From Porphyra umbilicalis (Eukaryota; Rhodophyta; Bangiophyceae; Bangiales; Bangiaceae), in the NCBI GenBank assembly GCA_002049455.2, contig KV919031.1, positions 43,925 through 107,924 of the forward strand: 64,000 nt of DNA, in the 5' to 3' direction. Below are positions 1 through 64,000 of the stretch, one piece after another. A model generated the notes under the pieces. It ran no database searches and had not been told where the DNA came from. It worked only from the letters and a program-made list of their open reading frames with translations. Positions within the stretch are counted from its first letter, which is position 1. Each line of letters begins with the position of its first letter. The translations under genes and the position numbers were made by a program.

Positions 1-241
1 CGCCGAGGCATTTGCGCTCTGTTGTGGAGTAGTTTTGCTCTGCAGCAGTGAGTCCTCGGCTTCAACATCCGACAGGATGAAGCAGTTCGCCCGGTTCCTC
101 CTGGAGTAGAGTACAACCAACTTGGTCGGTGCATGCGTCAACGTCAACGACGAGCTTGCGATTGGCCTTTGGCAAGGTAAGTACCGGTGGGCACAACAGT
201 GCGTTTCGAAGGTCTTCAAATGCGGCGATGGCCCCGTCCGT
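1..241 (-). pseudogene. gypsy RNase H, partial
   Basis: The reading frame of the reverse transcriptase continues past its TAA into a recognisable Ty3/gypsy RNase H start. This includes AFEDLRNAL, then LVVDVDACTDQVG with the first catalytic Asp region, then LTAAEQNYSTTERKC, the conserved block that includes the catalytic Glu. A second in-frame stop (TGA) lies at about 64-66, where the family has Trp. The window edge truncates the domain. Confidence 0.75.
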
Positions 242-1345
242 TTATGGTGGTAGGTCCATTGGGATCTCGGCCCTAGTCAGGGCGTTCAGGGTCTTCGCTC
301 GTTTGGAAAAGTCCTTGACGAAATGTCGATAGACGTTGCACATGCTCAAGAAGCTTTTCAGCTGAGTCTTCGTCGTTGGGAACTTGGCGCGCTTCAGAGC
401 ATCAACGTTATTGTTGTGCGCGTGCAGCTGCCCGAGGCGGACAATGTGTCCGAGGTTCTCAACTTCGTCGGAGAACCACGTGCACTTTTCCAAGTTTAGG
501 GTAACCCCGGCTTCGCGCAGACGGTGCAGAACAGTATCAACGTCTTTGACGTGTTGTTTCGCGGTTGCGGAAAAGATGATGACGTCGTCAAAGTAGACAA
601 GGCATATCTGCCATTTTAAGCCCGAGAGGGTAATATCCAACGCGCGCTGAAAGGTAGCGGGCCCGTTCGTTAAGCAGAAAGGCATGGATAACCAGTGGTA
701 TACACCACTATGCGTTGTGAACGTCGTCTTCTCTTGGTCTTCCTTGCGTAAGAGTACTTGCCAGGACCCCGCGGTGCAGTCGAGAGACGTGAACACCTGG
801 GCATCTTCCAAGAAGTCGAGGCAGTCCTCGATTCGAGGCAAGGGATGAGCATCCTTCTTGGTGATGTTGTTAATCCGACGATAGTCGACACAGAATCGGG
901 CTTTGCCTTTCTTCTTTGGTACAATTACCACAGAGCTTGCCCAAGCACTATGGCTAGGGGCAATGACGTTGATCTTCAACATCTTGTTGATCTGATCAGC
1001 GATGATCTGCCGTTTGAACGGCCCAGTCCAGTAGGGTTGGGCCCGTATGGACAGAGCGTCCGGGGGAGTGACGATGGCGTGCTGTGTAGCACGGATGACA
1101 CCAAGGGTTCCATCCCACATCGACGAATGCGTCTTGAGAATGTCTCGAATCTGCTTGTGCAGGTACTCGGGGGCCTCACGGAGGTCGTGGTCCTCGAGTG
1201 AGTCACGACTCGCGTCGTCCGATGAAGTATCGGTTCCATCTTTTGGAGTGTTGTCATCCAAGACGGCGGCCAACATCGGCCCTTGGTAGGGTTCGGCAAA
1301 CCCCAAAGGTTGAGTTCTTGGGAACAATGACTTGGTCTCTGCCAA
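242..1345 (-). pseudogene. gypsy reverse transcriptase
   Basis: About 367 codons covering almost the whole RT domain. The fingers/palm motifs include VPKKKGKARFCVDYRRIN near residues 142-160, the first catalytic Asp in FTSLDC (about residue 189), the LTNGPATFQRA helix, and the catalytic YFDD box at about 251-254. These are followed by LNLEKC and the LGHIV thumb/connection motif. FDD in place of the usual DD-flanked Tyr-x-Asp-Asp form is normal for Ty3/gypsy. A TAA stop at 242-244 ends the frame just where RNase H should follow. Confidence 0.92.
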
Positions 1346-1562
1346 AGTTGCATGACTTGACTAGGGAGGGTTCGTCGGGCTTGACGATGGCAAGGCCTCG
1401 GGCGACCGCCATTGACTTGTGTCGTCATAACCGAGCGTTCGGTGTGATGGTAACCGTACCGGGGGTGTCATATGTGGCCATGATCCACTCCTCTTGGTGT
1501 CCGTCGACACGTACATGTTTACAGTCTCTCACCCTTGCGGGTTTGTCTTTCCAATGACGGTC

Positions 1563-2054
1563 TCAGGCACTGTCACTGAGATAAACCAAGATCGGCGTTG
1601 GCCGAGGAAGCTCCTCCGTGCAGCGCACGTGTTCCTGCCAGACGATCTTCCGCAAACGCGGCAAGATCGCCTCGATGTTTTGTTCAATGAACTCGGTGCC
1701 AAGGATGCGCGGGACTGACAAATTGTCGGAAACGATGAATCGGTCAAATAGACGTACACCTCCGGTGTCTACACACAGATGTCTGGCATACTTCGTCACG
1801 AGACGATTGTTGTTTGCATCTCGGATGCGCGGAACCGTGGTCAACTCCTCGGCGTAAGCCGTTCAGTTCGCAGGGAGAACACTAGTTCGCACTATGTTCA
1901 CCCCGGCACCCGTGTCAAGTACATGGCGGCAGCTTTGCATCACGCGCATGCACGGGACAAGCGTGGCGGAGATCTCGTAGTGCCGTAAGGCACGGCGCAA
2001 CAGTCTTGTTACCATACGCTTTCGCGTTCCGCCGGGCAACCTCAAGTCGGGCAC
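1563..2054 (-). pseudogene. gypsy aspartic protease
   Basis: The active-site motif VLDTGAGVNIV is present, with the DTG triad typical of retropepsins. It is followed by a hydrophobic segment containing ILGTEF, matching the second conserved strand (ILG) of the fold. One in-frame stop lies at about 1863-1865. The frame differs from gag, and about 200 bases separate it from RT; those bases read as a degenerate continuation. A retropepsin would process the Gag-Pol polyprotein, but this copy is broken. Confidence 0.78.
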
Positions 2055-3751
2055 TTGGCCTGAGCGTTTATCGAGTCGTCAACGGCGTTGGCCGAATGTT
2101 CAATCTCGTCTTCTTCAACGTTACCGTCGGCAATGGCATGATCGCCGATAGGGTGTAGGCGACGCTCGAAAGGGCGACAGGGTTCGGCACACTGTGCGGC
2201 GAAGTGCCCCGGCTGGTTACAATTGTAACAGATGTCAGCCCGATTGTCTTGAGGGACGGCGGCCCGCGGAGGCGGCTGGGTGCGGAGCAGTGTGAACGGT
2301 CGCTCCGTCGTCGTCCGCTGGTCCTGTGTCGCGTAAGCGACTTTGATTGCCGTTGGGCGGGTCATCTTGAGCTGCAAGCGCAGCTTGTTGGTGCCGTCCC
2401 AGTACATCTGGGCGGTAGCAACAGTCTCGGAGAGAGTCCGATCAGGTAATTGGTCATTCAAGACCCGCACGTGCGCTTGTACTAGGTCCGAAAGACCAGT
2501 GATGAAGACGTCCTTAACGTCTTGGGTGTCGAACAAACCGTTCAGGAGGTCGCACTGCGTTTCCACGCGATGACCAAAGGCCGTGGGCGCCTCGTTGTCT
2601 TGTTGCTGAATCGTAATGATGTCTCGGTAGGCGTTAGCCATAGGTGCGTGAGTCTCGTACTTCGAAACAGGCCAGTTGACGGCATCTCCGTGTGTACGGA
2701 TGGCATAACGCTTACGTCCGAGGGTGCTGTTAAGCGCGCCGGAGAAGGCCATCTTGGCGTTGCCGGCTAATCGAAAGACCATGAGCAAAAGGGCTTGACC
2801 GTGCGTCATCCCAGTCGCGTCGCACGCGCGGCGAAAGGTCGTCAAGAACGTGAAGATGTCCAAGGACAGGGCTCATGTGAATGGCCGTTGCCCATGGAAC
2901 GCTCCGTCTAAACGTTTGTTGAGACGATGCGACCGTTTTGCCTCCTTAGGCGTATACGTCAGTTGACGGCGGATCAGGAAGTACGTCCTGTAGTCCAGGA
3001 GTGTCTTGAAGCGGCTATTTGCCGGGCGGATCACCTTGATCCTATCGGATTTTTCAGGTCGCTCCTTCCGTTTGGTGGGAGTAGCGAGGCGCTTGCACGC
3101 TGTTGCGTCCGACTCGCTCGAGCTGTCGCTCGGCGAGGGCACACTTGGGGGCGACGGCGGGCCGGGCGGCCCGTGGCAATAGGCCGAAGAGGACATGTCT
3201 GTCGCGTTGGAGTTGTCGTCGTCCGACGACGTCGGGTTTGACGCAGAGGCAGAATCATCGGAAGATGAAGAAGGCGCGGCGTTAGCCGGATTGTCCTTGC
3301 GGACGGACTTGTCTTTAATCACCTTGCTTGTCTTCTTGACATTCTTGGTCTTGTCGCCCGACTTGCTGCGAGACTTAGCCGCACGGCGTTCTTCCTTGTG
3401 GTAGTCGACCTTGCGCAGGGCCTCGACGTCGTCGACCAACTTGTCATTGGCTCCCGCCAGAGACTCATTAATCTGTTCTTGGGCCGTCAGGCGTCGTTGA
3501 AGTGCTTCAACGGCCGCCTTCAGGCTCTCTACAACCTGCATCTGCCCCATGGCGGCTGGATCCGCAGGGATGGAAGAAGTTGGAGCACCGTCCGTTGGGG
3601 CGTCGGAAGCGGCAGGAGTGCCTTGTCCCCCGCCCGGCGGCCGGTAGCCAGCTGGAAACTTGCCGTCTCTGGCTCGCCGAAAGCCGCCGGTACCACCAGT
3701 AGACATACTGGGACCTGAACTAAGTGTTCCGACTTGGCTACCGCCCTGCAC
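2042..3751 (-). pseudogene. gypsy gag (capsid/nucleocapsid), one in-frame stop
   Basis: One reading frame of about 570 codons, broken by a single TGA at 2873-2875. The N-terminal half is Gly/Ser-rich, with a coiled-coil-like stretch and a Lys/Ser-rich acidic linker. The C-terminal half is capsid-like, followed by one CCHC zinc knuckle (CYNCNQPGHFAAQC), the nucleic-acid-binding signature of retrotransposon nucleocapsid. The identity rests on the knuckle and on the protease/RT order downstream; the capsid part has no diagnostic motif I can name. Confidence 0.8.
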
Positions 3752-5199
3752 GCCAACGTCGAAGATCTCAACCGTGTTGCCCCCGGCACCACGCCCACAA
3801 ACCGATGGCTTACGCCCCGTGCGCTAAGCGACCGTATCGACACCTTCACAATGCCACGAGGCAGCGAGGAAGTTGTCGGGAACACCGTTCCGCGAGGCAC
3901 GATGAAGGCGAGAGTATCCCCTGCTGCTCCACCAAATGTGGTATTATAAACGATAGTTCAATTACCAGTGCACTGAGACCGACCGTAGCCAAGCAATAAA
4001 GCGAGTTCTATCGCCGTCGCGGCGAGGAAGAAAGACCTTTTGTTGAAGGGCATCCGATGGGGAGCCGGGTGGTGCCCACTACGGCGACCCCGAACCCACA
4101 ATGATTTAATACAAACGAGGGCACCGGTCGATCGACCGTCCGATCACAATCGATCGTAATGAGTGCCGGCAGACAGATAAGACAGGCAAGCAAACAAACA
4201 ATAAAAAATGAACAAAGCGGAAGTATCCCCGCAAAGGGCGTGCCACAGGCCAATTCCCACAATACATGGGCTTTGGCCCGTCAAGGAGGCTACTTGTGGC
4301 CAATTGCCAATTGCGAGCAGAGTTATGCTACACGGGGGCTCGTGTTTTTCTATCCGATGCGTTCGGGGGTACTGCCCAGTCACGTGGTGTTCTGTTTAAA
4401 GTAGCACCCTCGGGTATGAGCTCGAATAAGCTTTTACTTTTCAGTGGCTGGACAACGACATGGTCGGCGCACAGTCTTTCTTCGTCAACAACGATTGTGG
4501 GGTCATCATCCGCGACTTTTGGACTGAACCAAAAGCGTTCGCATGGATTGCACCAATTGACCGCTTCACCGCACGGCCAGACAGACTGTGCCCACCATCC
4601 GTAGTCGTGCTCGAAGTGTTGCCACACCCAACCTCGACTGCCGTGCGCTGAAAACGTGCTATGACATTCCGTCACGGCGCCATCTGACAGGCAGCGGTCC
4701 GCTCACCGGCCGTCTATGGGCCGCCGCACGCCATCGTATTCATCTCGCTTATCCCCCCCCTCTCGCAACCGCACACGAGCCGCCTCCCGACACTCTCGCA
4801 GACGATCTTCATTGCGCAAGCGAGGACCTACATGGCTCGCTCTCTATCGCCTGTGGTTGTGTCGTGCGCGGCCGCTGCATGCTGACTTCGGGATCGAAGT
4901 GTGGTCCATGTCGGCCCCACGGTGCCGCAGGAGCTCTGTCGGCGCCTTATGGCGCTTTTGTGTGACGGAGGCCCCTGTCTTGCTGCGAGTGTCTGCCCTA
5001 GCCGTGCAATGTGGAGTCCCGCGGGGCCATGCAGAGCCGGTGGTGCCTTCCTGCCGGGACTGATCTCGCTCCCACTCAGTGTGTCGGATAGGTACATTAA
5101 CGACTGCGCATTGTCGTTCGACCGGTTGCCTGACCGTCGGCCTCCTCATCGCTCCTTTCTCGTCCCCGGCCTGATTGTCTGAAACCCCCCCCTTCGAAA
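3752..5199. other. no gene seen; should hold the gypsy 5' LTR
   Basis: About 1.4 kb of intermediate GC without a supported reading frame. By position it should contain the untranslated leader and 5' LTR of the minus-strand gypsy element. I could not find an LTR boundary or a convincing primer-binding site. Confidence 0.4.
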
Positions 5200-8016
5200 G
5201 TGTCCGTTCAAGTTTCTCCTCTGGTTGTCACCCTCCTGTCCCCGTCGGCCCGCACCGCCATGTACCCGATGTACGCCTTTGCCCGGGCAGGCACCCTCGC
5301 GTACGTTAACGGCAACGCTTATGAAGGTCTGGCGCCCAACAGGGCAAAGCCGACGCGGCTTATGGCTGGGCTGCCGTACGCCGCCGTGTTCGCGTCTCAG
5401 CAAGCCGCAATCGACCACCGCGCCACGACACCGGTCGCCTAACGTCAAGACGTTTTTCCCGCGCAGCCTGCCTTCAACGCGTTTGCCTCTTGGCAAGGCG
5501 GCAGCCGGGACGCATCTGGGTCTTGGCGTGCCCCCCACCAGCATGGCGGCGCGCTTGAGGGCGCCGACATCGGCCACCGCGCAGTGGGGACGGCCTCTAC
5601 TTCCCCGCGAGGTATCGGCGGCGGCGCTGCCTCCCCATCCACTCCTGCAGCCGCGCGATTCTCGACGACGCCCGCCGCCCATGGCAGCTTGACGCCGGCG
5701 TCGTCTGGCGGTTCCGGCGTTGCTGCGGCCGCGGCCGCCTTGAGCTCGGTCCTTCCGGGGCAGGTGTTGCCCCTACGTCGGGGCGAGTACATCGGCGCGA
5801 GTGCCCAACAGCGGCTTAGGCCCTCGTGAAGGCGCCATTGCGTCGCGAACCGGCTGGCAAACGCACATCCCTCGTGGCCCCGCCGGCGATGCCGACGAGG
5901 GGGGCTGGTACCTAAAGGGTAACAAACAATTCACGCCGTGCGCTGGGACTGGCACCACTCTGCCTCGGCCTTTCGCGGGAGCCCGCTCGACGCTACCCAG
6001 CAACAAGAAGCGCGGCGGCTCGGAACGTAGCAGCTGTACACCGCCAAGTCCGCTCTCGACGCGGCGCGGCGGGCCGCCAGACATCGGCGGAGCGGGTGGC
6101 CGAACGAGCTTTGCGGTCATTCATGACGTGGGAGTGACAAGTGCGGGCGACGGCACAGGCGCGACTCTCGTGGTCTTCATCCTGGGACGTGGTCGGTCCT
6201 CTGCCGGGAGCCCATCGCCGCCGCCTGATGGTGTTGCGCCGTTTCCACCCACGCCTGTCAGTACGGCGGCGGGCCCTGGCGCCACTTCGCCTGCGGGTAC
6301 CCGCAGAGCGCGTGCCCTGGCCAATGGGGGAACGGGCTCTTCCACAACACCGGCGACAGCCGCCCATGTCGCCGAAATTATGCGATCCACCCCTTGCGGG
6401 TTTGCCGGCGCACGTCGTGAGATAACGAAGCAGCGGAAGGAGTTGGCAATCCTCAACAGCCAACTGTGTCCTTGGACGAAGAAGGTGGATGACATGGCGG
6501 TCCTGGCCGACTGTTTTACGGCATCTCTGATCTTCCAGTGACGCACACTTGACAACATGGCAGCCGATATGAGCAAGGTGGTTACCAACATGGCGGCTAA
6601 CTCCCACGCTCCGACCTCGCCTGTAGCGAACGCGACGGCGCACGCAGCTGCAGTGGCAGCAGCGAGTGGCGTGCCTCCTGACGTGCCCGGAGCGATGGAC
6701 GCACGGGATGCCCAGTGAGTCCTGGACCTTAAGGTATGTGATACCTCATCCGTGGGCTCTGTGCCTCTATCTATCGGCCACAACATCTCACGGCACAGTT
6801 TATTGCGCTCAGTGTATTTGAGCGTCAGCGGGGTCGGCCTGTGCACAGCTGTGTGAACGGTGTTTTGTGGCGCGGCATCGTCTTGCTTGCTTGGAAACTA
6901 ACGGCGGCTCTTCTTTATGGCTCCATGTACACTGTGTCTACGCTTTTACCGTGCTGGCCCGACAACAGCCTAACGTATTCGACTACCTCCTGGGGAAGTT
7001 GGAGGCTCCCCGCGGCGCAGCCGACGTCTGGGTCGACGTTTTGGATGTCGATGTCTTCATACAAAAACAGGACGGCGGAGCGCTTCGACATCGACGTCGA
7101 CGAAGCAGAAGAATTGTGGGCGCGGCGCTGGCGCCTGCCCCAACGCCGACAGCGTCAGGCCGCAGAGGCGGTTGCGCCGGCTGGCGTCGTACCGGCAGCG
7201 AGTGTCGGAACGTTGGCGTGCGGCCTGCTTCGCAACACGACGGTGGGGTATTACTTGCACCGCGCTGTTTTCCACTTTTACCAGAGCATCGGCAACCAAG
7301 CGGCTTCCGCTTTCGCCACGTTTGTCAACAACGAGGCGCGGATCGGCACTCTTCGGCGCACCCGTGGCACGCAGACGAATAGCGATGTCGTCTATTCGCC
7401 GCACGAGACGGCGGCGTTGCTAGCGGACCATGCGTTTATGACCGAGTTGGTCTACCGTCGCGGCTTTGTCCGCGCCGTCCGCACCGTGTACTCGGTGCTT
7501 AGCATCGTCGATCGCTTCTCGGAGGTCAGCGGGGTGTCCGACAATAAGGACGTCATCGCTTGTCTTTCGGCGCACGTTGCGCTCGTGAAAATGAAGATCA
7601 GGTCGCACCTCAAGCGGCAGGCGGCGAGCCAGACCGACGGAAGGGACGTGGCGGACCTGTCTCCGGGCCTCAACGCGGGGCACCGCGCCGAGTGGGTGAA
7701 GGAGCTGACCGTTGTGCGAAACCTGTTCGTGGCGCAAGGCGCTCGCACAAGCAACGGTCTGCGACTGGTCGACGGCACGGCACCGCATCGCGACGACCCG
7801 TCTCATCGCGAGCGGGCGCCGGCTGGCTTTGCCCAGCCGCTGCCCGCGGCCCCCGCCGATGTGAATCCGCCGTCGACGATCACCGCACTTGGCACCGCGG
7901 ATGGCGAGGAGGATGGAGACGCGCCGGGGCCCCTCGAGCGTGCTGCGGTCGCCGCAGCCCGTGCTGTGATTGCCCACGGGATGAAGGGTGTGTACATATA
8001 CGAGGAGCTCGATTGA
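5200..8016 (+). pseudogene. decayed coding unit of unknown family, probably transposon-borne
   Basis: The plus strand carries coding-like sequence in pieces. Bases 5200-5829 are one frame broken by a single TAA at 5440-5442. The next piece, 5801-6541, is in another frame and continues after a TGA with a helical segment (KKVDDMAVLADCFTASL, then NMAADMSKVVTNMAAN). Bases 6841-8016 give a 391-codon frame whose convincing part starts near 7080, after a frameshift near 7060. That C-terminal part has alternating helices and an acidic-basic mix, and ends GMKGVYIYEELD. I do not recognise the family. Several frames, stops and the repeat-rich setting suggest a dead element gene. A multi-exon gene is possible but less likely. 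Confidence 0.4.
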
Positions 8017-9153
8017 GGCAACAACGGGTAACCTCGTATCTGGATGTCAGGCTGGAGTATCCGAGGATAACTGCGGGTACATTTGTGACGCATTGCTTCG
8101 GTGCATGTCACACTGGTGCGTGTCCGACGCTGGGAGTCGCCGGATGCTTCGGCTGATTTGGCGAACGGGAGTGGCGTCATGTCCCCGATACGCGCGAGCG
8201 GGTACGGGGACGTGATGCATTTGTTTTCTTGATTGCACTGTGTTACGGTGCCCATTACGGGCCTCGCTCGCCGACGTCGCGCCCGGCGAGTGGTTCGGAA
8301 GCGTTGTTGTTTTTCCTTTGCTTGTTCCTCGCGAGGTGCCGCAGTGGCAACTCCTCGGCCTTTCTCGCGTCCATCATGTCCCCGACGAGTCGCTCTACCA
8401 AGTTCATACGGTGGATGTCCGAATATCACGCACAGCACGGCAGGCAGCCCACCCAGAAACAAACAGTGAAGCGCATTGTACGGCACCCGCATGGCCGGTA
8501 TAGCACTGCCTGTGGCTAAGCGCCTGGTCGACGCATAAATGCGTAGGTGCAAAACGCCATTTGTCACCAGCTGCAACCGTCCTTACCCGTCCCAAGACTA
8601 GCACATCTAAGCCCGCTGGGCCTTCCTAACTGTGATAGTCCCGTGACCAAAGCCATGCACCTGAACATGTTTGGCACGGGCGGGCCCCCGGTTCAGTACG
8701 TTGTTCACTGAAGGACACTGAACGAGGTGTTCCCCTTTTCAACGTGTCGACATTTCTGACGGTGAGAGCACGCTGCCCTTCGATCGGCGGCATGGTCAAG
8801 AAAACTGCAGACGAGCGTGCGCCAGCCGGCCAACAAAGGTGGTCTCTTGGTCCGTCTTTCCGAGCGAGCGGACGCCCTGGCGCACAGACCCTTCTCAGAG
8901 GGTAACATCGTCGGCCCGGCAGGAAATCACATGGAGCATGCATCGGGCTGCATCGACCATCGAAACCGGCATTTGATGGGTGTTTCTGGGCCCATCCGAG
9001 TCTCCATCGAAGTGCATCGCCCGATGGACACACAGCTGTTGACAGGAACCGAACAAGACGTCCGTTTCTTCCTAACTGTCTGCGCCGCGAGTCTTGACCG
9101 CCGTTACAGCTTGCATTAAGAACGGGCACTTTCGCGAATGATTGGTCCAGCTA
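8017..9153. other. no gene seen
   Basis: Mixed-composition intergenic DNA. Short open frames occur on both strands, but none has a recognisable motif or clear codon bias. Confidence 0.4.
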
Positions 9154-10121
9154 TGGTGCTTTGCCGAGAAATGGAGCATGCACGTTTGCGCAAACAAACA
9201 TGCACACCCGACCACTGCGAGCATTGACCCGTGCTGCAGGGAGACCCATTATATCACCCGGTGATGTGTGACATGTCAAGCATCCCGACCAGGTTCGCCG
9301 GGCCCTTGGGCCGACAAAGGCTGACAGCAGCTGGAAAACCGCACTCTGAGTGACCCGGTGCCAAGTACCTGCTGACACCCGCGGTGGTCTTTGTGAAACG
9401 ATGCCAGAACATGCACGCTGACAGCCTAATCAGGACAAGACTTCTTAAGCAACCGGCCAAAGCGGTGCCGTCAGGAGCGTCCCCCCTAACCGTCCCCTCA
9501 TGTTTGCTCGCAGAGGCTGAATCGGCCTCCGAACATGCATGTCGTTTGAGGAGTTCTTGAAATTCTTTTCTGTCCGCTCGGTCCGTTCATTGGCGCTCCG
9601 AACACGTGAGCCCTGTGCTCAGTAGATCGCCTTTGTTCAATGACATCGAGACGTGTCACTGACATTCTTTTGACCGATCATCATCGATGAAGGGTACAGC
9701 AGTGACTGGATCCAGCCCACCTGCGTTTCTTCTGGGGCACCAGATGGCACAGGTGCGCAGTCTCTGTCTTGTGGACTGTAGAGACCCGGCTCAAATACTG
9801 TGAAACTAGGCCGCCTGACGCAGCCAAAGGGCACGTGGTCACATTCATTGAACCGGCAATCTGACAGGGTTTGGGCAGTGTTCTTGACATTAAATGATGA
9901 GAAGTCATTGGCTGCATGAAGAGCCTTCAGTCCCCTGTCTCACCATGTGCCAGTGGGTGGCCGTGGCTTTCGCCGGTCATGCCAGGAGCAATTGCACTTG
10001 GGACGCTATCGGTCCCCTGAAGCCAGGTGAGAGACGATTTGATGGAGATCCTGACATCGGTCCACATCGGCAAACGTTTGCACTCGCAAACGTGCATGCT
10101 CCATTTCTCAGCAAAGCACCA
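9154..10121. mobile_element. non-autonomous DNA transposon with 38-bp terminal inverted repeats and TA flanks
   Basis: The first 38 bases (beginning TGGTGCTTTGC) reappear inverted at 10084-10121 with one clear mismatch. Both ends abut TA (9152-9153 and 10122-10123), as expected for a TA target duplication of the Tc1/mariner type. The 968-bp interior has no supported reading frame, so it would depend on a transposase from elsewhere. The superfamily assignment is tentative because a TA flank of 2 bp can occur by chance. Confidence 0.65.
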
Positions 10122-10123
10122 TA

Positions 10124-10231
10124 CTCTCCCCGTTGGATAAGGGGCAGATCTTTCTCCGACAGGATGGCTGCTTACTGTGGAGGGGCACTGTAAATGTAAT
10201 GCACCGGGAATGTGAGCAGCAGGGTGCACTA
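10124..10231. other. spacer between element end and next terminal repeat
   Basis: Short spacer with no feature I can support. Confidence 0.3.
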
Positions 10232-10277
10232 TTGCAGGATGCCCAATTTTGGCAGATCCGAACAGGAACACGAACAC
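10232..10277 (+). repeat. degenerate copy of the 46-bp terminal repeat seen at 19738 and 25122
   Basis: It begins TTGCAGGATGCCCAATTTTG after a TA and closely matches the terminal repeats at 19738-19783 and, inverted, 25077-25122. It probably marks one end of another copy of the same element family. No partner end was found nearby. Confidence 0.6.
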
Positions 10278-10389
10278 AAGGAGTACTTTCACTTTCAAAT
10301 ATAACTTGCACACCTTCACGTAAGTCGTCATTTTCTCTTCAATTTTTAGTTGTCCGGCCAAACGCAGGTGAGTTTTTTACGCAGGGCGG

Positions 10390-11640
10390 TGCAGCATCAT
10401 CGCCGACGACGACGGCCTCACGACGACGCCCCCCCCGCCCCACGACGACGCCCCCCGCGCCCCACGACGATGCCCCCCCCGCCCCCGACGACGCCCCCCT
10501 CGCGCACGAGGACGCCCCCACGCGCACAACGATGCCCCCGCCGCAGAGGACAACGCCCTCCCCGCTCAAGAGGACGCCCTCTCGCCCACGACGACGCTCA
10601 CGACGACACCCGGCTCGCCCACGACAACGCCCACGACGATGCCCCACCCGCCTACGACGACGCCCAACCCACCCATGATGACGGCTCCACCTCCCACGAC
10701 GACGTCCACGACGACGCCCCCCCAACCCCCGATGCGGCTCAAGACGACTCTTCTTCCGCCTACGATGACGCCCCACGCACGACGACCCCCCCCCCGCCCG
10801 GGATGATGCCCCCCTCGCCCGCGACGACGCCCCAACCGCCCACGACGACGCCCACACGACGCCATGCCTGCCCACAAAGACGCTCACGACGACGCCCAAC
10901 TCGCCCGCAAGCACGCCCACGACAACACCCCACCAGCCCACGACGACGCCCCCCCTGCCCACGACGACCCCCCTGCCATGACGACCCCCCTCCCCGCCCT
11001 GGACGACGGCCTCTTCGCCCGCGACGACGCCCCACCCGCCCACGACGACGCCCCGCTCACCCTCGACTTCCACGACGACGCCCTACCCGCCCAAGACGAC
11101 ACCATACCCGCCCACGATGACGACCCCCCCTCCCACGACGACGCACACGACGACGCCCCCCCCGCTCACGATGACGCGCGCGACGACCCCCCCCCGCCCA
11201 CGACGACGCTCACGACGACGTTCAGGACGACTGCAAACACGCCCACGACGACGCCCACGACGACGCCCCACCCGCGCACGATGACGCCCCCCCTGCCTAC
11301 TTTGACCCCCCTTCCGCCCACGACAACGCCCACGACGACCCCCCGCCTGCGCACGATGACACCCACGACGACACCCCGCCGCCCACGACGACGCCCTACC
11401 CGCCCTCAACAATGGACCCCCTCCCACGACGACGCCCGCAACGACGCCCCCCCCGCCCACGACGATGCCCTTCCGGCCCACGACGACGCTAAAGACGATG
11501 CCCCTCGCGCCGAAGACGCTGCCCCTCCCGCCCACGACGATGCCCCTTCCGCCCAAGACAATGCCCCTCCCGCCCTCGACGACGCACTCGACGACGCCCA
11601 CGCCGACGCTCCTTCCGCCCACGACGACGCGCCCCGACTT
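10390..11640. repeat. GC-rich minisatellite of period-3 register (CCCACGACGACGCC-like units)
   Basis: Imperfect tandem units built around CCCACGACGACGCC fill about 1.25 kb. Unit lengths vary in steps of 3 bases. Frames therefore stay open on both strands and encode simple repeats such as AHDDAPP on plus and Gly/Arg/Val-rich strings on minus. Nothing indicates a real protein. Bases 11640-11980 are a Pro/Ala-rich degenerate tail. Confidence 0.85.
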
Positions 11641-11982
11641 GCCGTCTCCAGCCCGGCGCCAGTTGCGCACTGCCGATCCACCGCCTTGCCGCCGCGAACC
11701 CGCCGCCACTTCCCCGCCGACGACCCAATGCCTACCTGCGACCAGCGCACAGCCTACCCCCCACCACCCCACCGCCCGCCGCCCACTTTCCTACCGCCAG
11801 CCCACCGCCAACCAACCGCCTGCCCGCTACCAGGCCACCGCCTTGCCACCGCCTGGCCACCCCCTGCGCGCCGTCCGCGCGCTGCCACCAGCCACCTCCT
11901 GACCGACACCCGCCCACCACTGCGTAGCACGCCCACGAACAGTCAGCCCATCGCCAAGCCACCCACCATCAGCAAAGAAAGT

Positions 11983-12154
11983 GAGGTATGACCCACAGGG
12001 CTTCTGCGTCTACGTGCTGAACGCTGGTGGCTTCTGGCTGGCCAGGGACGCCCCACACAGATTGATGTGTGACCCCCTGAGCTTTTGCATCTACGTGCTG
12101 ATCGCTGGTGGCTTCTGGCAGTCCAGGGACGCCCGACACAGATTGATGTGTGAC
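11983..12154 (+). repeat. 81-bp tandem duplication
   Basis: Two copies of an 81-bp unit (starting at 11983 and 12064) plus the first bases of a third at 12145. Both copies share TACGTGCTGA and GCTGGTGGCTTCTGG. It directly follows the minisatellite. Confidence 0.8.
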
Positions 12155-15100
12155 AAACCGTCCTGACTGGCCCTGGCACGCGGCGAAACGACGAAGACAC
12201 ACCCGATTTCCTTGTGTGCGCGTCACTTGTAGCCTGCTTCTGCAGGGGCTACAAGGCCACGAATCTGGCCCGATTTACCTGGTACACCCCACGGGGCCAG
12301 CACGTGGGACTTGTAGCCCACGGTCTGGAACCCCCCTCCCCCCAGATGACGTGCGTTCGGCCCCCCCCCCACGGCCGCCCCTCCGAATTGATGCTAGTAA
12401 GGCAATCGGGCCTGCAGTACATGAAATTTAGCCTAGTACGCGTCTTAGTACACGTCTAGTATGCGCCCCACTTTCCCGACGATCCGGAATGCAGTGCATC
12501 GCCGATCGATTCCGCTACACTTGAGATTGACGAAGCGATGCGCATCGCGGCGATGCGGGGCGATTTGGTCCTCAGAGTAAATTCATGGCACCCGAACAAC
12601 TCTATAATATTCAAGTTGTTGGATTTACTCATGGCGGGCACAGTTGAGACACCTGCCCTTGCGGGTTTAATTGATTGAATCTATGCTGCTGGGTGTGCGA
12701 GGTGGATGAGGAACAGCAAGTGGAAAAGCCGCATAGTACAGAACAGAAAGCATGAGAAGGGAAAACCAGTAGCCATGCAGAAAGGAAAACGAGACAGCGC
12801 ACACTCCTCTTAAACTGAAGTTAGCACAGGGAAAAGAAAGCGCATGTGACTAGTCTAGATCCCACTGGCCGGCACTGATCTGACCACCCCCACGACGCCG
12901 AGAGCTCCCCCCTCAGGGATCCGCGTACACTACTCCCGCCCGCCCCCCCCGGTGAACACACCGATACGCCTATGTGGTAACGAGATGAAGAAACAAAAAT
13001 GGAGAGGAGAACAAAAGATCGTCGACATCCATAGCTTAACAACGGAAAAACCAGGAGCAAGAGCAAAGGTAGTATGATACAGCGATTGCAAGGGTGCCTG
13101 TCCAAGCCCAAACATATCGTAGGTCCAGACAAGGAGCGGTTGGAATCGCCGACGTCAGAATCAAAAATGCCCCGGCGGATCCATCACGTCCACGGGACAC
13201 TCAAGCACCGGAACATGCAAAGAACTGACAAGGCAAACACATCAACGTACCAAGCACATATGCACGACGAGGTGCACGAAAATGATCGTGCAGAACGAGG
13301 TGGTGCGCAATGACACGGACACCACACGGTGAGGAGCGAGCGCACGGTCAGGTCAAATGCGGGCTGGGCACGCGGCGCGCACGCCGAAGGGACCTTGGCG
13401 GATGAATCCGCCACCGGTGGCCCAACTCAGATAATGACAGCCTTGGAAAGGGGGGTTTGATGCGATGAATATCGATCCAAGGCTTCGTGTCCAATCACAG
13501 CACGCTGCCAAATCAATCACATGTCCCGGAATGCACGGGTCATCTTTCTATATAAATTGGGTAGCGAGCACTGCGGCGAAAAACGCAGTGTCAGCGAGGC
13601 ACCCTCGGGGCCCGAGCGTAGGCGCGGAGCGCCGGAGCCGGCTAGATCACGCGCGCAGCGCCCTATATGGAGGCGGTGGGGGCGTAGCGGAGGTGGGGGG
13701 CGCGCACGCCCTGATAGCCGCACGCCCTGATAGCGCCTGGCTTCTTTGCGGGCGATCCGGGGTTTGAACCCGCGGCTTTTTTGCCACGCGCTCTCTTAGC
13801 ACACCATTAGTGGTACCTAATATTGCTGACCTCCAACAAATGGCGGTTGCAGAGTGGTTGCAATAAATCAACAGAGTACGTGGACCAATGGAAAGCCTAG
13901 AAATCATGCGAGTTCCTTACACAGTCTCCTCATGCAGCTCTGCGCATTGGAAACGCACGTCAGGATCTCAAGAAATCTGCTGATCTCATGAGAAATCACA
14001 GGTCTGGCCCAGAACCCTCTCCATGCCCTCTTCTGGCCCAAGAAAGCGGCCCAAAAATCTCAGGAAATCTCATTGTGGGTTACAATGGCTCTGCGTGACT
14101 CCTGCAAGACACGCTGATTGGCTTGCAAGATTCCAGGCTTGTGCGTGCAATACCCTGGCCTTCAGGGCGGTGGCGCGCTCGGCGACGCATTGACACCGGG
14201 CACGCCGGCCGGCTCTATGGCCGCGAGCGCGCACGGGGGCACGTACAGCCACGGTGCCGTGGTGGGGGGGGCGTCGGGCGGGGAAAGAGGTGCCGCCTCC
14301 GCCACCGCAGCGGCGGCGGCCCGCCGGCGTCGCGCGGCGCCCACGGGCGAGGCCGTCACTCCGCCGCGCAGCGCACCTGCGCACGGCAAGCAGGGCGGCC
14401 AAAACGGCGCACGGGCGGGCGGATGGGCCTGATCGCCGCGCGACGAGGCGCCTGAAACCGCGCCGCTAGATGGCGTCAGCGACCGCCGACGCGCCGCCGC
14501 AACAGAAGACGGCGCGCAGGCACGATCACCCGCAGGTCATCGTGGGCGCGTCAAGCCCCGGAAGTCGCTGCGCGCGGTCACCGCGCGCAACTCGGGGCGG
14601 CAGAGGGGGCACGGGGGCAGGCGCCGTCCGGGCCCAGTGACCCCTGTGGCAGGACAGTCCTTCTCAGCCACGTAACTCTATTCGCTTTTAGCGTCATCGC
14701 GACCCTTCCAACACTGTCACGCCCTCAGATCCCTGAGGACACGAATGCAGACTGCCACCTCTGAAACAGAGAGCAAGTCCTTTGATCTAAGTATATGTGC
14801 GCATCACTGCACTTTGAGAGCACCCTGTCCTAAAGGCCAGGGAATTACTGGCGGCAACTCTCAGCCAATAGTTCGATCGTGTCTTGGCGAACAGCCGACC
14901 CGACTTCATTTCTATGCTATGTCGTCGGCTCTGCCTCCCTTCTCTCTGCAACCGTCATTTTTTGGAGGTTAGCAATATACGATCCAGCCCCAACTACACG
15001 ATCCAACCGTACTAATCCACAATCCAACCCTGGCATTACCGGTACTCGGTGGCCCGCCAACGTGGCCTTCGGAGCGCGTAGAATCAAGTTGCCGTCAGAT

Positions 15101-15373
15101 CTCGGTTTCCTTAACTCCTGGTTATTGCAATAAAATTACAACAAAAAGGCCGTTTTTAGCCCTCCAGTCTCGCCACGTCCCCCAAGTTCAGGCGAGGCCC
15201 CTCTTTCCTGCACCGCAGGTCAGCTGTCCACGCGCATCGTAACGATGGCTGCGATTGGACTTCCGATGCGTTTCGGAGACGGCATCGAAATCGGAAAAGG
15301 ATCAGTCGATGCGCATCGGGCGAGAACGATTGGCTTTAGATGCAGAGAACACGAAGGCGGACGATGTGCATTG
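12155..15373. other. no gene seen; GC-rich island at about 14,150-14,640
   Basis: About 3.2 kb of mixed DNA. A CG-rich island near 14,150-14,640 opens frames on both strands that are mostly Ala/Arg/Gly, without a motif. The remainder is moderate GC with many stops. Confidence 0.4.
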
Positions 15374-15927
15374 AGGCCCACTCTACACGGCGGGACCACG
15401 TGCACGGGTTTGTGCCCGAATCACATCGTAAGTCCTGCGTATACACGTGATTTGCCATCGGCTGTCTTGACGGCACACGAGAAGTATTGAAGGCGAGAAG
15501 CTGGAAACTTGGATCCTGGAACTGGCAGATCAGATCACACAGCAACCGCACAGCCCCATCCATCTTCCCTGCGCGGTGTCGTGAATCAATACTATTTGCA
15601 TCCCTTGATCCGCTTCATGCAATCCTGAGAGGCACACGCTGGTCCAATCATTCGTGCGGTGTCGTCGGCGGCCCAAACGGGAGTTTCCTTTCCAAGCACG
15701 TTCACGTGTGCGAGATATAAAAAAATATCTCGCACATGTGAACGTGCTCGGCCCCAAAGGGCCCAATCAGCCGGTTTTGGCTCATAGTTCCTTCGTGCGC
15801 GGGATCCCATGATCTCACGAATACGGCCTAAGCTGGTCAAAGCGATTGGAACGTGATTGGAACGACGCACTCCCATTGGCTAGCACGTGTCCGAGCACGC
15901 CGTGGACGCGCCGTGTAGAGTGGGCCT
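15374..15927. repeat. 19-bp inverted repeats 516 bp apart
   Basis: AGGCCCACTCTACACGGCG at 15374-15392 recurs exactly inverted at 15909-15927. The two sites could be termini of a small foldback or MITE. The flanks show no clear target duplication. Confidence 0.5.
15695..15748. repeat. 24-bp-arm hairpin with A/T-rich 6-base loop
   Basis: AGCACGTTCACGTGTGCGAG and following bases at 15695-15718 pair with 15725-15748 with one mismatch around a six-base loop. It sits near the middle of the 15374-15927 inverted-repeat interval, which supports a foldback-type element. Confidence 0.7.
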
Positions 15928-16027
15928 GAGGTCGAGGTGAGGATCTCGAACCCTCCTCCCCTCAGAATCACAACCTCTAAGAACGACTGCATAGACTCCT
16001 CTTGCCCTGATTCGAGCATCTACGTGC

Positions 16028-16028
16028 G

Positions 16029-16060
<32 letters not shown>

Positions 16061-16070
16061 CGCCGCCGGC
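16028..16070 (+). repeat. CCG trinucleotide microsatellite
   Basis: More than ten near-perfect CCG units in tandem, with one interruption (CGT). Confidence 0.85.
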
Positions 16071-16799
16071 GGATGAGGACGCCATGCGTACGTCTCCTTA
16101 AGGGCGCTTCATTTGAGTTGAGCGGTATCGAGGTGCCTTGGAGAGAGCAGGTCGTCGGGTTGCGGAAGCGGCTCTCCACAAGGGGCTGGTGCTGCGTCGA
16201 CCTGCCCTATGCTCCAGTCGCCACGGACCACACCTACCCTGCTTCGTTGTTGCTCTTGGTCTAGCTGTACGGTGTTTTCTGTTTCTTTCCATTTCCTTTC
16301 TCGTGGAGCCGACCACCATTGCGCTCCCATGTCGTACAAAAGATGCGCTGAGCTTTTACAACGCTCTTGCACTTATTGAATGGACTGGGCCCGGCGACAG
16401 CTGAACTAAATCAGCTGCTCTGACCCTGTCCCTGCCAAAGCTACAAAGGCCGTGAAAGGCCACCGCGGTCGTGACCAAGAAGCAACTCTTGTTTGTGCAA
16501 TACGCTAATAACATGCAAAAAACGTGTGGCCGCGGTGTTCGCAACAAAACAGGGGCTCGACGTGGTCGCACTTCCTGTCATACAAGACTGAGCGACCGCC
16601 GCCTGTTTAAACTACTGTTGCTGCCGCCCCGTCGGCCACGGCGGCCGAGCCGCCGCCACCCCGACCAAGGCCGCCGTCGCCGAGCCGCCGCCGACGTGGG
16701 AGGCGACCACGCCATCAGTGCGAATGAAGCGATGCGCGCCTTGGTTTGGAGCATTGTTTACAGCCGTGGAGCTCCAAGCGGACGCGCCCGGTCGCCGCT
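16071..16799. other. no gene seen; left flank of the hAT-like element
   Basis: Mixed DNA with short frames only. The last 8 bases before the hAT-like insertion form its target duplication together with the base run beginning at 16800. Confidence 0.3.
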
Positions 16800-16807
16800 G
16801 CCCATTG
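16800..16807. repeat. left 8-bp target-site duplication of hAT-like element
   Basis: GCCCATTG, repeated exactly at 17693-17700 on the other side of the element. Confidence 0.88.
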
Positions 16808-17692
16808 CAGGGGTTGTCATGGATATACAGCCGTTCTCCGTAAAATCCCGCACTCCAACTGTTACAAAATAGTTCCAAATCAGCCTCTGCGGGGTCGTAG
16901 AGGCCGATTTGGAACTCTTTTGCAACTGTTGGAGTGCGGGATTTTTGGGAGAACGGCTGTATCCCTGAGGAATCTATCCATGCATTATATCCGTATCCAC
17001 TTCGGATACGCGCCGGGGACGCATATTCCAAATGCATTATGAGAAAGAAAGAAGAGGATATATCTATCCTGTCCGACAAAAATTGCAAGATTAAATCAGA
17101 TCCGTATTCCAGATAAGAGAGGCAGGATACAGGGATAAACAAGATTATTAAACTTCTCGGGCCGAAAGAATTCCGGTACAACGCCGTCCACCTCTCTTTT
17201 CCCAATCCGACCATGAGGTGATTCATTTGCAAGCATGTTGCAGCGACAAGCGGCAATCCCGCCCGACCCGGAAGAAACCGTTCAAGCACGCGACTCGGCC
17301 CGCTTGCGATATCAGCAAAGTGTGACACGAGTTTCAGAACGGTCTATCTGACGACCGTTTACAAAAACGGCGGGGAACTGCCTGGACCGCGCCCGTTGGG
17401 GCGCACACATCAGATGTGAATATGACGTCGTACTTGACGTCCATTTAGCACTCAACAAGTGTCTGAATGGCGTCTTTCTCTGGCCCTAATTGTGCGGCCT
17501 GACGGAGTTGTAGGAATGTAATCGGATACGATAATCGTACTCAGATACGGATATAATCTACGGAATAATCCGGTGTCGGAGGCAGATATCCGCATCCGGA
17601 TCTTAGTTAAGCGATTTATCCGTAATCATATACAGCATCGGCGTGTATCCGTATCCTATTTCGCCTCGAAATGCATATCCTGACAACCCCTG
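16808..17692. mobile_element. non-autonomous hAT-like DNA transposon (885 bp)
   Basis: The left end starts CAGGGGTTGTCATGGATA. The right end is its inverse (TATCCTGACAACCCCTG), differing by one extra base. A perfect 8-bp direct duplication, GCCCATTG, flanks the insertion. Termini starting CAGGGGT and 8-bp duplications are established hallmarks of the hAT superfamily. The interior is less GC-rich than its surroundings, encodes no transposase, and carries many subterminal GGATACG/CGTATCC-type motifs (16980-17660), as hAT elements often do for transposase binding. It is therefore a MITE-like passenger. Confidence 0.9.
16821..16964. repeat. long hairpin inside the hAT-like element (arms about 67 bp)
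   Basis: Bases 16821-16888 pair with 16899-16964 over almost their whole length with scattered mismatches, leaving a 10-base loop. Shared core: ATCCCGCACTCCAAC. The hairpin lies just inside the left terminus. Confidence 0.88.
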
Positions 17693-17700
17693 GCCCATTG
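17693..17700. repeat. right 8-bp target-site duplication of hAT-like element
   Basis: GCCCATTG, identical to 16800-16807. Confidence 0.88.
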
Positions 17701-18317
17701 CCGTCCTTCCCCGCCACAAGGCCAGTCGAGAAAGAGTGGTTCTCATGTTGCTGTGGCACCAGTCTCCCCCACCACGCTCTTTTTCCCAACTTGTACGCTC
17801 CGAGCGTCCCTCTTTCGCTCTTCACAGAGACACGCACCCCACCCCGTCCGAGGCCTGCGCGCGCCTTGCGCCACCGCCGTGCACCGGCACCAGCACCTGC
17901 CAGTGCGTCCTGGCGTGCCGTGCGTGTGGCACCCATCCACTTGCATTCGTTGCGTCTGTTCGCGACGGCTTGGGCGGACCAGCGAGCCGCCACGTACGAG
18001 TGGCGCCGGCGCCTCCCCCACAATGCAGGAGAACGGCCGCGCCCGCGGGCGCGGGGCGGCCGCCCCTGCGTGTCGGCACGCGCGTGCACGTGCCAGGTCA
18101 GTTGAAACGGGCGGCTTCACACCCGTCACGCATTGCACGCGCGCGGCCCGCTGACACCAAACTATTCACAGTTCTTCCCCGCCAAAGCACCTGCGGTGTT
18201 GCCGCTCCCCACCACCGCACCCATCAAGCGCCCGAACCCCCTCCAAGCAGTCAAAACACGCCCCATTCCATGCCCGACCGCGCTCCCCCTGCTCCCCGCA
18301 CGCCGCCACCGCAACAT
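17701..18317. other. 3' flank of the kinase-like gene; no separate gene seen
   Basis: GC-rich DNA downstream of the minus-strand kinase-like gene. Open frames on both strands are Arg/Ala/Pro-rich and lack motifs. Confidence 0.35.
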
Positions 18318-19371
18318 CTACGGTGCCTTCTTGAACGCGTTGCACAGGTAGTCTTTGACCTGGCGTAGGCATGCCCAATCGTTCGCTCGGCTGCTGATTG
18401 TCGACCCGTCACCCCACCCGGGCATCGTCCCCTTGGACAGCGGCGCATTCTCCCGCAAGCACGAGTCAAAGTCGATCAACACCGCCTCGTCGTCGGCCTT
18501 CAACATTATGTTGAACACGTGGACGTCGTTGTGGCAGTATCCCAAGCTATGCAGGTGCGTCAACGCGTCCTTGATGTCATTGATGACCTTTGTCACGTCC
18601 AAGGGCGGCACCCCAGAGTGGCAACGTTGGTCAAGGTTCTGCGTCAGGCGCTCTAGCGCAAACCCAGAAATTCGGTCGCCTTCCACAACCACACCGTGGT
18701 ACTTGACGATGTGCGCGTGGGGATTCTTGTGGAGCATCTCAAGCAGCAAAATCTCGGACTGCAGCCACGCTTTGCAATTCTCGCGGGCAGTCGTGTCGTG
18801 GTAGAACAAGAGCGAGGGGGTCTTCACAAAGATGGTAGGGCCGGGGTTGGAAGACTGCATGAAGTGCGGCTCAAAGAGGGGAAACACTTTGCCTGGATCG
18901 ATTGGATCTTCCGGGCCGTCTATCGCGCCCGGCAACAACGGCGGCGCGGCCGCAGATCCCTTGTCACTCGCCTGCGTCTGCCGTCGATGCGCAGCTGCAA
19001 CCAGGCTCGGCAGCACGTCTGTCCTCAGGCAAGCCAGGGACGTCTTCTCGTATAGGACGCTGGATCGGAGGAAGAAGCGGTGTAGCACACGCGTGCCGCC
19101 AGCTTGGGGTTGCCCACGGCGATGAAAGACGAAAGAGCTGTGCAAGAACACCAAATTCCCATCACGCTCCGCATAATCGTTCATCCACTGGATCGGCATC
19201 AATTGCTCCATCGAGAACAAGAGTAGGAGTCGCCAGCACTCTCCTCGGCAGCGTCACCACGGCAGCATCGGCGGTAGCTCGTCCGTCGCCCGCCGCGCAA
19301 CCCACAAGGAACGCACACACTACGGAGACCACAAAATAGCAGCGGAGAAAGGAGCGTAGGGCGCAAGACAT
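18318..19371 (-). CDS. small protein-kinase-like protein, possible signal peptide
   Basis: The main frame runs from about 19211 to the stop at 18318. It has kinase features in order: FVKTPS with a candidate ATP-anchoring Lys, QSEILLLEML (candidate helix-C Glu), a hinge-like GFALERL, a catalytic loop YCHNDVHVFNIML (HND in place of HRD, with Asp and Asn kept) and VLIDFDSC (DFD in place of DFG). No Gly-rich loop is obvious. Upstream, an ATG at 19371 opens another frame beginning MSCALRSFLRCYFVVSVVCAF, a good signal peptide. It is out of phase with the kinase frame by one base, so either a short intron or a frameshift would join them; otherwise translation starts at 19211. The substrate is unknown. 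Divergent active-site residues leave activity open. Confidence 0.6.
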
Positions 19372-19735
19372 GTGCCAGCGTCAGCGCAGCCGATGACACG
19401 GGGGGAACGCCAAGCAACACGGGGGGGCAGCGACCAGCACGCAAGTCTGAGCGCCAGCAGCCACAAAGCCAGACACGAGGCGAGAGCACAGTTGTTGTCA
19501 ACGAGGTGAATCAAACTTCGGAAAGATTCAGTGAACACGCGTTACCCCCTTTACAGTACTTCTCCGATGCTGAGCACCCCCCTTGTCGCAAGAAAGTGGC
19601 CCTGCTTTTTCGTGCAGAAGTCAGCTCGATCCCCCATCAGAACATCTCCACCAATGGAGCCAACCAGGCGTCTTCAAGCGTACACGATTTGGCTACGCGT
19701 AGAGTATTTCTCGAAAAAAGAACTCGCGGGTAGAG
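19372..19735. other. upstream region of kinase-like gene
   Basis: Would hold the promoter of the minus-strand kinase-like gene. I see no recognisable promoter element and no other gene. Confidence 0.3.
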
Positions 19736-20319
19736 TATTGCAGACCGCCCAATTTTGGCCGATCCGAACAAGAACACAAGCACTCATGTGTTTTCAAACA
19801 TTTTTGATAACTCCGCACTTATATCGCATTTATCCAGGCATGTTTCACAGCAAGTCGGCGAGTAAATTAAATTGAATCTGGAGCCGGTACAAGAGCCGGC
19901 GGTCGGGGACCCGGCCGCCGTCGTGCCGACAGCTGCGCCCATGTAGTATCTCATCCAGAAGGGCACCCCGTCGATTGTGTAAGGAAAAATCGTCGTGTGG
20001 GCCGTTTGCAGCTCCTCAGAGCACTGTAGTTCAAAGCAAATCACAATCAAGTCGCCTCAGTACGCGCGACCGGAGGGGGTCCCTTACAGCAGCGGTCGGC
20101 CCGCCCCGGATGGAATGCGGTCGGGATTCAAATGCACTGCCGGACGGAAAGTCCAGCACAGGGGAATGGCAACGAGAGGCTGGAGAACAGATCGTTACAA
20201 CGTTCCCGCGAGCTGGGCATCATCACATCATTCACAGTGCTGGAATCACATTTCCCCGTCGCGGTCCCACGAGCCGAGCGTCATGCCTGCCGCCCCCGCT
20301 GTATGGGCGCTACCCGCGG

Positions 20320-22290
20320 CGCATGTATGGCTGCCGCCGCCCCCGCGGCGGCTCCCGCTGCACCTCGCTGCCCCCCCCGCAGCGGTTGCCGCCGTCCCCC
20401 TCTGCCGCCGTCCCCCGCTGCCAGTTCCCCTGGCTGCCGCCGCCCCCGCGGCGCGGCCACTCCTGGCTGCCGCCGCCGCCGCCCCGGCTGCCACCGCCGC
20501 CGCCCCCAGCCGCCGCCGCCCCCCGGTTCTCGGCACCGCCGGGTGCCGCCGCCGCCCGCTCTGGCTTCCCTCGCCACCGCCCCTGGCCACCGCCGCCCCC
20601 AGCTGCTGCCGCCGCGGGCTGCCGCCCCCGGCCGACGCCGCGCCTGGGCGCCGCCGCCGCCGCCACCTGTCTGCCCCCGCCGCCCTCCCCGGCTGACACC
20701 GCCGCCACCACCGCCCCCGGCCACCGCCGCCGCTGCCCCCGACCTCCGACGCCCCGGCCTGGCGCCGCCGCCGCCCCGGGGTGCCGCCGCCGCCGCCCCC
20801 GGCCGCCGCCGCCGCCGCCACCCCGAGTCGCCGCCGCCGTCGCCACCGGCCGCTGCCGCCGCCGCCCCTGCCTGCCGTCGCCTCCGCCCCTGGCCGCCGC
20901 AGCCGCCGCTCCCAGCTATCTCAGCCGCCGCCCCCGCCCGCAGCCGCCCCTTCCTGGAGCAGCCGCCACCTCGTGCTGCCACCGGCGCCACCGCCGCCCC
21001 CTTCCGCCGCCGCCCCTGCCTGCCGCCGCCCCCGCCCCTGGCCGCCGCCGCCGCCGCTCCCAGCTGTCTCCGCCGCCGCCCCTGGCAGCAGCCGCCGCTG
21101 CCCCATACCGCCACCGTCGCCGCACCCGGCTGCCGCCACTGCCGGCCGCCGCCACCGCCGCCCCCAGCCGCTACGGCCGCCGCCCCCCGGCCGCCGCCGG
21201 CCCCGCTCCCGGCGGCTGCTACCGCAGCCCCCGGCCGCTGCCGCCGCCACGGCCGCTGCCACCATCGCGGCCGCCCCCTGCCGTCGCCGCCACAGGCCGC
21301 CGCCGCCGCAGCCCCCGGCCGCCGCCGCCGCCGCCCCTGGCCGCCGTCGCCGCCGCCACCGGCCGCCGGCGCCGCCGCTCCCGGCCGCTCCCGTAGCCGC
21401 CCCGGGCTGTCGCCACCGCCGGCCTCGGGGGTGTCCGACGCCGCCCTCTGCAGCCGCCGCCCTTGACTGCCACCGCCGCAGCCCCCATCCACCTCCGCGG
21501 CTGCCCCAGGCCGCCGCCGCCCCTGCATGCCGCCTCCGCCGCCCCCGGCCGCCGCCGCCCCCAGCCGCTGCCTTCAATGCCGCCGCCCACTGCCTTCGCC
21601 GTCACCGGCTGCCGCCGCCGCCGCCCCCGGCGGCTGCCGCCGCCGCCCCCGGCCACTGCCGCCGCTCCCGGCGGCTGCTGCCGCCCCCGGCCGCTGCCGC
21701 CGCCGCCCTCGGCTGCTGCTACCGCCGTCCCCGGCCGCTGCCGCCGCCGCCCCCGGCTGCTGCCGCCACCGCCGCCACCCCCTGCCGTCGCCGCCACCAC
21801 CCGTCGCCGCCGCCGCCCCTGGCGGATGCCGCCGCCGCCCCCAGCGGCCGCCGCCGCTGCCCGTGGCGGCTGCCGCCGCCGCCCCCAGCGGCCGCCGCCG
21901 CCGCCCGTGGCGGCTGCCGCCGCCGCCCCCAGCCGCCGGCCGCGGCGGCGGCCGTCGCCGCCCCCGGTCGCCACCGCCCCTGCATGCCGTCGCCGGCGCC
22001 CGGTGCCCCCGGTGCCCCCGGCTACTGCCGCCACTACCACCGCCCGCTGCCGTAGCTGGTACCGGGCGCCGCCGCTGGCACCCCCGGCCGCCGTTGACGC
22101 CGCCCCCGGCGGCCGCCGCCGCCGCCCCCTGCCACGGCCGCCCTTTGATGCCGCCGCGGCCGCCCGCCGCGGCCGCCGCCGTCGCCTGCTGCCACCCCCG
22201 CCCCTGTCTGCCACGGCCGCATCCCCTAGCCGCCACCGCCGCCGCCCCCTGCCGCCGCCGTGCCTGCATGCCGCCGCCGCCGCCTGGTGA
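20320..22290 (+). repeat. 2-kb CCG/GCC-rich degenerate satellite
   Basis: Almost pure CCG/GCC trinucleotide-register sequence with recurring CGCCGCCCCCGGCCG-like words. All three frames on both strands stay open for hundreds of codons and encode only Pro/Ala/Arg or Gly/Arg/Ala, the signature of simple repeat rather than of a gene. Confidence 0.85.
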
Positions 22291-22661
22291 CTGTTGTTTC
22301 TTTGGAGTGCAGAAACGGTATGAAAGAAGCATTTTTGCAGAAAAAGACCGACATGGCCGTGATCAGCGCCCTTCAGAGATCCAAGAATGATCCTCTCCAA
22401 GAAAGTTGTGTTTTACTCATGTTTGGCCCAGAAATGCTCGACACATCTCAGACGTGGGCAAGACTGCACGTGTGAAGGAACGCGTGAAGCAAGTGTACCC
22501 GACAGCACCTTTTCTTTTCGAAGCTGGGCAGGAAGCACACACAACATCATGAGTGATGTGCAATGGTGTTTTTTCTTTGAAAAAACAATGAGAGCCGCTG
22601 TAGGCAGGTAGGGAAGCGCAATCAACGATTCCACTGGATTGTGCAGTGTCATCACAAAGAC
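22291..22661. other. no gene seen
   Basis: Lower-GC DNA after the CCG block, with no supported frame. Confidence 0.3.
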
Positions 22662-22784
22662 GTGTGATCCACTGGACTAAGCAGTGTCAGCGATCTACCG
22701 AATGCAGTGGTCAGGATGTAGCGTGTAATCCGCTGGACTAAGCAGTGTCAGCGATCCTACCGAATACAGTGGTCAGGATGTGGC
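22662..22784 (+). repeat. 61-bp tandem duplication
   Basis: Two copies starting at 22662 and 22723 share CTGGACTAAGCAGTGTCAGC and GCAGTGGTCAGGATGT-like text. A weaker partial copy precedes them at about 22627. Confidence 0.8.
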
Positions 22785-23599
22785 GACAGAGAGGGTCTGT
22801 CGCAGGATGCTATTCTTGAGCACATGCCACCTTCACCCCCCGCGCCCGCTCGGCTACCACGCCCCGGTCGCTAGTAACACGCCCAGTCAGTATCCCGTCC
22901 ACCCCCACCCAGTTTTCCACCTCGCACCCTACCCAAACCGCGCTGCCCCCCCACCCAGTACCATGCTCGACCTGCACCTCAGTACAAATCCTCCCCCCCC
23001 ACCCCATACCCCACCTCCTTCACCACCCACGGCGACACCTCTTTCACGGGCCCAATCCCCATGCCACTTCTATTGAGCCTACGCAATCACTGTCACCTAC
23101 TCTTAGAAAGTGGCCGCCGTTCTCTTCCCCACTCAGCACTGACCCCCATATGGCGTGTACGCCTTCGCAACACCCACGACACAACGCTGAGAATCAGCCC
23201 CCCCAAGACACCTACCACCCTGCAGCGCCCATCCCCACGCCACGCCCAACACCTTCCCACTGCCTCCGCGACGTCTTGATGCGTCTGCCCCCAGTCACCT
23301 GGATACATTACGAGTTGACGGCCTTGGTCCTACCCCATCCTACCCAGAACATACTGTCTGCCAACCCAAGATGGCGCGGCGCCTGCAGGCAGCTGCCGGC
23401 CAGCCTCGCCGCCACGCGCCGTGTCTGTGACCCGTCAGAACATGCTGGGGCCCGCTGTCTTACTCTGTCTTGTGACGCTCACATCCATCAAACAGCCACC
23501 GTTACGTCACCTCAAGAGATATCCAAAAATGTTACCTGGGCACGCATCATTGTCGTAAATTCAAGCACGCCAGAGTCCACAATCGATATAATTTTCTCG
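22785..23599. other. no gene seen
   Basis: C-rich DNA with Pro/His-rich open frames only. Confidence 0.3.
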
Positions 23600-23815
23600 T
23601 CGCAATGTGCCCCGACGGCACCCCCCACCAGGGCCCCCCCCAGAGCACCCCCCCCCAGAGCCCCCCCCCCCCAGGCCCCCCCCCGCACCCCCCCCCGAGC
23701 CCCCCCCAGCCCCCCCAGGCGCCCCCAGCAGCCCCACCCCCCCAAACCCCACGCACGCCCCCCCCCCCCCCCCCACACGCCCCCTGAGACCCCCCCCCCC
23801 GTCGATTGTAGCCCA
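23600..23815 (+). repeat. poly-C-rich tract
   Basis: About 200 bases of C runs broken by single AG/G interruptions, ending in a run of about 18 C. Such tracts are error-prone in sequencing. Confidence 0.85.
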
Positions 23816-25124
23816 CCTACACGTCGAATCGACGGGGTGCGTTTTTTTTGAAATACAACCTCGCTGCGCCGCACCCCCCCACCCCCCCCCCCGCTTGCCC
23901 CCGCCCGTCACTATCGCCGGCGCCCCCGTCGCTCCGCCGATCGCGGGCAGCTGTCGCCCTTTTGCTGGGACAGGGTGTCTCACGGAGGTATGCGTCGTTC
24001 GCGCACACTCCAGGGGGTCCGCTTCTCTTTTCGGGGGGGGGCGGGGAGGGGGGGGGGGGCGCACGGGTGCTCATTGCATGGCGACAGGCGCGATCGTTGA
24101 TGCTGTGCTGCTTGTCTCTGTGTGCTTTTATTGTAAATTTTGGCCCCTTCCCTGTAGCGCGCGACATCGGTGGTGAACATGGTGTGTCATCAGCCTGTAC
24201 TCTCTGCTTGAGTCGTCCATGTGCCCCCCCCCCTCCCTTGTTTGTGTCCGCCGTCCATGTAGGCGCGTCTGGGAAACATGGGGCATTCTGGTTCACGCTC
24301 AGTGGGGGGTTCTGGCGGGCGGCGTGGACAGCGGCGGTGGGGGTGGGAGGGCGTGAAGAGTCAAATCTGCGCACGCACTGGATCGCACTCAAAAACAACA
24401 CAGGCAGACGCGCCGTCTTTTTCTTCCCTCTTTGGTCACTCTCCCGCTACGTGGGTAGTCTTTCCCCCTCTTTTGCCGGGGCGTGAGCAATGATCCCAAC
24501 TATTGCGCCACTTAGGGGGGGGGGACAGCAGCGCGGCGAAGACGAAGACGACAACGCGCGAGCAGCAACGGACAGCCAATCAGCGACCGAATTAAATGTG
24601 CAAGGATCTTGCGTCCCAGCCAATCAGCAGGTGTGGAGCTGTAAAGAGGGTCCCCTTCCGACAGTCGGCGTGTGCTGCGGCCCAACCCAGGTCATTCGGG
24701 CCCCCTCGCAGTCCCGTCGTTTCCCTTCGTTTCTCGTCGTTTCTCGTCGTTTCTCGGGCGTTCCGCCTCGGATCCGCATCAGATGCGGGCTCCGGGGCCC
24801 CGAAGCTCGCAAGACAGGCCAGATCCAGGCAGAATCGCCTGAGAGACGTGCACTGCGACAATAGTGCGGTGCACCTTGTGCGACCTTCAGATCTTTTCGA
24901 GTCATGTTCGGACCAAATCACCCGTAGAAGGGGAGCCAGGGCAGCCCCCCGTTCATCAATTCTCTGACAGCTCTATTCTCACTCAGATGTTTCCAAAAAT
25001 AGAGCCTGAGATGTACTGTGATTTGGTCCTTAAAGGCTGTCAGTCCGTACTTCGCACTCTTGTCCTCGTCCCCCTTGTGCTTGTGTTCCTGTTCGGATCG
25101 GCCAAAATTGGGCGGTCTGCAATA

Positions 25125-26510
25125 GATTGATGGGATGAATTGAGGCGACGGGTAGGGAGTACTTTCTCAAATAGACTGGGTACATTTCGGGTAGATATTT
25201 AGCTATTGGCTACAGCGGGCCCTCTTAATTCCTGAACAAGATCGAAATCCTCCCAAGCTGACTGAACGCCGCCCACACGACCTTCAGAGAGCCTCGGAAA
25301 TCAAAAACATACATATAGGGTACTACTCATTTTTTGTATCAAATGGTGGGGGCTACAATCGGCCCTGTGGGCCGCTCTTTGACTTTTCTCGGGTTGTGTT
25401 TGGGTGCTACTTGTGCTACTATGCCGGGGCGCTGCCCAAATAGAGGGGCTACTGCAAACCCCAAGTCAAGGGGCGGGTACTTCAAGGCCTGGGATCCAGG
25501 ATCAGGAACAGTTCAAAAATACCCGTTCAGACGAGAAGTAGCGTACTTTTTTTTGCTTCGTGCTCTGGGTAGAGTAGATTGCTCCCTTCCCAATAATCCA
25601 AGCATCCGCGTAGATACCCGAAAAAACTACGCTAGTATACGCTCTTGAAAAGTACGCTTGAAGACCCCTGTAGCCAACCCGTCCGGCCCAACAACCACGT
25701 GTAGGAAGCATGCGGCCGTGTCACTAGAGACCTTCTGCAAGTCAATTATGGGTCGATAGCGTGGGTCAGGGACACGTATCACGACACGTCAGGGCTTCGA
25801 CCCACATTTGCAACCCATTCATGGCTATCGGGTCCCTCCGACCCACGCGGCGTAACGGCACAGAACGAGGCGGGAGCAGCAACGTGCGCGAACACGTATC
25901 GCTTACAGAATGTTGGACTGTGATGCTCGTCGCGGACTCCACTGGCGGTTCGCGGATGGATGATGGTCGGTGACCCTTATGGTACCCCACATGGTACATT
26001 TGCAAGACGTGGTCAAGTTGCATACATTCGTGTTGGGTCATCTTGGGGCGTTACTTTTGGCGTGTTTTGGATTTGATCTTCGCATTGCTCTAGTGGCTTT
26101 TTGATTTGGTGAGTGATTCGATTTGGTGCGAGGGCATGAGCGTCGGTGTGGGCGCGAGAGGAGGGAGCACTTGGGCCGGTGGGGACTATTTGAGAGGTGC
26201 TCTCGGTTGAGAGAGGCGGGCGAACCTTAGGACAACCAAAAAAGCACGTTCGCACACATACACACAAGCTCAAGCCACTGAACCACTTCACCGTGGTCCC
26301 CCAACCCCTATCCCCACTGCGCTTCAACACAAAATTCTTTCCGCCAATCGCCGGTTTGCATCGACACCAGGTGGTCAGTCTCCGCCACCTTGGTCCGATT
26401 GCGATCCGAGCCGCCGCCGCTCCGACGTACCACATCCCCCCACCGCCCCCCACTTGCTCACGTCGTCCTTGAACCCCACGCACCCCCTTTACCACTACCA
26501 CAAGGCTGTC
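25125..26510. other. upstream region of the SANT-like gene; no other gene seen
   Basis: Moderate-GC DNA. The last 300 bases are the probable leader and promoter of the plus-strand gene at 26511. A T-rich, stop-filled stretch near 25,300-25,700 looks like repeat debris. Confidence 0.35.
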
Positions 26511-27602
26511 ATGGTGGTTGCCAACTCCTCTGCGAGAAGCGACGCCCACACGCCGGCCGGCTCGGATTCGCCCTCCGAGTCATCCCCAATTGCCAGCGAC
26601 ACCATCACGTCGCCGCCCTCCGAGAAGACCGCCCCCACGAGTGCCCCCATGGCCAGAAATGGTGGGTCTGCTGCATCATCGAGTGGACCATCGCCGGCGA
26701 GTGCCACGCCTGTGTCGACGCCGTCGATGGCCACCCCGGCAACCTTTGGGACCGTCGCCCTTTCGCCCGCCCCCACCGAGCCGCCCCCCGCCAAGGCCTT
26801 CCGGCGCCGTTGGGCATATCAGGACGACTACACCATGCTGAAGGAGATCCTTAAGGCCGAGGCCCACATGTCACCATGGTGGAAGAAGACCGAGCGGTAC
26901 ACGAAGGCGGCCAATGCCTTCAATGCTGACCCCACCACGCGCTGGAACACGGACCATCAGCACGGCAAGGACCGTTTCTACTTGCTCAAGGGCGGCTTTG
27001 AGGCGCTGGATCGGCGCCGATGTGACCGCACGGCCCAGGAGGAGGTGCTCAACTCGATGGAGAACCTTCTCGTGACGAGGGTGGAGGAGCACAACGGGTA
27101 CCAGCAGAAGATTGCGGCCGAGCGGAACGAGAAGAACGCAACCGAGGAGGATCTCATGCTCAAGGGCAAGACCATGCGCGACGTGGCAATGTCCTGCCGC
27201 GGGGCAAGCGCCATGCCGGATGTGACAGAGGGCGGCGCCCCTCCGGGGGGGGGGAGCGGGGGGGACCCGAAGAAGAGCAGCTCACAGAAGACCCCAACTC
27301 GTGCGCGTGCCCGAAGCGAGCTCGACGATGGTGGTGTCGCTGAGTTTGTCGCCGCGATGGAGCGTATTGAGGCTCGAAAGGAGGAGCTTTCTGCACGGGA
27401 GTTGGCGCTGCGAGAGCGACAGCTTGCCCACGAGCAGGCCTTGCTCGAGGGGACTCGTGCAAGGCGCGCTGAGGACCGCTCTGAGCGTGTGCGACGCGAG
27501 GCATGCTCGGCGGAGTACACCGATACGGCACGTGCTGAGCGTGCGGCTTTGACACGTGCCATAAGCGCGTTGTCTCCTAAGATGCCCCCGGCAGAGAAGT
27601 GA
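26511..27602 (+). CDS. Myb/SANT-like DNA-binding protein with coiled coil
   Basis: Chosen start is the ATG at 26511 (MVVANSSARSD). An open frame extends a little further upstream but without ATG. Residues about 1-100 are a Ser/Thr/Pro/Ala-rich disordered region. About 105-180 hold a helical Myb/SANT-like domain with spaced aromatic residues (RRRWAYQDDYTMLKEIL, then SPWWKKTERYTKAANAFN, then HGKDRFYLLKGGFEALD). A helical region follows, then a Gly-rich break, and then a strongly predicted coiled coil of Arg/Glu/Ala (ERIEARKEELSARELALRE onward) to the end. Such proteins occur as host transcription-factor-like genes and also as the second protein of PIF/Harbinger transposons. No nuclease gene is nearby, so the origin is undecided. 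Confidence 0.72.
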   Translation: MVVANSSARSDAHTPAGSDSPSESSPIASDTITSPPSEKTAPTSAPMARNGGSAASSSGPSPASATPVSTPSMATPATFGTVALSPAPTEPPPAKAFRRRWAYQDDYTMLKEILKAEAHMSPWWKKTERYTKAANAFNADPTTRWNTDHQHGKDRFYLLKGGFEALDRRRCDRTAQEEVLNSMENLLVTRVEEHNGYQQKIAAERNEKNATEEDLMLKGKTMRDVAMSCRGASAMPDVTEGGAPPGGGSGGDPKKSSSQKTPTRARARSELDDGGVAEFVAAMERIEARKEELSARELALRERQLAHEQALLEGTRARRAEDRSERVRREACSAEYTDTARAERAALTRAISALSPKMPPAEK

Positions 27603-27807
27603 CCCGATGATGAGACACGCGTGGTGTTCTCGTAGCCTTGTATGGTGCTTTGAAAGCAAAAGCGGTGCTTCTTTTGGTCTAACTTCGTATAAAAATACCA
27701 GAAACTATCTAAACGACAGGGGCTTCACCAGAACTGGGGACGTGACGAGGTGACAAAATGTCCCTGGTCGTCGTGCACAACGCTTCGTCGCTAAGCACCT
27801 CACGACG
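27603..27807. other. 3' flank of SANT-like gene
   Basis: Short spacer; probably holds the transcript end. No clear polyadenylation signal was identified. Confidence 0.3.
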
Positions 27808-28500
27808 GTCACATGACTGTGCATTGTGCACAACCGCGGTGCGTTTGTGAGCGCTACACGGCTACGAAAAAGGGACTGGACTGCATTGCGCACCTGTTTT
27901 CCAGCTCGCTACCGAAGCGCTTTCAGTCAGAGATTGCATAGCTACAAAGTTATAGCCGACTAAAGTCCAAGCTGCGATGCGTTGCTCTTCGATGCTGAGC
28001 ACCAAGTCACAGTCTCGCGAGTTTTCTTGTGGACGCATTGCATGACAGACTGCTGCGTTTTGGTACATGGAACTGGCATGGAACATGCCGGGGTCCATCG
28101 CTGAAGCGCAACGGATCCGGGCTCAGACTTTGTTGCGCTATATCTTTGGAACTCAGCTCCCACAGAGGAAACCCACTTCGGTCGCGGGCGGAAAAACAGG
28201 TGCGCACAATATTTAACAAACAACTGAGATGGAAGGGAAACGCACCGCAACGTACCGGTATGTGCCGCGGTACGGCGACGCACATACGCACGTGACCGTG
28301 ACGTGGTGCTCAGCGTCGAAGCGCAACGCATCGGAGCTCGGACTTTGGTCGGCTATAACTTTGTAGCAAGGCGCTCTCTGATTGAAAGCGCTTCGGTAGC
28401 GGGCTGGAAAACAAGTGCGCACTGCAGTCGAGCCCCTCTTTTGTGGCCGTGAAGCGCACACAAACTCACCGCGGTTGTACACAATAAACTGCCACGTGAC
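27808..28500. repeat. foldback element with about 200-bp inverted arms
   Basis: Arm 27808-28010 and arm 28299-28500 are inverted copies with scattered mismatches. Shared words include ACAACCGCGGTG, CGAAGCGCTTTCA and ACAAAGTTATAGCCGAC. The 290-bp centre holds a further degenerate direct copy of part of the right arm (about 28096-28209). No reading frame is present. It lies immediately 3' of the truncated gypsy fragment. Confidence 0.8.
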
Positions 28501-28647
28501 TATGACGAAGCCATCGGCGCGACAGACAGGTGGGCAGTGTTATGGTGGGAGCTACGGGCACGAGGACGAGGGAAGACAAGTGGGGCGGTACCCACGGCAT
28601 AGTTTTATTATTCTTTTAGGTAGCGGTCAATCGTGGGACCAATCCAG

Positions 28648-29538
28648 TCAAAGTACGTGGCCGTCTGGTTTCCGTAGAAGCAACAGCGGAAGTTCCACAG
28701 CAGCGCGCCAGCGGGGTACTGCGCACCCACCGAAGACTCTCTTATCTTGAGTTTTCCCAGCCACACAGAGGGAGTCCGCCCCCACTTCAGCGGGCACGTC
28801 GTCCTCCGTGATGTCGTACGTTGGGCCCGCATAGGGCTCCGCGAGGCCGATCGCGTAGCCCTTCGGTAAGTTGACCGGCTTGTCCGAGATGTTGGTAAGG
28901 TGGAGGATGAATTCCCTTCGGGGCTTTAGGTTGCCAAGGGCGTTGTGCAGGCGAAGTCCCTTCTCGGCGAGCTTCTCGGGTCGCTCGAGGAGTCGACACT
29001 GTCCCGCGGTCCCACAAACTACGGAGACCGCTTGGATGGTGTACGGGGCCACCGTCACGCCCTGTCGCAGGCAGATGGTCCCGACATCCCGACGGGTAGG
29101 GTTGCCCTTCACCGGTTTGGGCTCCTTTTTATTGCCGTCCCACGCGTTCTCCACCTTGGTAAAGCCGCCGTGGTTCCAGGAGACGGTCTCACAGCCTGGA
29201 TAGGTGGCCTTGACGTGCTCCTTCTGGAAGGCCATGCCCAGGATGACAGGGACCGAGAGGGCCTTGACCACAAAGAACTGGAAGGGCATTGCGGCACCGT
29301 CCACAAAGACGGACAGCCTCACTTGGGCCCGGAACTTCAGGAGTTGGCCGGACGCATCACACACGTGGGTCGACCGAGGGGCCCGTAGGGCCCGCTTTTG
29401 CCAGTCTGAGGGGAGGACATCCTTCCGTAGGACACTTGGCCCCGCCCCGGCGTCCAACACACATGGGGTCTTTCGCACAGGATGGTCCGGCGACAAACGC
29501 AGGGCCGCCGAGACCACAAAGTTTCGTTTCCGCAACAC
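28648..29538 (-). pseudogene. gypsy protease region
   Basis: About 296 codons. The active-site segment reads VLDAGAGPSVLRKDVLP, so the usual DTG triad is DAG, which would be expected to impair a retropepsin. Later FFVVKALSVPVILGMAF matches the hydrophobic ILG strand. The rest (VAPYTIQAVSV, HLTNISDKPVNLPKGYAIG) resembles the spacer between protease and RT in gypsy polyproteins. It ends before RT. Confidence 0.68.
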
Positions 29539-29694
29539 GAGCAGGGTTCCCTTGATCGCACAGGGACCAGCGAGGCCGCGCCGCCGAGGGGCTTATCCCG
29601 CCGGTCTTGTCAGCAACTTGGGTACGCAATTCGAGGTTGGACCCGCGCATGGACTAGCTCACAAAGGGGAGTCGGACAGTTGCCCGCCCCCCCG

Positions 29695-30375
29695 CTAAAT
29701 GTTCCCCGAGCCAGACTTGTCCGGCTCGGTTCCCGGCTTGGGCCCGAGGTCCCCGTCGTGCTTGTCCTCGTCGTCCGACTTGTCAATGCCGTCACAGAGG
29801 GCTTGGAACATAGCGATGCGGAGTTGACGGTTGTAAGTCCGCGTGGCCCGTCCCTTGTCGTCCTGTCCGGCCCCACGGCTCCGTGTCGCTTGAAGGAAGG
29901 ACTCGCGGGCCTTGTTCACGCGCGCCTTCTGTTGGTCCGTCAAGATCGGACACGTGTAGGACATATGTCCCGCTGTCCAGCACAGGAAACAGATGCGGGG
30001 GCGACGTGGGTCTTTCAGGCGTCCCATCAAGAACCGAGGCAAATTGTCCTGCCGGCCCCAAACAGGTTGGCTTGGCTCCGGCTTGGCCGCCAGCGGAGAG
30101 GCAACAGGGGGCTCTGTCTCACCGAGGGCCAGCGCCGGAAAATCCGACCGTGTCGGACGCGTCCGCGGGATCACCGATAGCCGGCGGGGACCACGGGAGG
30201 GAGACGGTGTCGAGGGGCCCTGTCCATCACGGGCCATCGTCACGATCTCCTCGGCCGCCTCGTACTTGCCCGATGTGTAGGTCACCAACTGCTGGAAGGA
30301 ACAGGCCGGCGTGTTGTAGACAAACTCGTCCGTCCGAATGCAGGGGGGGGGAGGGGGCAGCCGCCGGCGTCCCAC
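29695..30375 (-). pseudogene. gypsy gag C-terminal part with zinc knuckle
   Basis: About 226 codons. The central part has one CCHC knuckle, CFLCWTAGHMSYTC, followed by a basic-acidic tail (DDEDKHDGDLGPK). The upstream part has helices fitting a capsid C-terminus (CSFQQLVTYTSGKYEAAEEI). It is out of frame with the downstream protease. Confidence 0.68.
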
Positions 30376-30557
30376 GCCAGTGGCAAGGGCGGAAAGATCT
30401 CAGCTGTAGGGGGATGCGTGCGGGACGTCGTTGGGATGAATAAGCGAGGGAGCACGGGCCGCTGGCGGACGGCGTGTTCATATGCCGTCGCCGGCGGACG
30501 ACCGCGGCCCCTGCGCCCGCGCCCCCTACTGCGATAGGCTTTCTGCTGGCAACAATC

Positions 30558-31025
30558 CTAGCCATCATGGACGAGGGAGCGGGAGTGGCATGTCGTTTGA
30601 CCCGGGGGGTGGTTGGACTGCGCGGTAGCGACGGCGGAGGTGGATGTCGGTGTGAGGCCGGAGGGCTGGGGGGGTGGGGCTGTCGGTGAGCCGTGCGTGA
30701 CTTGGGACTGTCGCAAGCACGGAGTCGCCTGGGTGGCGCGTCGGCGGACGGGCAGTTTGAGGTGGCTGCGCTGGGATTTGATGCTGTTCACGCTGCTGTG
30801 GATGGCCACATCTTTCTGTATCTCCATGAGGGGCGTCTTTCCCTCTTCAATTAATTTTTCGGCCGCTGTCTGCTTGGAGTTGAAGCGCACGAGCGTTCGA
30901 GTTATAAGGGTTCCAATGCATATTGCTTCGTTCGTCTCTGCATGTGTCTGTGGTTTGCTCTGTTGCTCGCGCACCTTGTTTTGCTTTGCAGCTGTTGTCT
31001 CTGCAGCGATTCGCGTGCCACACAT
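30558..31025 (-). pseudogene. possible gag N-terminal fragment
   Basis: About 155 codons, hydrophilic, with helical segments (TAAEKLIEEGKTPLMEIQKDV) and a Pro/Ser/Thr-rich C-terminus. The orientation and position fit the start of the gypsy gag, but no motif proves it, and a short host gene cannot be excluded. Confidence 0.3.
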
Positions 31026-31029
31026 CGAC

Positions 31030-32340
31030 TGCTCCTGATGCAGTTGCGTACCGCACGTGATAAGCGCTCTAGATCAGGTGATGCACTATGGTAAATAATG
31101 GTATGGAGTGCTGTACAGTCGTTCTGTGTTCGGGAGCCGGCGCGCTCCGAGGCGGACGGCTCGGGCGCGCGCGCCTGCCCGTGGACGCCCGCAGGGACAT
31201 GAAAAAATAAAAACAATGCAGTGCATGAAAAATATAGCCACGTGCCAAGTAAAGCTCGACGCGGCATGTTTCCAGCCTAAATGATGCTTCGAAACTTACA
31301 CAAATAGATGGATTTTGATCACAGCACAACTCCAGGCCAGGGTGTTTTCGCGTACGCGCTTTTAGTTTAGTGTGTGCGCGCCACACTGCGGGTCGGTATT
31401 TCATTGTCGGGATAGTTCTAAATTTGCCGGCTTGTAAATCTATAACGAGTAGACGCGAAAGAATGTTTTGAGATGGCCATGCAAAGCTCCTGTGAGATGG
31501 CCTCAGCATGATTCGGAGGATCATGTGCACATCAGTTCCGTGGATCAGCGAAAATCCTACATTTCAGATTGCCTCATTCTCGAGTGACCTCTGCGATTCG
31601 GCAGTTCATCACTACAGTTCTGGACTCGTTCAACGGATCATCTTCAGGACTGACTCTGGGATCGTTCCAGAAGCAGTGTCATCCTGACCCACAGATCATC
31701 TCGGGGACTGTCATTCGAAAAAAATGTGAGGACTTGTTCAATTGATAGTCTGACTGCCTCTTCCGCAAACAAAATGTCTGCCTATTCCGTCAACAGTGTG
31801 AACAAAAAACTTTTGATACTCTCTCCGTTCAGACCGATGCCCATTGTGGAATCTGACGTATCACTCATGCGCTTGAGTTTCTGGTGCGAGTGCTTATGAT
31901 ACGTATTGAACCGGGGGATCGCAAGTTCGGGACGTGCTGTGTTAGGACGATAGGGGACGAGAATGCCACTGAGCTGAGACCGAATTTACTACGCGTCAAG
32001 GAGACCCAATCATTCATAAATCGGGACTGGGTGCGTCCGGGACTTCACGGTATTCTCGATGTGCGAGCCGACGCATGTTTACCCAGTTCCCATCCCCTCT
32101 GCGCCGGGAAACAGCGTGTCGGTCGCACGACTACCAAGTCACATTGAGGCTCCCTCTGCACACGTTTCGTGGCCCAGGACACGCTCCATGGGCAGGTCTT
32201 GCTCTCTGATCGGTTTCGGTAGACCCTCCTCACGACGTCACTCGAAGTAGTCCAGGCTATCATCTACGATCGAGTCCTTGAGGCAGAAATTCAGATCAAT
32301 CTTGCGCACTCGTTCACTCAATCTATGACGACGGTCCCCA
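31030..32340. other. no gene seen
   Basis: Moderate-GC DNA rich in short direct words such as CAGGACTG and GGATCAT. No supported frame on either strand. Confidence 0.35.
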
Positions 32341-32432
32341 GGATGATTGTACTCCGACGCCAGGACAGTCCTGAGCACGATCCTCAGGATGATTTTACTC
32401 CCACTTCAGGACAGTCCTCAGCACGATACGCA
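32341..32432 (+). repeat. 46-bp tandem duplication
   Basis: Two copies starting GGATGATT (32341 and 32387), each containing CAGGACAGTCCT and AGCACGAT. Confidence 0.75.
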
Positions 32433-32756
32433 GAACGATCAGAACCAGCGAATCGGAATGATCCTTCATGAGCATGCGGCAGCAACTTCGCCGGACAGTT
32501 GCCGAATCTGCAGGTGCTGGTGTGAGGATGATTCCCACTGAATATCGGTGCAGATGGTCTTCGAGCACTTCTGAACTCCACTGCGGGCTCTGTCTCCAAG
32601 ATCAACAAAAAGTGGGCATAATGTGATCGCATGATCAATGTGCGACAGTTCTGCGAACCGTCGGTGGGCGTGTTCGAATCTGGCAGTTCTCAGTTTTAAG
32701 GAATTGGGGACAAAACGCTGTGCAACGCGCGTCATGTACAGGACCGACTCTTGTAG

Positions 32757-33066
32757 ATTTTCCTGGACTTTCGTCTGGGGTACTTATCAACATGCGCATG
32801 GGATCACACACATAACTTCTTTTTTTCTCCAGTGCACGCGCGGGAGTACTTGCGGTTGGCCCCGTGTGCACACCTTTTCGGGCGGTGCGCACTGTATCGA
32901 TCACTGCTGCGGGTCCTTTGGGCATGGTTCGGTGCGCATCATGCGTCCGGCACTTTCTGTAGCTTTTCTAGTTTGTAGCATGTCAGCCGCGGTCATACGG
33001 ACGCCGTATGTCGCTTTTCGTAGGATGTCCGGGTCAGTTGCCTCAGAATGAGGGTGGTGCGTTCAT
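32757..33066 (+). repeat. tandem host unit, copy 1, left part (interrupted)
   Basis: Closely matches 39327-39638 with few differences; shared words include GTACTTATCAACATGCGCAT and GTGCACGCGCGGGAGTACTT. It stops at the left end of the retrotransposon at 33067, and the rest of the same unit resumes at 38321. Confidence 0.9.
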
Positions 33067-33381
33067 ACCCCACGTATCTATGCTTTGATTTATCGGTTAT
33101 TGACTCCCCTTATGGGCGTCGCCGACTTGCGTGATAGTTAATAGACGGAAGACTTAGGGCGCTGGGTGATCCCCCGGGATCACCCGGAGCTGCTGGGGGT
33201 GGGGGCGCCGTTAGGGCCGCACAGGCCCTGAAGCGCTGGTGGCCACACGCCACAGCCGACGCGGTAGCCACACCGCGGCGGTGCCCTGCGCTTCCCCGCA
33301 CCCCAACACGCCATAAGAGGCGACGCCGCCGCGTCCCTCCACTGACCGCCTGGGCGCAGCACGTCCGCTGTTTTTCCGTCT
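33067..33381 (+). repeat. split direct repeat A1
   Basis: 315 bp, almost identical to A2 (37824-38137). Starts ACCCCACGTATCTATGC. Contains a perfect 22-base palindrome centred at 33174-33175 (GGGTGATCCC and its inverse). Ends in CGCTGTTTTTCCGT, which can pair with ACGGAAAACAGCG just beyond it. Confidence 0.92.
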
Positions 33382-33880
33382 ACGGAAAACAGCGTCTACC
33401 GGTCATCGGTGGGCTCGACGCGGCCCCGATCCATGTCGTCACTCCTGACGGCAGCACCCCTTCTGGGGAACGGCCTTTCGGACGCACTGTCCAGCCGTCC
33501 CGGCCCCTCGCGGGGGGCGACGGGTAATCCTTGGGTAACCCACCCAGCCCTTTGGATTTTGACAATCCTCTGGGCCCTGCTGTCCGGGCCCGCCCCCGAG
33601 GGCAAGTCCTGCGCCGGCGGTGGTCGGACGCGTCGCGGCGGCCGCGGCGGTGGTGGCGCCGACGCCGGCGGCGGGGGGGGCGGTGGCGGCGGTGGCGGAG
33701 GTCCTCCCGCGGGCGGTGGCGGCAGCGGCACCAGTTCCAGCTCTGACGGAGGCGGTGGCGACGGCGGCGACCGTCGGGCGGTAAAATAAAGCACCGAATA
33801 ACCGGGGGCGCCGCCCGGACCTTGGCCACCTGCTTCGGGTCGAACGGGCTCACGTACGCCTGCTTGTTGCGCCCGTAGTC

Positions 33881-34019
33881 TTGGTCCCAGTCCTCCTCGT
33901 AGTCTCTGTCGTCGAACTCGTCGCCGTCAGTGGCGTCGTCGCCGTCGTCGGGGTTGGGAGGACCGCCGCCGCCGCCGCCCGGAGGGCCGCCGCCGCCGCC
34001 ACCGTCGTCACCACCGCCT

Positions 34020-34060
<41 letters not shown>

Positions 34061-34620
34061 TCCGTCCCCGCTGCCGGCACCACCACCGCCGCCACCACGG
34101 CCGTCACCGCCAACGGCAGCCCCCGGCTGGCGTTCCCCGCCCCGTTTGACGTCACCGGCGACACGCGCTACGCCCGCACCCAGGCCCGCGTCGGCGGCCA
34201 GGCTGCGCACGACCTCGATTTTGTGTACAACATCTGTGCGTGGTTGCAATTCCTGTACAACCGCCTGCTCACGCACGAGCAGGCGACATCGGCGCGTGGG
34301 CGCAAGACATCGTCATTCGACAAGGACACTCGGGTGGCGCTCCATCAGCTGTTCGTCCTGGCCAGCGCGCGGTACAATTGCTGGACCTGGCCACGACCGA
34401 TGGAGCAGCTGCGGAGACTCTACGCACGATTGTCTTCCAGGACACGGACGCCGCTGTGTACTGCCCCGCGTTCGAGTTCCTGCAGACTGCCCAGACCGAG
34501 AGCTTCGTCAAGCTCGCCGCCCGCCGACACGGCGATCGGCAGGCCAGCGGCATTCGCGGCGACGCCGCGACCCCCGCGACGGCCAAGACCGGCCGAGAGG
34601 GGCGCCCCAAGGGCGCCTAG
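33881..34620 (+). pseudogene. DIRS/PAT gag-like protein, one frameshift
   Basis: Preceded by a (CCG)n/(GGC)n stretch. The first frame contains AHDLDFVYNICAWLQFLYN and YNRLLTHEQ. Near 34265 the reading jumps one frame to AGDIGAWAQDIVIRQGHSGG and continues to VFQDTDAAVYCPAFEFLQTA, ending at the TAG at 34618-34620. Helical, with no zinc knuckle. It is called gag by position before RT and by capsid-like helices. Confidence in function is limited. Confidence 0.55.
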
Positions 34621-34639
34621 ATGCACGCAGGTCCGGGCC

Positions 34640-36850
34640 TCGCCGACCCCCCGCCCATCCCGGGGGTCGGGCCCGCCCCCTCGCGTGCCGGGGGGCGTGG
34701 CTGCACCCAAGGCACGCAAGACCCGACGCCGCCCGAGCAAGTGGCAGCGTCGGCACGAGAAGGTGGTGGCCGAGGAGGACGAGGCGGCGGCGGCCGGCTC
34801 ACCTTCTTCCACCCTCCGACTCGCCGCGCGCGCGTGGGAGGCGCTGGGGGCGGGACCCTGGGTTTTGCGCACGATCCTATACGGACTGCGTATTCCCTGG
34901 GTCTCCACCCCCGCGCCCACCCGCTCGCAAGGCTACCCGCTGCCCGACGCGGAGCTCTCCTGGTGTGCCACGGAGGCAAAGCGGTGGGTGCAGGCCGGCT
35001 ACGTCCGCCGTCTAAGCAAGGCGGCAGCGGCCGGCTCGGATTGGGTATCCCCCACCTTCGTGGTGCACGGGGCAAAGGACAGGACGGTGGTAGACCTGAG
35101 GAGGATCAACAAGTTCATCGCGGCGCGGCTGTTCAAGTACCAGAGGTTGGCATGCTTCCTTGGCGGCGTGCTCCCCGACGAGCACCTCCTGTCATGGGAC
35201 GTGAAAGACGCATTTTATCACGTCCGAATTTTCCCGGCGCACCGCAAGTACTTCCAATTCGTGGTGGATGCGGGAGTGTACGAGCCCAGGGTGCTGCCGT
35301 TCGGCATGCGGCTGTCACCCTGGGCGTAGACAAAGGTGATGCGCCCAGTGGTGGCCGCGTTGCGGCTCAAGGGCTACCACGTGTTGGCGTACGTCAACGA
35401 CTTTGCAGCGACGGGGCGGGGCGAGTGGCCGTCCTCGGCGGCGTCGGCTACCTCGGGGCGGCTCGACATCTTGCAGCTGTTCAAGGACTTGGGCGTGCAG
35501 GTTCAAGCCACGAAGGGCGTCGCCGCCGGCACCACGAGGCTCCCCATCCTGGGGTTCCTCGCCGACACGCGCCGCCGGCTACTTCTCCTGCCCAAGGAGC
35601 GGCTGGAAAAGGTCGTGAACGGCGCCAAGGCACTACTCTCGGCCGCCACGGCGGGCAACCGCCCCGTGTCGGCAACGGCTCTTTGCCGCTTCACGGGCAC
35701 CGCGGTGTCGTGCGGCCTGGCAGTGCCCTCGGCGCGGTTTTACCTGCGTCGATTGTACAACGCGCAAACGCGACGCACCGGCACTGCCCGGCTGTGCCAT
35801 GGCGCGGTCAAGGACCTGGGATGGTTCTCCCGCCTCCGCCGGGAGCCCGGCGTGGGCCGCGCGCTGTGGCCGTCCACGGTGGGCGAGCTCACCACAGACG
35901 CCTCGCCCTGGGGGTGGGGGGGGCACTGGGGGGACCTGCTGCCCGCCGCCGGCTTCTTCACGATGACGCAGAGGAACCTGCACATCAACGTCAAAGAGGT
36001 GTGTGCGGTGCGGTTCTGTCAGCTCGCTTTCGGCAAGCAGCTGGCCGACAGGCTGGGCGTCTTGCGGTTGCGGGTCGACAGCCGCGTGGCGATGCACGTG
36101 GTCAACTCGTTTACCAGCCGCTCCGCCGCGCTGATGACGGAGCTGCGGAAGCTGCACAAGGTGGTGCAGCTGTTGGAGGCGTCCTGGCTGGCCTCCGTGG
36201 CCAACGCTTGGGCCGACGCCTTGTCCCGGCAAAACGACAGCGACGACTGGCGGCTGCACCCCAAGTACTACGGCCGCCTCGACGAGATGTACGGCGTCCA
36301 CACCGTGGACCGCTTCGCGTCTGCCCTCAACACGCACTGTCCGCGGTTCAACTCTCGACACCACTGCCCGGGCACAGAGGCGGTGGACACTTTCTCGGTG
36401 TCGTGGGCGGGGTCGGACAACAGCTGGGTGAACCCGCCATTTGCGCAGGCCAGCCGCGTGGTGGACAAGATCGTCGCCGAGGGCGCAAGCGCCACGGTCC
36501 TCCTGCCGGTGTGGACAGCGCAGAGCTGGTGGGCGCGCGCGGTGGAGCGCGCCAACGAGGCATGGCTGCTGCCCGAGGTGGCAGGCGTCTTCTCGTCCGG
36601 CCGCAGCAGACGGCCGGCGCCGCACCCGACATGGCGCTTGGCGGTGTTTCGCTTTGTCAGTGGAGGCGTTGCAGAAACGGACGTGCAGCGGCGCAGGCAG
36701 ATAGCGGTCGGGGCAGCTGCCCGCACACGACGCCACGCGGTGCGCTCGGGCGCCGTTGGCGCCGAGCGCAGGGCCAAGCGCTGGCACGTTCCGCCCCCGG
36801 CGGCGGCCCTGATGGAGCTTTCGCCCGCTTCCTCCGCCTTTGGTCGGTGA
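34640..36850 (+). pseudogene. DIRS/PAT reverse transcriptase-RNase H with methyltransferase-like segment
   Basis: One frame interrupted by a TAG at 35327-35329. RT motifs: DRTVVDLRRINKFI, HLLSWDVKDAFYHV with the first catalytic Asp, PFGMRLSPWA, then YHVLAYVNDFAATG, where the YVDD box is YVND. RNase H follows: TTDASPWGWGGHWG with a catalytic-type Asp, NVKEVCAVRF with Glu, and VDSRVAM with Asp. The last part has HTVDRFASALNTHCPRFNSR and WVNPPFAQASRVVDKI. NPPF is the catalytic-type motif of the adenine-methyltransferase-like domain that many DIRS-order elements carry after RNase H. The end overlaps the recombinase frame. Confidence 0.88.
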
Positions 36851-37761
36851 GGGCTTCCACAGCCGACCGCTACGGTGGCCAGTGGGATGCTTTTGCGGCT
36901 TACTGCCGTGGCCGCGGCCGGTGATCTCTGCCCGCCACTACCGCCACCATTGTCGAGTACGTCGGCCACCAGTGGCGCTGCGGCAACCTGGTGGCCGCGT
37001 CCCTCAAGCCTATTTTGGCAGCGGTGCGGAAGAGGCACCTGGGGGCCGGGTACGGCAACCCATGCGACGCCGCCGCGGTGAGGGAGGCAAAGGCCGGCTT
37101 CCGCCGGGCGGGCCTGCTACTGCGGGCGCAGACCCAGCCGAATCGCATCCCACTGCCGTCGGCGGTCGCTTAGCGGTTGGCAATGCTGGCGTGCTACTCC
37201 CCCAAGATTTTTCGCCACCGCTTGACGACGGTGGTTTTACAATTTTGGTGGATGCGGCGCGCCGGCGACATCACCGGCCTCTGCGTCGCCGACGTGCAGC
37301 TGCCCGCAGATGGCCGCACATGCTACCAAGTACCTGACCACAAGACCGTCCCCCGTGACGGGCTGATCGCCCGCACCTTACCCCCGGCGCACGACGGTGC
37401 GTACGACGTGCCGCGGCAGCTGCTGGCCCGCCTGTTGGCCGACCTCCGCTCGGCCGGGGCCTCGGCAGGCACCCGCCTCTTCACCAGCTGCGCCGCCCGC
37501 GCGGCCAGCGGCAACGTCACGGGCTGGCTCCGAGACGGGCTTGTCAGGCTTGGCGTGACCGCTCCGGTTGGCACCATCTACTCCTCCCACTCGCTCAAGA
37601 AGGGCGGCGCGACGGCGGCCAACGCCGCCGGCGTGCCACGGGATGCCATTGCAGAGCTGGCCAACACGACGGAACGGACGCTGGCGGAGACCTACATCTC
37701 CACCCTCGTCGTGCCGTCATGGTATGACCGGTATTTTTTCGGGCGATTGCTTCCTGCGTGA
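36840..37761 (+). pseudogene. tyrosine recombinase of the DIRS/PAT element
   Basis: One frame with two in-frame stops (TGA at 36922-36924 and TAG at 37171-37173). The N-terminal SAM-like part includes ASTADRYGGQWDAFAAYC. The catalytic part shows the first Arg in WWMRRAGDITGL, the HSLKKGGATAANAAGVP box (His-x-x-Lys where Arg is usual), and the nucleophile region LAETYISTLV. Length and motif spacing fit the lambda-integrase-type recombinase that replaces a DDE integrase in DIRS-order elements. Confidence 0.88.
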
Positions 37762-37797
37762 CCCGCCGGCGAGCGCACGCCCGTACTCGATTGGGTT

Positions 37798-37828
37798 GGC
37801 ATACGCGGCTCCTCTTTGTGTAACCCCA
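37798..37828 (+). repeat. split direct repeat B1
   Basis: GGCATACGCGGCTCCTCTTT followed by GTGTAACCCC. It matches B2 at 38291-38320 with one mismatch and overlaps the start of A2 at ACCCC. Confidence 0.9.
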
Positions 37829-38137
37829 CGTATCTATGCTTTGATTTATCGGTTATTGACTCCCCTTATGGGCGTCGCCGACTTGCGTGATAGTTAATAG
37901 ACGGAAGACTTAGGGCGCTGGGTGATCCCCAGGGATCACCCGGAGCTGCTGGGGGTGGGGGCGCCGTTAGGGCCGCACAGGCCCTGAAGCGCTGGTGGCC
38001 ACACGCCACAGCCGACGCGGTAGCCACACCGCGGCGGTGCCCTGCGCTTCCCCGCACCCCAACACGCCATAAGAGGAGACGCCGCCGCGTCCCTCCACTG
38101 ACCGCCTGGGCGCAGCACGTCCGCTGTTTTTCCGTCT
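37824..38137 (+). repeat. split direct repeat A2
   Basis: Near-identical direct copy of A1; differences include one base within the central palindrome and one at CATAAGAGG(C/A)GACG. Confidence 0.92.
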
Positions 38138-38221
38138 CCCGCCCACCTCCCTGGTGGATTCCACGTGTTGTGCGCCACGTGCACAACCGTTGTTTTTCGG
38201 ACCGACTAACGTCTGTCCGTT

Positions 38222-38241
38222 TGTGTGTGTGTGTGTGTGTG
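38222..38241 (+). repeat. (GT)n microsatellite between A2 and B2
   Basis: About ten GT units. Confidence 0.85.
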
Positions 38242-38290
38242 TTTTCTTTTTCTTTTACTCGGGGCTCAATTAGTAAATCAACACGTCTGT

Positions 38291-38320
38291 GGCATACGCG
38301 GCTCCTCTTTGGGTAACCCC
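38291..38320 (+). repeat. split direct repeat B2 (right end of element)
   Basis: Matches B1 with one mismatch. Ends in AACCCC, joining host sequence CGGAAACGTCGATCTGG at 38321. Confidence 0.9.
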
Positions 38321-39326
38321 CGGAAACGTCGATCTGGTCAGACGCGTGGACTGCATTTTGTGGTGAAGTCCGGCGATGGCGCTCCACGGGACAACCAAGG
38401 CACATTCTGTTCGAAGTTTCAAGCAGACGCTCGCGACCCATCGTCCTGGAGGAGAGGGCTCCCGGACGGCCGGCGGGAGCTGCCGACGGCCGCACCACCG
38501 CAGTCGTCGGGGTCACCACCGCGGCGGCCGCACACGCCCGACACACCCCCCGCGCGCGCGTCGGTGCGCGACCGCCCGCGACCAACACAGCCGGCGCGCG
38601 GTCGGCCGCCGCGCCGACGAGGCGACCAGCCCCACCCACCCCGCCGCGCGCGCGCGTGGGCCTCCCCGCCGGCGACCGCACCGCGCGTCGCGCGCGATGT
38701 GGCATGGTCCGAGGCGCCGCCGCCCCCGCGCCGACGCGGCGGCAGCGTTGACGGCGGCCCCGCCCGTTGTGGTGCCCCCCCACTCCTCGCCCACGCCACT
38801 GTCTGACGGGGGACGAGCTCCGCCGCAGTTGGGAGCGGGGAAGGGCGCTGGCAGCGCCACCGCCGCCTCCCCTGCCGCGGCTGCCGCCGCTGTCGCGCCC
38901 GCCATCGCCGCGACTGCGACGGGTGGTGGCTGCGACGGCGGCGGCGGCGGCGGCGGGCTGTGGTCCATGGCCCCACCGTCGCCGCTGCCGCCGCTAGCGG
39001 GCGTGCGCACCGCCGCCGACGCGCCGGCGGGGGGCGGCGGCGCGGAGTTCGACGGCGGGCTGCCTGCGGCAGCAGCGGCGCCGCCCAACTGCCGCGGCCG
39101 TGGCGACCGGGACGGGTGCGACGGCAGGCCGGCGGCGGTGTGCACGTCTGGAGGTTCGAGGGTATTTGTCTGCTTATGGCTGGGGGGGGAGGCGCGGCGG
39201 TGATGGCGGCGGCGTGGGCGGTGGCGGCGGCGGTGCTTGTTGGCGGTGGCTTGTTTGCCGAGGATGCGCGGCCGCGCGAGGGTGGTGGTTCGCGTCGGCT
39301 GGTCGTCGGCGGCTGCTTTGCACGTT
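38321..39326 (+). repeat. tandem host unit, copy 1, right part
   Basis: Closely matches 39644-40582, apart from 72 bases present here and absent in copy 2 near 38,650-38,730, plus single-base differences. A plus-strand frame from the ATG at 38376 (MALHGTTKAHSVRSFKQTLA) stays open across most of it in both copies. Whether it is translated is unknown; the composition (Ala/Gly/Arg/Pro) is that of GC-rich DNA. Confidence 0.9.
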
Positions 39327-40582
39327 TTATTTCCCTGAACTTTAGTCTAGGGTACTTATCAACATGCGCATGGGGTTACACACATAACTTTTTTTTTTCT
39401 CCAGTGCACGCGCGGGAGTACTTGCGGTTGGCCCCGTGTGCACACCTTTTCGGGCGGTGCGCACTGTATCGATCACTGCTGCGGGTCCTTTGGGCATGGT
39501 TCGGTGCACAACATGTGTCCAGCACTTTCTGTAGCTTTTCTAGTTTGTAGCATGTCAGCCGCGGTCATACGGACGCCGTACGTCGCTTTTCGTAGGATGT
39601 CCGGGTCAGTTGCCTCAGAATGAGGGTGGTGCGTTCAGACCCCCAGAAACGTCGATCTGGTCAGACGCGTGGACTGTATTTTGCGGTGAAGTCCGGCGAT
39701 GGCGCTCCACGGGACAACCAAGGCACATTCTGTTCGAAGTTTCAAGCAGACGCTCGCGACCCATCGTTCTGGAGGAGAGGGCTCCCGGACGGCCGGCGGG
39801 AGCTGCCGACGGCCGCACCACCGCAGTCGTCGGGGTCACCACCGCGGCGGCCGCACACGCCCGGCACGCCCCCCGCGCGCGCGTCGGTGCGCGACCGCCC
39901 GCGACCAACATAGCCGGCGCGCGGTCGGCCGTCGCGCCGACGAGGCGGCCAACCCCACCCACCCCCCCGCGCGCCCCCGCACCGACGCGGCGGCAGCGTT
40001 GACGGCGGCCCCGCCCGTTGCGATGCCCCCCCACTCCTCGCCCCCGCCACTGTCTGACGGGGGACGAGCTCCGCCGACGTTGGGAGCGGGGAAGGGCGCC
40101 GTCAGCGCCACCGCCGCCTCCCCTGCCGCGGCTGCCGCCGCTGTCGCGCCCGCCACCGCCGCGACTGCGACGGGTGGTGGCTGCGACGGCGGCGGCGGCG
40201 GCGGCGGGCTGTGGTCCATGGCCCCACCGTCGCCGCTGCCGCCGCTAGCGGGCGTGCGCACCGCCGCCGACGCGCCGGCGGGGGGCGGCGGCGCGGAGTT
40301 CGACGGCGGGCTGCCTGCGGCAGCGGCGGCGGCGCCCAACGGCCGCGGCCGTGGCGACCGGGACGGGTGCGACGGCAGGCCGGCGGCGGTGTGCACGTCT
40401 GGAGGTTCGAGGGTATTTGTCTGCTTGTGGCTGGGGGGGGGAGGCGCGGCGGTGATGGCGGCGGCGTGGGCGGCGGCGGCGGCGGCGGTGCTTGTTGGCG
40501 GTGGCTTGTTTGCCGAGGATGCGCGGCCGCGCGAGGGGGGTGGTTCGCGTGGGCTGGTCGTCGGCGGCTGCTTTGCACGTTG
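39327..40582 (+). repeat. tandem host unit, copy 2 (contains the empty insertion site)
   Basis: Begins directly where copy 1 ends, so the copies are head to tail. It contains the uninterrupted target GTTCAGACCCCCAGAAACG at about 39634-39650, corresponding to the two host edges of the retrotransposon. The frame starting at the ATG at 39699 matches that of copy 1, with an in-frame 24-codon deletion. It ends about 245 bases before the NUP155 start, so it may carry part of that gene's promoter. Confidence 0.9.
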
Positions 40583-40827
40583 TAATCAAGTCCAGGGTAT
40601 TTCCGCGAACGCGTTTTCAGTTGAGAGCCCCCGTTTGGCGCCCGCTTGGTTTTGAACGCGGCGCCACGTCGGCGCGCGCCGGGCACACCCGGCACGGCAT
40701 TGGCGCGGCCCCCGCCCCCCCCCCGTCCCCCCCCCACCACCCGTATCCCATTGCCTCGTCAGGGCGTCGACCCCCCCCCCCCCCCCTCCATTACCGCCCC
40801 TTGTGACCGCCACCCCCCCCCCCGACC
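40583..40827 (+). promoter_or_regulatory. NUP155 upstream region
   Basis: About 245 bases between the tandem repeat and the NUP155 start codon, C-rich with several C runs. No TATA box or other defined element is visible. Called only by position. Confidence 0.3.
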
Positions 40828-41301
40828 ATGCCGCCGTCCATGCCGCCCCCGTCCCCCGCCGCCGGCCTCGTCGACGCGCTGATCCCCGCGTCTACCGACG
40901 GCGCCGACGGCGTGTCGGCGTCGGGCGGGTGGCCCCCCCCCCCCCCCCCCTCCCCCCCCCAGCTTCCCCCCCCCCCCCCCCCCCCCCCCGGTCTAACGTA
41001 CGCCCCCTATGGCACGCCCGCCGGCACGCCCGTGGACGCCCCCCCCGTCGGCGGCGGGGGCGGGGACCTCCCCCCCCCCCCCCCCGCCCTCGCCCTCCGC
41101 GCCGTGCGGCCGCTGCCGCCCGCCCTCGTCGCCGCCCGCGCGGGCGCGTCGTGGTCCTTTGCGGGCCTCTGCCCGTCCCTCTCGGCGGGGTGGCTATCCA
41201 TCGACCACACGGTGTACGTGTGGCCGCTGCCGCGCCCGCCGCCGCCGCCCGACGTGGCGGGCGGGGGCGGCGGGGGCGGCGGTGGCGGGCGCCGCGGCGG
41301 C

Positions 41302-41335
<34 letters not shown>

Positions 41336-42716
41336 CCCCCGCGGCCGTCGATACGGCCACCTACACGACCGACGGGCGGCAGCTGGTCGTGTCGGTCGCC
41401 GCCCTGCCGCCGCCGCCGGGGACGTTCCGCCCGTCGGTCGTCGGGCTCCTCGCCGTCGCCACCCCCGCCACCGTCACGCTCGTGGCGGTCGTCGTTGGCG
41501 CGGCGGTGGCGGGCACCAGCGGCCGCCGCGTGTCCCTCGTGCCGACGGGGTGGGCGGCGGCCGTGCCCGCCCCCGTCGTTGCGGCGGCGCCAACGCCCGA
41601 CGGGCGGGGGGTGCTGCTCGCGGGCGCCGACGGGCGGCTGCACCTCCTCTGCCTGCCCGTGGCCGCCGCGGCGGGCGGCGGCGCCGGCGGCGGCGGCGGC
41701 GCCGCCGCCGCCGCCGCCGACGACGGCGGGGGGGGTGCCCGCCGCTCCCTCTCGTCGCGCCTCTTGGCGCCGCTCGGGGCGGCGCTCGGGGCGGCCGCGC
41801 CCGCCCCGCCCGCCGCGCCGACCGTCACGACGGTGCACGCGTCGGCGCTCGCGCGGGCGCTCGCGCCCCTCTCCTCCCGCCCGCCGCTCGTCGACGTGGC
41901 CGTCGACGGGCGGCGGGGGGTGGCGGTGACGCTCGACGCGGCGGGGGGGCTCGCCGCCTACCGCGTTGGGGGGGGGGTGGCGCCACCTACGTTGCCGCCG
42001 CCGACGCGGTCGCCGACGTGCGGCGGGCGGCGGGCGGCCGCGGCGGCCGCGCCCGCCGCACCGTCCTGGCCGTGGCGGCGGCGGGGGCGGGCGCGCCGGC
42101 GGGCGCCCACTTTGTCCTCGTCCTCTCCACGGGCGAGCGCCTGTGGTACTCGACGGCGGCGGGGGGGGGGGGGGGGGGGGGGGGGGGTCCCCGCCGCCGC
42201 CACCGCCCCCGCCCCCGCCGTGGCGCTGCTCTCCCCGTGGCGACCGACGGCGGGGCCGGCGGCGGCGGCGGCCGCCAGTGCCGGCGCGACCCCCCCCCCC
42301 CCGCCACCGCCGCCGCCGCCGGCAGCGGCGGCGCGCCCGGCACGGGCCTGCGCGTCGTCGAGTACCGCCCCCCCCCCCCTCCCCCGTGCGCACGTACCGC
42401 TCCGCGGCCGTGTCTCCGACGGGCGCGGTGCTGCTCGTCGGCCCGCCGCTGTCGCCGGGCGGCGTCGACGTCCTCGTCGCCACCCCCGACGGGGGGGGGG
42501 GGGGAGCGACGGCACCGCCGCGTCGGATGTGGCCGCGTCGCGGGCCGCGCTCGCCGCCGCCGCCGCCTCCCCGGGCGGCGTCGGCGTCGGGCGGCGGGTG
42601 GCGGTGCCGCCGGCGGGCGCGGCGGTGCCGCCGTCGGCGGCGGCGGCCGCCGCCGCCGCCGCCGCCGCTGCCGCCGCCGACGGCGACGGCGGCGGTACGG
42701 TCATTGCCGCTGCCGC

Positions 42717-42756
<40 letters not shown>

Positions 42757-45700
42757 AGCGTCGACGCGTCTGGGGCGTCACCGACGGGGCTCGACGCCCC
42801 CCCCCCCCCCCCCCCTCCTCCCCGGCGCGCCGTCGGCGGCGGGTGCCGCCGCCGCCGCCGCCGCCGCCTGGTGGGTCCTCACCGCCGACGGCGCCGCCGT
42901 CTACGCCCTCCCGACGTGGGCGGAAGACGGGGCGGTGGTGCTGGCCGCCGCCGCCGCCGCCGCCGTCGACGCGGGCGTCGCCGCCCTCGCCGCCCGCGTC
43001 GGCGCGGCGGCGGTGGCGGGGCGGCTCCTCGCCGCCGCCGCCGCGTCGCCGGCCATTGCCGCCGACGCGGCGGCGGCGCTCGGCCGCCTGCGCGTGGCGG
43101 GGGGGGGTCGGCTGCCGCGGCAGCGGCGGCGGCGGCCGCCGCGGCGGCAGCGGCGGCGGCGGCGGCGGCCGCCGCTGCGGGGGGGGGGGGGTGGGGGGCG
43201 GGGGGGGGGGGGGGGGGGGGCCACACCCCACCCGCCGCCGTATGGGGGGGGGGGGGGGGGGGGGTGGACCCCGCTGCCCCGCTTTGCCCTCGGCAGCGCG
43301 GCGCTGCCCGACGCGCCCCGCCGATCGTCGGTCGGCGGCGACGGCGGTGGGGGGGGGGGGGGGGGGCGGCGGCGCCGCGGGCACGCCGGGCGGCGGCGAC
43401 GCGACGGCGACGGCCACGGCGGGCGGGGGCGGCGGCGGGGGCGCGCTCCCGACGGGCTTTTCGGCCGCCCACGACGGCCTCGTGTTGCTCCTCGCGCGCA
43501 CCGTCGGGGCGCTGTGGCGGGCGCCGCTGCTCGCCGTCGCCGCCGCCGCCGGCAATGACGGGCGCGCCGATGCGGCGGCCGCCGCCGCCGCCGCCGCCGC
43601 CGGGGAGGTGGTCGTGCCCGCCACCGTGGCGGTGCCGCTGGGCGACTTGGAGGCGGCGGCAGAGGCGCTCGGCCGCCTCGGCCGCCTCCTCGATTCGGGG
43701 GTGCTCGCGCCGGCGTGGCTGCCCCGCGGCGGCGGGGGGGGGGGGCACCGCCCCCCGCCGCCAGTGGGGGCGGCGCGGCTCCCCGCGACCGCCGCATCGG
43801 CGCCGCCGTCGGCGGCGGCGGCGGCCGTGGCGGCGGCGGCTTTTATGGGGGCGCCACCCCGGCGGGCGGCGGCGGCTGGCCCCGCCGCACCGTGTCGGCG
43901 CCCTACTGGGGGGGGGGGGCGCCGCCCCGCCGACGCCCGCAACGGCGGGGGGCTGGGGTGGGGTGGCCGCCGCCGCCGCCGCCACCCCCCCCGCCGCGCG
44001 CGGCGGCGGGTGGGGCGGGTCCCCCCCCGGCGGCGGCGGCTACGGCGGTGCCGGCACCCGCGCCGCCGCCGCCGCGGCAGCGTCGGCGGCAATGGCCGCG
44101 TCGGCCGCCGCCGAAGCGTCCTCGGTGGCCGCCTTGCGGGCCGTCGTCGGCCGCGCCGCCGACGCGGTGGCGGTTGCGTGCCTCGCGTCGCGGGCGGGGG
44201 GGCTGACGCTGCGCCTGCCGTCGCCGCCGTCGGCGGGGGCGGGGGCGGGGGCGGGGGCGGCGGCGGCGGCGGCGCTCGCCGCCGCCGACTTGACGCTCCG
44301 CCACCTCGCGTCGGGGCCGGCGGCGGCGGCGGCGGCGGCGCCGCTCATCGACGCCCTCTTTGACGCGCTCGCCGGGGGGGGGGCGGCGGCGGGCGCCGCC
44401 GCCGCCGCCGCCGCCGAGCGGCTCGCGGCGGAGCTCACCCGCCGCGCGCCGAGCCTCTTTACGGGCCCCGCCGCGCGCGTGCACGCGGCCACCGCCGCGC
44501 TGCGCGTCGCCCTCCGCACCGCCGAGGCCGCCGCCGCCGCCGCCACCGCGTCGGCCGCCGCGGGCGGTGCCGACGGCGGCGGTGCCGCCTGGTCGGCCGC
44601 CGCCGTCGACGGTGCCGACGGGGCGGCGCGGCTCCTCGTGCCGGTCGTGGGGGAGCTGCCCCCCGCCCGCCTGCGGGCGGCCGTTGCGGGGCTCACCGCG
44701 TCGGGGTCCCTGGCGGCGGCGGTGGAGGTGGCCCTCGCCGCCGCCGCGGCGGCCGCCGACGCGGACGCGTACGACGGGGCGGTCGGCGCCGCGCTCGACG
44801 CCGTCGCCGCGGCGCTGTCGGTGCCGGCGGATCCCCCCGCGGGCGCCGCCGCCGCCGCGGCAGACGGTGGCGGCGGCGGCGGCGGCGGCGGCGCGCTTGC
44901 GCGCACCCAACGGGCCGCCGCCCTGGCCGTTGCGTGGGGCGCCTCTGACGACCGCTTCACGGGGGCCCTCGTTGGGTGGCTCGCTGGGGGCGGGGGTGCG
45001 TCCCCCCCGGCTCCCCCCCCCCCCCCCCCCCGCCCTTGCCGACGCGGCGGTGGCGGAGCTCCTCCGCACCCCCCGGGCGGGGGTGGAGGCGCACCTCGCC
45101 GCCGGCGCGGCGGTGGGGGTGGCCGACTTGACGGCCGCGCCGGCGGTCGCCGCCGCGCGCCTCTTGTGGCGCTACTATGCGCGCCACGGGCGGGGGGGGG
45201 AGGCGGCGGCGGTGCTCCTCGCGTTGGGCGACGCGCCCGACGTGCCGGCGGCGGCGCGGGGGGGGTGGGGGGGGGGGGGGGAAGGGGGGACGGCACCCGC
45301 CCGCCCGGCCCCGCCGTGTGTGGTGGCGCCGGGGGGGGGGGGGGGGGGGGGGGGCGCCCCCGCCCCGGCCCCGCGGCGCCCGTCGACCGTGGCGGCGTGG
45401 GCGGGGGGGGCGGGCGCCCTCGCCGCCGCCGCCGCGCGGCTGCTGCCGTCGCCGCGGCCCGCCCCGCCCCCCGTGACCGTCGTCGCCACGCGCACGTGCG
45501 TGTCGGCCGCGACGGCGGCGGCGGCAGCCGCCGCCGCCGCCTCGTTTGGCGCCGCCGCGTCGGCGGCGGGCGTCCCCGCGGGCGCCGGCGCCGGCGCCGG
45601 CGCCGGCGGCAGCGGCGGCGGCGACACCCCGTCGGCCGCCGCCGCCGCCGCCGCCGCCGCCGACGGGGACGGCGGCGACGACGCGGACCGCCCGCCGTGG

Positions 45701-46665
45701 TGCCTCGCCGCCCGCGTCGCGCACCTGTCGCTCGGCGTCCACGCGGCGGCGGCGGCGGCGGGGGGCGGCGGGGCCGGCGGCGACGGCGGGGCGGGCGGCG
45801 ACTTTGTGGCGGCGCCGTCGGGCGCTGCCGCCGCGGCGGTGGCGACGGAGCTCGCCGCCCTCCTCGACGTGGCCGCCGTGCAGGTGCGCGTGCGGGTGGC
45901 GCTGCTGCGGCGGGCGGCGGCGGGGCGGGGGGCGGCGGCCGCCGGCGGCGGCAGCGCCGACACCTCCCGCGCCGACGGCGCGGCGGCGGCGGCGGCGGAC
46001 CTCGACGGCCGCGTCGTGGACCTGTCGACGCTCTTCCACGCCTACATCACCCCGTGGGCGCTGCCGCGGGCGGCGCTCGCGGCGCTCCGCGTCGCGGGCG
46101 CCCCCGCCCAACCGTCGGTCGTTGGGGCGGTGTGGGCGGACCTCGCGGAGCGCCTGCTCGCCGCGTCGGGGGTGGACGATGGGGAGCCGCTGGCGGGGGC
46201 GGGCACCGCCCCGCCCCCCGTCGCCGCCGCCCGCCTCACCGCCCTCGTCGCAGAGGCGGCGGCGGGGGGGGGGGGGGCGGCGACGGCGGCGGCGGCTGGT
46301 CCCCCGCCGCCCCCGTGCGCGCCGTCGAGGTCGCCGCCGCCGCCGCCGCGCCGGCGTGTGCGTATGGGGCGCCGGCGGGGGGGCGGTGGGTGCCCGCCGC
46401 GCTCGCGGCGGCGGGCATCCCCGCCGACGCCGTCCTCGGCGCCTACGCCGAGTTGGCGCGGGGGGGGGGGGGCGCGCCCGTGACCACCCCGGTGCTCCTC
46501 GCGGCGGCCACGGCCGTGTTGCACACGCTGCCGCCGGGGGGGGGGGGGGGGGCCGCCGCCGCCGCTGCGGTGCGGGCCCTGGGGGGGGCCCTCACGCCGC
46601 GCCTCGGCGAGCACCCGGCGGTGGTGGAGGCGCTCGCGGCGCTCGGCGACGCGGCGCAGAGGTGA
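40828..46665 (+). CDS. NUP155: nucleoporin Nup155/Nup170 (inner ring of nuclear pore), frames broken at G/C runs
   Basis: Scaffold nucleoporin of the inner ring; N-terminal beta-propeller and C-terminal alpha-solenoid. The propeller start is diagnostic: GWLSIDHTVYVWPL, then QLVVSVAALPPPPGTFRPSV and LLAVATPATVTLVAV, then GVLLAGADGRLHLL and PLVDVAVDGRRGVAVTL. Later family blocks are WWVLTADGAAVYAL, GFSAAHDGLVLLLARTVGAL, LLWRYYARHGRGGEAAAVLL, LSTLFHAYITPWALPRAALA and the last repeats, ending LGEHPAVVEALAALGDAAQR. These blocks lie in all three plus frames and switch at or beside long G or C runs, for example near 41970, 42170, 42300, 42375, 42500, 42800, 43250, 43350, 43735, 45020 and 46270. Gly and Ala linkers are long, and no intron is needed. 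The frame breaks are probably homopolymer errors, so the true product is about the same length. Start is the ATG at 40828 (MPPSMPPPSP). Confidence 0.9.
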
Positions 46666-47057
46666 GGGCGCGCGTGTTGTGGGGGGGGGGGGGGGGCGCT
46701 ACGGTGGCGTCGGCACCCGGTGGGGGTTGGCCGCGCGCGGGCCCGTGTGCTTTTTTTTTTTTTGGGGGTGTCTGCGCGCGCGCGCTGCTGCCGCGGTGGG
46801 CGGCGGCGTGCGCGCCGCGAGTCGTGCGCCACGCCGCGCGCGCACCGTTGCGGACACGGACAAAGAAAAAAACGAAAAAAAGGTCGACGTGAGACCATTG
46901 TTGTTGTGCAGGCGGGCTCGCCACGCCGCCCCGTGGCGCCCCCCTCTCGCTCCCTCGCGGCCACCGCGGCCGCCGCGGTGCGCCGCCGGTCGGTCCTCCC
47001 TCGGCGCGTCGGCGGCCGGCGCCGACGTGCGCCGTGGCGCCCCCCGCGCCGCGCCCG
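46666..47057. other. convergent 3' region between NUP155 and the PH-like gene
   Basis: About 390 bases between two converging genes. Contains a G14 run near 46681, a T12 run near 46750 and an A-rich stretch near 46864-46880 that could act in transcript ends. No gene. Confidence 0.45.
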
Positions 47058-47981
47058 TCACGCCTCTGCCTCGCTCTCGTCGCTATCCACGTCGAGCTCC
47101 GTCGACCAGTCACACGCGACGGGCGGCGGCGCGTGGACGGTCGCCGTGGCCGCCGCCGCGGCGGCGGCGACGGCGGCGGCGGCGGCGGCGCGTTGGTAGA
47201 CCAACCGCGTTGCAGCGTCGTTGAGGAGCTCGAGCACCTTTGCCCGGTGCTTGCTACAATGGGGGGGGGAGGGGGGGGGGGGGGGTGCACAGCCTCGGAC
47301 AGCAAGGACGCGGCGGGCAAAAGGCGGACGTCAGCGATTGCGCTTCCACACCCCTGTGAGGGCCCATCAAAGCGTCGACGCTGACTGTGGGGGCAAGCAA
47401 CAAAGCAAGGTACATGTGCGGCGGGTGTGACGTACCTCGGCTCCTCCCTTTTGAGCAAAGCCCGGGCGTCGGGGAAGGTGAGCCACCGGCGCTCCCACTT
47501 GTTTCGCTACAACGCCAAACAAGGACGCATCAGAGAGGACACGGTCAAGATTAAATGCGAGACGACGCCGTCCACCAACACAGGTGATGTCAGTATTTTG
47601 TCCGAGACGTCCCCTCTCCCGCACCACAAACGCCCATGCCGCCCACAACGCGTAGCAACGTCAGCGATGTGGAGTGACCTGGCAACGTACCCCTTTCCAC
47701 CCCTTGGACCAACGGTCATGCACGTCTGTCACGTGGAGCAGCCACACTTTCCGGTTCCCAGGGGCAGTTAGTGCGACGGGACTGCCGAGCGTGGGGCCGA
47801 CCACCTCCCCCTTGACACCCGCCTGTGCGAGTGCACCGCGGCTCGCCGCCTTTCGGGACCTCTCTCCGCTGCCGACGGGGCTCGCAGGGAAGCGCCACAC
47901 CGCGGCGGGGCTCAATGGCCGCACCAGTAGCACGGAGGGGGTGCCGGTGGCGGCGTCCACAAGGACGGGCACGCAGCCAAC
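47058..47981 (-). CDS. spliced gene with a PH-like domain, 5' end unresolved
   Basis: Four exons fit phase and GT-AG rules: 47981-47691 (preceded by GACACAG), intron from GTACGT to TTGTAG, 47506-47436 (RNKWERRWLTFPDARALLKR), a 51-base intron from GTACGT to CCCACAG, an exon from 47384 to about 47320 whose donor is unclear, then a C-rich acceptor and last exon 47253-47058. The last exon encodes RAKVLELLNDAATRLVYQ, an Ala run and an acidic tail DVDSDESEAEA. The Trp-x-x-Arg-Trp strand followed by a C-terminal helix resembles a pleckstrin-homology fold, which often binds phosphoinositides at membranes. That identity is inference; the upstream exon (SPVALTAPGNRKVWLLHV) may belong to the same or another domain. 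More exons upstream are likely. Confidence 0.48.
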
Positions 47982-50169
47982 CTGTGTCAGCCGACGCGGG
48001 CATGTGGGTGAGGTGAAAGGGAAGAGGTCGGTACAGAGGGAGGACCATGGAGCGGCGCATACCCAAGGCCGGCAAACAGCGGTCGGTCAGAGATGTCAGT
48101 GTCGGTGTCGAGGCGAGAAACGGGCTCGCGAAAGACACTCGAGGTGGCGACATGCACACGAAGTGCCTTGGCCTGACGTACCGTCTGGCGACCCATGGGG
48201 AGTGTGTCCGTGTCTGGGGCGGTACGAGTGGATGTGTATCGAGAGGCAGGTGCAAGGGACGCTCGCCCAACACACGGCACGCAGAACAGGGCGGTTGTTC
48301 CGGAAGCGCACGCGTGTCTGGCACGACAGGCGTACTGTGAACACTGGCCAGGCCCGTCCCCCTGGCCTTTATGGGCCAAACGAGCTCGCCCATAGCAACT
48401 CAGGCCCCCCGCTGTGACGCTCGTCTACAGCGCGTCACTGAAACGCGCGGCCGCAGTGTAGGTTGGTCAAGAGACGGCCACGCGCACGTCGCAGGTTCTA
48501 GATGGCACACGCCGCTTGGCCGGCTCTCCGACGCCGCGGGACACGTGCAACGGCCCGCCCGTGACAATGCGGCGGGTGTGCGCCATGCCGTACGGCGCTG
48601 GGGGTCATGGCGCTGCACGAGGGAGATGAGCCGCGGGGCCCTCACGCAGGGGCCTGACCTCGTCTCTGGCGACGGCGCGAATTGTTCGGCCGCTGTTTGC
48701 GGCTGAGTTTCGCTGGTACATGTGCCCCGCCTCGTTAGCCAAACGCTGGCTGCTGGTGCTATATGGCCCAAACCAGCATGATTGGCTGACTCGTTGACTC
48801 GTGACTGTTGCTTCCACGTGGCACTTTGGATCGCGGTACTGTAGTTGCGGGCCATGCACTGTTCTCTGGATCTCCACCCCGCCGTGTGCGCGCCGCAAGC
48901 CACAAGTGGCGCCGGTGGAGGTGCTGCCTGCGTGTCCGCCAAACAACGAGGTGTGACAACCCACTGGCGGTTTGTCGCCGCGGAACCACTCCTCGTTTGC
49001 CGAAGTTGACGTGGCGACCGGCCGCGCGACATCATGTCGCGGGCAATGATTGCCCCTTCGTCCGTGGCGGCCACGACGCCATGCAACGGCGCGCCGCCAT
49101 CGCTGGCCCGAGGGTTCTTCTATCAACGCTTAAATCTGCGGCGCTGCGCGCCTGTGCGCCTCGCTATGATGCATCGTCCTCCGCGGTGACTGGCGTGGAG
49201 GACATGCAGACTTGAGCCGACCTGACAAGCGACATCGTAAGCCATTCCCATCGAATCCAACACACCCGTCAAGACGTCTGACCGCCAGCGAGGGCCGCAC
49301 GCTCTTCCAGCTTGGCGCACCATCGTCCCGACATGACTTTTTCCAATCGAGACTTCATCGAGGCCTCATTTGCGATGAGGTTCGCATCACTCAGGATATG
49401 ATTTCCTGCAGGGTTGCTCGGTGGACATTGTTGGGCTTTGCGATGGGCTCAATTGGGTGGCCACCAAGCGCCCAGACCGTCGAATATGATGCGTGGGAGA
49501 GCATTTACTTCCGCTTCGTTGATTCGAGAAACTCCTACGAACTATAATAAATATAATGTGGCGACCACCGTCGTCCCGCCACCTCCTTCGACATCTCGCC
49601 GGTCTCTGACTCCTGGCCGAGCTCGAGCTTGGGCGAACTGAATTGTAGTCAATGTGTGAAGCGGGCGCGTGGGTGAGAGAAGCTCACGTGGAGAGTGTTC
49701 GAGACAGTGACTGTGCTTTCGATGATTTTTTCGCTCTCTTATCGACGTGCGACCGGCTCTACGTACACTTCTGCAGTTGATGTCATCGGCCCGACGAGCT
49801 GTTGTAGACGCCAATCAGATGCCGTCGGGGATGGTTCTTGCGAAGAAGACGTGGTCACGACGACGGTGAGACGGAGAAATTGTAAGAATAAGTGCATCAT
49901 CGTCCGTGCACGAATGCTTGAAATTTCCATTGACAGAACGTTGGTCGACACGTCAAGACACTTCGGAATCAACTGCCCAATCAGGATGGCTGCTTCTAAT
50001 CTGTAGACAGGACAGCCAGAACCTCGAAAGTTGACAGGACCTCATCGGGGCGAATCTTTCGATGGGATGACCGATGGGCAGGAAAAAGCCCATCGACGGT
50101 CTTTTTTAGCCCATCGCAAGTCCATCGAGAGCTCGATGGGACCGCGATGGGAGAATGTCCAGAGCTGGC
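47982..50169. other. no gene resolved; may contain 5' exons of the PH-like gene
   Basis: Moderate-to-high GC. Open frames on both strands (for example minus 48400-49126) have no motif. Bases 48000-48400 may hold upstream exons of the PH-like gene. Bases 50055-50150 carry six CGATGGG/CCCATCG words in both orientations. Confidence 0.35.
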
Positions 50170-50203
50170 CATCGCCAAGCTCACACGAGTGAGCTTGGCG
50201 ATG
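50170..50203. repeat. perfect 15-bp-arm hairpin
   Basis: CATCGCCAAGCTCAC, four-base loop ACGA, then its exact inverse. It lies next to the cluster of CGATGGG words and could be a foldback terminus or an RNA hairpin. Confidence 0.8.
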
Positions 50204-51614
50204 CATCGCCATGGCGTACACCGCCTCGTGCCTGCTTCCCTTGCCGGGTCGCCCCCCTCTCCCCTCCCCCGCCACATCTGGCCACCCACTACCCATGGCT
50301 CCCGCTCGCCTGGTGGCAGCAGTAGCCACCGCCGCTGCGGCCGCCACCCCCGCCGTCACCCCCACATGTGGGACTCCTCCCCCTCCCCCCTCCGCCATGC
50401 CGCTGGTGGTGCCCCTAGTGCCTGCCCCCGCCACCGACACTGGTGATGGCGTGGTGCGGAGCATTGCCAGCTGGACCCCCCAGCCGACGCTGCTCGACAC
50501 CCTCAACCAGTCGCTGACCACCGACTCGACTGCGGCAGCGCTGCGCGCCGGCGGCGCCGGCCGTACGTGATCTGTGGGGCTGGCATGGATCTGACGCAGC
50601 GACGGCCACCGCCTGCCGGCGGTGTTGTCCGTCCTCGCCGCCTCGAGGCGGCGAGGACACCGCTGCAGGTAGAGGCGGTCCCCCCCCTCGCACCACAGAT
50701 TTCCGTCAGACCCACCTGACGCACCAGCCACGATGCTTGAAAGGGCGGCCATGGTATGGGCACGCACGACCGCCTTGACTGGGTCACTTGTGCCACCCGT
50801 TGGCTTCCGCTCCCCGACCGCAATTGCAACGGACCACTGCCCTACCCTGCCCACCCTCTAGCCCCCCTGTTCTTCACTCTTAGCATTGCCGCGCTTCCGT
50901 CGTTCCCACACCTACCCCCACCATGGCGCACCCCGTTGGTCGGCGGCAACTGGCAGTACAGCGGCACGGCCGGCGGTCGTCGACGCCTTGCTCTCGGGCG
51001 GGTGCGGGTTGAACACTCCCCTCACCCCCGACGGGGCGACGCACCACCACGTGGCCGTTCGCGCCAAAGAGCGCAGGCGCCAGTCCCTCCACGCATGTTT
51101 CGACGCGCCACGTGTCGGCCCCACACGTCGACGCCGCCAGTGCGTGGGCGGGTGAAGCGCAACGCACGCCGCCCAATGTCTCGGTTGCGGCGCGCCCGCC
51201 AGCGCACGGGCGGGGCGGACACGACAGAGGAGCGCCGAGCGGCAGCGGGTGGCGGGCAGACCGACGCACTTCCGCAAATGTCAATGGCATGGAGTCCGGC
51301 ACGAAAACGGTTGCCGACGCGGCCATGAACGCGGCGTGGTCGCAAAAGAAAAACACAGCGGGCCGGGCATCCCGGGGCCCGGCCAGCTGCCATACCCAAA
51401 GGCCACCCCTGTGGCGGACCAAACGACCGCCCGCCTGCGGGCATCCAACCGGCGGCCGCCACCACCACCCAAGCAGGCACCTTCCCCATCCCCACACTCC
51501 CCACCCAGTCCGCCTGCAACTGCACCATGCATGCGACCCCATGGCGGCCGCCGTCACCCCCGCTTCCCCAGCCCTCTGGCGCCACCAGCCAGCCCCGCCC
51601 CGCCGGCCGCTCCC
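50204..51614. other. no gene resolved downstream of ABC1 kinase
   Basis: GC-rich DNA with overlapping open frames on both strands. A plus-strand frame at 50286-50570 (MAPARLVAAVATAAAAATPA, then VVRSIASWTPQPTLLDTLNQ) looks somewhat protein-like, but it has no homology I can recognise. Confidence 0.35.
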
Positions 51615-54611
51615 TCACCGCTTGGTCGTGTAGCGCGCGAGGCGCGCGTCGAGCGCCCGCAGCTTGAGTAGCCCCGCCGCCAGCCGCGCCGCCGCCAGCC
51701 CCGCGGCCACCCACAGAGCGCGCGCGCGGAGGACGTACCCCCCCCCCGACGTGGTGTAAATGACCGCCAGCTGACACAGCGTGGCGGCCACGAGCGCGAC
51801 GGCCATGTTGCCCTCCACGACGCGCATGCGTTGGAAGGCGCGCTCCGACTCGAGCACCCTCACGCGGAGGCGGAGCTCCCCCTCCTCCATCCGCCGCAGC
51901 GTGCGCTCGACGTAGGCGAGCTTCCGCGGCGCCGTCACCGTCTCCTCAATGTCGATGGGCCGCCAGCCGACTTTTTTGAGGCCGGACTTGACGACCGTCA
52001 GTGCCGCCGACCCATCCTTGAGGTCGACGAGCTCCTTGAGGTAGGGGGCGGCCAGGAGTGTCAGGTCGTAGGACGGGTCGAGGCCCTTGCCGACGCCCTC
52101 GAGTGTCGTAAAAGCCCGAAAGACAAAGGTAAAGACGGGGGGGAAGACAAACGGCTGGTCTTCCCCCACCGCCAACAGCTCGTCGCCAATGGACGTGAGG
52201 CGGGCCACCAGTTCAGAGCGCTTCTCGTCCGCACTCTTCCGCACGTTGCCCGCGGAGAGGGAGGTGCGGAAGGCAGAGATAAAGTAGCGCCCAATCTTCT
52301 CCACGGACACCCGGTCGGCGGTCGGGCGGAGGATGCCCATGGCCGCGAGGCCGTCGCAAAAGTCCTGGGGCGTCCCCTCGTAAATGGCAAAGACGGTGTT
52401 GATGAAGCCCTGCCGCACCGAGGGGCTGATGCTCGAGCACATTCCAAAATCATAGTAGATGAGGCGCCCGCCATACTGGGCGTCCACGTGCAGGTTCCCT
52501 GGGTGGCAATCCTGTACGGACAAAGAAGTAAATACGGGGCAGGCACAGTCAAAGCCAGCGTCAAGCGAGCCCAAGAGCAACGACCAGCAGCACGTGTCAG
52601 TCGGTCGATTTCCAGAGTGGACAAAAAGACCAGGATGGTAGCCTCGTTGGGGATGCGCCTTCACTCAACGTCCACAGTCAAACACAAAGCCCCCAGACTG
52701 TCGCCGAGGGCCAGGGACGGATGCCCAGCCAACGCTCCCCGCAGCGCCCTGGAGGACACGCGTGTGGCACCTCCGACCACGGCAAGCAGCCACCCCAGCG
52801 TCCCACAGTGACCGCGCCGCGACGTCGCTCACTGCTGGCGCTCGCTCACACCCACCGCGTGCGACACTGCGTGCGCACGCCATCAAGGGCATCCCCTCTC
52901 GCTGCCGGCCATCGTCGGCCGTCCCCCCCCCCCCCCGCCCCCCACACGTACGTCATGAAAGAACCCATGCCGCAGCAGCTGCGAGAGGAAGGACTGCGCG
53001 GCGCGGCGCGCAACGAGCTTCCGGTCGAGCCCCATCGCGTCCATCGCCGCATAGTCATTGATCTTGACGCCCTCCACGTACTCCATCGTCAAGACCGCTT
53101 CCGACGTGCGCTCCCAGTACACGGCGGGCACTTTCACCCACCGCGTGTCGGCAAAATTGTCGCGCATGCGCTCCGAGTTGGCCGCCTCCCGCGTGTAGTC
53201 AATCTCCTCATAGAGGAGCGCCGCCGACTCTTCAAAAATGCCGAGCCAGTTGCGCTGCGCGCCGTCGGTTTTGGGGTCGACGCGGTCGAGGAGGCGCGCG
53301 AGCGCGCGCAAGTTTTTGAGGTCCACGTCAAAGAGCTCCCGCAGCCCCGCGCGCTGCACCTTGACCGCCAAATCCTCCCCGTCGAGCGTCGCGCGGTGCA
53401 CCTGGCCGAGCGACGCGGCCGCAATGGGCACCTCGTCAAAGGTGTCAAAGAGGAGCGGCAGGGGCTGGCCGAGCTCCCGCTCCACGCTCGCCACCGCGTC
53501 GGCGCCCGAAAAGCCCGGCACCCGGTCCTGCAAGTCGACGAGCTCCTCAATGTACTCGCGGGGCAGCACGTCGATGCGCGTGGAGAGCAGCTGCCCGAGT
53601 TTGATAAACGTCGGGCCGAGCGCGAGGAGCCCCCGCTTGAGCCGCCCGGCGAGCACCACCCGCCGCCGCGCCTTGGCCGCCTCGTCCGTGACGCGGCGGA
53701 GGCGGAGCTCCCCGACGCCGAGGCGGAGGAAAAACCACCAAATTTCAACGGAGCGCCAAAACGCCGACCGGGCGCCCCGCCGGGACCAGCCGCCTTCCAT
53801 GGCGACCGCCCGGTCGCCGCGCGCGTCGCCGCCGCGCGTCGCTGCCGCCGCCGCCGCCGCCGCCGACGCGGTGGCGCCGGTGGCGGCGGCGCCGGTGCCA
53901 CCGCCGCCCCGCGCCCGCCCGAGGCGCCTCCGCGCCGCCGCCGCGCCGACGGCACCCGCGGCCGCCCCCGTTGCTGCCGACGCGCCGGCCGCCGTCGACA
54001 CGGCCGCGCCCGTGGCGGCGGGGGCGGGCGCGCCCCGCCGGCCGCCGCGCCGGCCCCCATCGCCGACGGCACTCGCGCCCACCCCCCCCACCGCCCCGTC
54101 GGCCTGCGCACGCCCCTCAACGGCGGCGGCGGTCGCTTCCGCCGCCACCCGCGCGGCGGCCGTCTCGGACAGCGCCGCCGCGTCGGCCATGACGCGCACC
54201 GCCGACGCGCGGCGGGCGGCGGCGCGGGCGACCGGGTCGGGGGCGGCACGGGCGCCGGGGCGCCAGCGCCACCACCGCCGCCGGGTGGGGGGGGGAGGGG
54301 GGGGGGGGGGGGGGGGCCGTCGCCGAGGGGGGGGACGGCGTCGCCGCCGCCGACGCGGTGGGGCCGACGCGGGGGGGGGGGGGGCGCCGCCGCGCGGCTG
54401 GGGGGCGGTGGGGGGGGGGGGGGACCGCCCGCGGCTGCGCCCGCCGTGGCGCCCACCGCCCCGGTCGGCCGCCGCCGCTGCCGCAGCCGCCGCCATCGGG
54501 GCGGCCGCCGAGGCGGCCGGGCCGCGGCGGCTGCCGCGGCAGCGGCAGCGGGGGTGGGAGAAAGGCGGCGCACGCCACCCACACCGCAGACACGGGCGGC
54601 ACACCGGCCAT
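51615..54611 (-). CDS. ABC1/UbiB/ADCK-family atypical kinase, plastid-type, one intron
   Basis: Two exons: about 53800 (or earlier) to 52952, a 440-base GTACGT...CAG intron at 52951-52512, then 52511-51615. Signature blocks in order: LGPTFIKLGQLLSTRIDVLP (the KxGQ region), ELVDLQDRVPGF, the Ala-rich nucleotide loop AAASLGQVHRATL, the Lys of DLAVKVQRAG, EIDYTREAANSERM, the catalytic loop GFFHDDCHPGN formed exactly across the splice, and metal-binding YYDFGMCSSI. The C-terminus has two membrane-like segments (MAVALVAATLCQLAVIYTT; ALWVAAGLAAARLAAGLL). A core start is ATG 53800 (MEGGWSRRG). A further ATG at 54611 (MAGVPPVSAVWVACAAFLPP) would give a transit-peptide-like leader, but it lies in another frame across G runs near 54300-54415. 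The family acts on lipid-quinone metabolism in plastids and mitochondria. Confidence 0.9.
52512..52951 (-). other. intron within the ABC1 kinase catalytic loop
   Basis: Donor GTACGT at 52951, acceptor GTACAG at 52512; 440 bases, phase 0. The join restores the H-x-D-x-H-P-G-N spacing of the family, which strongly supports the splice. Confidence 0.88.
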
Positions 54612-55447
54612 GGTGGCGGCCCCGACGACCAGGGCGGGGCAGCGGGGGGGGACGGGGGAATCAGGGGGGCGCGTGGAAGCGGCGCGCCAGGCACGCGCGG
54701 CGGCAGCCGGAGCGGCACACACCCCCCCGACCGCGTCGCAGCCGCCGCAGCACACCCGCGCGGGGGGGGGGTGGCAAACGGAAGCAGGCGCCGCCGTCGT
54801 GCCACGGCGCCACGGCGGTGGCGGGCGGGCGGCCGCCGGCGGCGGTGCGGTGCCGGCCGTGACCGCGGGCGCCGCGGGCGGCGCGGGGCGCGCGGGCGCG
54901 CGGGCGGGGGGGGGGGGGGCGCGAGCCGCACGGGGTCGCGTCCGCGCGGGCCGCGCGGGGCGGCGGGTCGAATCGGCAGCGGGCGGTGGACTTTGGCCGG
55001 GCACCTCCACGGTGGGGGCGGCGGGGCGGGGTCGGCGGGCCCGCAGAGCTCCGCGCCGCCCGGCGTGGAAGATTCCCCAACGCCCCCGCATTTGAGCGCG
55101 TGCGCATGCAAGTCGTGCAATTGGCAGCACACCCCACGGCGCGGCGCGCTGGCCGCGCTGCCCCGCGCGCTGCCGCGCGCCCCTCCAGCGCGCCGTACGG
55201 CGCCTCGAGGTCCACGGCGACGCTACTACTAGGCAGCAAGCGACACACCGCCTTTGTCTACACGCTCAGCCGTCGCGCTTCCATGTTTGGTGCAAGGCTG
55301 GCCACGGGGCACGTTTGGAGAGCAACGCTGTGCCGCACAGCCGGCAATGGCGGGGGCGCGCGGCGAGCGGGCCGACCACCGCCGCCGCGTACACGCCGTT
55401 TGAGTCAAGCGCCCACCGGCCGCGCCGCCAGTCGGAACGCCGGCGTG
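54612..55447. other. upstream region of ABC1 kinase; no other gene resolved
   Basis: Very GC-rich, with G runs. Would hold the promoter and leader of the minus-strand ABC1 gene. Confidence 0.35.
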
Positions 55448-55469
55448 AGCATGGACGGCCGTCCATGCT
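55448..55469. repeat. perfect 22-bp palindrome
   Basis: AGCATGGACGG followed by its exact inverse. The pairing extends to about 34 bases with one mismatch (CGGCGTG/TACGCCG flanks). Confidence 0.85.
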
Positions 55470-56434
55470 TACGCCGACTGGGCGAATCGCAAAGGCTGCG
55501 GACAGGGGCGCCACTGTCCAAGCGTGCGGCGCGTTGGGAAGCTCGCCTACGGGCCCGCTGGCTAGCCGCTACGGGTGGCTCACTGAAATCGGCAATGGCG
55601 GAGCTACAGCTCGCGCAGCGATAGCGCCTGCCATCGGCGCCCGCGGCCCTCAGCCGGCCGCGTCAGCGGTGCAGCACTGTGCGTCCACGTCCACGCCCAC
55701 CGCGAGGAGCCCACAGGTCGTGCGCACGACGGCGGGTGCCCCCGACAAAGCGCTACCGCTGCCATTGAATGCCCCTGCACAGACGGGTGGCATCCACGCC
55801 GTGGAGGACGCGGCGTCCCCCGCAGCCGTCGCGGCGGCCCTGCCCCGCCGACGCCGCTCCGCGGGTGGCCGCGCCCCCCGCCACGGTGGCCGCCCCGGCG
55901 TGCGCCACGGGGACCATGGCCGTCGACATTACCGCCGCCGTCGTTGCCGCGGCGGACGCGCCAATCGCATCTTGCCACCGCCGCGGCAGCCGTGGCGGCC
56001 GCAGCGGACGTGATCGCCGCGACGCTACCACCGGCGCCACCATCAGCCCGCGGCGGCGGCGGAGCATGCGATCAGCGTCAGTGCTTGAGGCAAACGGCAC
56101 TCGACGCGACTCTGTCGGTGGGCGGTGGCACGCCCACCGAGGACAATACATGGCAACCGTGAGCTCACGGCACCCTCGGCGGTGGGGCTGGCCGCCGCCC
56201 AGACGACGGTTGGTGGCACCACAGAGAACCTGCTCCAGGTGGCACTGCCGCTACCGCCAGGTCAGACCCAAAAGCCGACAGTGACCAACGAGCCGCGGGC
56301 AGCAAGGAACTGGGCGGCCCGGGAGTCCCGGCCGTCAGCGACACGTCCCTGGTCGGCCAGCAGCTGCCCGTGGGGAGAAGGGCCCCGACGCACCACACAC
56401 ACAAACACCGTGATGGATACAGCGGGTGTCAAAG
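55470..56434. other. no gene resolved; possible small plus-strand gene
   Basis: Plus-strand pieces look protein-like: MAVDITAAVVAAADAPIA near 55916, ACDQRQCLRQTALDATLSVG ending at a GTGAGC donor-like site near 56159, then VGLAAAQTTVGGTTENLLQV to a stop near 56454. They might be exons of a small secreted protein, but no family is recognised and the ends are undefined. Confidence 0.25.
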
Positions 56435-57756
56435 TCAGTGGTAGCGGCAGCTGACGCAGCCGGCCGACCCCCCCCCCCCGCCCAATACGTCAGCCCCCGA
56501 CAATGCTCTCGCCGCCCTCCCACGCGGCGGCACCCCACCCCCCCCCCCCCCCCTCGGCAACCCCCCCCCCGCCCCCGCGCGCTCCGCCGCGGCCGACAGC
56601 AACGCCACCGCCTCCACGTCGGCGCCCTCATCCGCAAACGGCACCTCGTACAAGACGCGGACGAGGCACAGCCCCCGCGCGGGCGCCACCCACCGGTTGG
56701 CCCCCATCACGGGCACGTCCCGGAGGCGCGTCAGGGCGGCAAGCGACAGGCGCCCGGCGCCGACCGCGAGCGCCGCGCCGACCAAATTCCGCACCATCTT
56801 GTACAGCGCCGCGTCGAGCACCACGTCGACGCGGTAGTCGGCGGCGCCGGCGGCGGGGGGCGGGTGGCCCGGCGGGGTGCTCCCCGCCGCGCCCTCTGCA
56901 ACGAGCTCCGCCGCCGCCACGGTGCGCACGGGGTTGTGCTGCGCGGCGGTGGTGTGGGCGCCGCCCCGCGACGGGGCCGTGTTGGCAAACGACGAAAAGT
57001 TGTGGGTGCCGACGAGGGCGCCCAGCGCCGCGCGCACCGCCGCCACGTCGACGGGGCGGAACTCGTGGGCGCGCGTGCGGGCGGTGAGGGGGTCCTCCAC
57101 ACCCCCAAGCCGCAGGCGGTAGGTGTAGCGCTTGCCCCGCGCGCACGAGATGGCGTGCCACGGCACGGTGAGGGTGCGGGTGCCCGGCGGGCCCCCACCG
57201 CCGCCGCCCGTCCCGCCGACGCGGTCGCAGCCGCCGGTGGCGTCGACCGCCGCCACGGCAGACGCGTCGTGTGGGGTCGTCCCCCCCCCCCGCCCCCCTT
57301 TGGGGGCAACACGACGACGCGCGGCGGGGGCGCGACCTCCACCACCCCGACCCGCACGTCGGGCGGGAGCATTGCGTTGAGGGCGTGGCGCAGCGCCCCC
57401 GGGGCCGTCCCCGGCGGCGCGTCAAAGTGGCACACCTGCCCGACGGCGTGGACGCCCGCGTCGGTGCGGCCGGCGCCGACGACCTGCACCGGTCGGCCGA
57501 GGCGGCGGGCGAGCGCGTCGCCGAGGGCGCCTTGGACGGTGCGCGCCGCCGGCTGCCGCTGCCACCCGTGAAAGGCCGTGCCGTCATAGGCGACGCGCGC
57601 GCGGTAGCGGACCCAGGGGGGGGGGGGGGGGGGGGGGGTCGACGAGCCGGGGGGGGGGGGGGAAGGGGGGGGGGGGGGGGGGCGCGCCGTCTGACGGGCG
57701 GGGGGGGGACGGGGTGGGCGACGGGGCGCCCGCAGGTGCCGACGCAGGCGGTCCAT
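56435..57756 (-). CDS. TruA-type tRNA pseudouridine synthase, frame break at a C run
   Basis: Isomerises uridines in the tRNA anticodon stem-loop to pseudouridine. The N-terminal frame (57756 to about 57290) has RARVAYDGTAFHGWQRQP, TVQGALGDALARRLG and GAGRTDAGVHAVGQVCHFD, with the catalytic Asp in RTDAG, then ALNAMLPPDVRV. After the C11 run at 57281-57291 the reading moves by one frame to RGKRYTYRLRLG, LVGTHNFSSFAN, DAALYKMVRNLVGAALAVG and APARGLCLVRVLYEVPFA, all TruA blocks in the right order. Start ATG is 57756 (MDRLRRHLRAP) or a nearby alternative at 57770. The Pro/Arg-rich leader could be a transit peptide. The last 50 or so codons are Gly-rich and may be beyond the true stop. Insertions between blocks are longer than in bacterial TruA. 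Confidence 0.9.
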
Positions 57757-59475
57757 GGCCGGCAGACATGGCGGGAAAGGGAGGGGGAGCCGTCAAGAAG
57801 CGCGCCGCCCGCACCGGCACGGCCGTCGGAGCGGGCTGCGGCCGCCGCCGCCGCGGCGGGGGGCGGCGGGCGGCCGCCCCGCCGCCGCCGACGCGGGTGC
57901 CAGGGGCGCGCCGCGCCGCCAACGACAAGCGACGCAGGTGACCACAGACGGGTAGAAAGGACACACCCTTCATGCCGGTCCAGGGGGGGGGGGGGGGGCG
58001 AGGCGCAGAGGTCCCCAACCACAGCGCCGCCGAGGAGGGCGTCGCCGAGGGCAACGCCACGGCGGCGTGGGGCGGCGTCGTGCGACGCCGACACCGGTCG
58101 ACCAATCGACAACTCCGCGGGGGGGTGATGAGAGCCGGAACCGGAGGATCCCGATCCAGAAGCCACATTGCACACGAGATGTCCTGTGCCGGAGTCTCTG
58201 CGACAAGGATGACAAAAACGCCCTCGTCGGAGCGCTGTGACGCTCACAGCAGGGCCGGAAGAAGAGGAGTGCTCCCTGTGCAGGACGTTACTTTTGTCGG
58301 CCTGACAAGGGTGGCGCAAGCCCGTTGCGACGTGACTGCCACCCGGTGGCACCTCTGCCAGTCGGCCGCCGCTCCTGGCACGGGGGGGGGGGGGCGGAAG
58401 GGGGTAGGGCTCGCGCGGCAGAGGGGCAGGGCCTACCCCCCGCGCCCGCGCGCGAGCCAGACCCACGCACCGGTCGGCCCGACGGCGGCGGCGGCGCGGC
58501 GGCAACGCGTGTCGACGCGGCCGGCGTGCGCACCCCCCCCCCCCCCCCCGCCGACGCCTCCCCTGTGCCGCCGCGGTCGCCCCGCGCCGTCGCCCCCCCC
58601 CGCGAGCCGCGCGCGCGCCCGCCGCGGCCGTGCCGCCCCCGCGGCCGCGGCGGTGACAAGGGCGGCGCCCGCCCCCCGCGGCCACCAAAGGCGCTCGCCT
58701 CGGCGGGGGTGGAGCCCGCCGAGCAGCGCCCATGGATGCAAGTGGCCGACGCGGCGGCGTCGGCCGCCGCCAAGCCGGGGGGGTGCACCGCACCGAGCGC
58801 GTGCGTGGCGGCGGCGGCGGCGGCGGTTGGGGGAGCCGCCCTGGAGGCAACGACGGCCGCCGACGTGGGGCCCGGCGCTGTCGTTGACGGCTTTGTTGCG
58901 GGCGCGATCAGCAACACGGTTGGGGGCGTGCGGGTGCGGGCACGATCAGCAACACGGTTGGGGGCGTGCGGGTGCGGGCGCGGCGTGGCGTGCCCTGCGG
59001 TGGGCGCTGCCACCATTGTAGCGGGGCGCTGGTCGGCGCGTCGACTTTTCACCGCCGGGCTAGAGCAGAGCATTCATGTCGTGTTCGTGTCGTGCCTCCG
59101 TCGGCTGTGTTTTTTTTTTCTTTTGTCGCGGTCTCGTAGGCACAACGTGTCCCACACACTGCACACACTGCACAACGTTTCGCTGTGCTTTGCTGGCAAC
59201 AGCGTGATAGCATCAACGCGGCTGAAAGAACCGTTGGCTTCCTTGCTGCCGCTCCCGACGGGGCTCGTGTCCATTCGCGGCGGGCGCGGCGGCACCACCG
59301 GCGGCGGCGCCCCGCGCGGATCTGTCGTGTGCGAGCCAAACGGGGGGTGGGCCCCCCCCCCCGCCCCCGCCCGCCTCCCCGCTTACCTCGATCCACGTCG
59401 GGCACCGCGCGGCGCGGGCGCCCCGCGGGGCGCCGCCGCCGCCGCCGCCGCGAGCTATGGCGGGGGGCGTCTGCG
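57757..59475. other. upstream of TruA and downstream of Cys-rich gene; no gene resolved
   Basis: GC-rich DNA with several G or C runs. A plus-strand frame around 58736-59070 (MQVADAAASAAAKPGG, then VGPGAVVDGFVAGAISNTVG) and its minus-strand partner are both Ala-rich, and neither is recognised. Includes a T10 run at 59109. Confidence 0.3.
58905..58980 (+). repeat. 38-bp tandem duplication
   Basis: Two adjacent copies beginning CGATCAGCAACACGGTTGGG (58905 and 58943), essentially identical. Confidence 0.88.
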
Positions 59476-60450
59476 TCAGCCTACGGGGCACACGTTGCGC
59501 GCGCACCGCGAGGGCGGCGCGCACACCACGCCCCAGAGGCCGCCACAGGCGGCGCCGCGCGGCACGACGGTGCGGCAGCGGCCGCGCGCACCCCACGGTG
59601 CCGTCGGTGCACCCGCGGGCGCAGACACACTTGCCGCCGACGCGGGCGGGGCCCGCGCACCGGCTGTCGAGGCAAACGGCGCCGGGGCGGCAAACGGCGG
59701 TGCTGCCGGCGCCACACGCGCGGGGCGGGTGCGACGCCAAGTGGCACACGCCGTCGCGGCAGGCGGTGGCGCCGACGCACGTATTGTTGGTGTGGGCACC
59801 GCAGGGGTCCCCCACCGACCGTGCGTTCAGACACACCGCGTCGTTGCGGCAGATGGTGGCGCCGCCACAAAAGTCGTCCCGGCCCGCCCAGCCGCAGGCG
59901 GCGCCGGCCGACACCTCGTTCCTTCAGTTCCCACAGTGGCACACGTCGGGCCCTCCACAAAAACGCGTTGCTGCGGCCGCCACAGGCAAAGCCCGTCGAC
60001 GCGACGGCCTTGATCAAACACAACCCCCCGCGGCATGTTGCCGCCGGGGCACCCCCACAAACCGCATGCGTCGCCCCCCGGCACGCGCCGCCGACCGGCG
60101 CCGGGACCAAGCACACCCCCGCTGTGCACACGGCCGAGTCCCCACACACGGCGGCGGACGTGTCGCCGCCGCACGGCCCGCCGACGCCGAAGCGCGCCGC
60201 GCACACGCCCCCGACGCACATGGCCGGCGGCGCGCACCGCGCGCCCGCCGGCGCGCACGAGCCGCCGGGGGTGACGGCCACGGGGGCGCAGGGGGGAAGG
60301 CGCGCCACGGACCCGTTCCCGGCCGTGCGGACGGTGGCGGCGTGGGCGGCACCGGCGGCGGCGCGGGGGGGCCCCCCCCAACGAGCGTGACCATAAGGGC
60401 GAGGCGAGGACGGCCACAACGGCCGCAACACCGTGGCGCGTGGCGGCCAT
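59476..60450 (-). CDS. Cys-rich, probably secreted protein, with frame breaks
   Basis: Start ATG at 60450 gives a signal-peptide-like MAATRHGVAAVVAVLASPL. At the G/C run near 60372 the reading shifts to a frame with evenly spaced cysteines: PPCAPVAVTPGGSCAPAGARC, CVGGVCAARFGVGGPCGG, CTAGVCLVPAPVGGACRG, CRGGLCLIKAV. Shifts near 59880-59950 lead to CGWAGRDDFCGGATICRNDA, CVGATACRDGVCHLASHPP and CRPGAVCLDSRCAGPARVGG. The final block, GRCRTVVPRGAACGG to CARNVCPVG, is in another frame, ending at 59476. The repeating G-x-x-C-x(5)-C-x(2)-G-x-C-x(4)-G-x-x-C pattern resembles disulfide-rich modules (Dickkopf-N/EGF-like spacing) of extracellular proteins. No enzymatic domain is present. Function unknown; a cell-wall or extracellular role is inference. 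Confidence 0.62.
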
Positions 60451-60529
60451 AATGACGGCGGGCGGGGGGGGAGGGGGGGGGGGGGAAGGGGGTGACACCG
60501 CGCAGACAAAAAGGGGAGCAACTGCTCAG

Positions 60530-61580
60530 CGGCGGACGCGGGCCACGACGGCGGTGGGCGGGCACGGCTGACCGAGCGGCAGCATCGAGCGGATGGTCGA
60601 CGGGGTCGACAGCACCCCCCGCACGCGGCGGGCGTTTCAAGTAGCGCCGCCACACCCGCCGCCACACCCGCCGCCGCGACGCCCCCCCCCCCCGCCGCCC
60701 TGCGCACGCGCGGCCGGCACCCCCGCCGTTTGCACCCCCGCGGCCACGCGCGCGCGCGCGCACCCCCCCCCCCCCCCCCCCGCGGCCGCCGTGCCGACGC
60801 CGTCCCGCGCGACCGCCTGGGTCTCCCGCCGGCGGCCACGCGCGCACCCCCCCCCCCGCCGCGCGTCGGGCGCCCGCGACGGCGCCGCCAACGGCCGCTG
60901 CCGGCAATGCCGCCGCGGGCGTCGGGGGGGGGGGGGGGGGGGAGGGAGCCGCGCCCGGCGACACGTCACCGCCAGCGGGGAGCCCCCACGACGGCGCGCC
61001 ACTGACGGTCGGCGGTGGCGGCGTTGGGGGGCGTGGGGACGACCGTGCAACCCCCCCCCCCACCGCCGCCGACCGCCGCGGCGGCAGTGCGAGTGCGCGG
61101 CGCGGCCGCACGGCCACGGCGGCACGGCGGGCCGGCGGGCCGGCGGCGGACACGGCGGGCGCGGCGGCGGCGGCGCCGCCGCCGCCGCCGTCGGCGGCGG
61201 CGGCGGCGGCAGGCAGGTCCGCGGCGCCGCCGACCGGGCGCCGCGTGCCGCGGGCGGCCGCGGCGGCGCGCGGCGGCGACGGGGCCGACGCCGCCCGACG
61301 CGGGCGACCCCCACATTGGGCGGCGCAGCGGCCGCCCGCCGCGTTGCCGCGGCGAGCGCGCCCGCACCCGCGGTCGGCGCCGTCAATCCACCCGCGCCGC
61401 TCGCGCAGCGGACATTCACAGGCGCGCCGAGGCGGGTGGGAAAGGGGGCGTGGCTGCCGGCGGGGCGGTCCACGTGCACCTGAAAACGCCACGCACCGCC
61501 ACGGAGGGCGGCAAGCAAAACGGCGGGGTTGATGGCGGGAGCGGCAGGGAGGGGTCCGCCACAGCTCTGTGGGACCCGCG
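60530..61580 (-). CDS. possible Ala/Pro-rich gene, unresolved
   Basis: After an acceptor-like CCCACAG near 61563 the minus strand reads SCGGPLPAAPAINPAVLLAA, then GAWRFQVHVDRPAGSHAPFP and RLGAPVNVRCASGAGG, which looks like real protein. It then dissolves into Pro/Arg/Ala text with frame-breaking C and G runs. Near 60650-60700 GGVAAAGVAAGVAALLETPA could be a membrane helix. No family is recognised, and exon ends cannot be fixed. Confidence 0.28.
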
Positions 61581-61581
61581 T

Positions 61582-61958
61582 CAAAATCGGAGGGGGGGGT
61601 GGGATTGGGGTGGGATTCGACCGATCCTGCGTGTGTCCCCCCCCTCTCATGGATGACCTGGCCAGTGTTTGGGTCGGGCCCGTGATTGCGACGCTTCCAG
61701 CCAGGCTGCTGCTACCTGTCCTTGTCCGTCCTAAAGGTACACATAGGCTCTTGACTATGTAAATACTTCTTCCCATTGGGCTGGTCGGATAGCAGTGATT
61801 GAACTAGTGTCTGAGCGTCTGCAAAGGGGCATATGAGTATAGCAGTCGCACCGGCATACTCGACTGTGGCGGTCACTGTGGCGCGCATCTTGCTTGTGTC
61901 TTGACATCTGCAGCGGCCGACGTGTGCTGTACCCACCGGTACCCACCGGGCCTCGGGC
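61582..61958. other. intergenic region upstream of the PIF1-like helicase
   Basis: About 380 bases of lower GC between diverging genes; holds the promoter of the helicase gene by position. No defined element seen. Confidence 0.35.
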
Positions 61959-63950
61959 ATGGCCGTCGTCATCGCGTGCCGGTGGCCCGGCGCAGATGAG
62001 GCCACGCTCGTCTTTTCTGCTCAGGGACCCGACCGCGGATGTCCACGAGATCTCACCAAGCATGTGTGGCTTCAAGGAGACCTGGAGCTGCAGGTGTTTG
62101 ACAACAAACATGACGCCGCGGCGTGGACGAACGCGGGGCTGCAGATGATGCCGCGGGGCGTGCAGGTTCCCTTACCGTCTTCATGTTCGGACCGTGCCGT
62201 TCGATTAATGCTGGGAAGTCGCTGCAGGTTCTTTAACCTGAGCACTGATCGTGGCTTGGAGCGCTTCTTTTCCGCGCTTCGCGACAGTAAAGGTGTTGGG
62301 CTGATGCGTACCAAGTGCTTTTCGTCATTGGCTGCGGCCCTGTCTTCAGTGAAGGTCGCAGCCCCCTCCACATCTACCTCACCCAGTCCATCTATGGTGG
62401 GCCTTCAAGTTCGAATCGCATCCAGTGCGCCGCACCGATCGGTGGGCATCGTACAAGCACCCGCTTCGCTTGGTCGTGGTGAGGGCCGGCCATGGGCCAG
62501 GCCTCCGCCTCCCCCGGCCTCCTACTGGTCCCCGACGGCAACAACCGGGGTCGGTGTCAAGAGGTCCCGCGCGGAGGGATCTTCCGGCCGTGGCGGCTGG
62601 AGGGTATCGGGTCATCGTCGACCTATCGATCCACACGCCTCTCTCATCGTCTCCATGCTGGAGAGGGGTGAAAGTGTGTTTGTGACCGGCATCGCCGGGT
62701 CGGGCAAGACGACGATACTCAAGAAGGTTCTGCCCTTCCTAGAGGTGCTCGACCCCAGGATGGGAGTCTGCGCGACGACTGGAGTGGCGGCCAGTCTCCT
62801 GGGTGGAGTTACGCTCCACTCCTGGCTCGGGCTAGTGCCGGAGGTTGTTCTCGCTGTGGCCTCTGAGTTGGACGTGGAGGACGTTGTAGCGCGATTGCCG
62901 CTCCCTGCCCGGCTTCGGATATGCAGCGCGCGCTTCCTGATCGTGGACGAGATCTCCATGCTGGATGCTGCGCTGCTGGATGGGGTAGACCGTCTCTGCC
63001 GCCACCTACGGAGAGCTCCTTCAACGCCGCTAGGGGGTATTGTCGTCCTTTTTTGCGGCGATTTTTTGCAGCTGGCACCTGTGCAAGGTCAAGGGGCCCT
63101 CTCTGGGCAGTTTTCTTTTCAAGCCGATGTGTGGCCGATGCTCTTCGGCCCGAGGGCTGTCGTTCTTACGACAGCCGGCCGCCATGGTGCCGATGCTGAG
63201 TTCCGCTCCTTACTTCTCCACATGCGCAGGGCCGAGCTCACGCCGTCCGAAGAAGAGCTCCTGCGATCCAGGGTTGTGGCGACCGCTCCCGACGATGCCG
63301 TCTACCTGTATTCAACTACAGAAGCGGCCAAGGTGCGCAACAACAAGTGCTTAGTGAGCCTGGACCAGCCCCTTGTTACCTTTGTAGCGGAAGACGACTA
63401 CAAGCAGCTGTCCGATCGCCATGGGAAGCAGCTGCTTGCCGACTACACCAAGGCCGAGTACGAAATGAAGCTGTGTGTCGGTGCCGTCGTGCTTCTCGCC
63501 TGCAACGCGTACGTCCACGCGCACGGGTTGAGCGCGGGAGCCCGAGGCGTCGTGATCGGCTTCTACACCTTCGCGGAAAAGAGAGGCAAGAGCGAGAGGC
63601 TACCGATTGTGGACTTCTTATTGCCGACGGCTGCCCGGCGTCGGCTTTTCATCAAGCGGGAGATGTTCTGTGTTACGTCTCTGTCTGCCAGGGACAAGGA
63701 GGCAGCGACGCGGCGGCAAGTTCCCCTCGTGTTGGGGTGGGCCATGACTATTCACAAGGCGCAGGGTATGACTCTGGACACGGTAGTGCTCTCCTTAGGA
63801 CGAGTGTTTACTTTTGCCATGGTCTATGTCGCATTTTCCCGCGTCCGTCGTCTCCAAGACGTCTTTTGGCTTTCGTTTGACGCCTCCCGCGTGTCTGTTT
63901 GTCGGCGGGCGCTTGAGTTTCATGACCGCCTTCATCGTATCACATCATAG
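61959..63950 (+). CDS. PIF1-like superfamily 1B DNA helicase with unusual N-terminal region
   Basis: 663 codons in one frame, no intron, ATG at 61959. Residues about 1-220 form an N-terminal region without a domain I recognise (DLTKHVWLQGDLELQVFDNK; RFFNLSTDRGLERFFSALRD), then a Ser/Pro/Arg-rich linker. The helicase core starts with Walker A GIAGSGKTT at about 243-251, ATTGVAASLLGGVTLHSWLG (motif Ia), LIVDEISMLD at about 327-336 (Walker B), FCGDFLQLAPV at about 365-375, then VLGWAMTIHKAQGMTLDTVV at about 591-610 and YVAFSRVRRLQDVF at about 623-636. All core motifs are intact. PIF1 enzymes unwind DNA 5' to 3' in nucleus or organelles; related genes also travel in Helitrons and large DNA viruses. 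Lower GC and homogeneous codon use, unlike its Ala-rich neighbours, leave a mobile origin open. Confidence 0.9.
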   Translation: MAVVIACRWPGADEATLVFSAQGPDRGCPRDLTKHVWLQGDLELQVFDNKHDAAAWTNAGLQMMPRGVQVPLPSSCSDRAVRLMLGSRCRFFNLSTDRGLERFFSALRDSKGVGLMRTKCFSSLAAALSSVKVAAPSTSTSPSPSMVGLQVRIASSAPHRSVGIVQAPASLGRGEGRPWARPPPPPASYWSPTATTGVGVKRSRAEGSSGRGGWRVSGHRRPIDPHASLIVSMLERGESVFVTGIAGSGKTTILKKVLPFLEVLDPRMGVCATTGVAASLLGGVTLHSWLGLVPEVVLAVASELDVEDVVARLPLPARLRICSARFLIVDEISMLDAALLDGVDRLCRHLRRAPSTPLGGIVVLFCGDFLQLAPVQGQGALSGQFSFQADVWPMLFGPRAVVLTTAGRHGADAEFRSLLLHMRRAELTPSEEELLRSRVVATAPDDAVYLYSTTEAAKVRNNKCLVSLDQPLVTFVAEDDYKQLSDRHGKQLLADYTKAEYEMKLCVGAVVLLACNAYVHAHGLSAGARGVVIGFYTFAEKRGKSERLPIVDFLLPTAARRRLFIKREMFCVTSLSARDKEAATRRQVPLVLGWAMTIHKAQGMTLDTVVLSLGRVFTFAMVYVAFSRVRRLQDVFWLSFDASRVSVCRRALEFHDRLHRITS

Positions 63951-64000
63951 CACTAGAAGTACAAGGCGCATGCAGAGCATGGGTGCACAGATCGCACTGG
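63951..64000. other. 3' flank of helicase gene
   Basis: Fifty bases after the stop codon, to the end of the window; nothing to call. Confidence 0.3.

Follow-up and report, generated by a model that had tools for sequence, protein, structure and literature searches.

Split direct repeats in the order A1-B1-A2-B2 are a feature of PAT retrotransposons, and the Toc3-like form known from algae is outlined in PMC4157794 as combining them with reverse transcriptase (RT) and methyltransferase (MT) domains in pol, a tyrosine recombinase (YR) on the same strand and a Gag protein that has no CCHC motif. Kangaroo of Volvox, as summarized in the same source, also has split direct repeats and an MT and no zinc finger, but the YR is inverted and the internal repeats lie between MT and YR (PMC4157794). 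DIRS1-like elements are characterized in PMC3266345 by inverted terminal repeats, a 3 bp junction and mostly NTT ends. In the integration model given there, recombination takes place between a short circular junction and a genomic stretch identical to it, and the target is not duplicated (PMC3266345). Ngaro elements are drawn with the layout A1-[ORFs]-B1A2-B2, B1A2 being downstream of YR (PMC4157794, PMC8547959), and are presented in PMC4157794 as devoid of an MT domain; solo AB copies are recorded in Cafeteria (PMC8547959).

The element reported here occupies positions 33067-38320 of the window, i.e., the whole stretch of 64,000 nucleotides that was analysed, and has the anatomy A1-[gag, RT-MT, YR]-B1A2-B2. 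It is very probably a PAT-like retrotransposon (DIRS order), now decayed, that integrated as in the published DIRS/PAT model. The host genome is probably a red-algal nuclear genome. The element is a new member of a kind already known, and its behaviour fits the published DIRS circle-junction model. Among the titles listed from the red-algal and DIRS literature, none dealt with red-algal PAT elements.

With the DIRS order the element has in common an RT, a YR in place of an integrase and, at three sites, the absence of a target site duplication; the MT domain and the split direct repeats are those of PAT elements. All the features listed above for the Toc3-like form are shared. HxxK and the lack of box-III His/Trp in the recombinase may set the element apart from that form, and the Toc3-like label is structural only. 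The algal host, split direct repeats, MT and lack of a zinc finger are shared with Kangaroo as well. Unlike Kangaroo, the YR is on the pol strand (in the window copy and in a second full copy, L009), and B1A2 is downstream of YR. The circular-junction model and the lack of target duplication are common to DIRS1-like elements, but all terminal and internal repeats found here are direct, with none of the DIRS1-like inverted terminal repeats and internal complementary regions, and the junction is AACCCC. The Gag zinc finger (CCHC) of Pat1-like elements was not found either.

Split repeats and termini

The A1 terminal repeat (33067-33381, plus strand, as are the other three repeats) starts with the core ACCCC and differs from the internal repeat A2 (37823-38137) at 2 of 315 positions, 33175 and 33321. 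The internal repeat B1 (37797-37827) has one mismatch in 31 to the terminal repeat B2 (38290-38320). The last five bases of B1 are the core, which at 37823-37827 forms the B1/A2 overlap; the core is also present at the left end of the element (33067-33071) and at the right end, where it closes B2 (38316-38320). The B1/A2 joint reads GTGTA-ACCCC-ACGTATC and is identical in two further full copies, L009 (C18) and L010 (C186), which also have the same left and right termini. The boundaries of the element are real, because these two copies end identically in unrelated flanks. A preliminary description of this DNA had named a PAT-like element with complete split direct repeats. The repeat alignments agree with this, as do the RT and Dam MT domains and a YR profile match to Cre described below, and a search for other copies with differing termini showed both full copies to end as the window copy does.

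The four repeats are complete in the window copy, L009, L010, L045 and L049. They are all present in L047, where the left end is without the core; A1 of L046 is shortened at the 5′ side, and no A1 was found within the stretch of L048 that was fetched. Of 11 right ends read, 10 keep GTAAC; of 15 left ends read, 11 still have A in front of the C run, and the exceptions are L047, L072, L075 and L076. A match on C182 (L011) was rejected as a readable site, its A repeat being shortened on both sides, with no junction. The match on C31 (L012) is to part of a distantly related A repeat.

Coding regions and the recombinase

The gag open reading frame survives as two frame 1 remnants on the plus strand, a 5′ part at 33346-33789, the counterpart of a 422-amino-acid open frame in L009, and a 3′ part at 34150-34620. 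A segment at 33762-34125 lies on the minus strand and is inverted relative to L009 and L010, as seen by alignment, by minus-strand blastn matches (33762-34125 to L009, 33771-34125 to L010) and by the strand of the Gag motif, which is minus in the window, plus in L009, L010 and L049 and weakly plus in L045 and L046. The segment sits among GC-rich inverted repeats. The zinc-finger test covered the CCHC type alone; no CCHC motif was found in Gag of L009, L045 and L049, nor in the six frames of the window, L009, L045 and L049.

The pol region (33785-36850, plus strand, frame 2) consists of the open stretches 33785-35329 and 35330-36850, with the true start inside the first. The RVT_1 domain at 35174-35320 scores 24.3 bits, under the cut-off of 29.6, compared with 51.7 bits in L009 and 49.3 in L045, and RT has an in-frame stop at 35327-35329 (plus strand), a place where L009 is open. 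The Dam methyltransferase domain PF05869 at 36230-36568 scores 43.8 bits (cut-off 28.1), with 44.5 in L009 and 43.5 in L045. L009 pol is a single frame of 883 amino acids with both domains over the Pfam cut-off. Six open frames from L009 and L045 were compared with Pfam and showed no integrase core.

The YR region (36851-37761, plus strand, frame 1, left limit approximate) has stops at 36922-36924 and 37171-37173, and its C-terminal part is open for 195 codons (37174-37761); in L009 a single frame of 676 amino acids extends over the YR part. The window copy is broken by three in-frame stops, YVND in place of YVDD and the inverted gag segment, and it cannot now move on its own. Its decay and the gag inversion were absent from the preliminary description.

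As a single query, the 195-amino-acid stretch of the window gave nothing useful in Pfam (no YR domain) or PDB. A profile of 16 YR homologues matched Cre with a best whole-sequence E of 1.4e-4 (best entries 1.4e-4 to 1e-3) and per-domain E values of 0.014, 0.015, 0.54 and 7.9 in three Cre alignments, the alignment covering the R, K, HxxR and Y positions. PF00589 was matched weakly by 7 of the 16, with a best E of 0.0025. The 16 sequences are the window copy (L025) and 15 other loci out of the 20 fetched (L025-L044); left out were L034 (partial), L039 (in-frame stop) and L035 and L042, which are two pieces of one copy broken by a frame change. In this clade HxxK replaces HxxR and box-III His/Trp is absent, and the reduced catalytic set is conserved in 9 of 9 aligned members. 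HSLK also occurs in L034, L035 and L042, and L039 reads HS followed by a stop. A YR clade with altered catalytic positions poses a concrete enzyme question.

Host repeats and empty sites

The element interrupts a unit of a host repeat, whose left part (32757-33066, plus strand) ends in TTCAT and whose right part (38321-39326, plus strand) begins with GGAAACG, a sequence present in all 11 other members that were read. An unoccupied copy of this multicopy repeat is directly adjacent (39327-40582, plus strand), with the core ACCCCC at 39639-39644. The occupied flanks align to this neighbour in four ungapped blocks of 88-97% identity: 32757-33056 against 39329-39628 at 96%, 38316-38615 and 38721-39020 at 97%, and 39177-39329 at 88%. 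A search with a 374-base piece of the neighbour, in which 40 of 144 candidates were scored, gave at least 41 genome matches, itself included, and at least 40 of these are nearly full length. The empty site reads TTCAG-ACCCCC-GGAAACG in 11 of 11 other members (ACCCCCGGAAACG), and the neighbour reads ACCCCCAGAAACG at the junction; it is a slightly worse reference than the other members because of this private substitution. The left join of the window copy is not perfectly conservative: its left core is preceded by T, and all 12 empty copies read, the neighbour among them, have G. The T is likely an ordinary mutation. Both junctions can be read at base level, as had been claimed earlier, from the flank alignment and the 12 empty copies.

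Seven insertions were examined (the window copy, L009, L010, L045, L049, C160 and L071), three of which, the window copy, L009 and L049, have clear multicopy empty paralogues; readable empty sites, earlier thought to be rare, are thus not so in this genome. The L009 empty site reads GTCGGAACCCGCTTTC in all four members fetched; of 119 candidates 40 were scored, and every one of these crosses the join, 36 of them for 318 or more of 320 bases. The L049 empty site reads GTGCGAACCTTCTGAG, again in all four members fetched, and 17 of 39 matches extend across the join for 318 or more of 320 bases. At all three sites, where the empty state is known from paralogues, the gain is the element plus exactly one core, with no duplication or loss, one base substitution aside. 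The bases common to target and element number four to five (ACCCC, AACCC and AACC) and lie at the B1/A2 motif AACCCC.

The L010 site is crossed by 15 of 40 matches, which are 73-78% identical, and CATCC stands in place of ACCC in the four that were fetched; these paralogues were set aside as too diverged to serve as a target reference. At L045, paralogues exist for one flank; just one long match (82%) crosses the site, and as its left side is aligned through G-rich filler alone it gives no target reference. For C160 and L071, no paralogue of the site was found, and the sequence is unique. L071 (C220) is a solo AB copy, as in the Ngaro elements of Cafeteria. C160 carries a derivative with an internal deletion, present as a tandem dimer that holds two internal joints. 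The open frame at C160 survives the dropping of two or three bases at the join and is closed by dropping one or four; it is weak evidence, since among random stretches of 429 bases 39% have at least one open frame.

Integration and alternative explanations

By analogy with the DIRS/PAT model, an RNA copy of the element would be reverse transcribed, the internal B1-A2 joint would preserve the sequence needed for completing both ends, and a circle with a B/A junction of the GTGTAACCCCACG type would form. The YR of the element would then exchange strands between the junction core AACCCC and a short matching host sequence, leaving the core at both ends without target duplication or loss. For the DIRS order generally, integration as presented in the sources consulted is a model drawn from repeats. 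In the present case the circular form, the passage through RNA and the chemistry of strand exchange are inferred.

The adjacent unit had been regarded as the element's own empty site, which would hold if it were the true sister of the occupied unit, retained by tandem duplication. Adjacency and the identity of the ungapped blocks speak for this, but 11 other members are about equally similar to the occupied unit: in a comparison over about 600 bases of the unit, which took in 11 of the other members (at least 39 in all), the neighbour has 11 mismatches in 304 on the left (others 10-14) and 7 in 298 on the right (others 5-15, the low value of 5 being that of L024, aligned over 157 of 300 bases). 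The neighbour is a paralogous repeat copy within the range of the others, and a sister relationship is unlikely. Faulty assembly, which would have misjoined the element to the tandem repeat or produced the gag inversion, could be imagined from the high copy number of the host unit and the GC-rich inverted repeats around the inverted segment. Identical element ends on three contigs, and junction flanks that match the repeat exactly where 12 empty members carry ACCCCC, make this explanation highly improbable. The gag inversion as such is still compatible with assembly error.

An equally improbable assignment is to a Ngaro-like element with split direct repeats, internal repeats downstream of the recombinase and no methyltransferase. 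The layout of the element is indeed that of Ngaro, but PF05869 is over the cut-off in the window, L009 and L045, and the MT domain largely refutes this assignment. The insertions might also be products of cDNA end-joining through chance microhomology without site-specific recombination. The shared runs are short (two to five bases), the core is missing from some old left ends and, when the cut point in the element is allowed to vary, a run of at least four is shared by 12% of random sites. With a fixed alignment, AC is found at its place in 5.8% and a shared run of at least four in 0.7% of 200,000 random window positions. In every case the shared run falls on the same bases of the element, the A and the following C of AACCCC, copies in unrelated surroundings have exact ends, and no bases are lost at the three known empty sites; end-joining is very unlikely, if marginally less so than the two preceding alternatives. 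Site-specific integration of a PAT-like element is the preferred reading. A bolder extension of it, offered tentatively and itself rather doubtful, is that the clade's YR (R, K, HxxK and Y; no box-III His/Trp) might integrate circles on as little as two to five bases at AACCCC, the B1/A2 joint being a built-in landing site that would yield tandems such as the C160 dimer.

For three independent insertions, the pre-insertion sequence is readable from multicopy paralogues, which allows a base-by-base statement of the target core and of the lack of duplication. The genome has 76 recombinase matches, several of which are pieces of one copy or one array; because of these and of the clear empty copies at three of seven insertions, it could serve a statistical study of target choice in the poorly known DIRS order. 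Rfam and tRNA scans of the whole window were empty. Phycobilisome genes are present in the host.

Structure and classification of the element

The feature at 33067-38320 is a real and well-delimited PAT-like retrotransposon of a known kind, and this copy is broken. The split direct repeats claimed in the preliminary description are borne out: A1 (33067-33381) and A2 (37823-38137) show 2 mismatches in 315 positions, and B1 (37797-37827) and B2 (38290-38320) show 1 in 31. The five bases ACCCC form the overlap of B1 and A2 and are also both the left and the right end of the element. A search for the termini of other copies, which that description had called for, found two full copies, L009 (contig C18) and L010 (contig C186), that are 96.8% and 93.8% identical to the window copy over the 4.2-kb body. 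Both termini and the B1/A2 joint are shared by all three copies, and the flanks are unrelated. The first 300 bases of A1 have eight matches in the genome (83.8 Mb in 665 contigs); six are in these three copies, and the remaining two are a shortened A repeat on contig C182 and a distant partial match on C31. A solo AB copy (L071, G000:C220:76560-77380) of ∼502 bases runs from the A repeat to the B end without the coding part.

L009 displays frames for a Gag of 422 amino acids, for a pol of 883 amino acids that includes the RT and Dam domains, and for a 676-amino-acid product ending in the recombinase. The window copy has in-frame stops at 35327-35329, 36922-36924 and 37171-37173, and YVND where L009 and L010 have YVDD. 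At 33762-34125, ∼0.35 kb of gag is inverted relative to the other copies, amid GC-rich inverted repeats; the Gag motif, which lies on the plus strand of L009, L010 and the more distant relative L049, falls on the minus strand of the window. Among the other distant relatives, plus-strand matches are weak in L045 and L046 (E 0.14) and L047 has 15 residues at E 1.0, while the motif search in L048 gave nothing usable. The inverted segment may be a natural inversion or an assembly error.

A CCHC zinc finger was not found in the Gag of L009, L045 or L049. For the RNase H expected between RT and the methyltransferase (MT) from the published layout, there is only a TDAS-type motif, with no family match. 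The MT motif is NPPF in the window copy, L009 and L048, TPPF in L010, FPPF in L045 and L046, CPPF in L047 and YPPF in L049. As NPPF is replaced in these five copies, the sister family may be able to do without MT activity.

PAT elements are defined by an MT and split direct repeats, and Toc3 has no zinc finger and a tyrosine recombinase (YR) direction that differs from that of Kangaroo (PMC4157794). The A1-B1-A2-B2 pattern is described in VIPER, Ngaro and PAT-like elements (PMC6681497), and together with solo AB copies in Ngaro (PMC8547959). By these published criteria the window element is a PAT-like member, Toc3-like by structure. PAT-like elements are listed from a brown alga (PMC12477816); literature listings with red-algal and DIRS terms yielded no title on red-algal PAT elements.

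Target sites and empty copies

The neighbouring unit at 39327-40582 had been regarded as the element's own empty site. It is indeed an unoccupied copy of the host repeat, but it has no special claim to be that site. A 374-base piece of it has at least 41 genome matches including itself, of which 40 are nearly complete and the other spans 61 bases; the true copy number is probably higher, since only 40 of 144 candidates were scored. Its likeness to the occupied unit is inside the range of 11 other fetched members, all of which carry the site sequence TTCAGACCCCCGGAAACG. The neighbouring unit alone has AGAAACG after the core, and because the occupied site retains GGAAACG on its right, the other members are a better empty reference. 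Base 33066, before the left core, is T in the occupied site vs G in 12 of 12 empty copies, and is treated as a presumed later substitution by ordinary mutation.

With the joined flanks of L009, 40 of 119 candidate matches were scored; every one continues across the join, and 36 span 318 or more of the 320 bases. For L049, 17 of 39 matches reach that length across the join. The empty sites read GTCGGAACCCGCTTTC and GTGCGAACCTTCTGAG, respectively, in 4/4 fetched members of each target repeat, and by paralogue comparison both sites are contiguous and multicopy. As read from the empty copies, insertion at the window, L009 and L049 sites brought in the element together with one core, without loss of target bases. 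Another insertion, of ∼1.1 kb (G000:C2:429089-430521), is present in a second copy of the L049 target repeat, within a few bases of the L049 position; its flank matches overlap by 8 bases.

The bases common to target and joint are ACCCC (window), AACCC (L009) and AACC (L049). Elsewhere, flank overlap suggests the targets ACCC for L010, AC for L045, and AACC for both L071 and an element on C160. The L010 site is crossed by 15 of 40 matches at 73-78% identity, with CATCC in the four fetched, and that of L045 by one long 82% match on C7 whose left half aligns through G-rich filler only. The joined C160 flanks form a single open frame of 143 codons; in 39% of random stretches of this length at least one frame is open, and losing 2 or 3 bases at the join leaves the C160 frame intact, though losing 1 or 4 does not. 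Of random window positions, 5.8% have AC at the fixed place and 0.7% share a run of at least four bases; the latter figure is 12% if the element cut point is free within AACCCC. Shared runs of 4-5 bases are found at all three paralogue-proven sites, a small and non-random set.

In DIRS1-like elements a 3-bp circular junction is described as recombining with an identical stretch of the genome, leaving no target duplication (PMC3266345). 'Empty site' with DIRS terms retrieved, by title, only a paper on non-LTR elements. The empty-site reading is not claimed as new for PAT.

Joints, ends and tandem arrays

The B1/A2 joint is AACCCC-ACGTATC in the window family, AACCCC-TCCGTAT in L045, L047, L048 and L049, and AGCCCC-TCCGTAT in L046; recombinase identity of these five relatives is 57-63%. 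The right end is GTAAC in 10 of 11 read (the window copy, L009, L010, L045-L049, L071 and C160) and GAAAC in L072. The A before the C run is kept at 11 of 15 left ends (the window copy, L009, L010, L045, L049, L068, L069, L071, L073, L074 and C160) and is absent from L047, L072, L075 and L076; the C run of L074 is itself CTTC. This count leaves out L046 (A1 shortened), L048 (A1 not found) and L070 (B1/A2 joint only seen). In distinct families (window, L046 and the array L078) the B repeat starts with TGGCAT(A/C)C, and L048 has TGGCACAC, which suggests a functional site common to B-repeat starts.

The C160 locus (L077, G000:C160:10100-14000) is a dimer, two tandem units of a PAT element with an internal deletion, inserted in unique sequence. 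It has kept A1, the greater part of gag and the tail of the recombinase, together with two B1/A2 joints, in the order A1-gag part-YR tail-B1A2-gag part-YR tail-B1A2-B2, and its units of 1,486 and 1,485 bases differ by one substitution and one indel. The dimer fits circle integration, in which a circle would integrate into a B1/A2 joint, but an identical product results from unequal crossing-over of A1 with A2. A second array, L078 (G000:C201:71801-79200), repeats a 1,191-base unit from another DIRS family ∼5.5 times in tandem; the unit has a recombinase tail and a B1-A2-B2-like region whose 35-base repeats are alternately 446 and ∼745 bases apart.

Recombinase lineages and genomic setting

A profile of 16 recombinase homologues matches Cre with whole-sequence E values of 1.4e-4 to 1e-3 (best entries) and per-domain values of 0.014 and weaker. 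The alignment pairs with the arginine, lysine, HxxR and tyrosine of Cre, which are its catalytic residues. The window's clade (window 37174-37761) has HSxK at the HxxR position in 9/9 aligned members; the stretch holding the third His/Trp (box III) is shortened and that residue is missing. The genome's other lineage has Y for H in 7/7, R in 6/7 and GHS or WHS in 7/7. As aligned, the two lineages depart differently from the canonical catalytic set. The HSTR motif is reported as variable in DIRS1-like elements, with SDLK in one (PMC3266345), so the lysine of the window clade has a precedent.

The window is at the end of its contig and has a G + C content of 67%. The host is taken to be a red alga from its matches to PF00427, the phycobilisome linker family: the genome has 12, four on C665, which we infer is probably the plastid, and eight on other contigs, and among 14 control genomes the family is matched in Synechococcus elongatus only.
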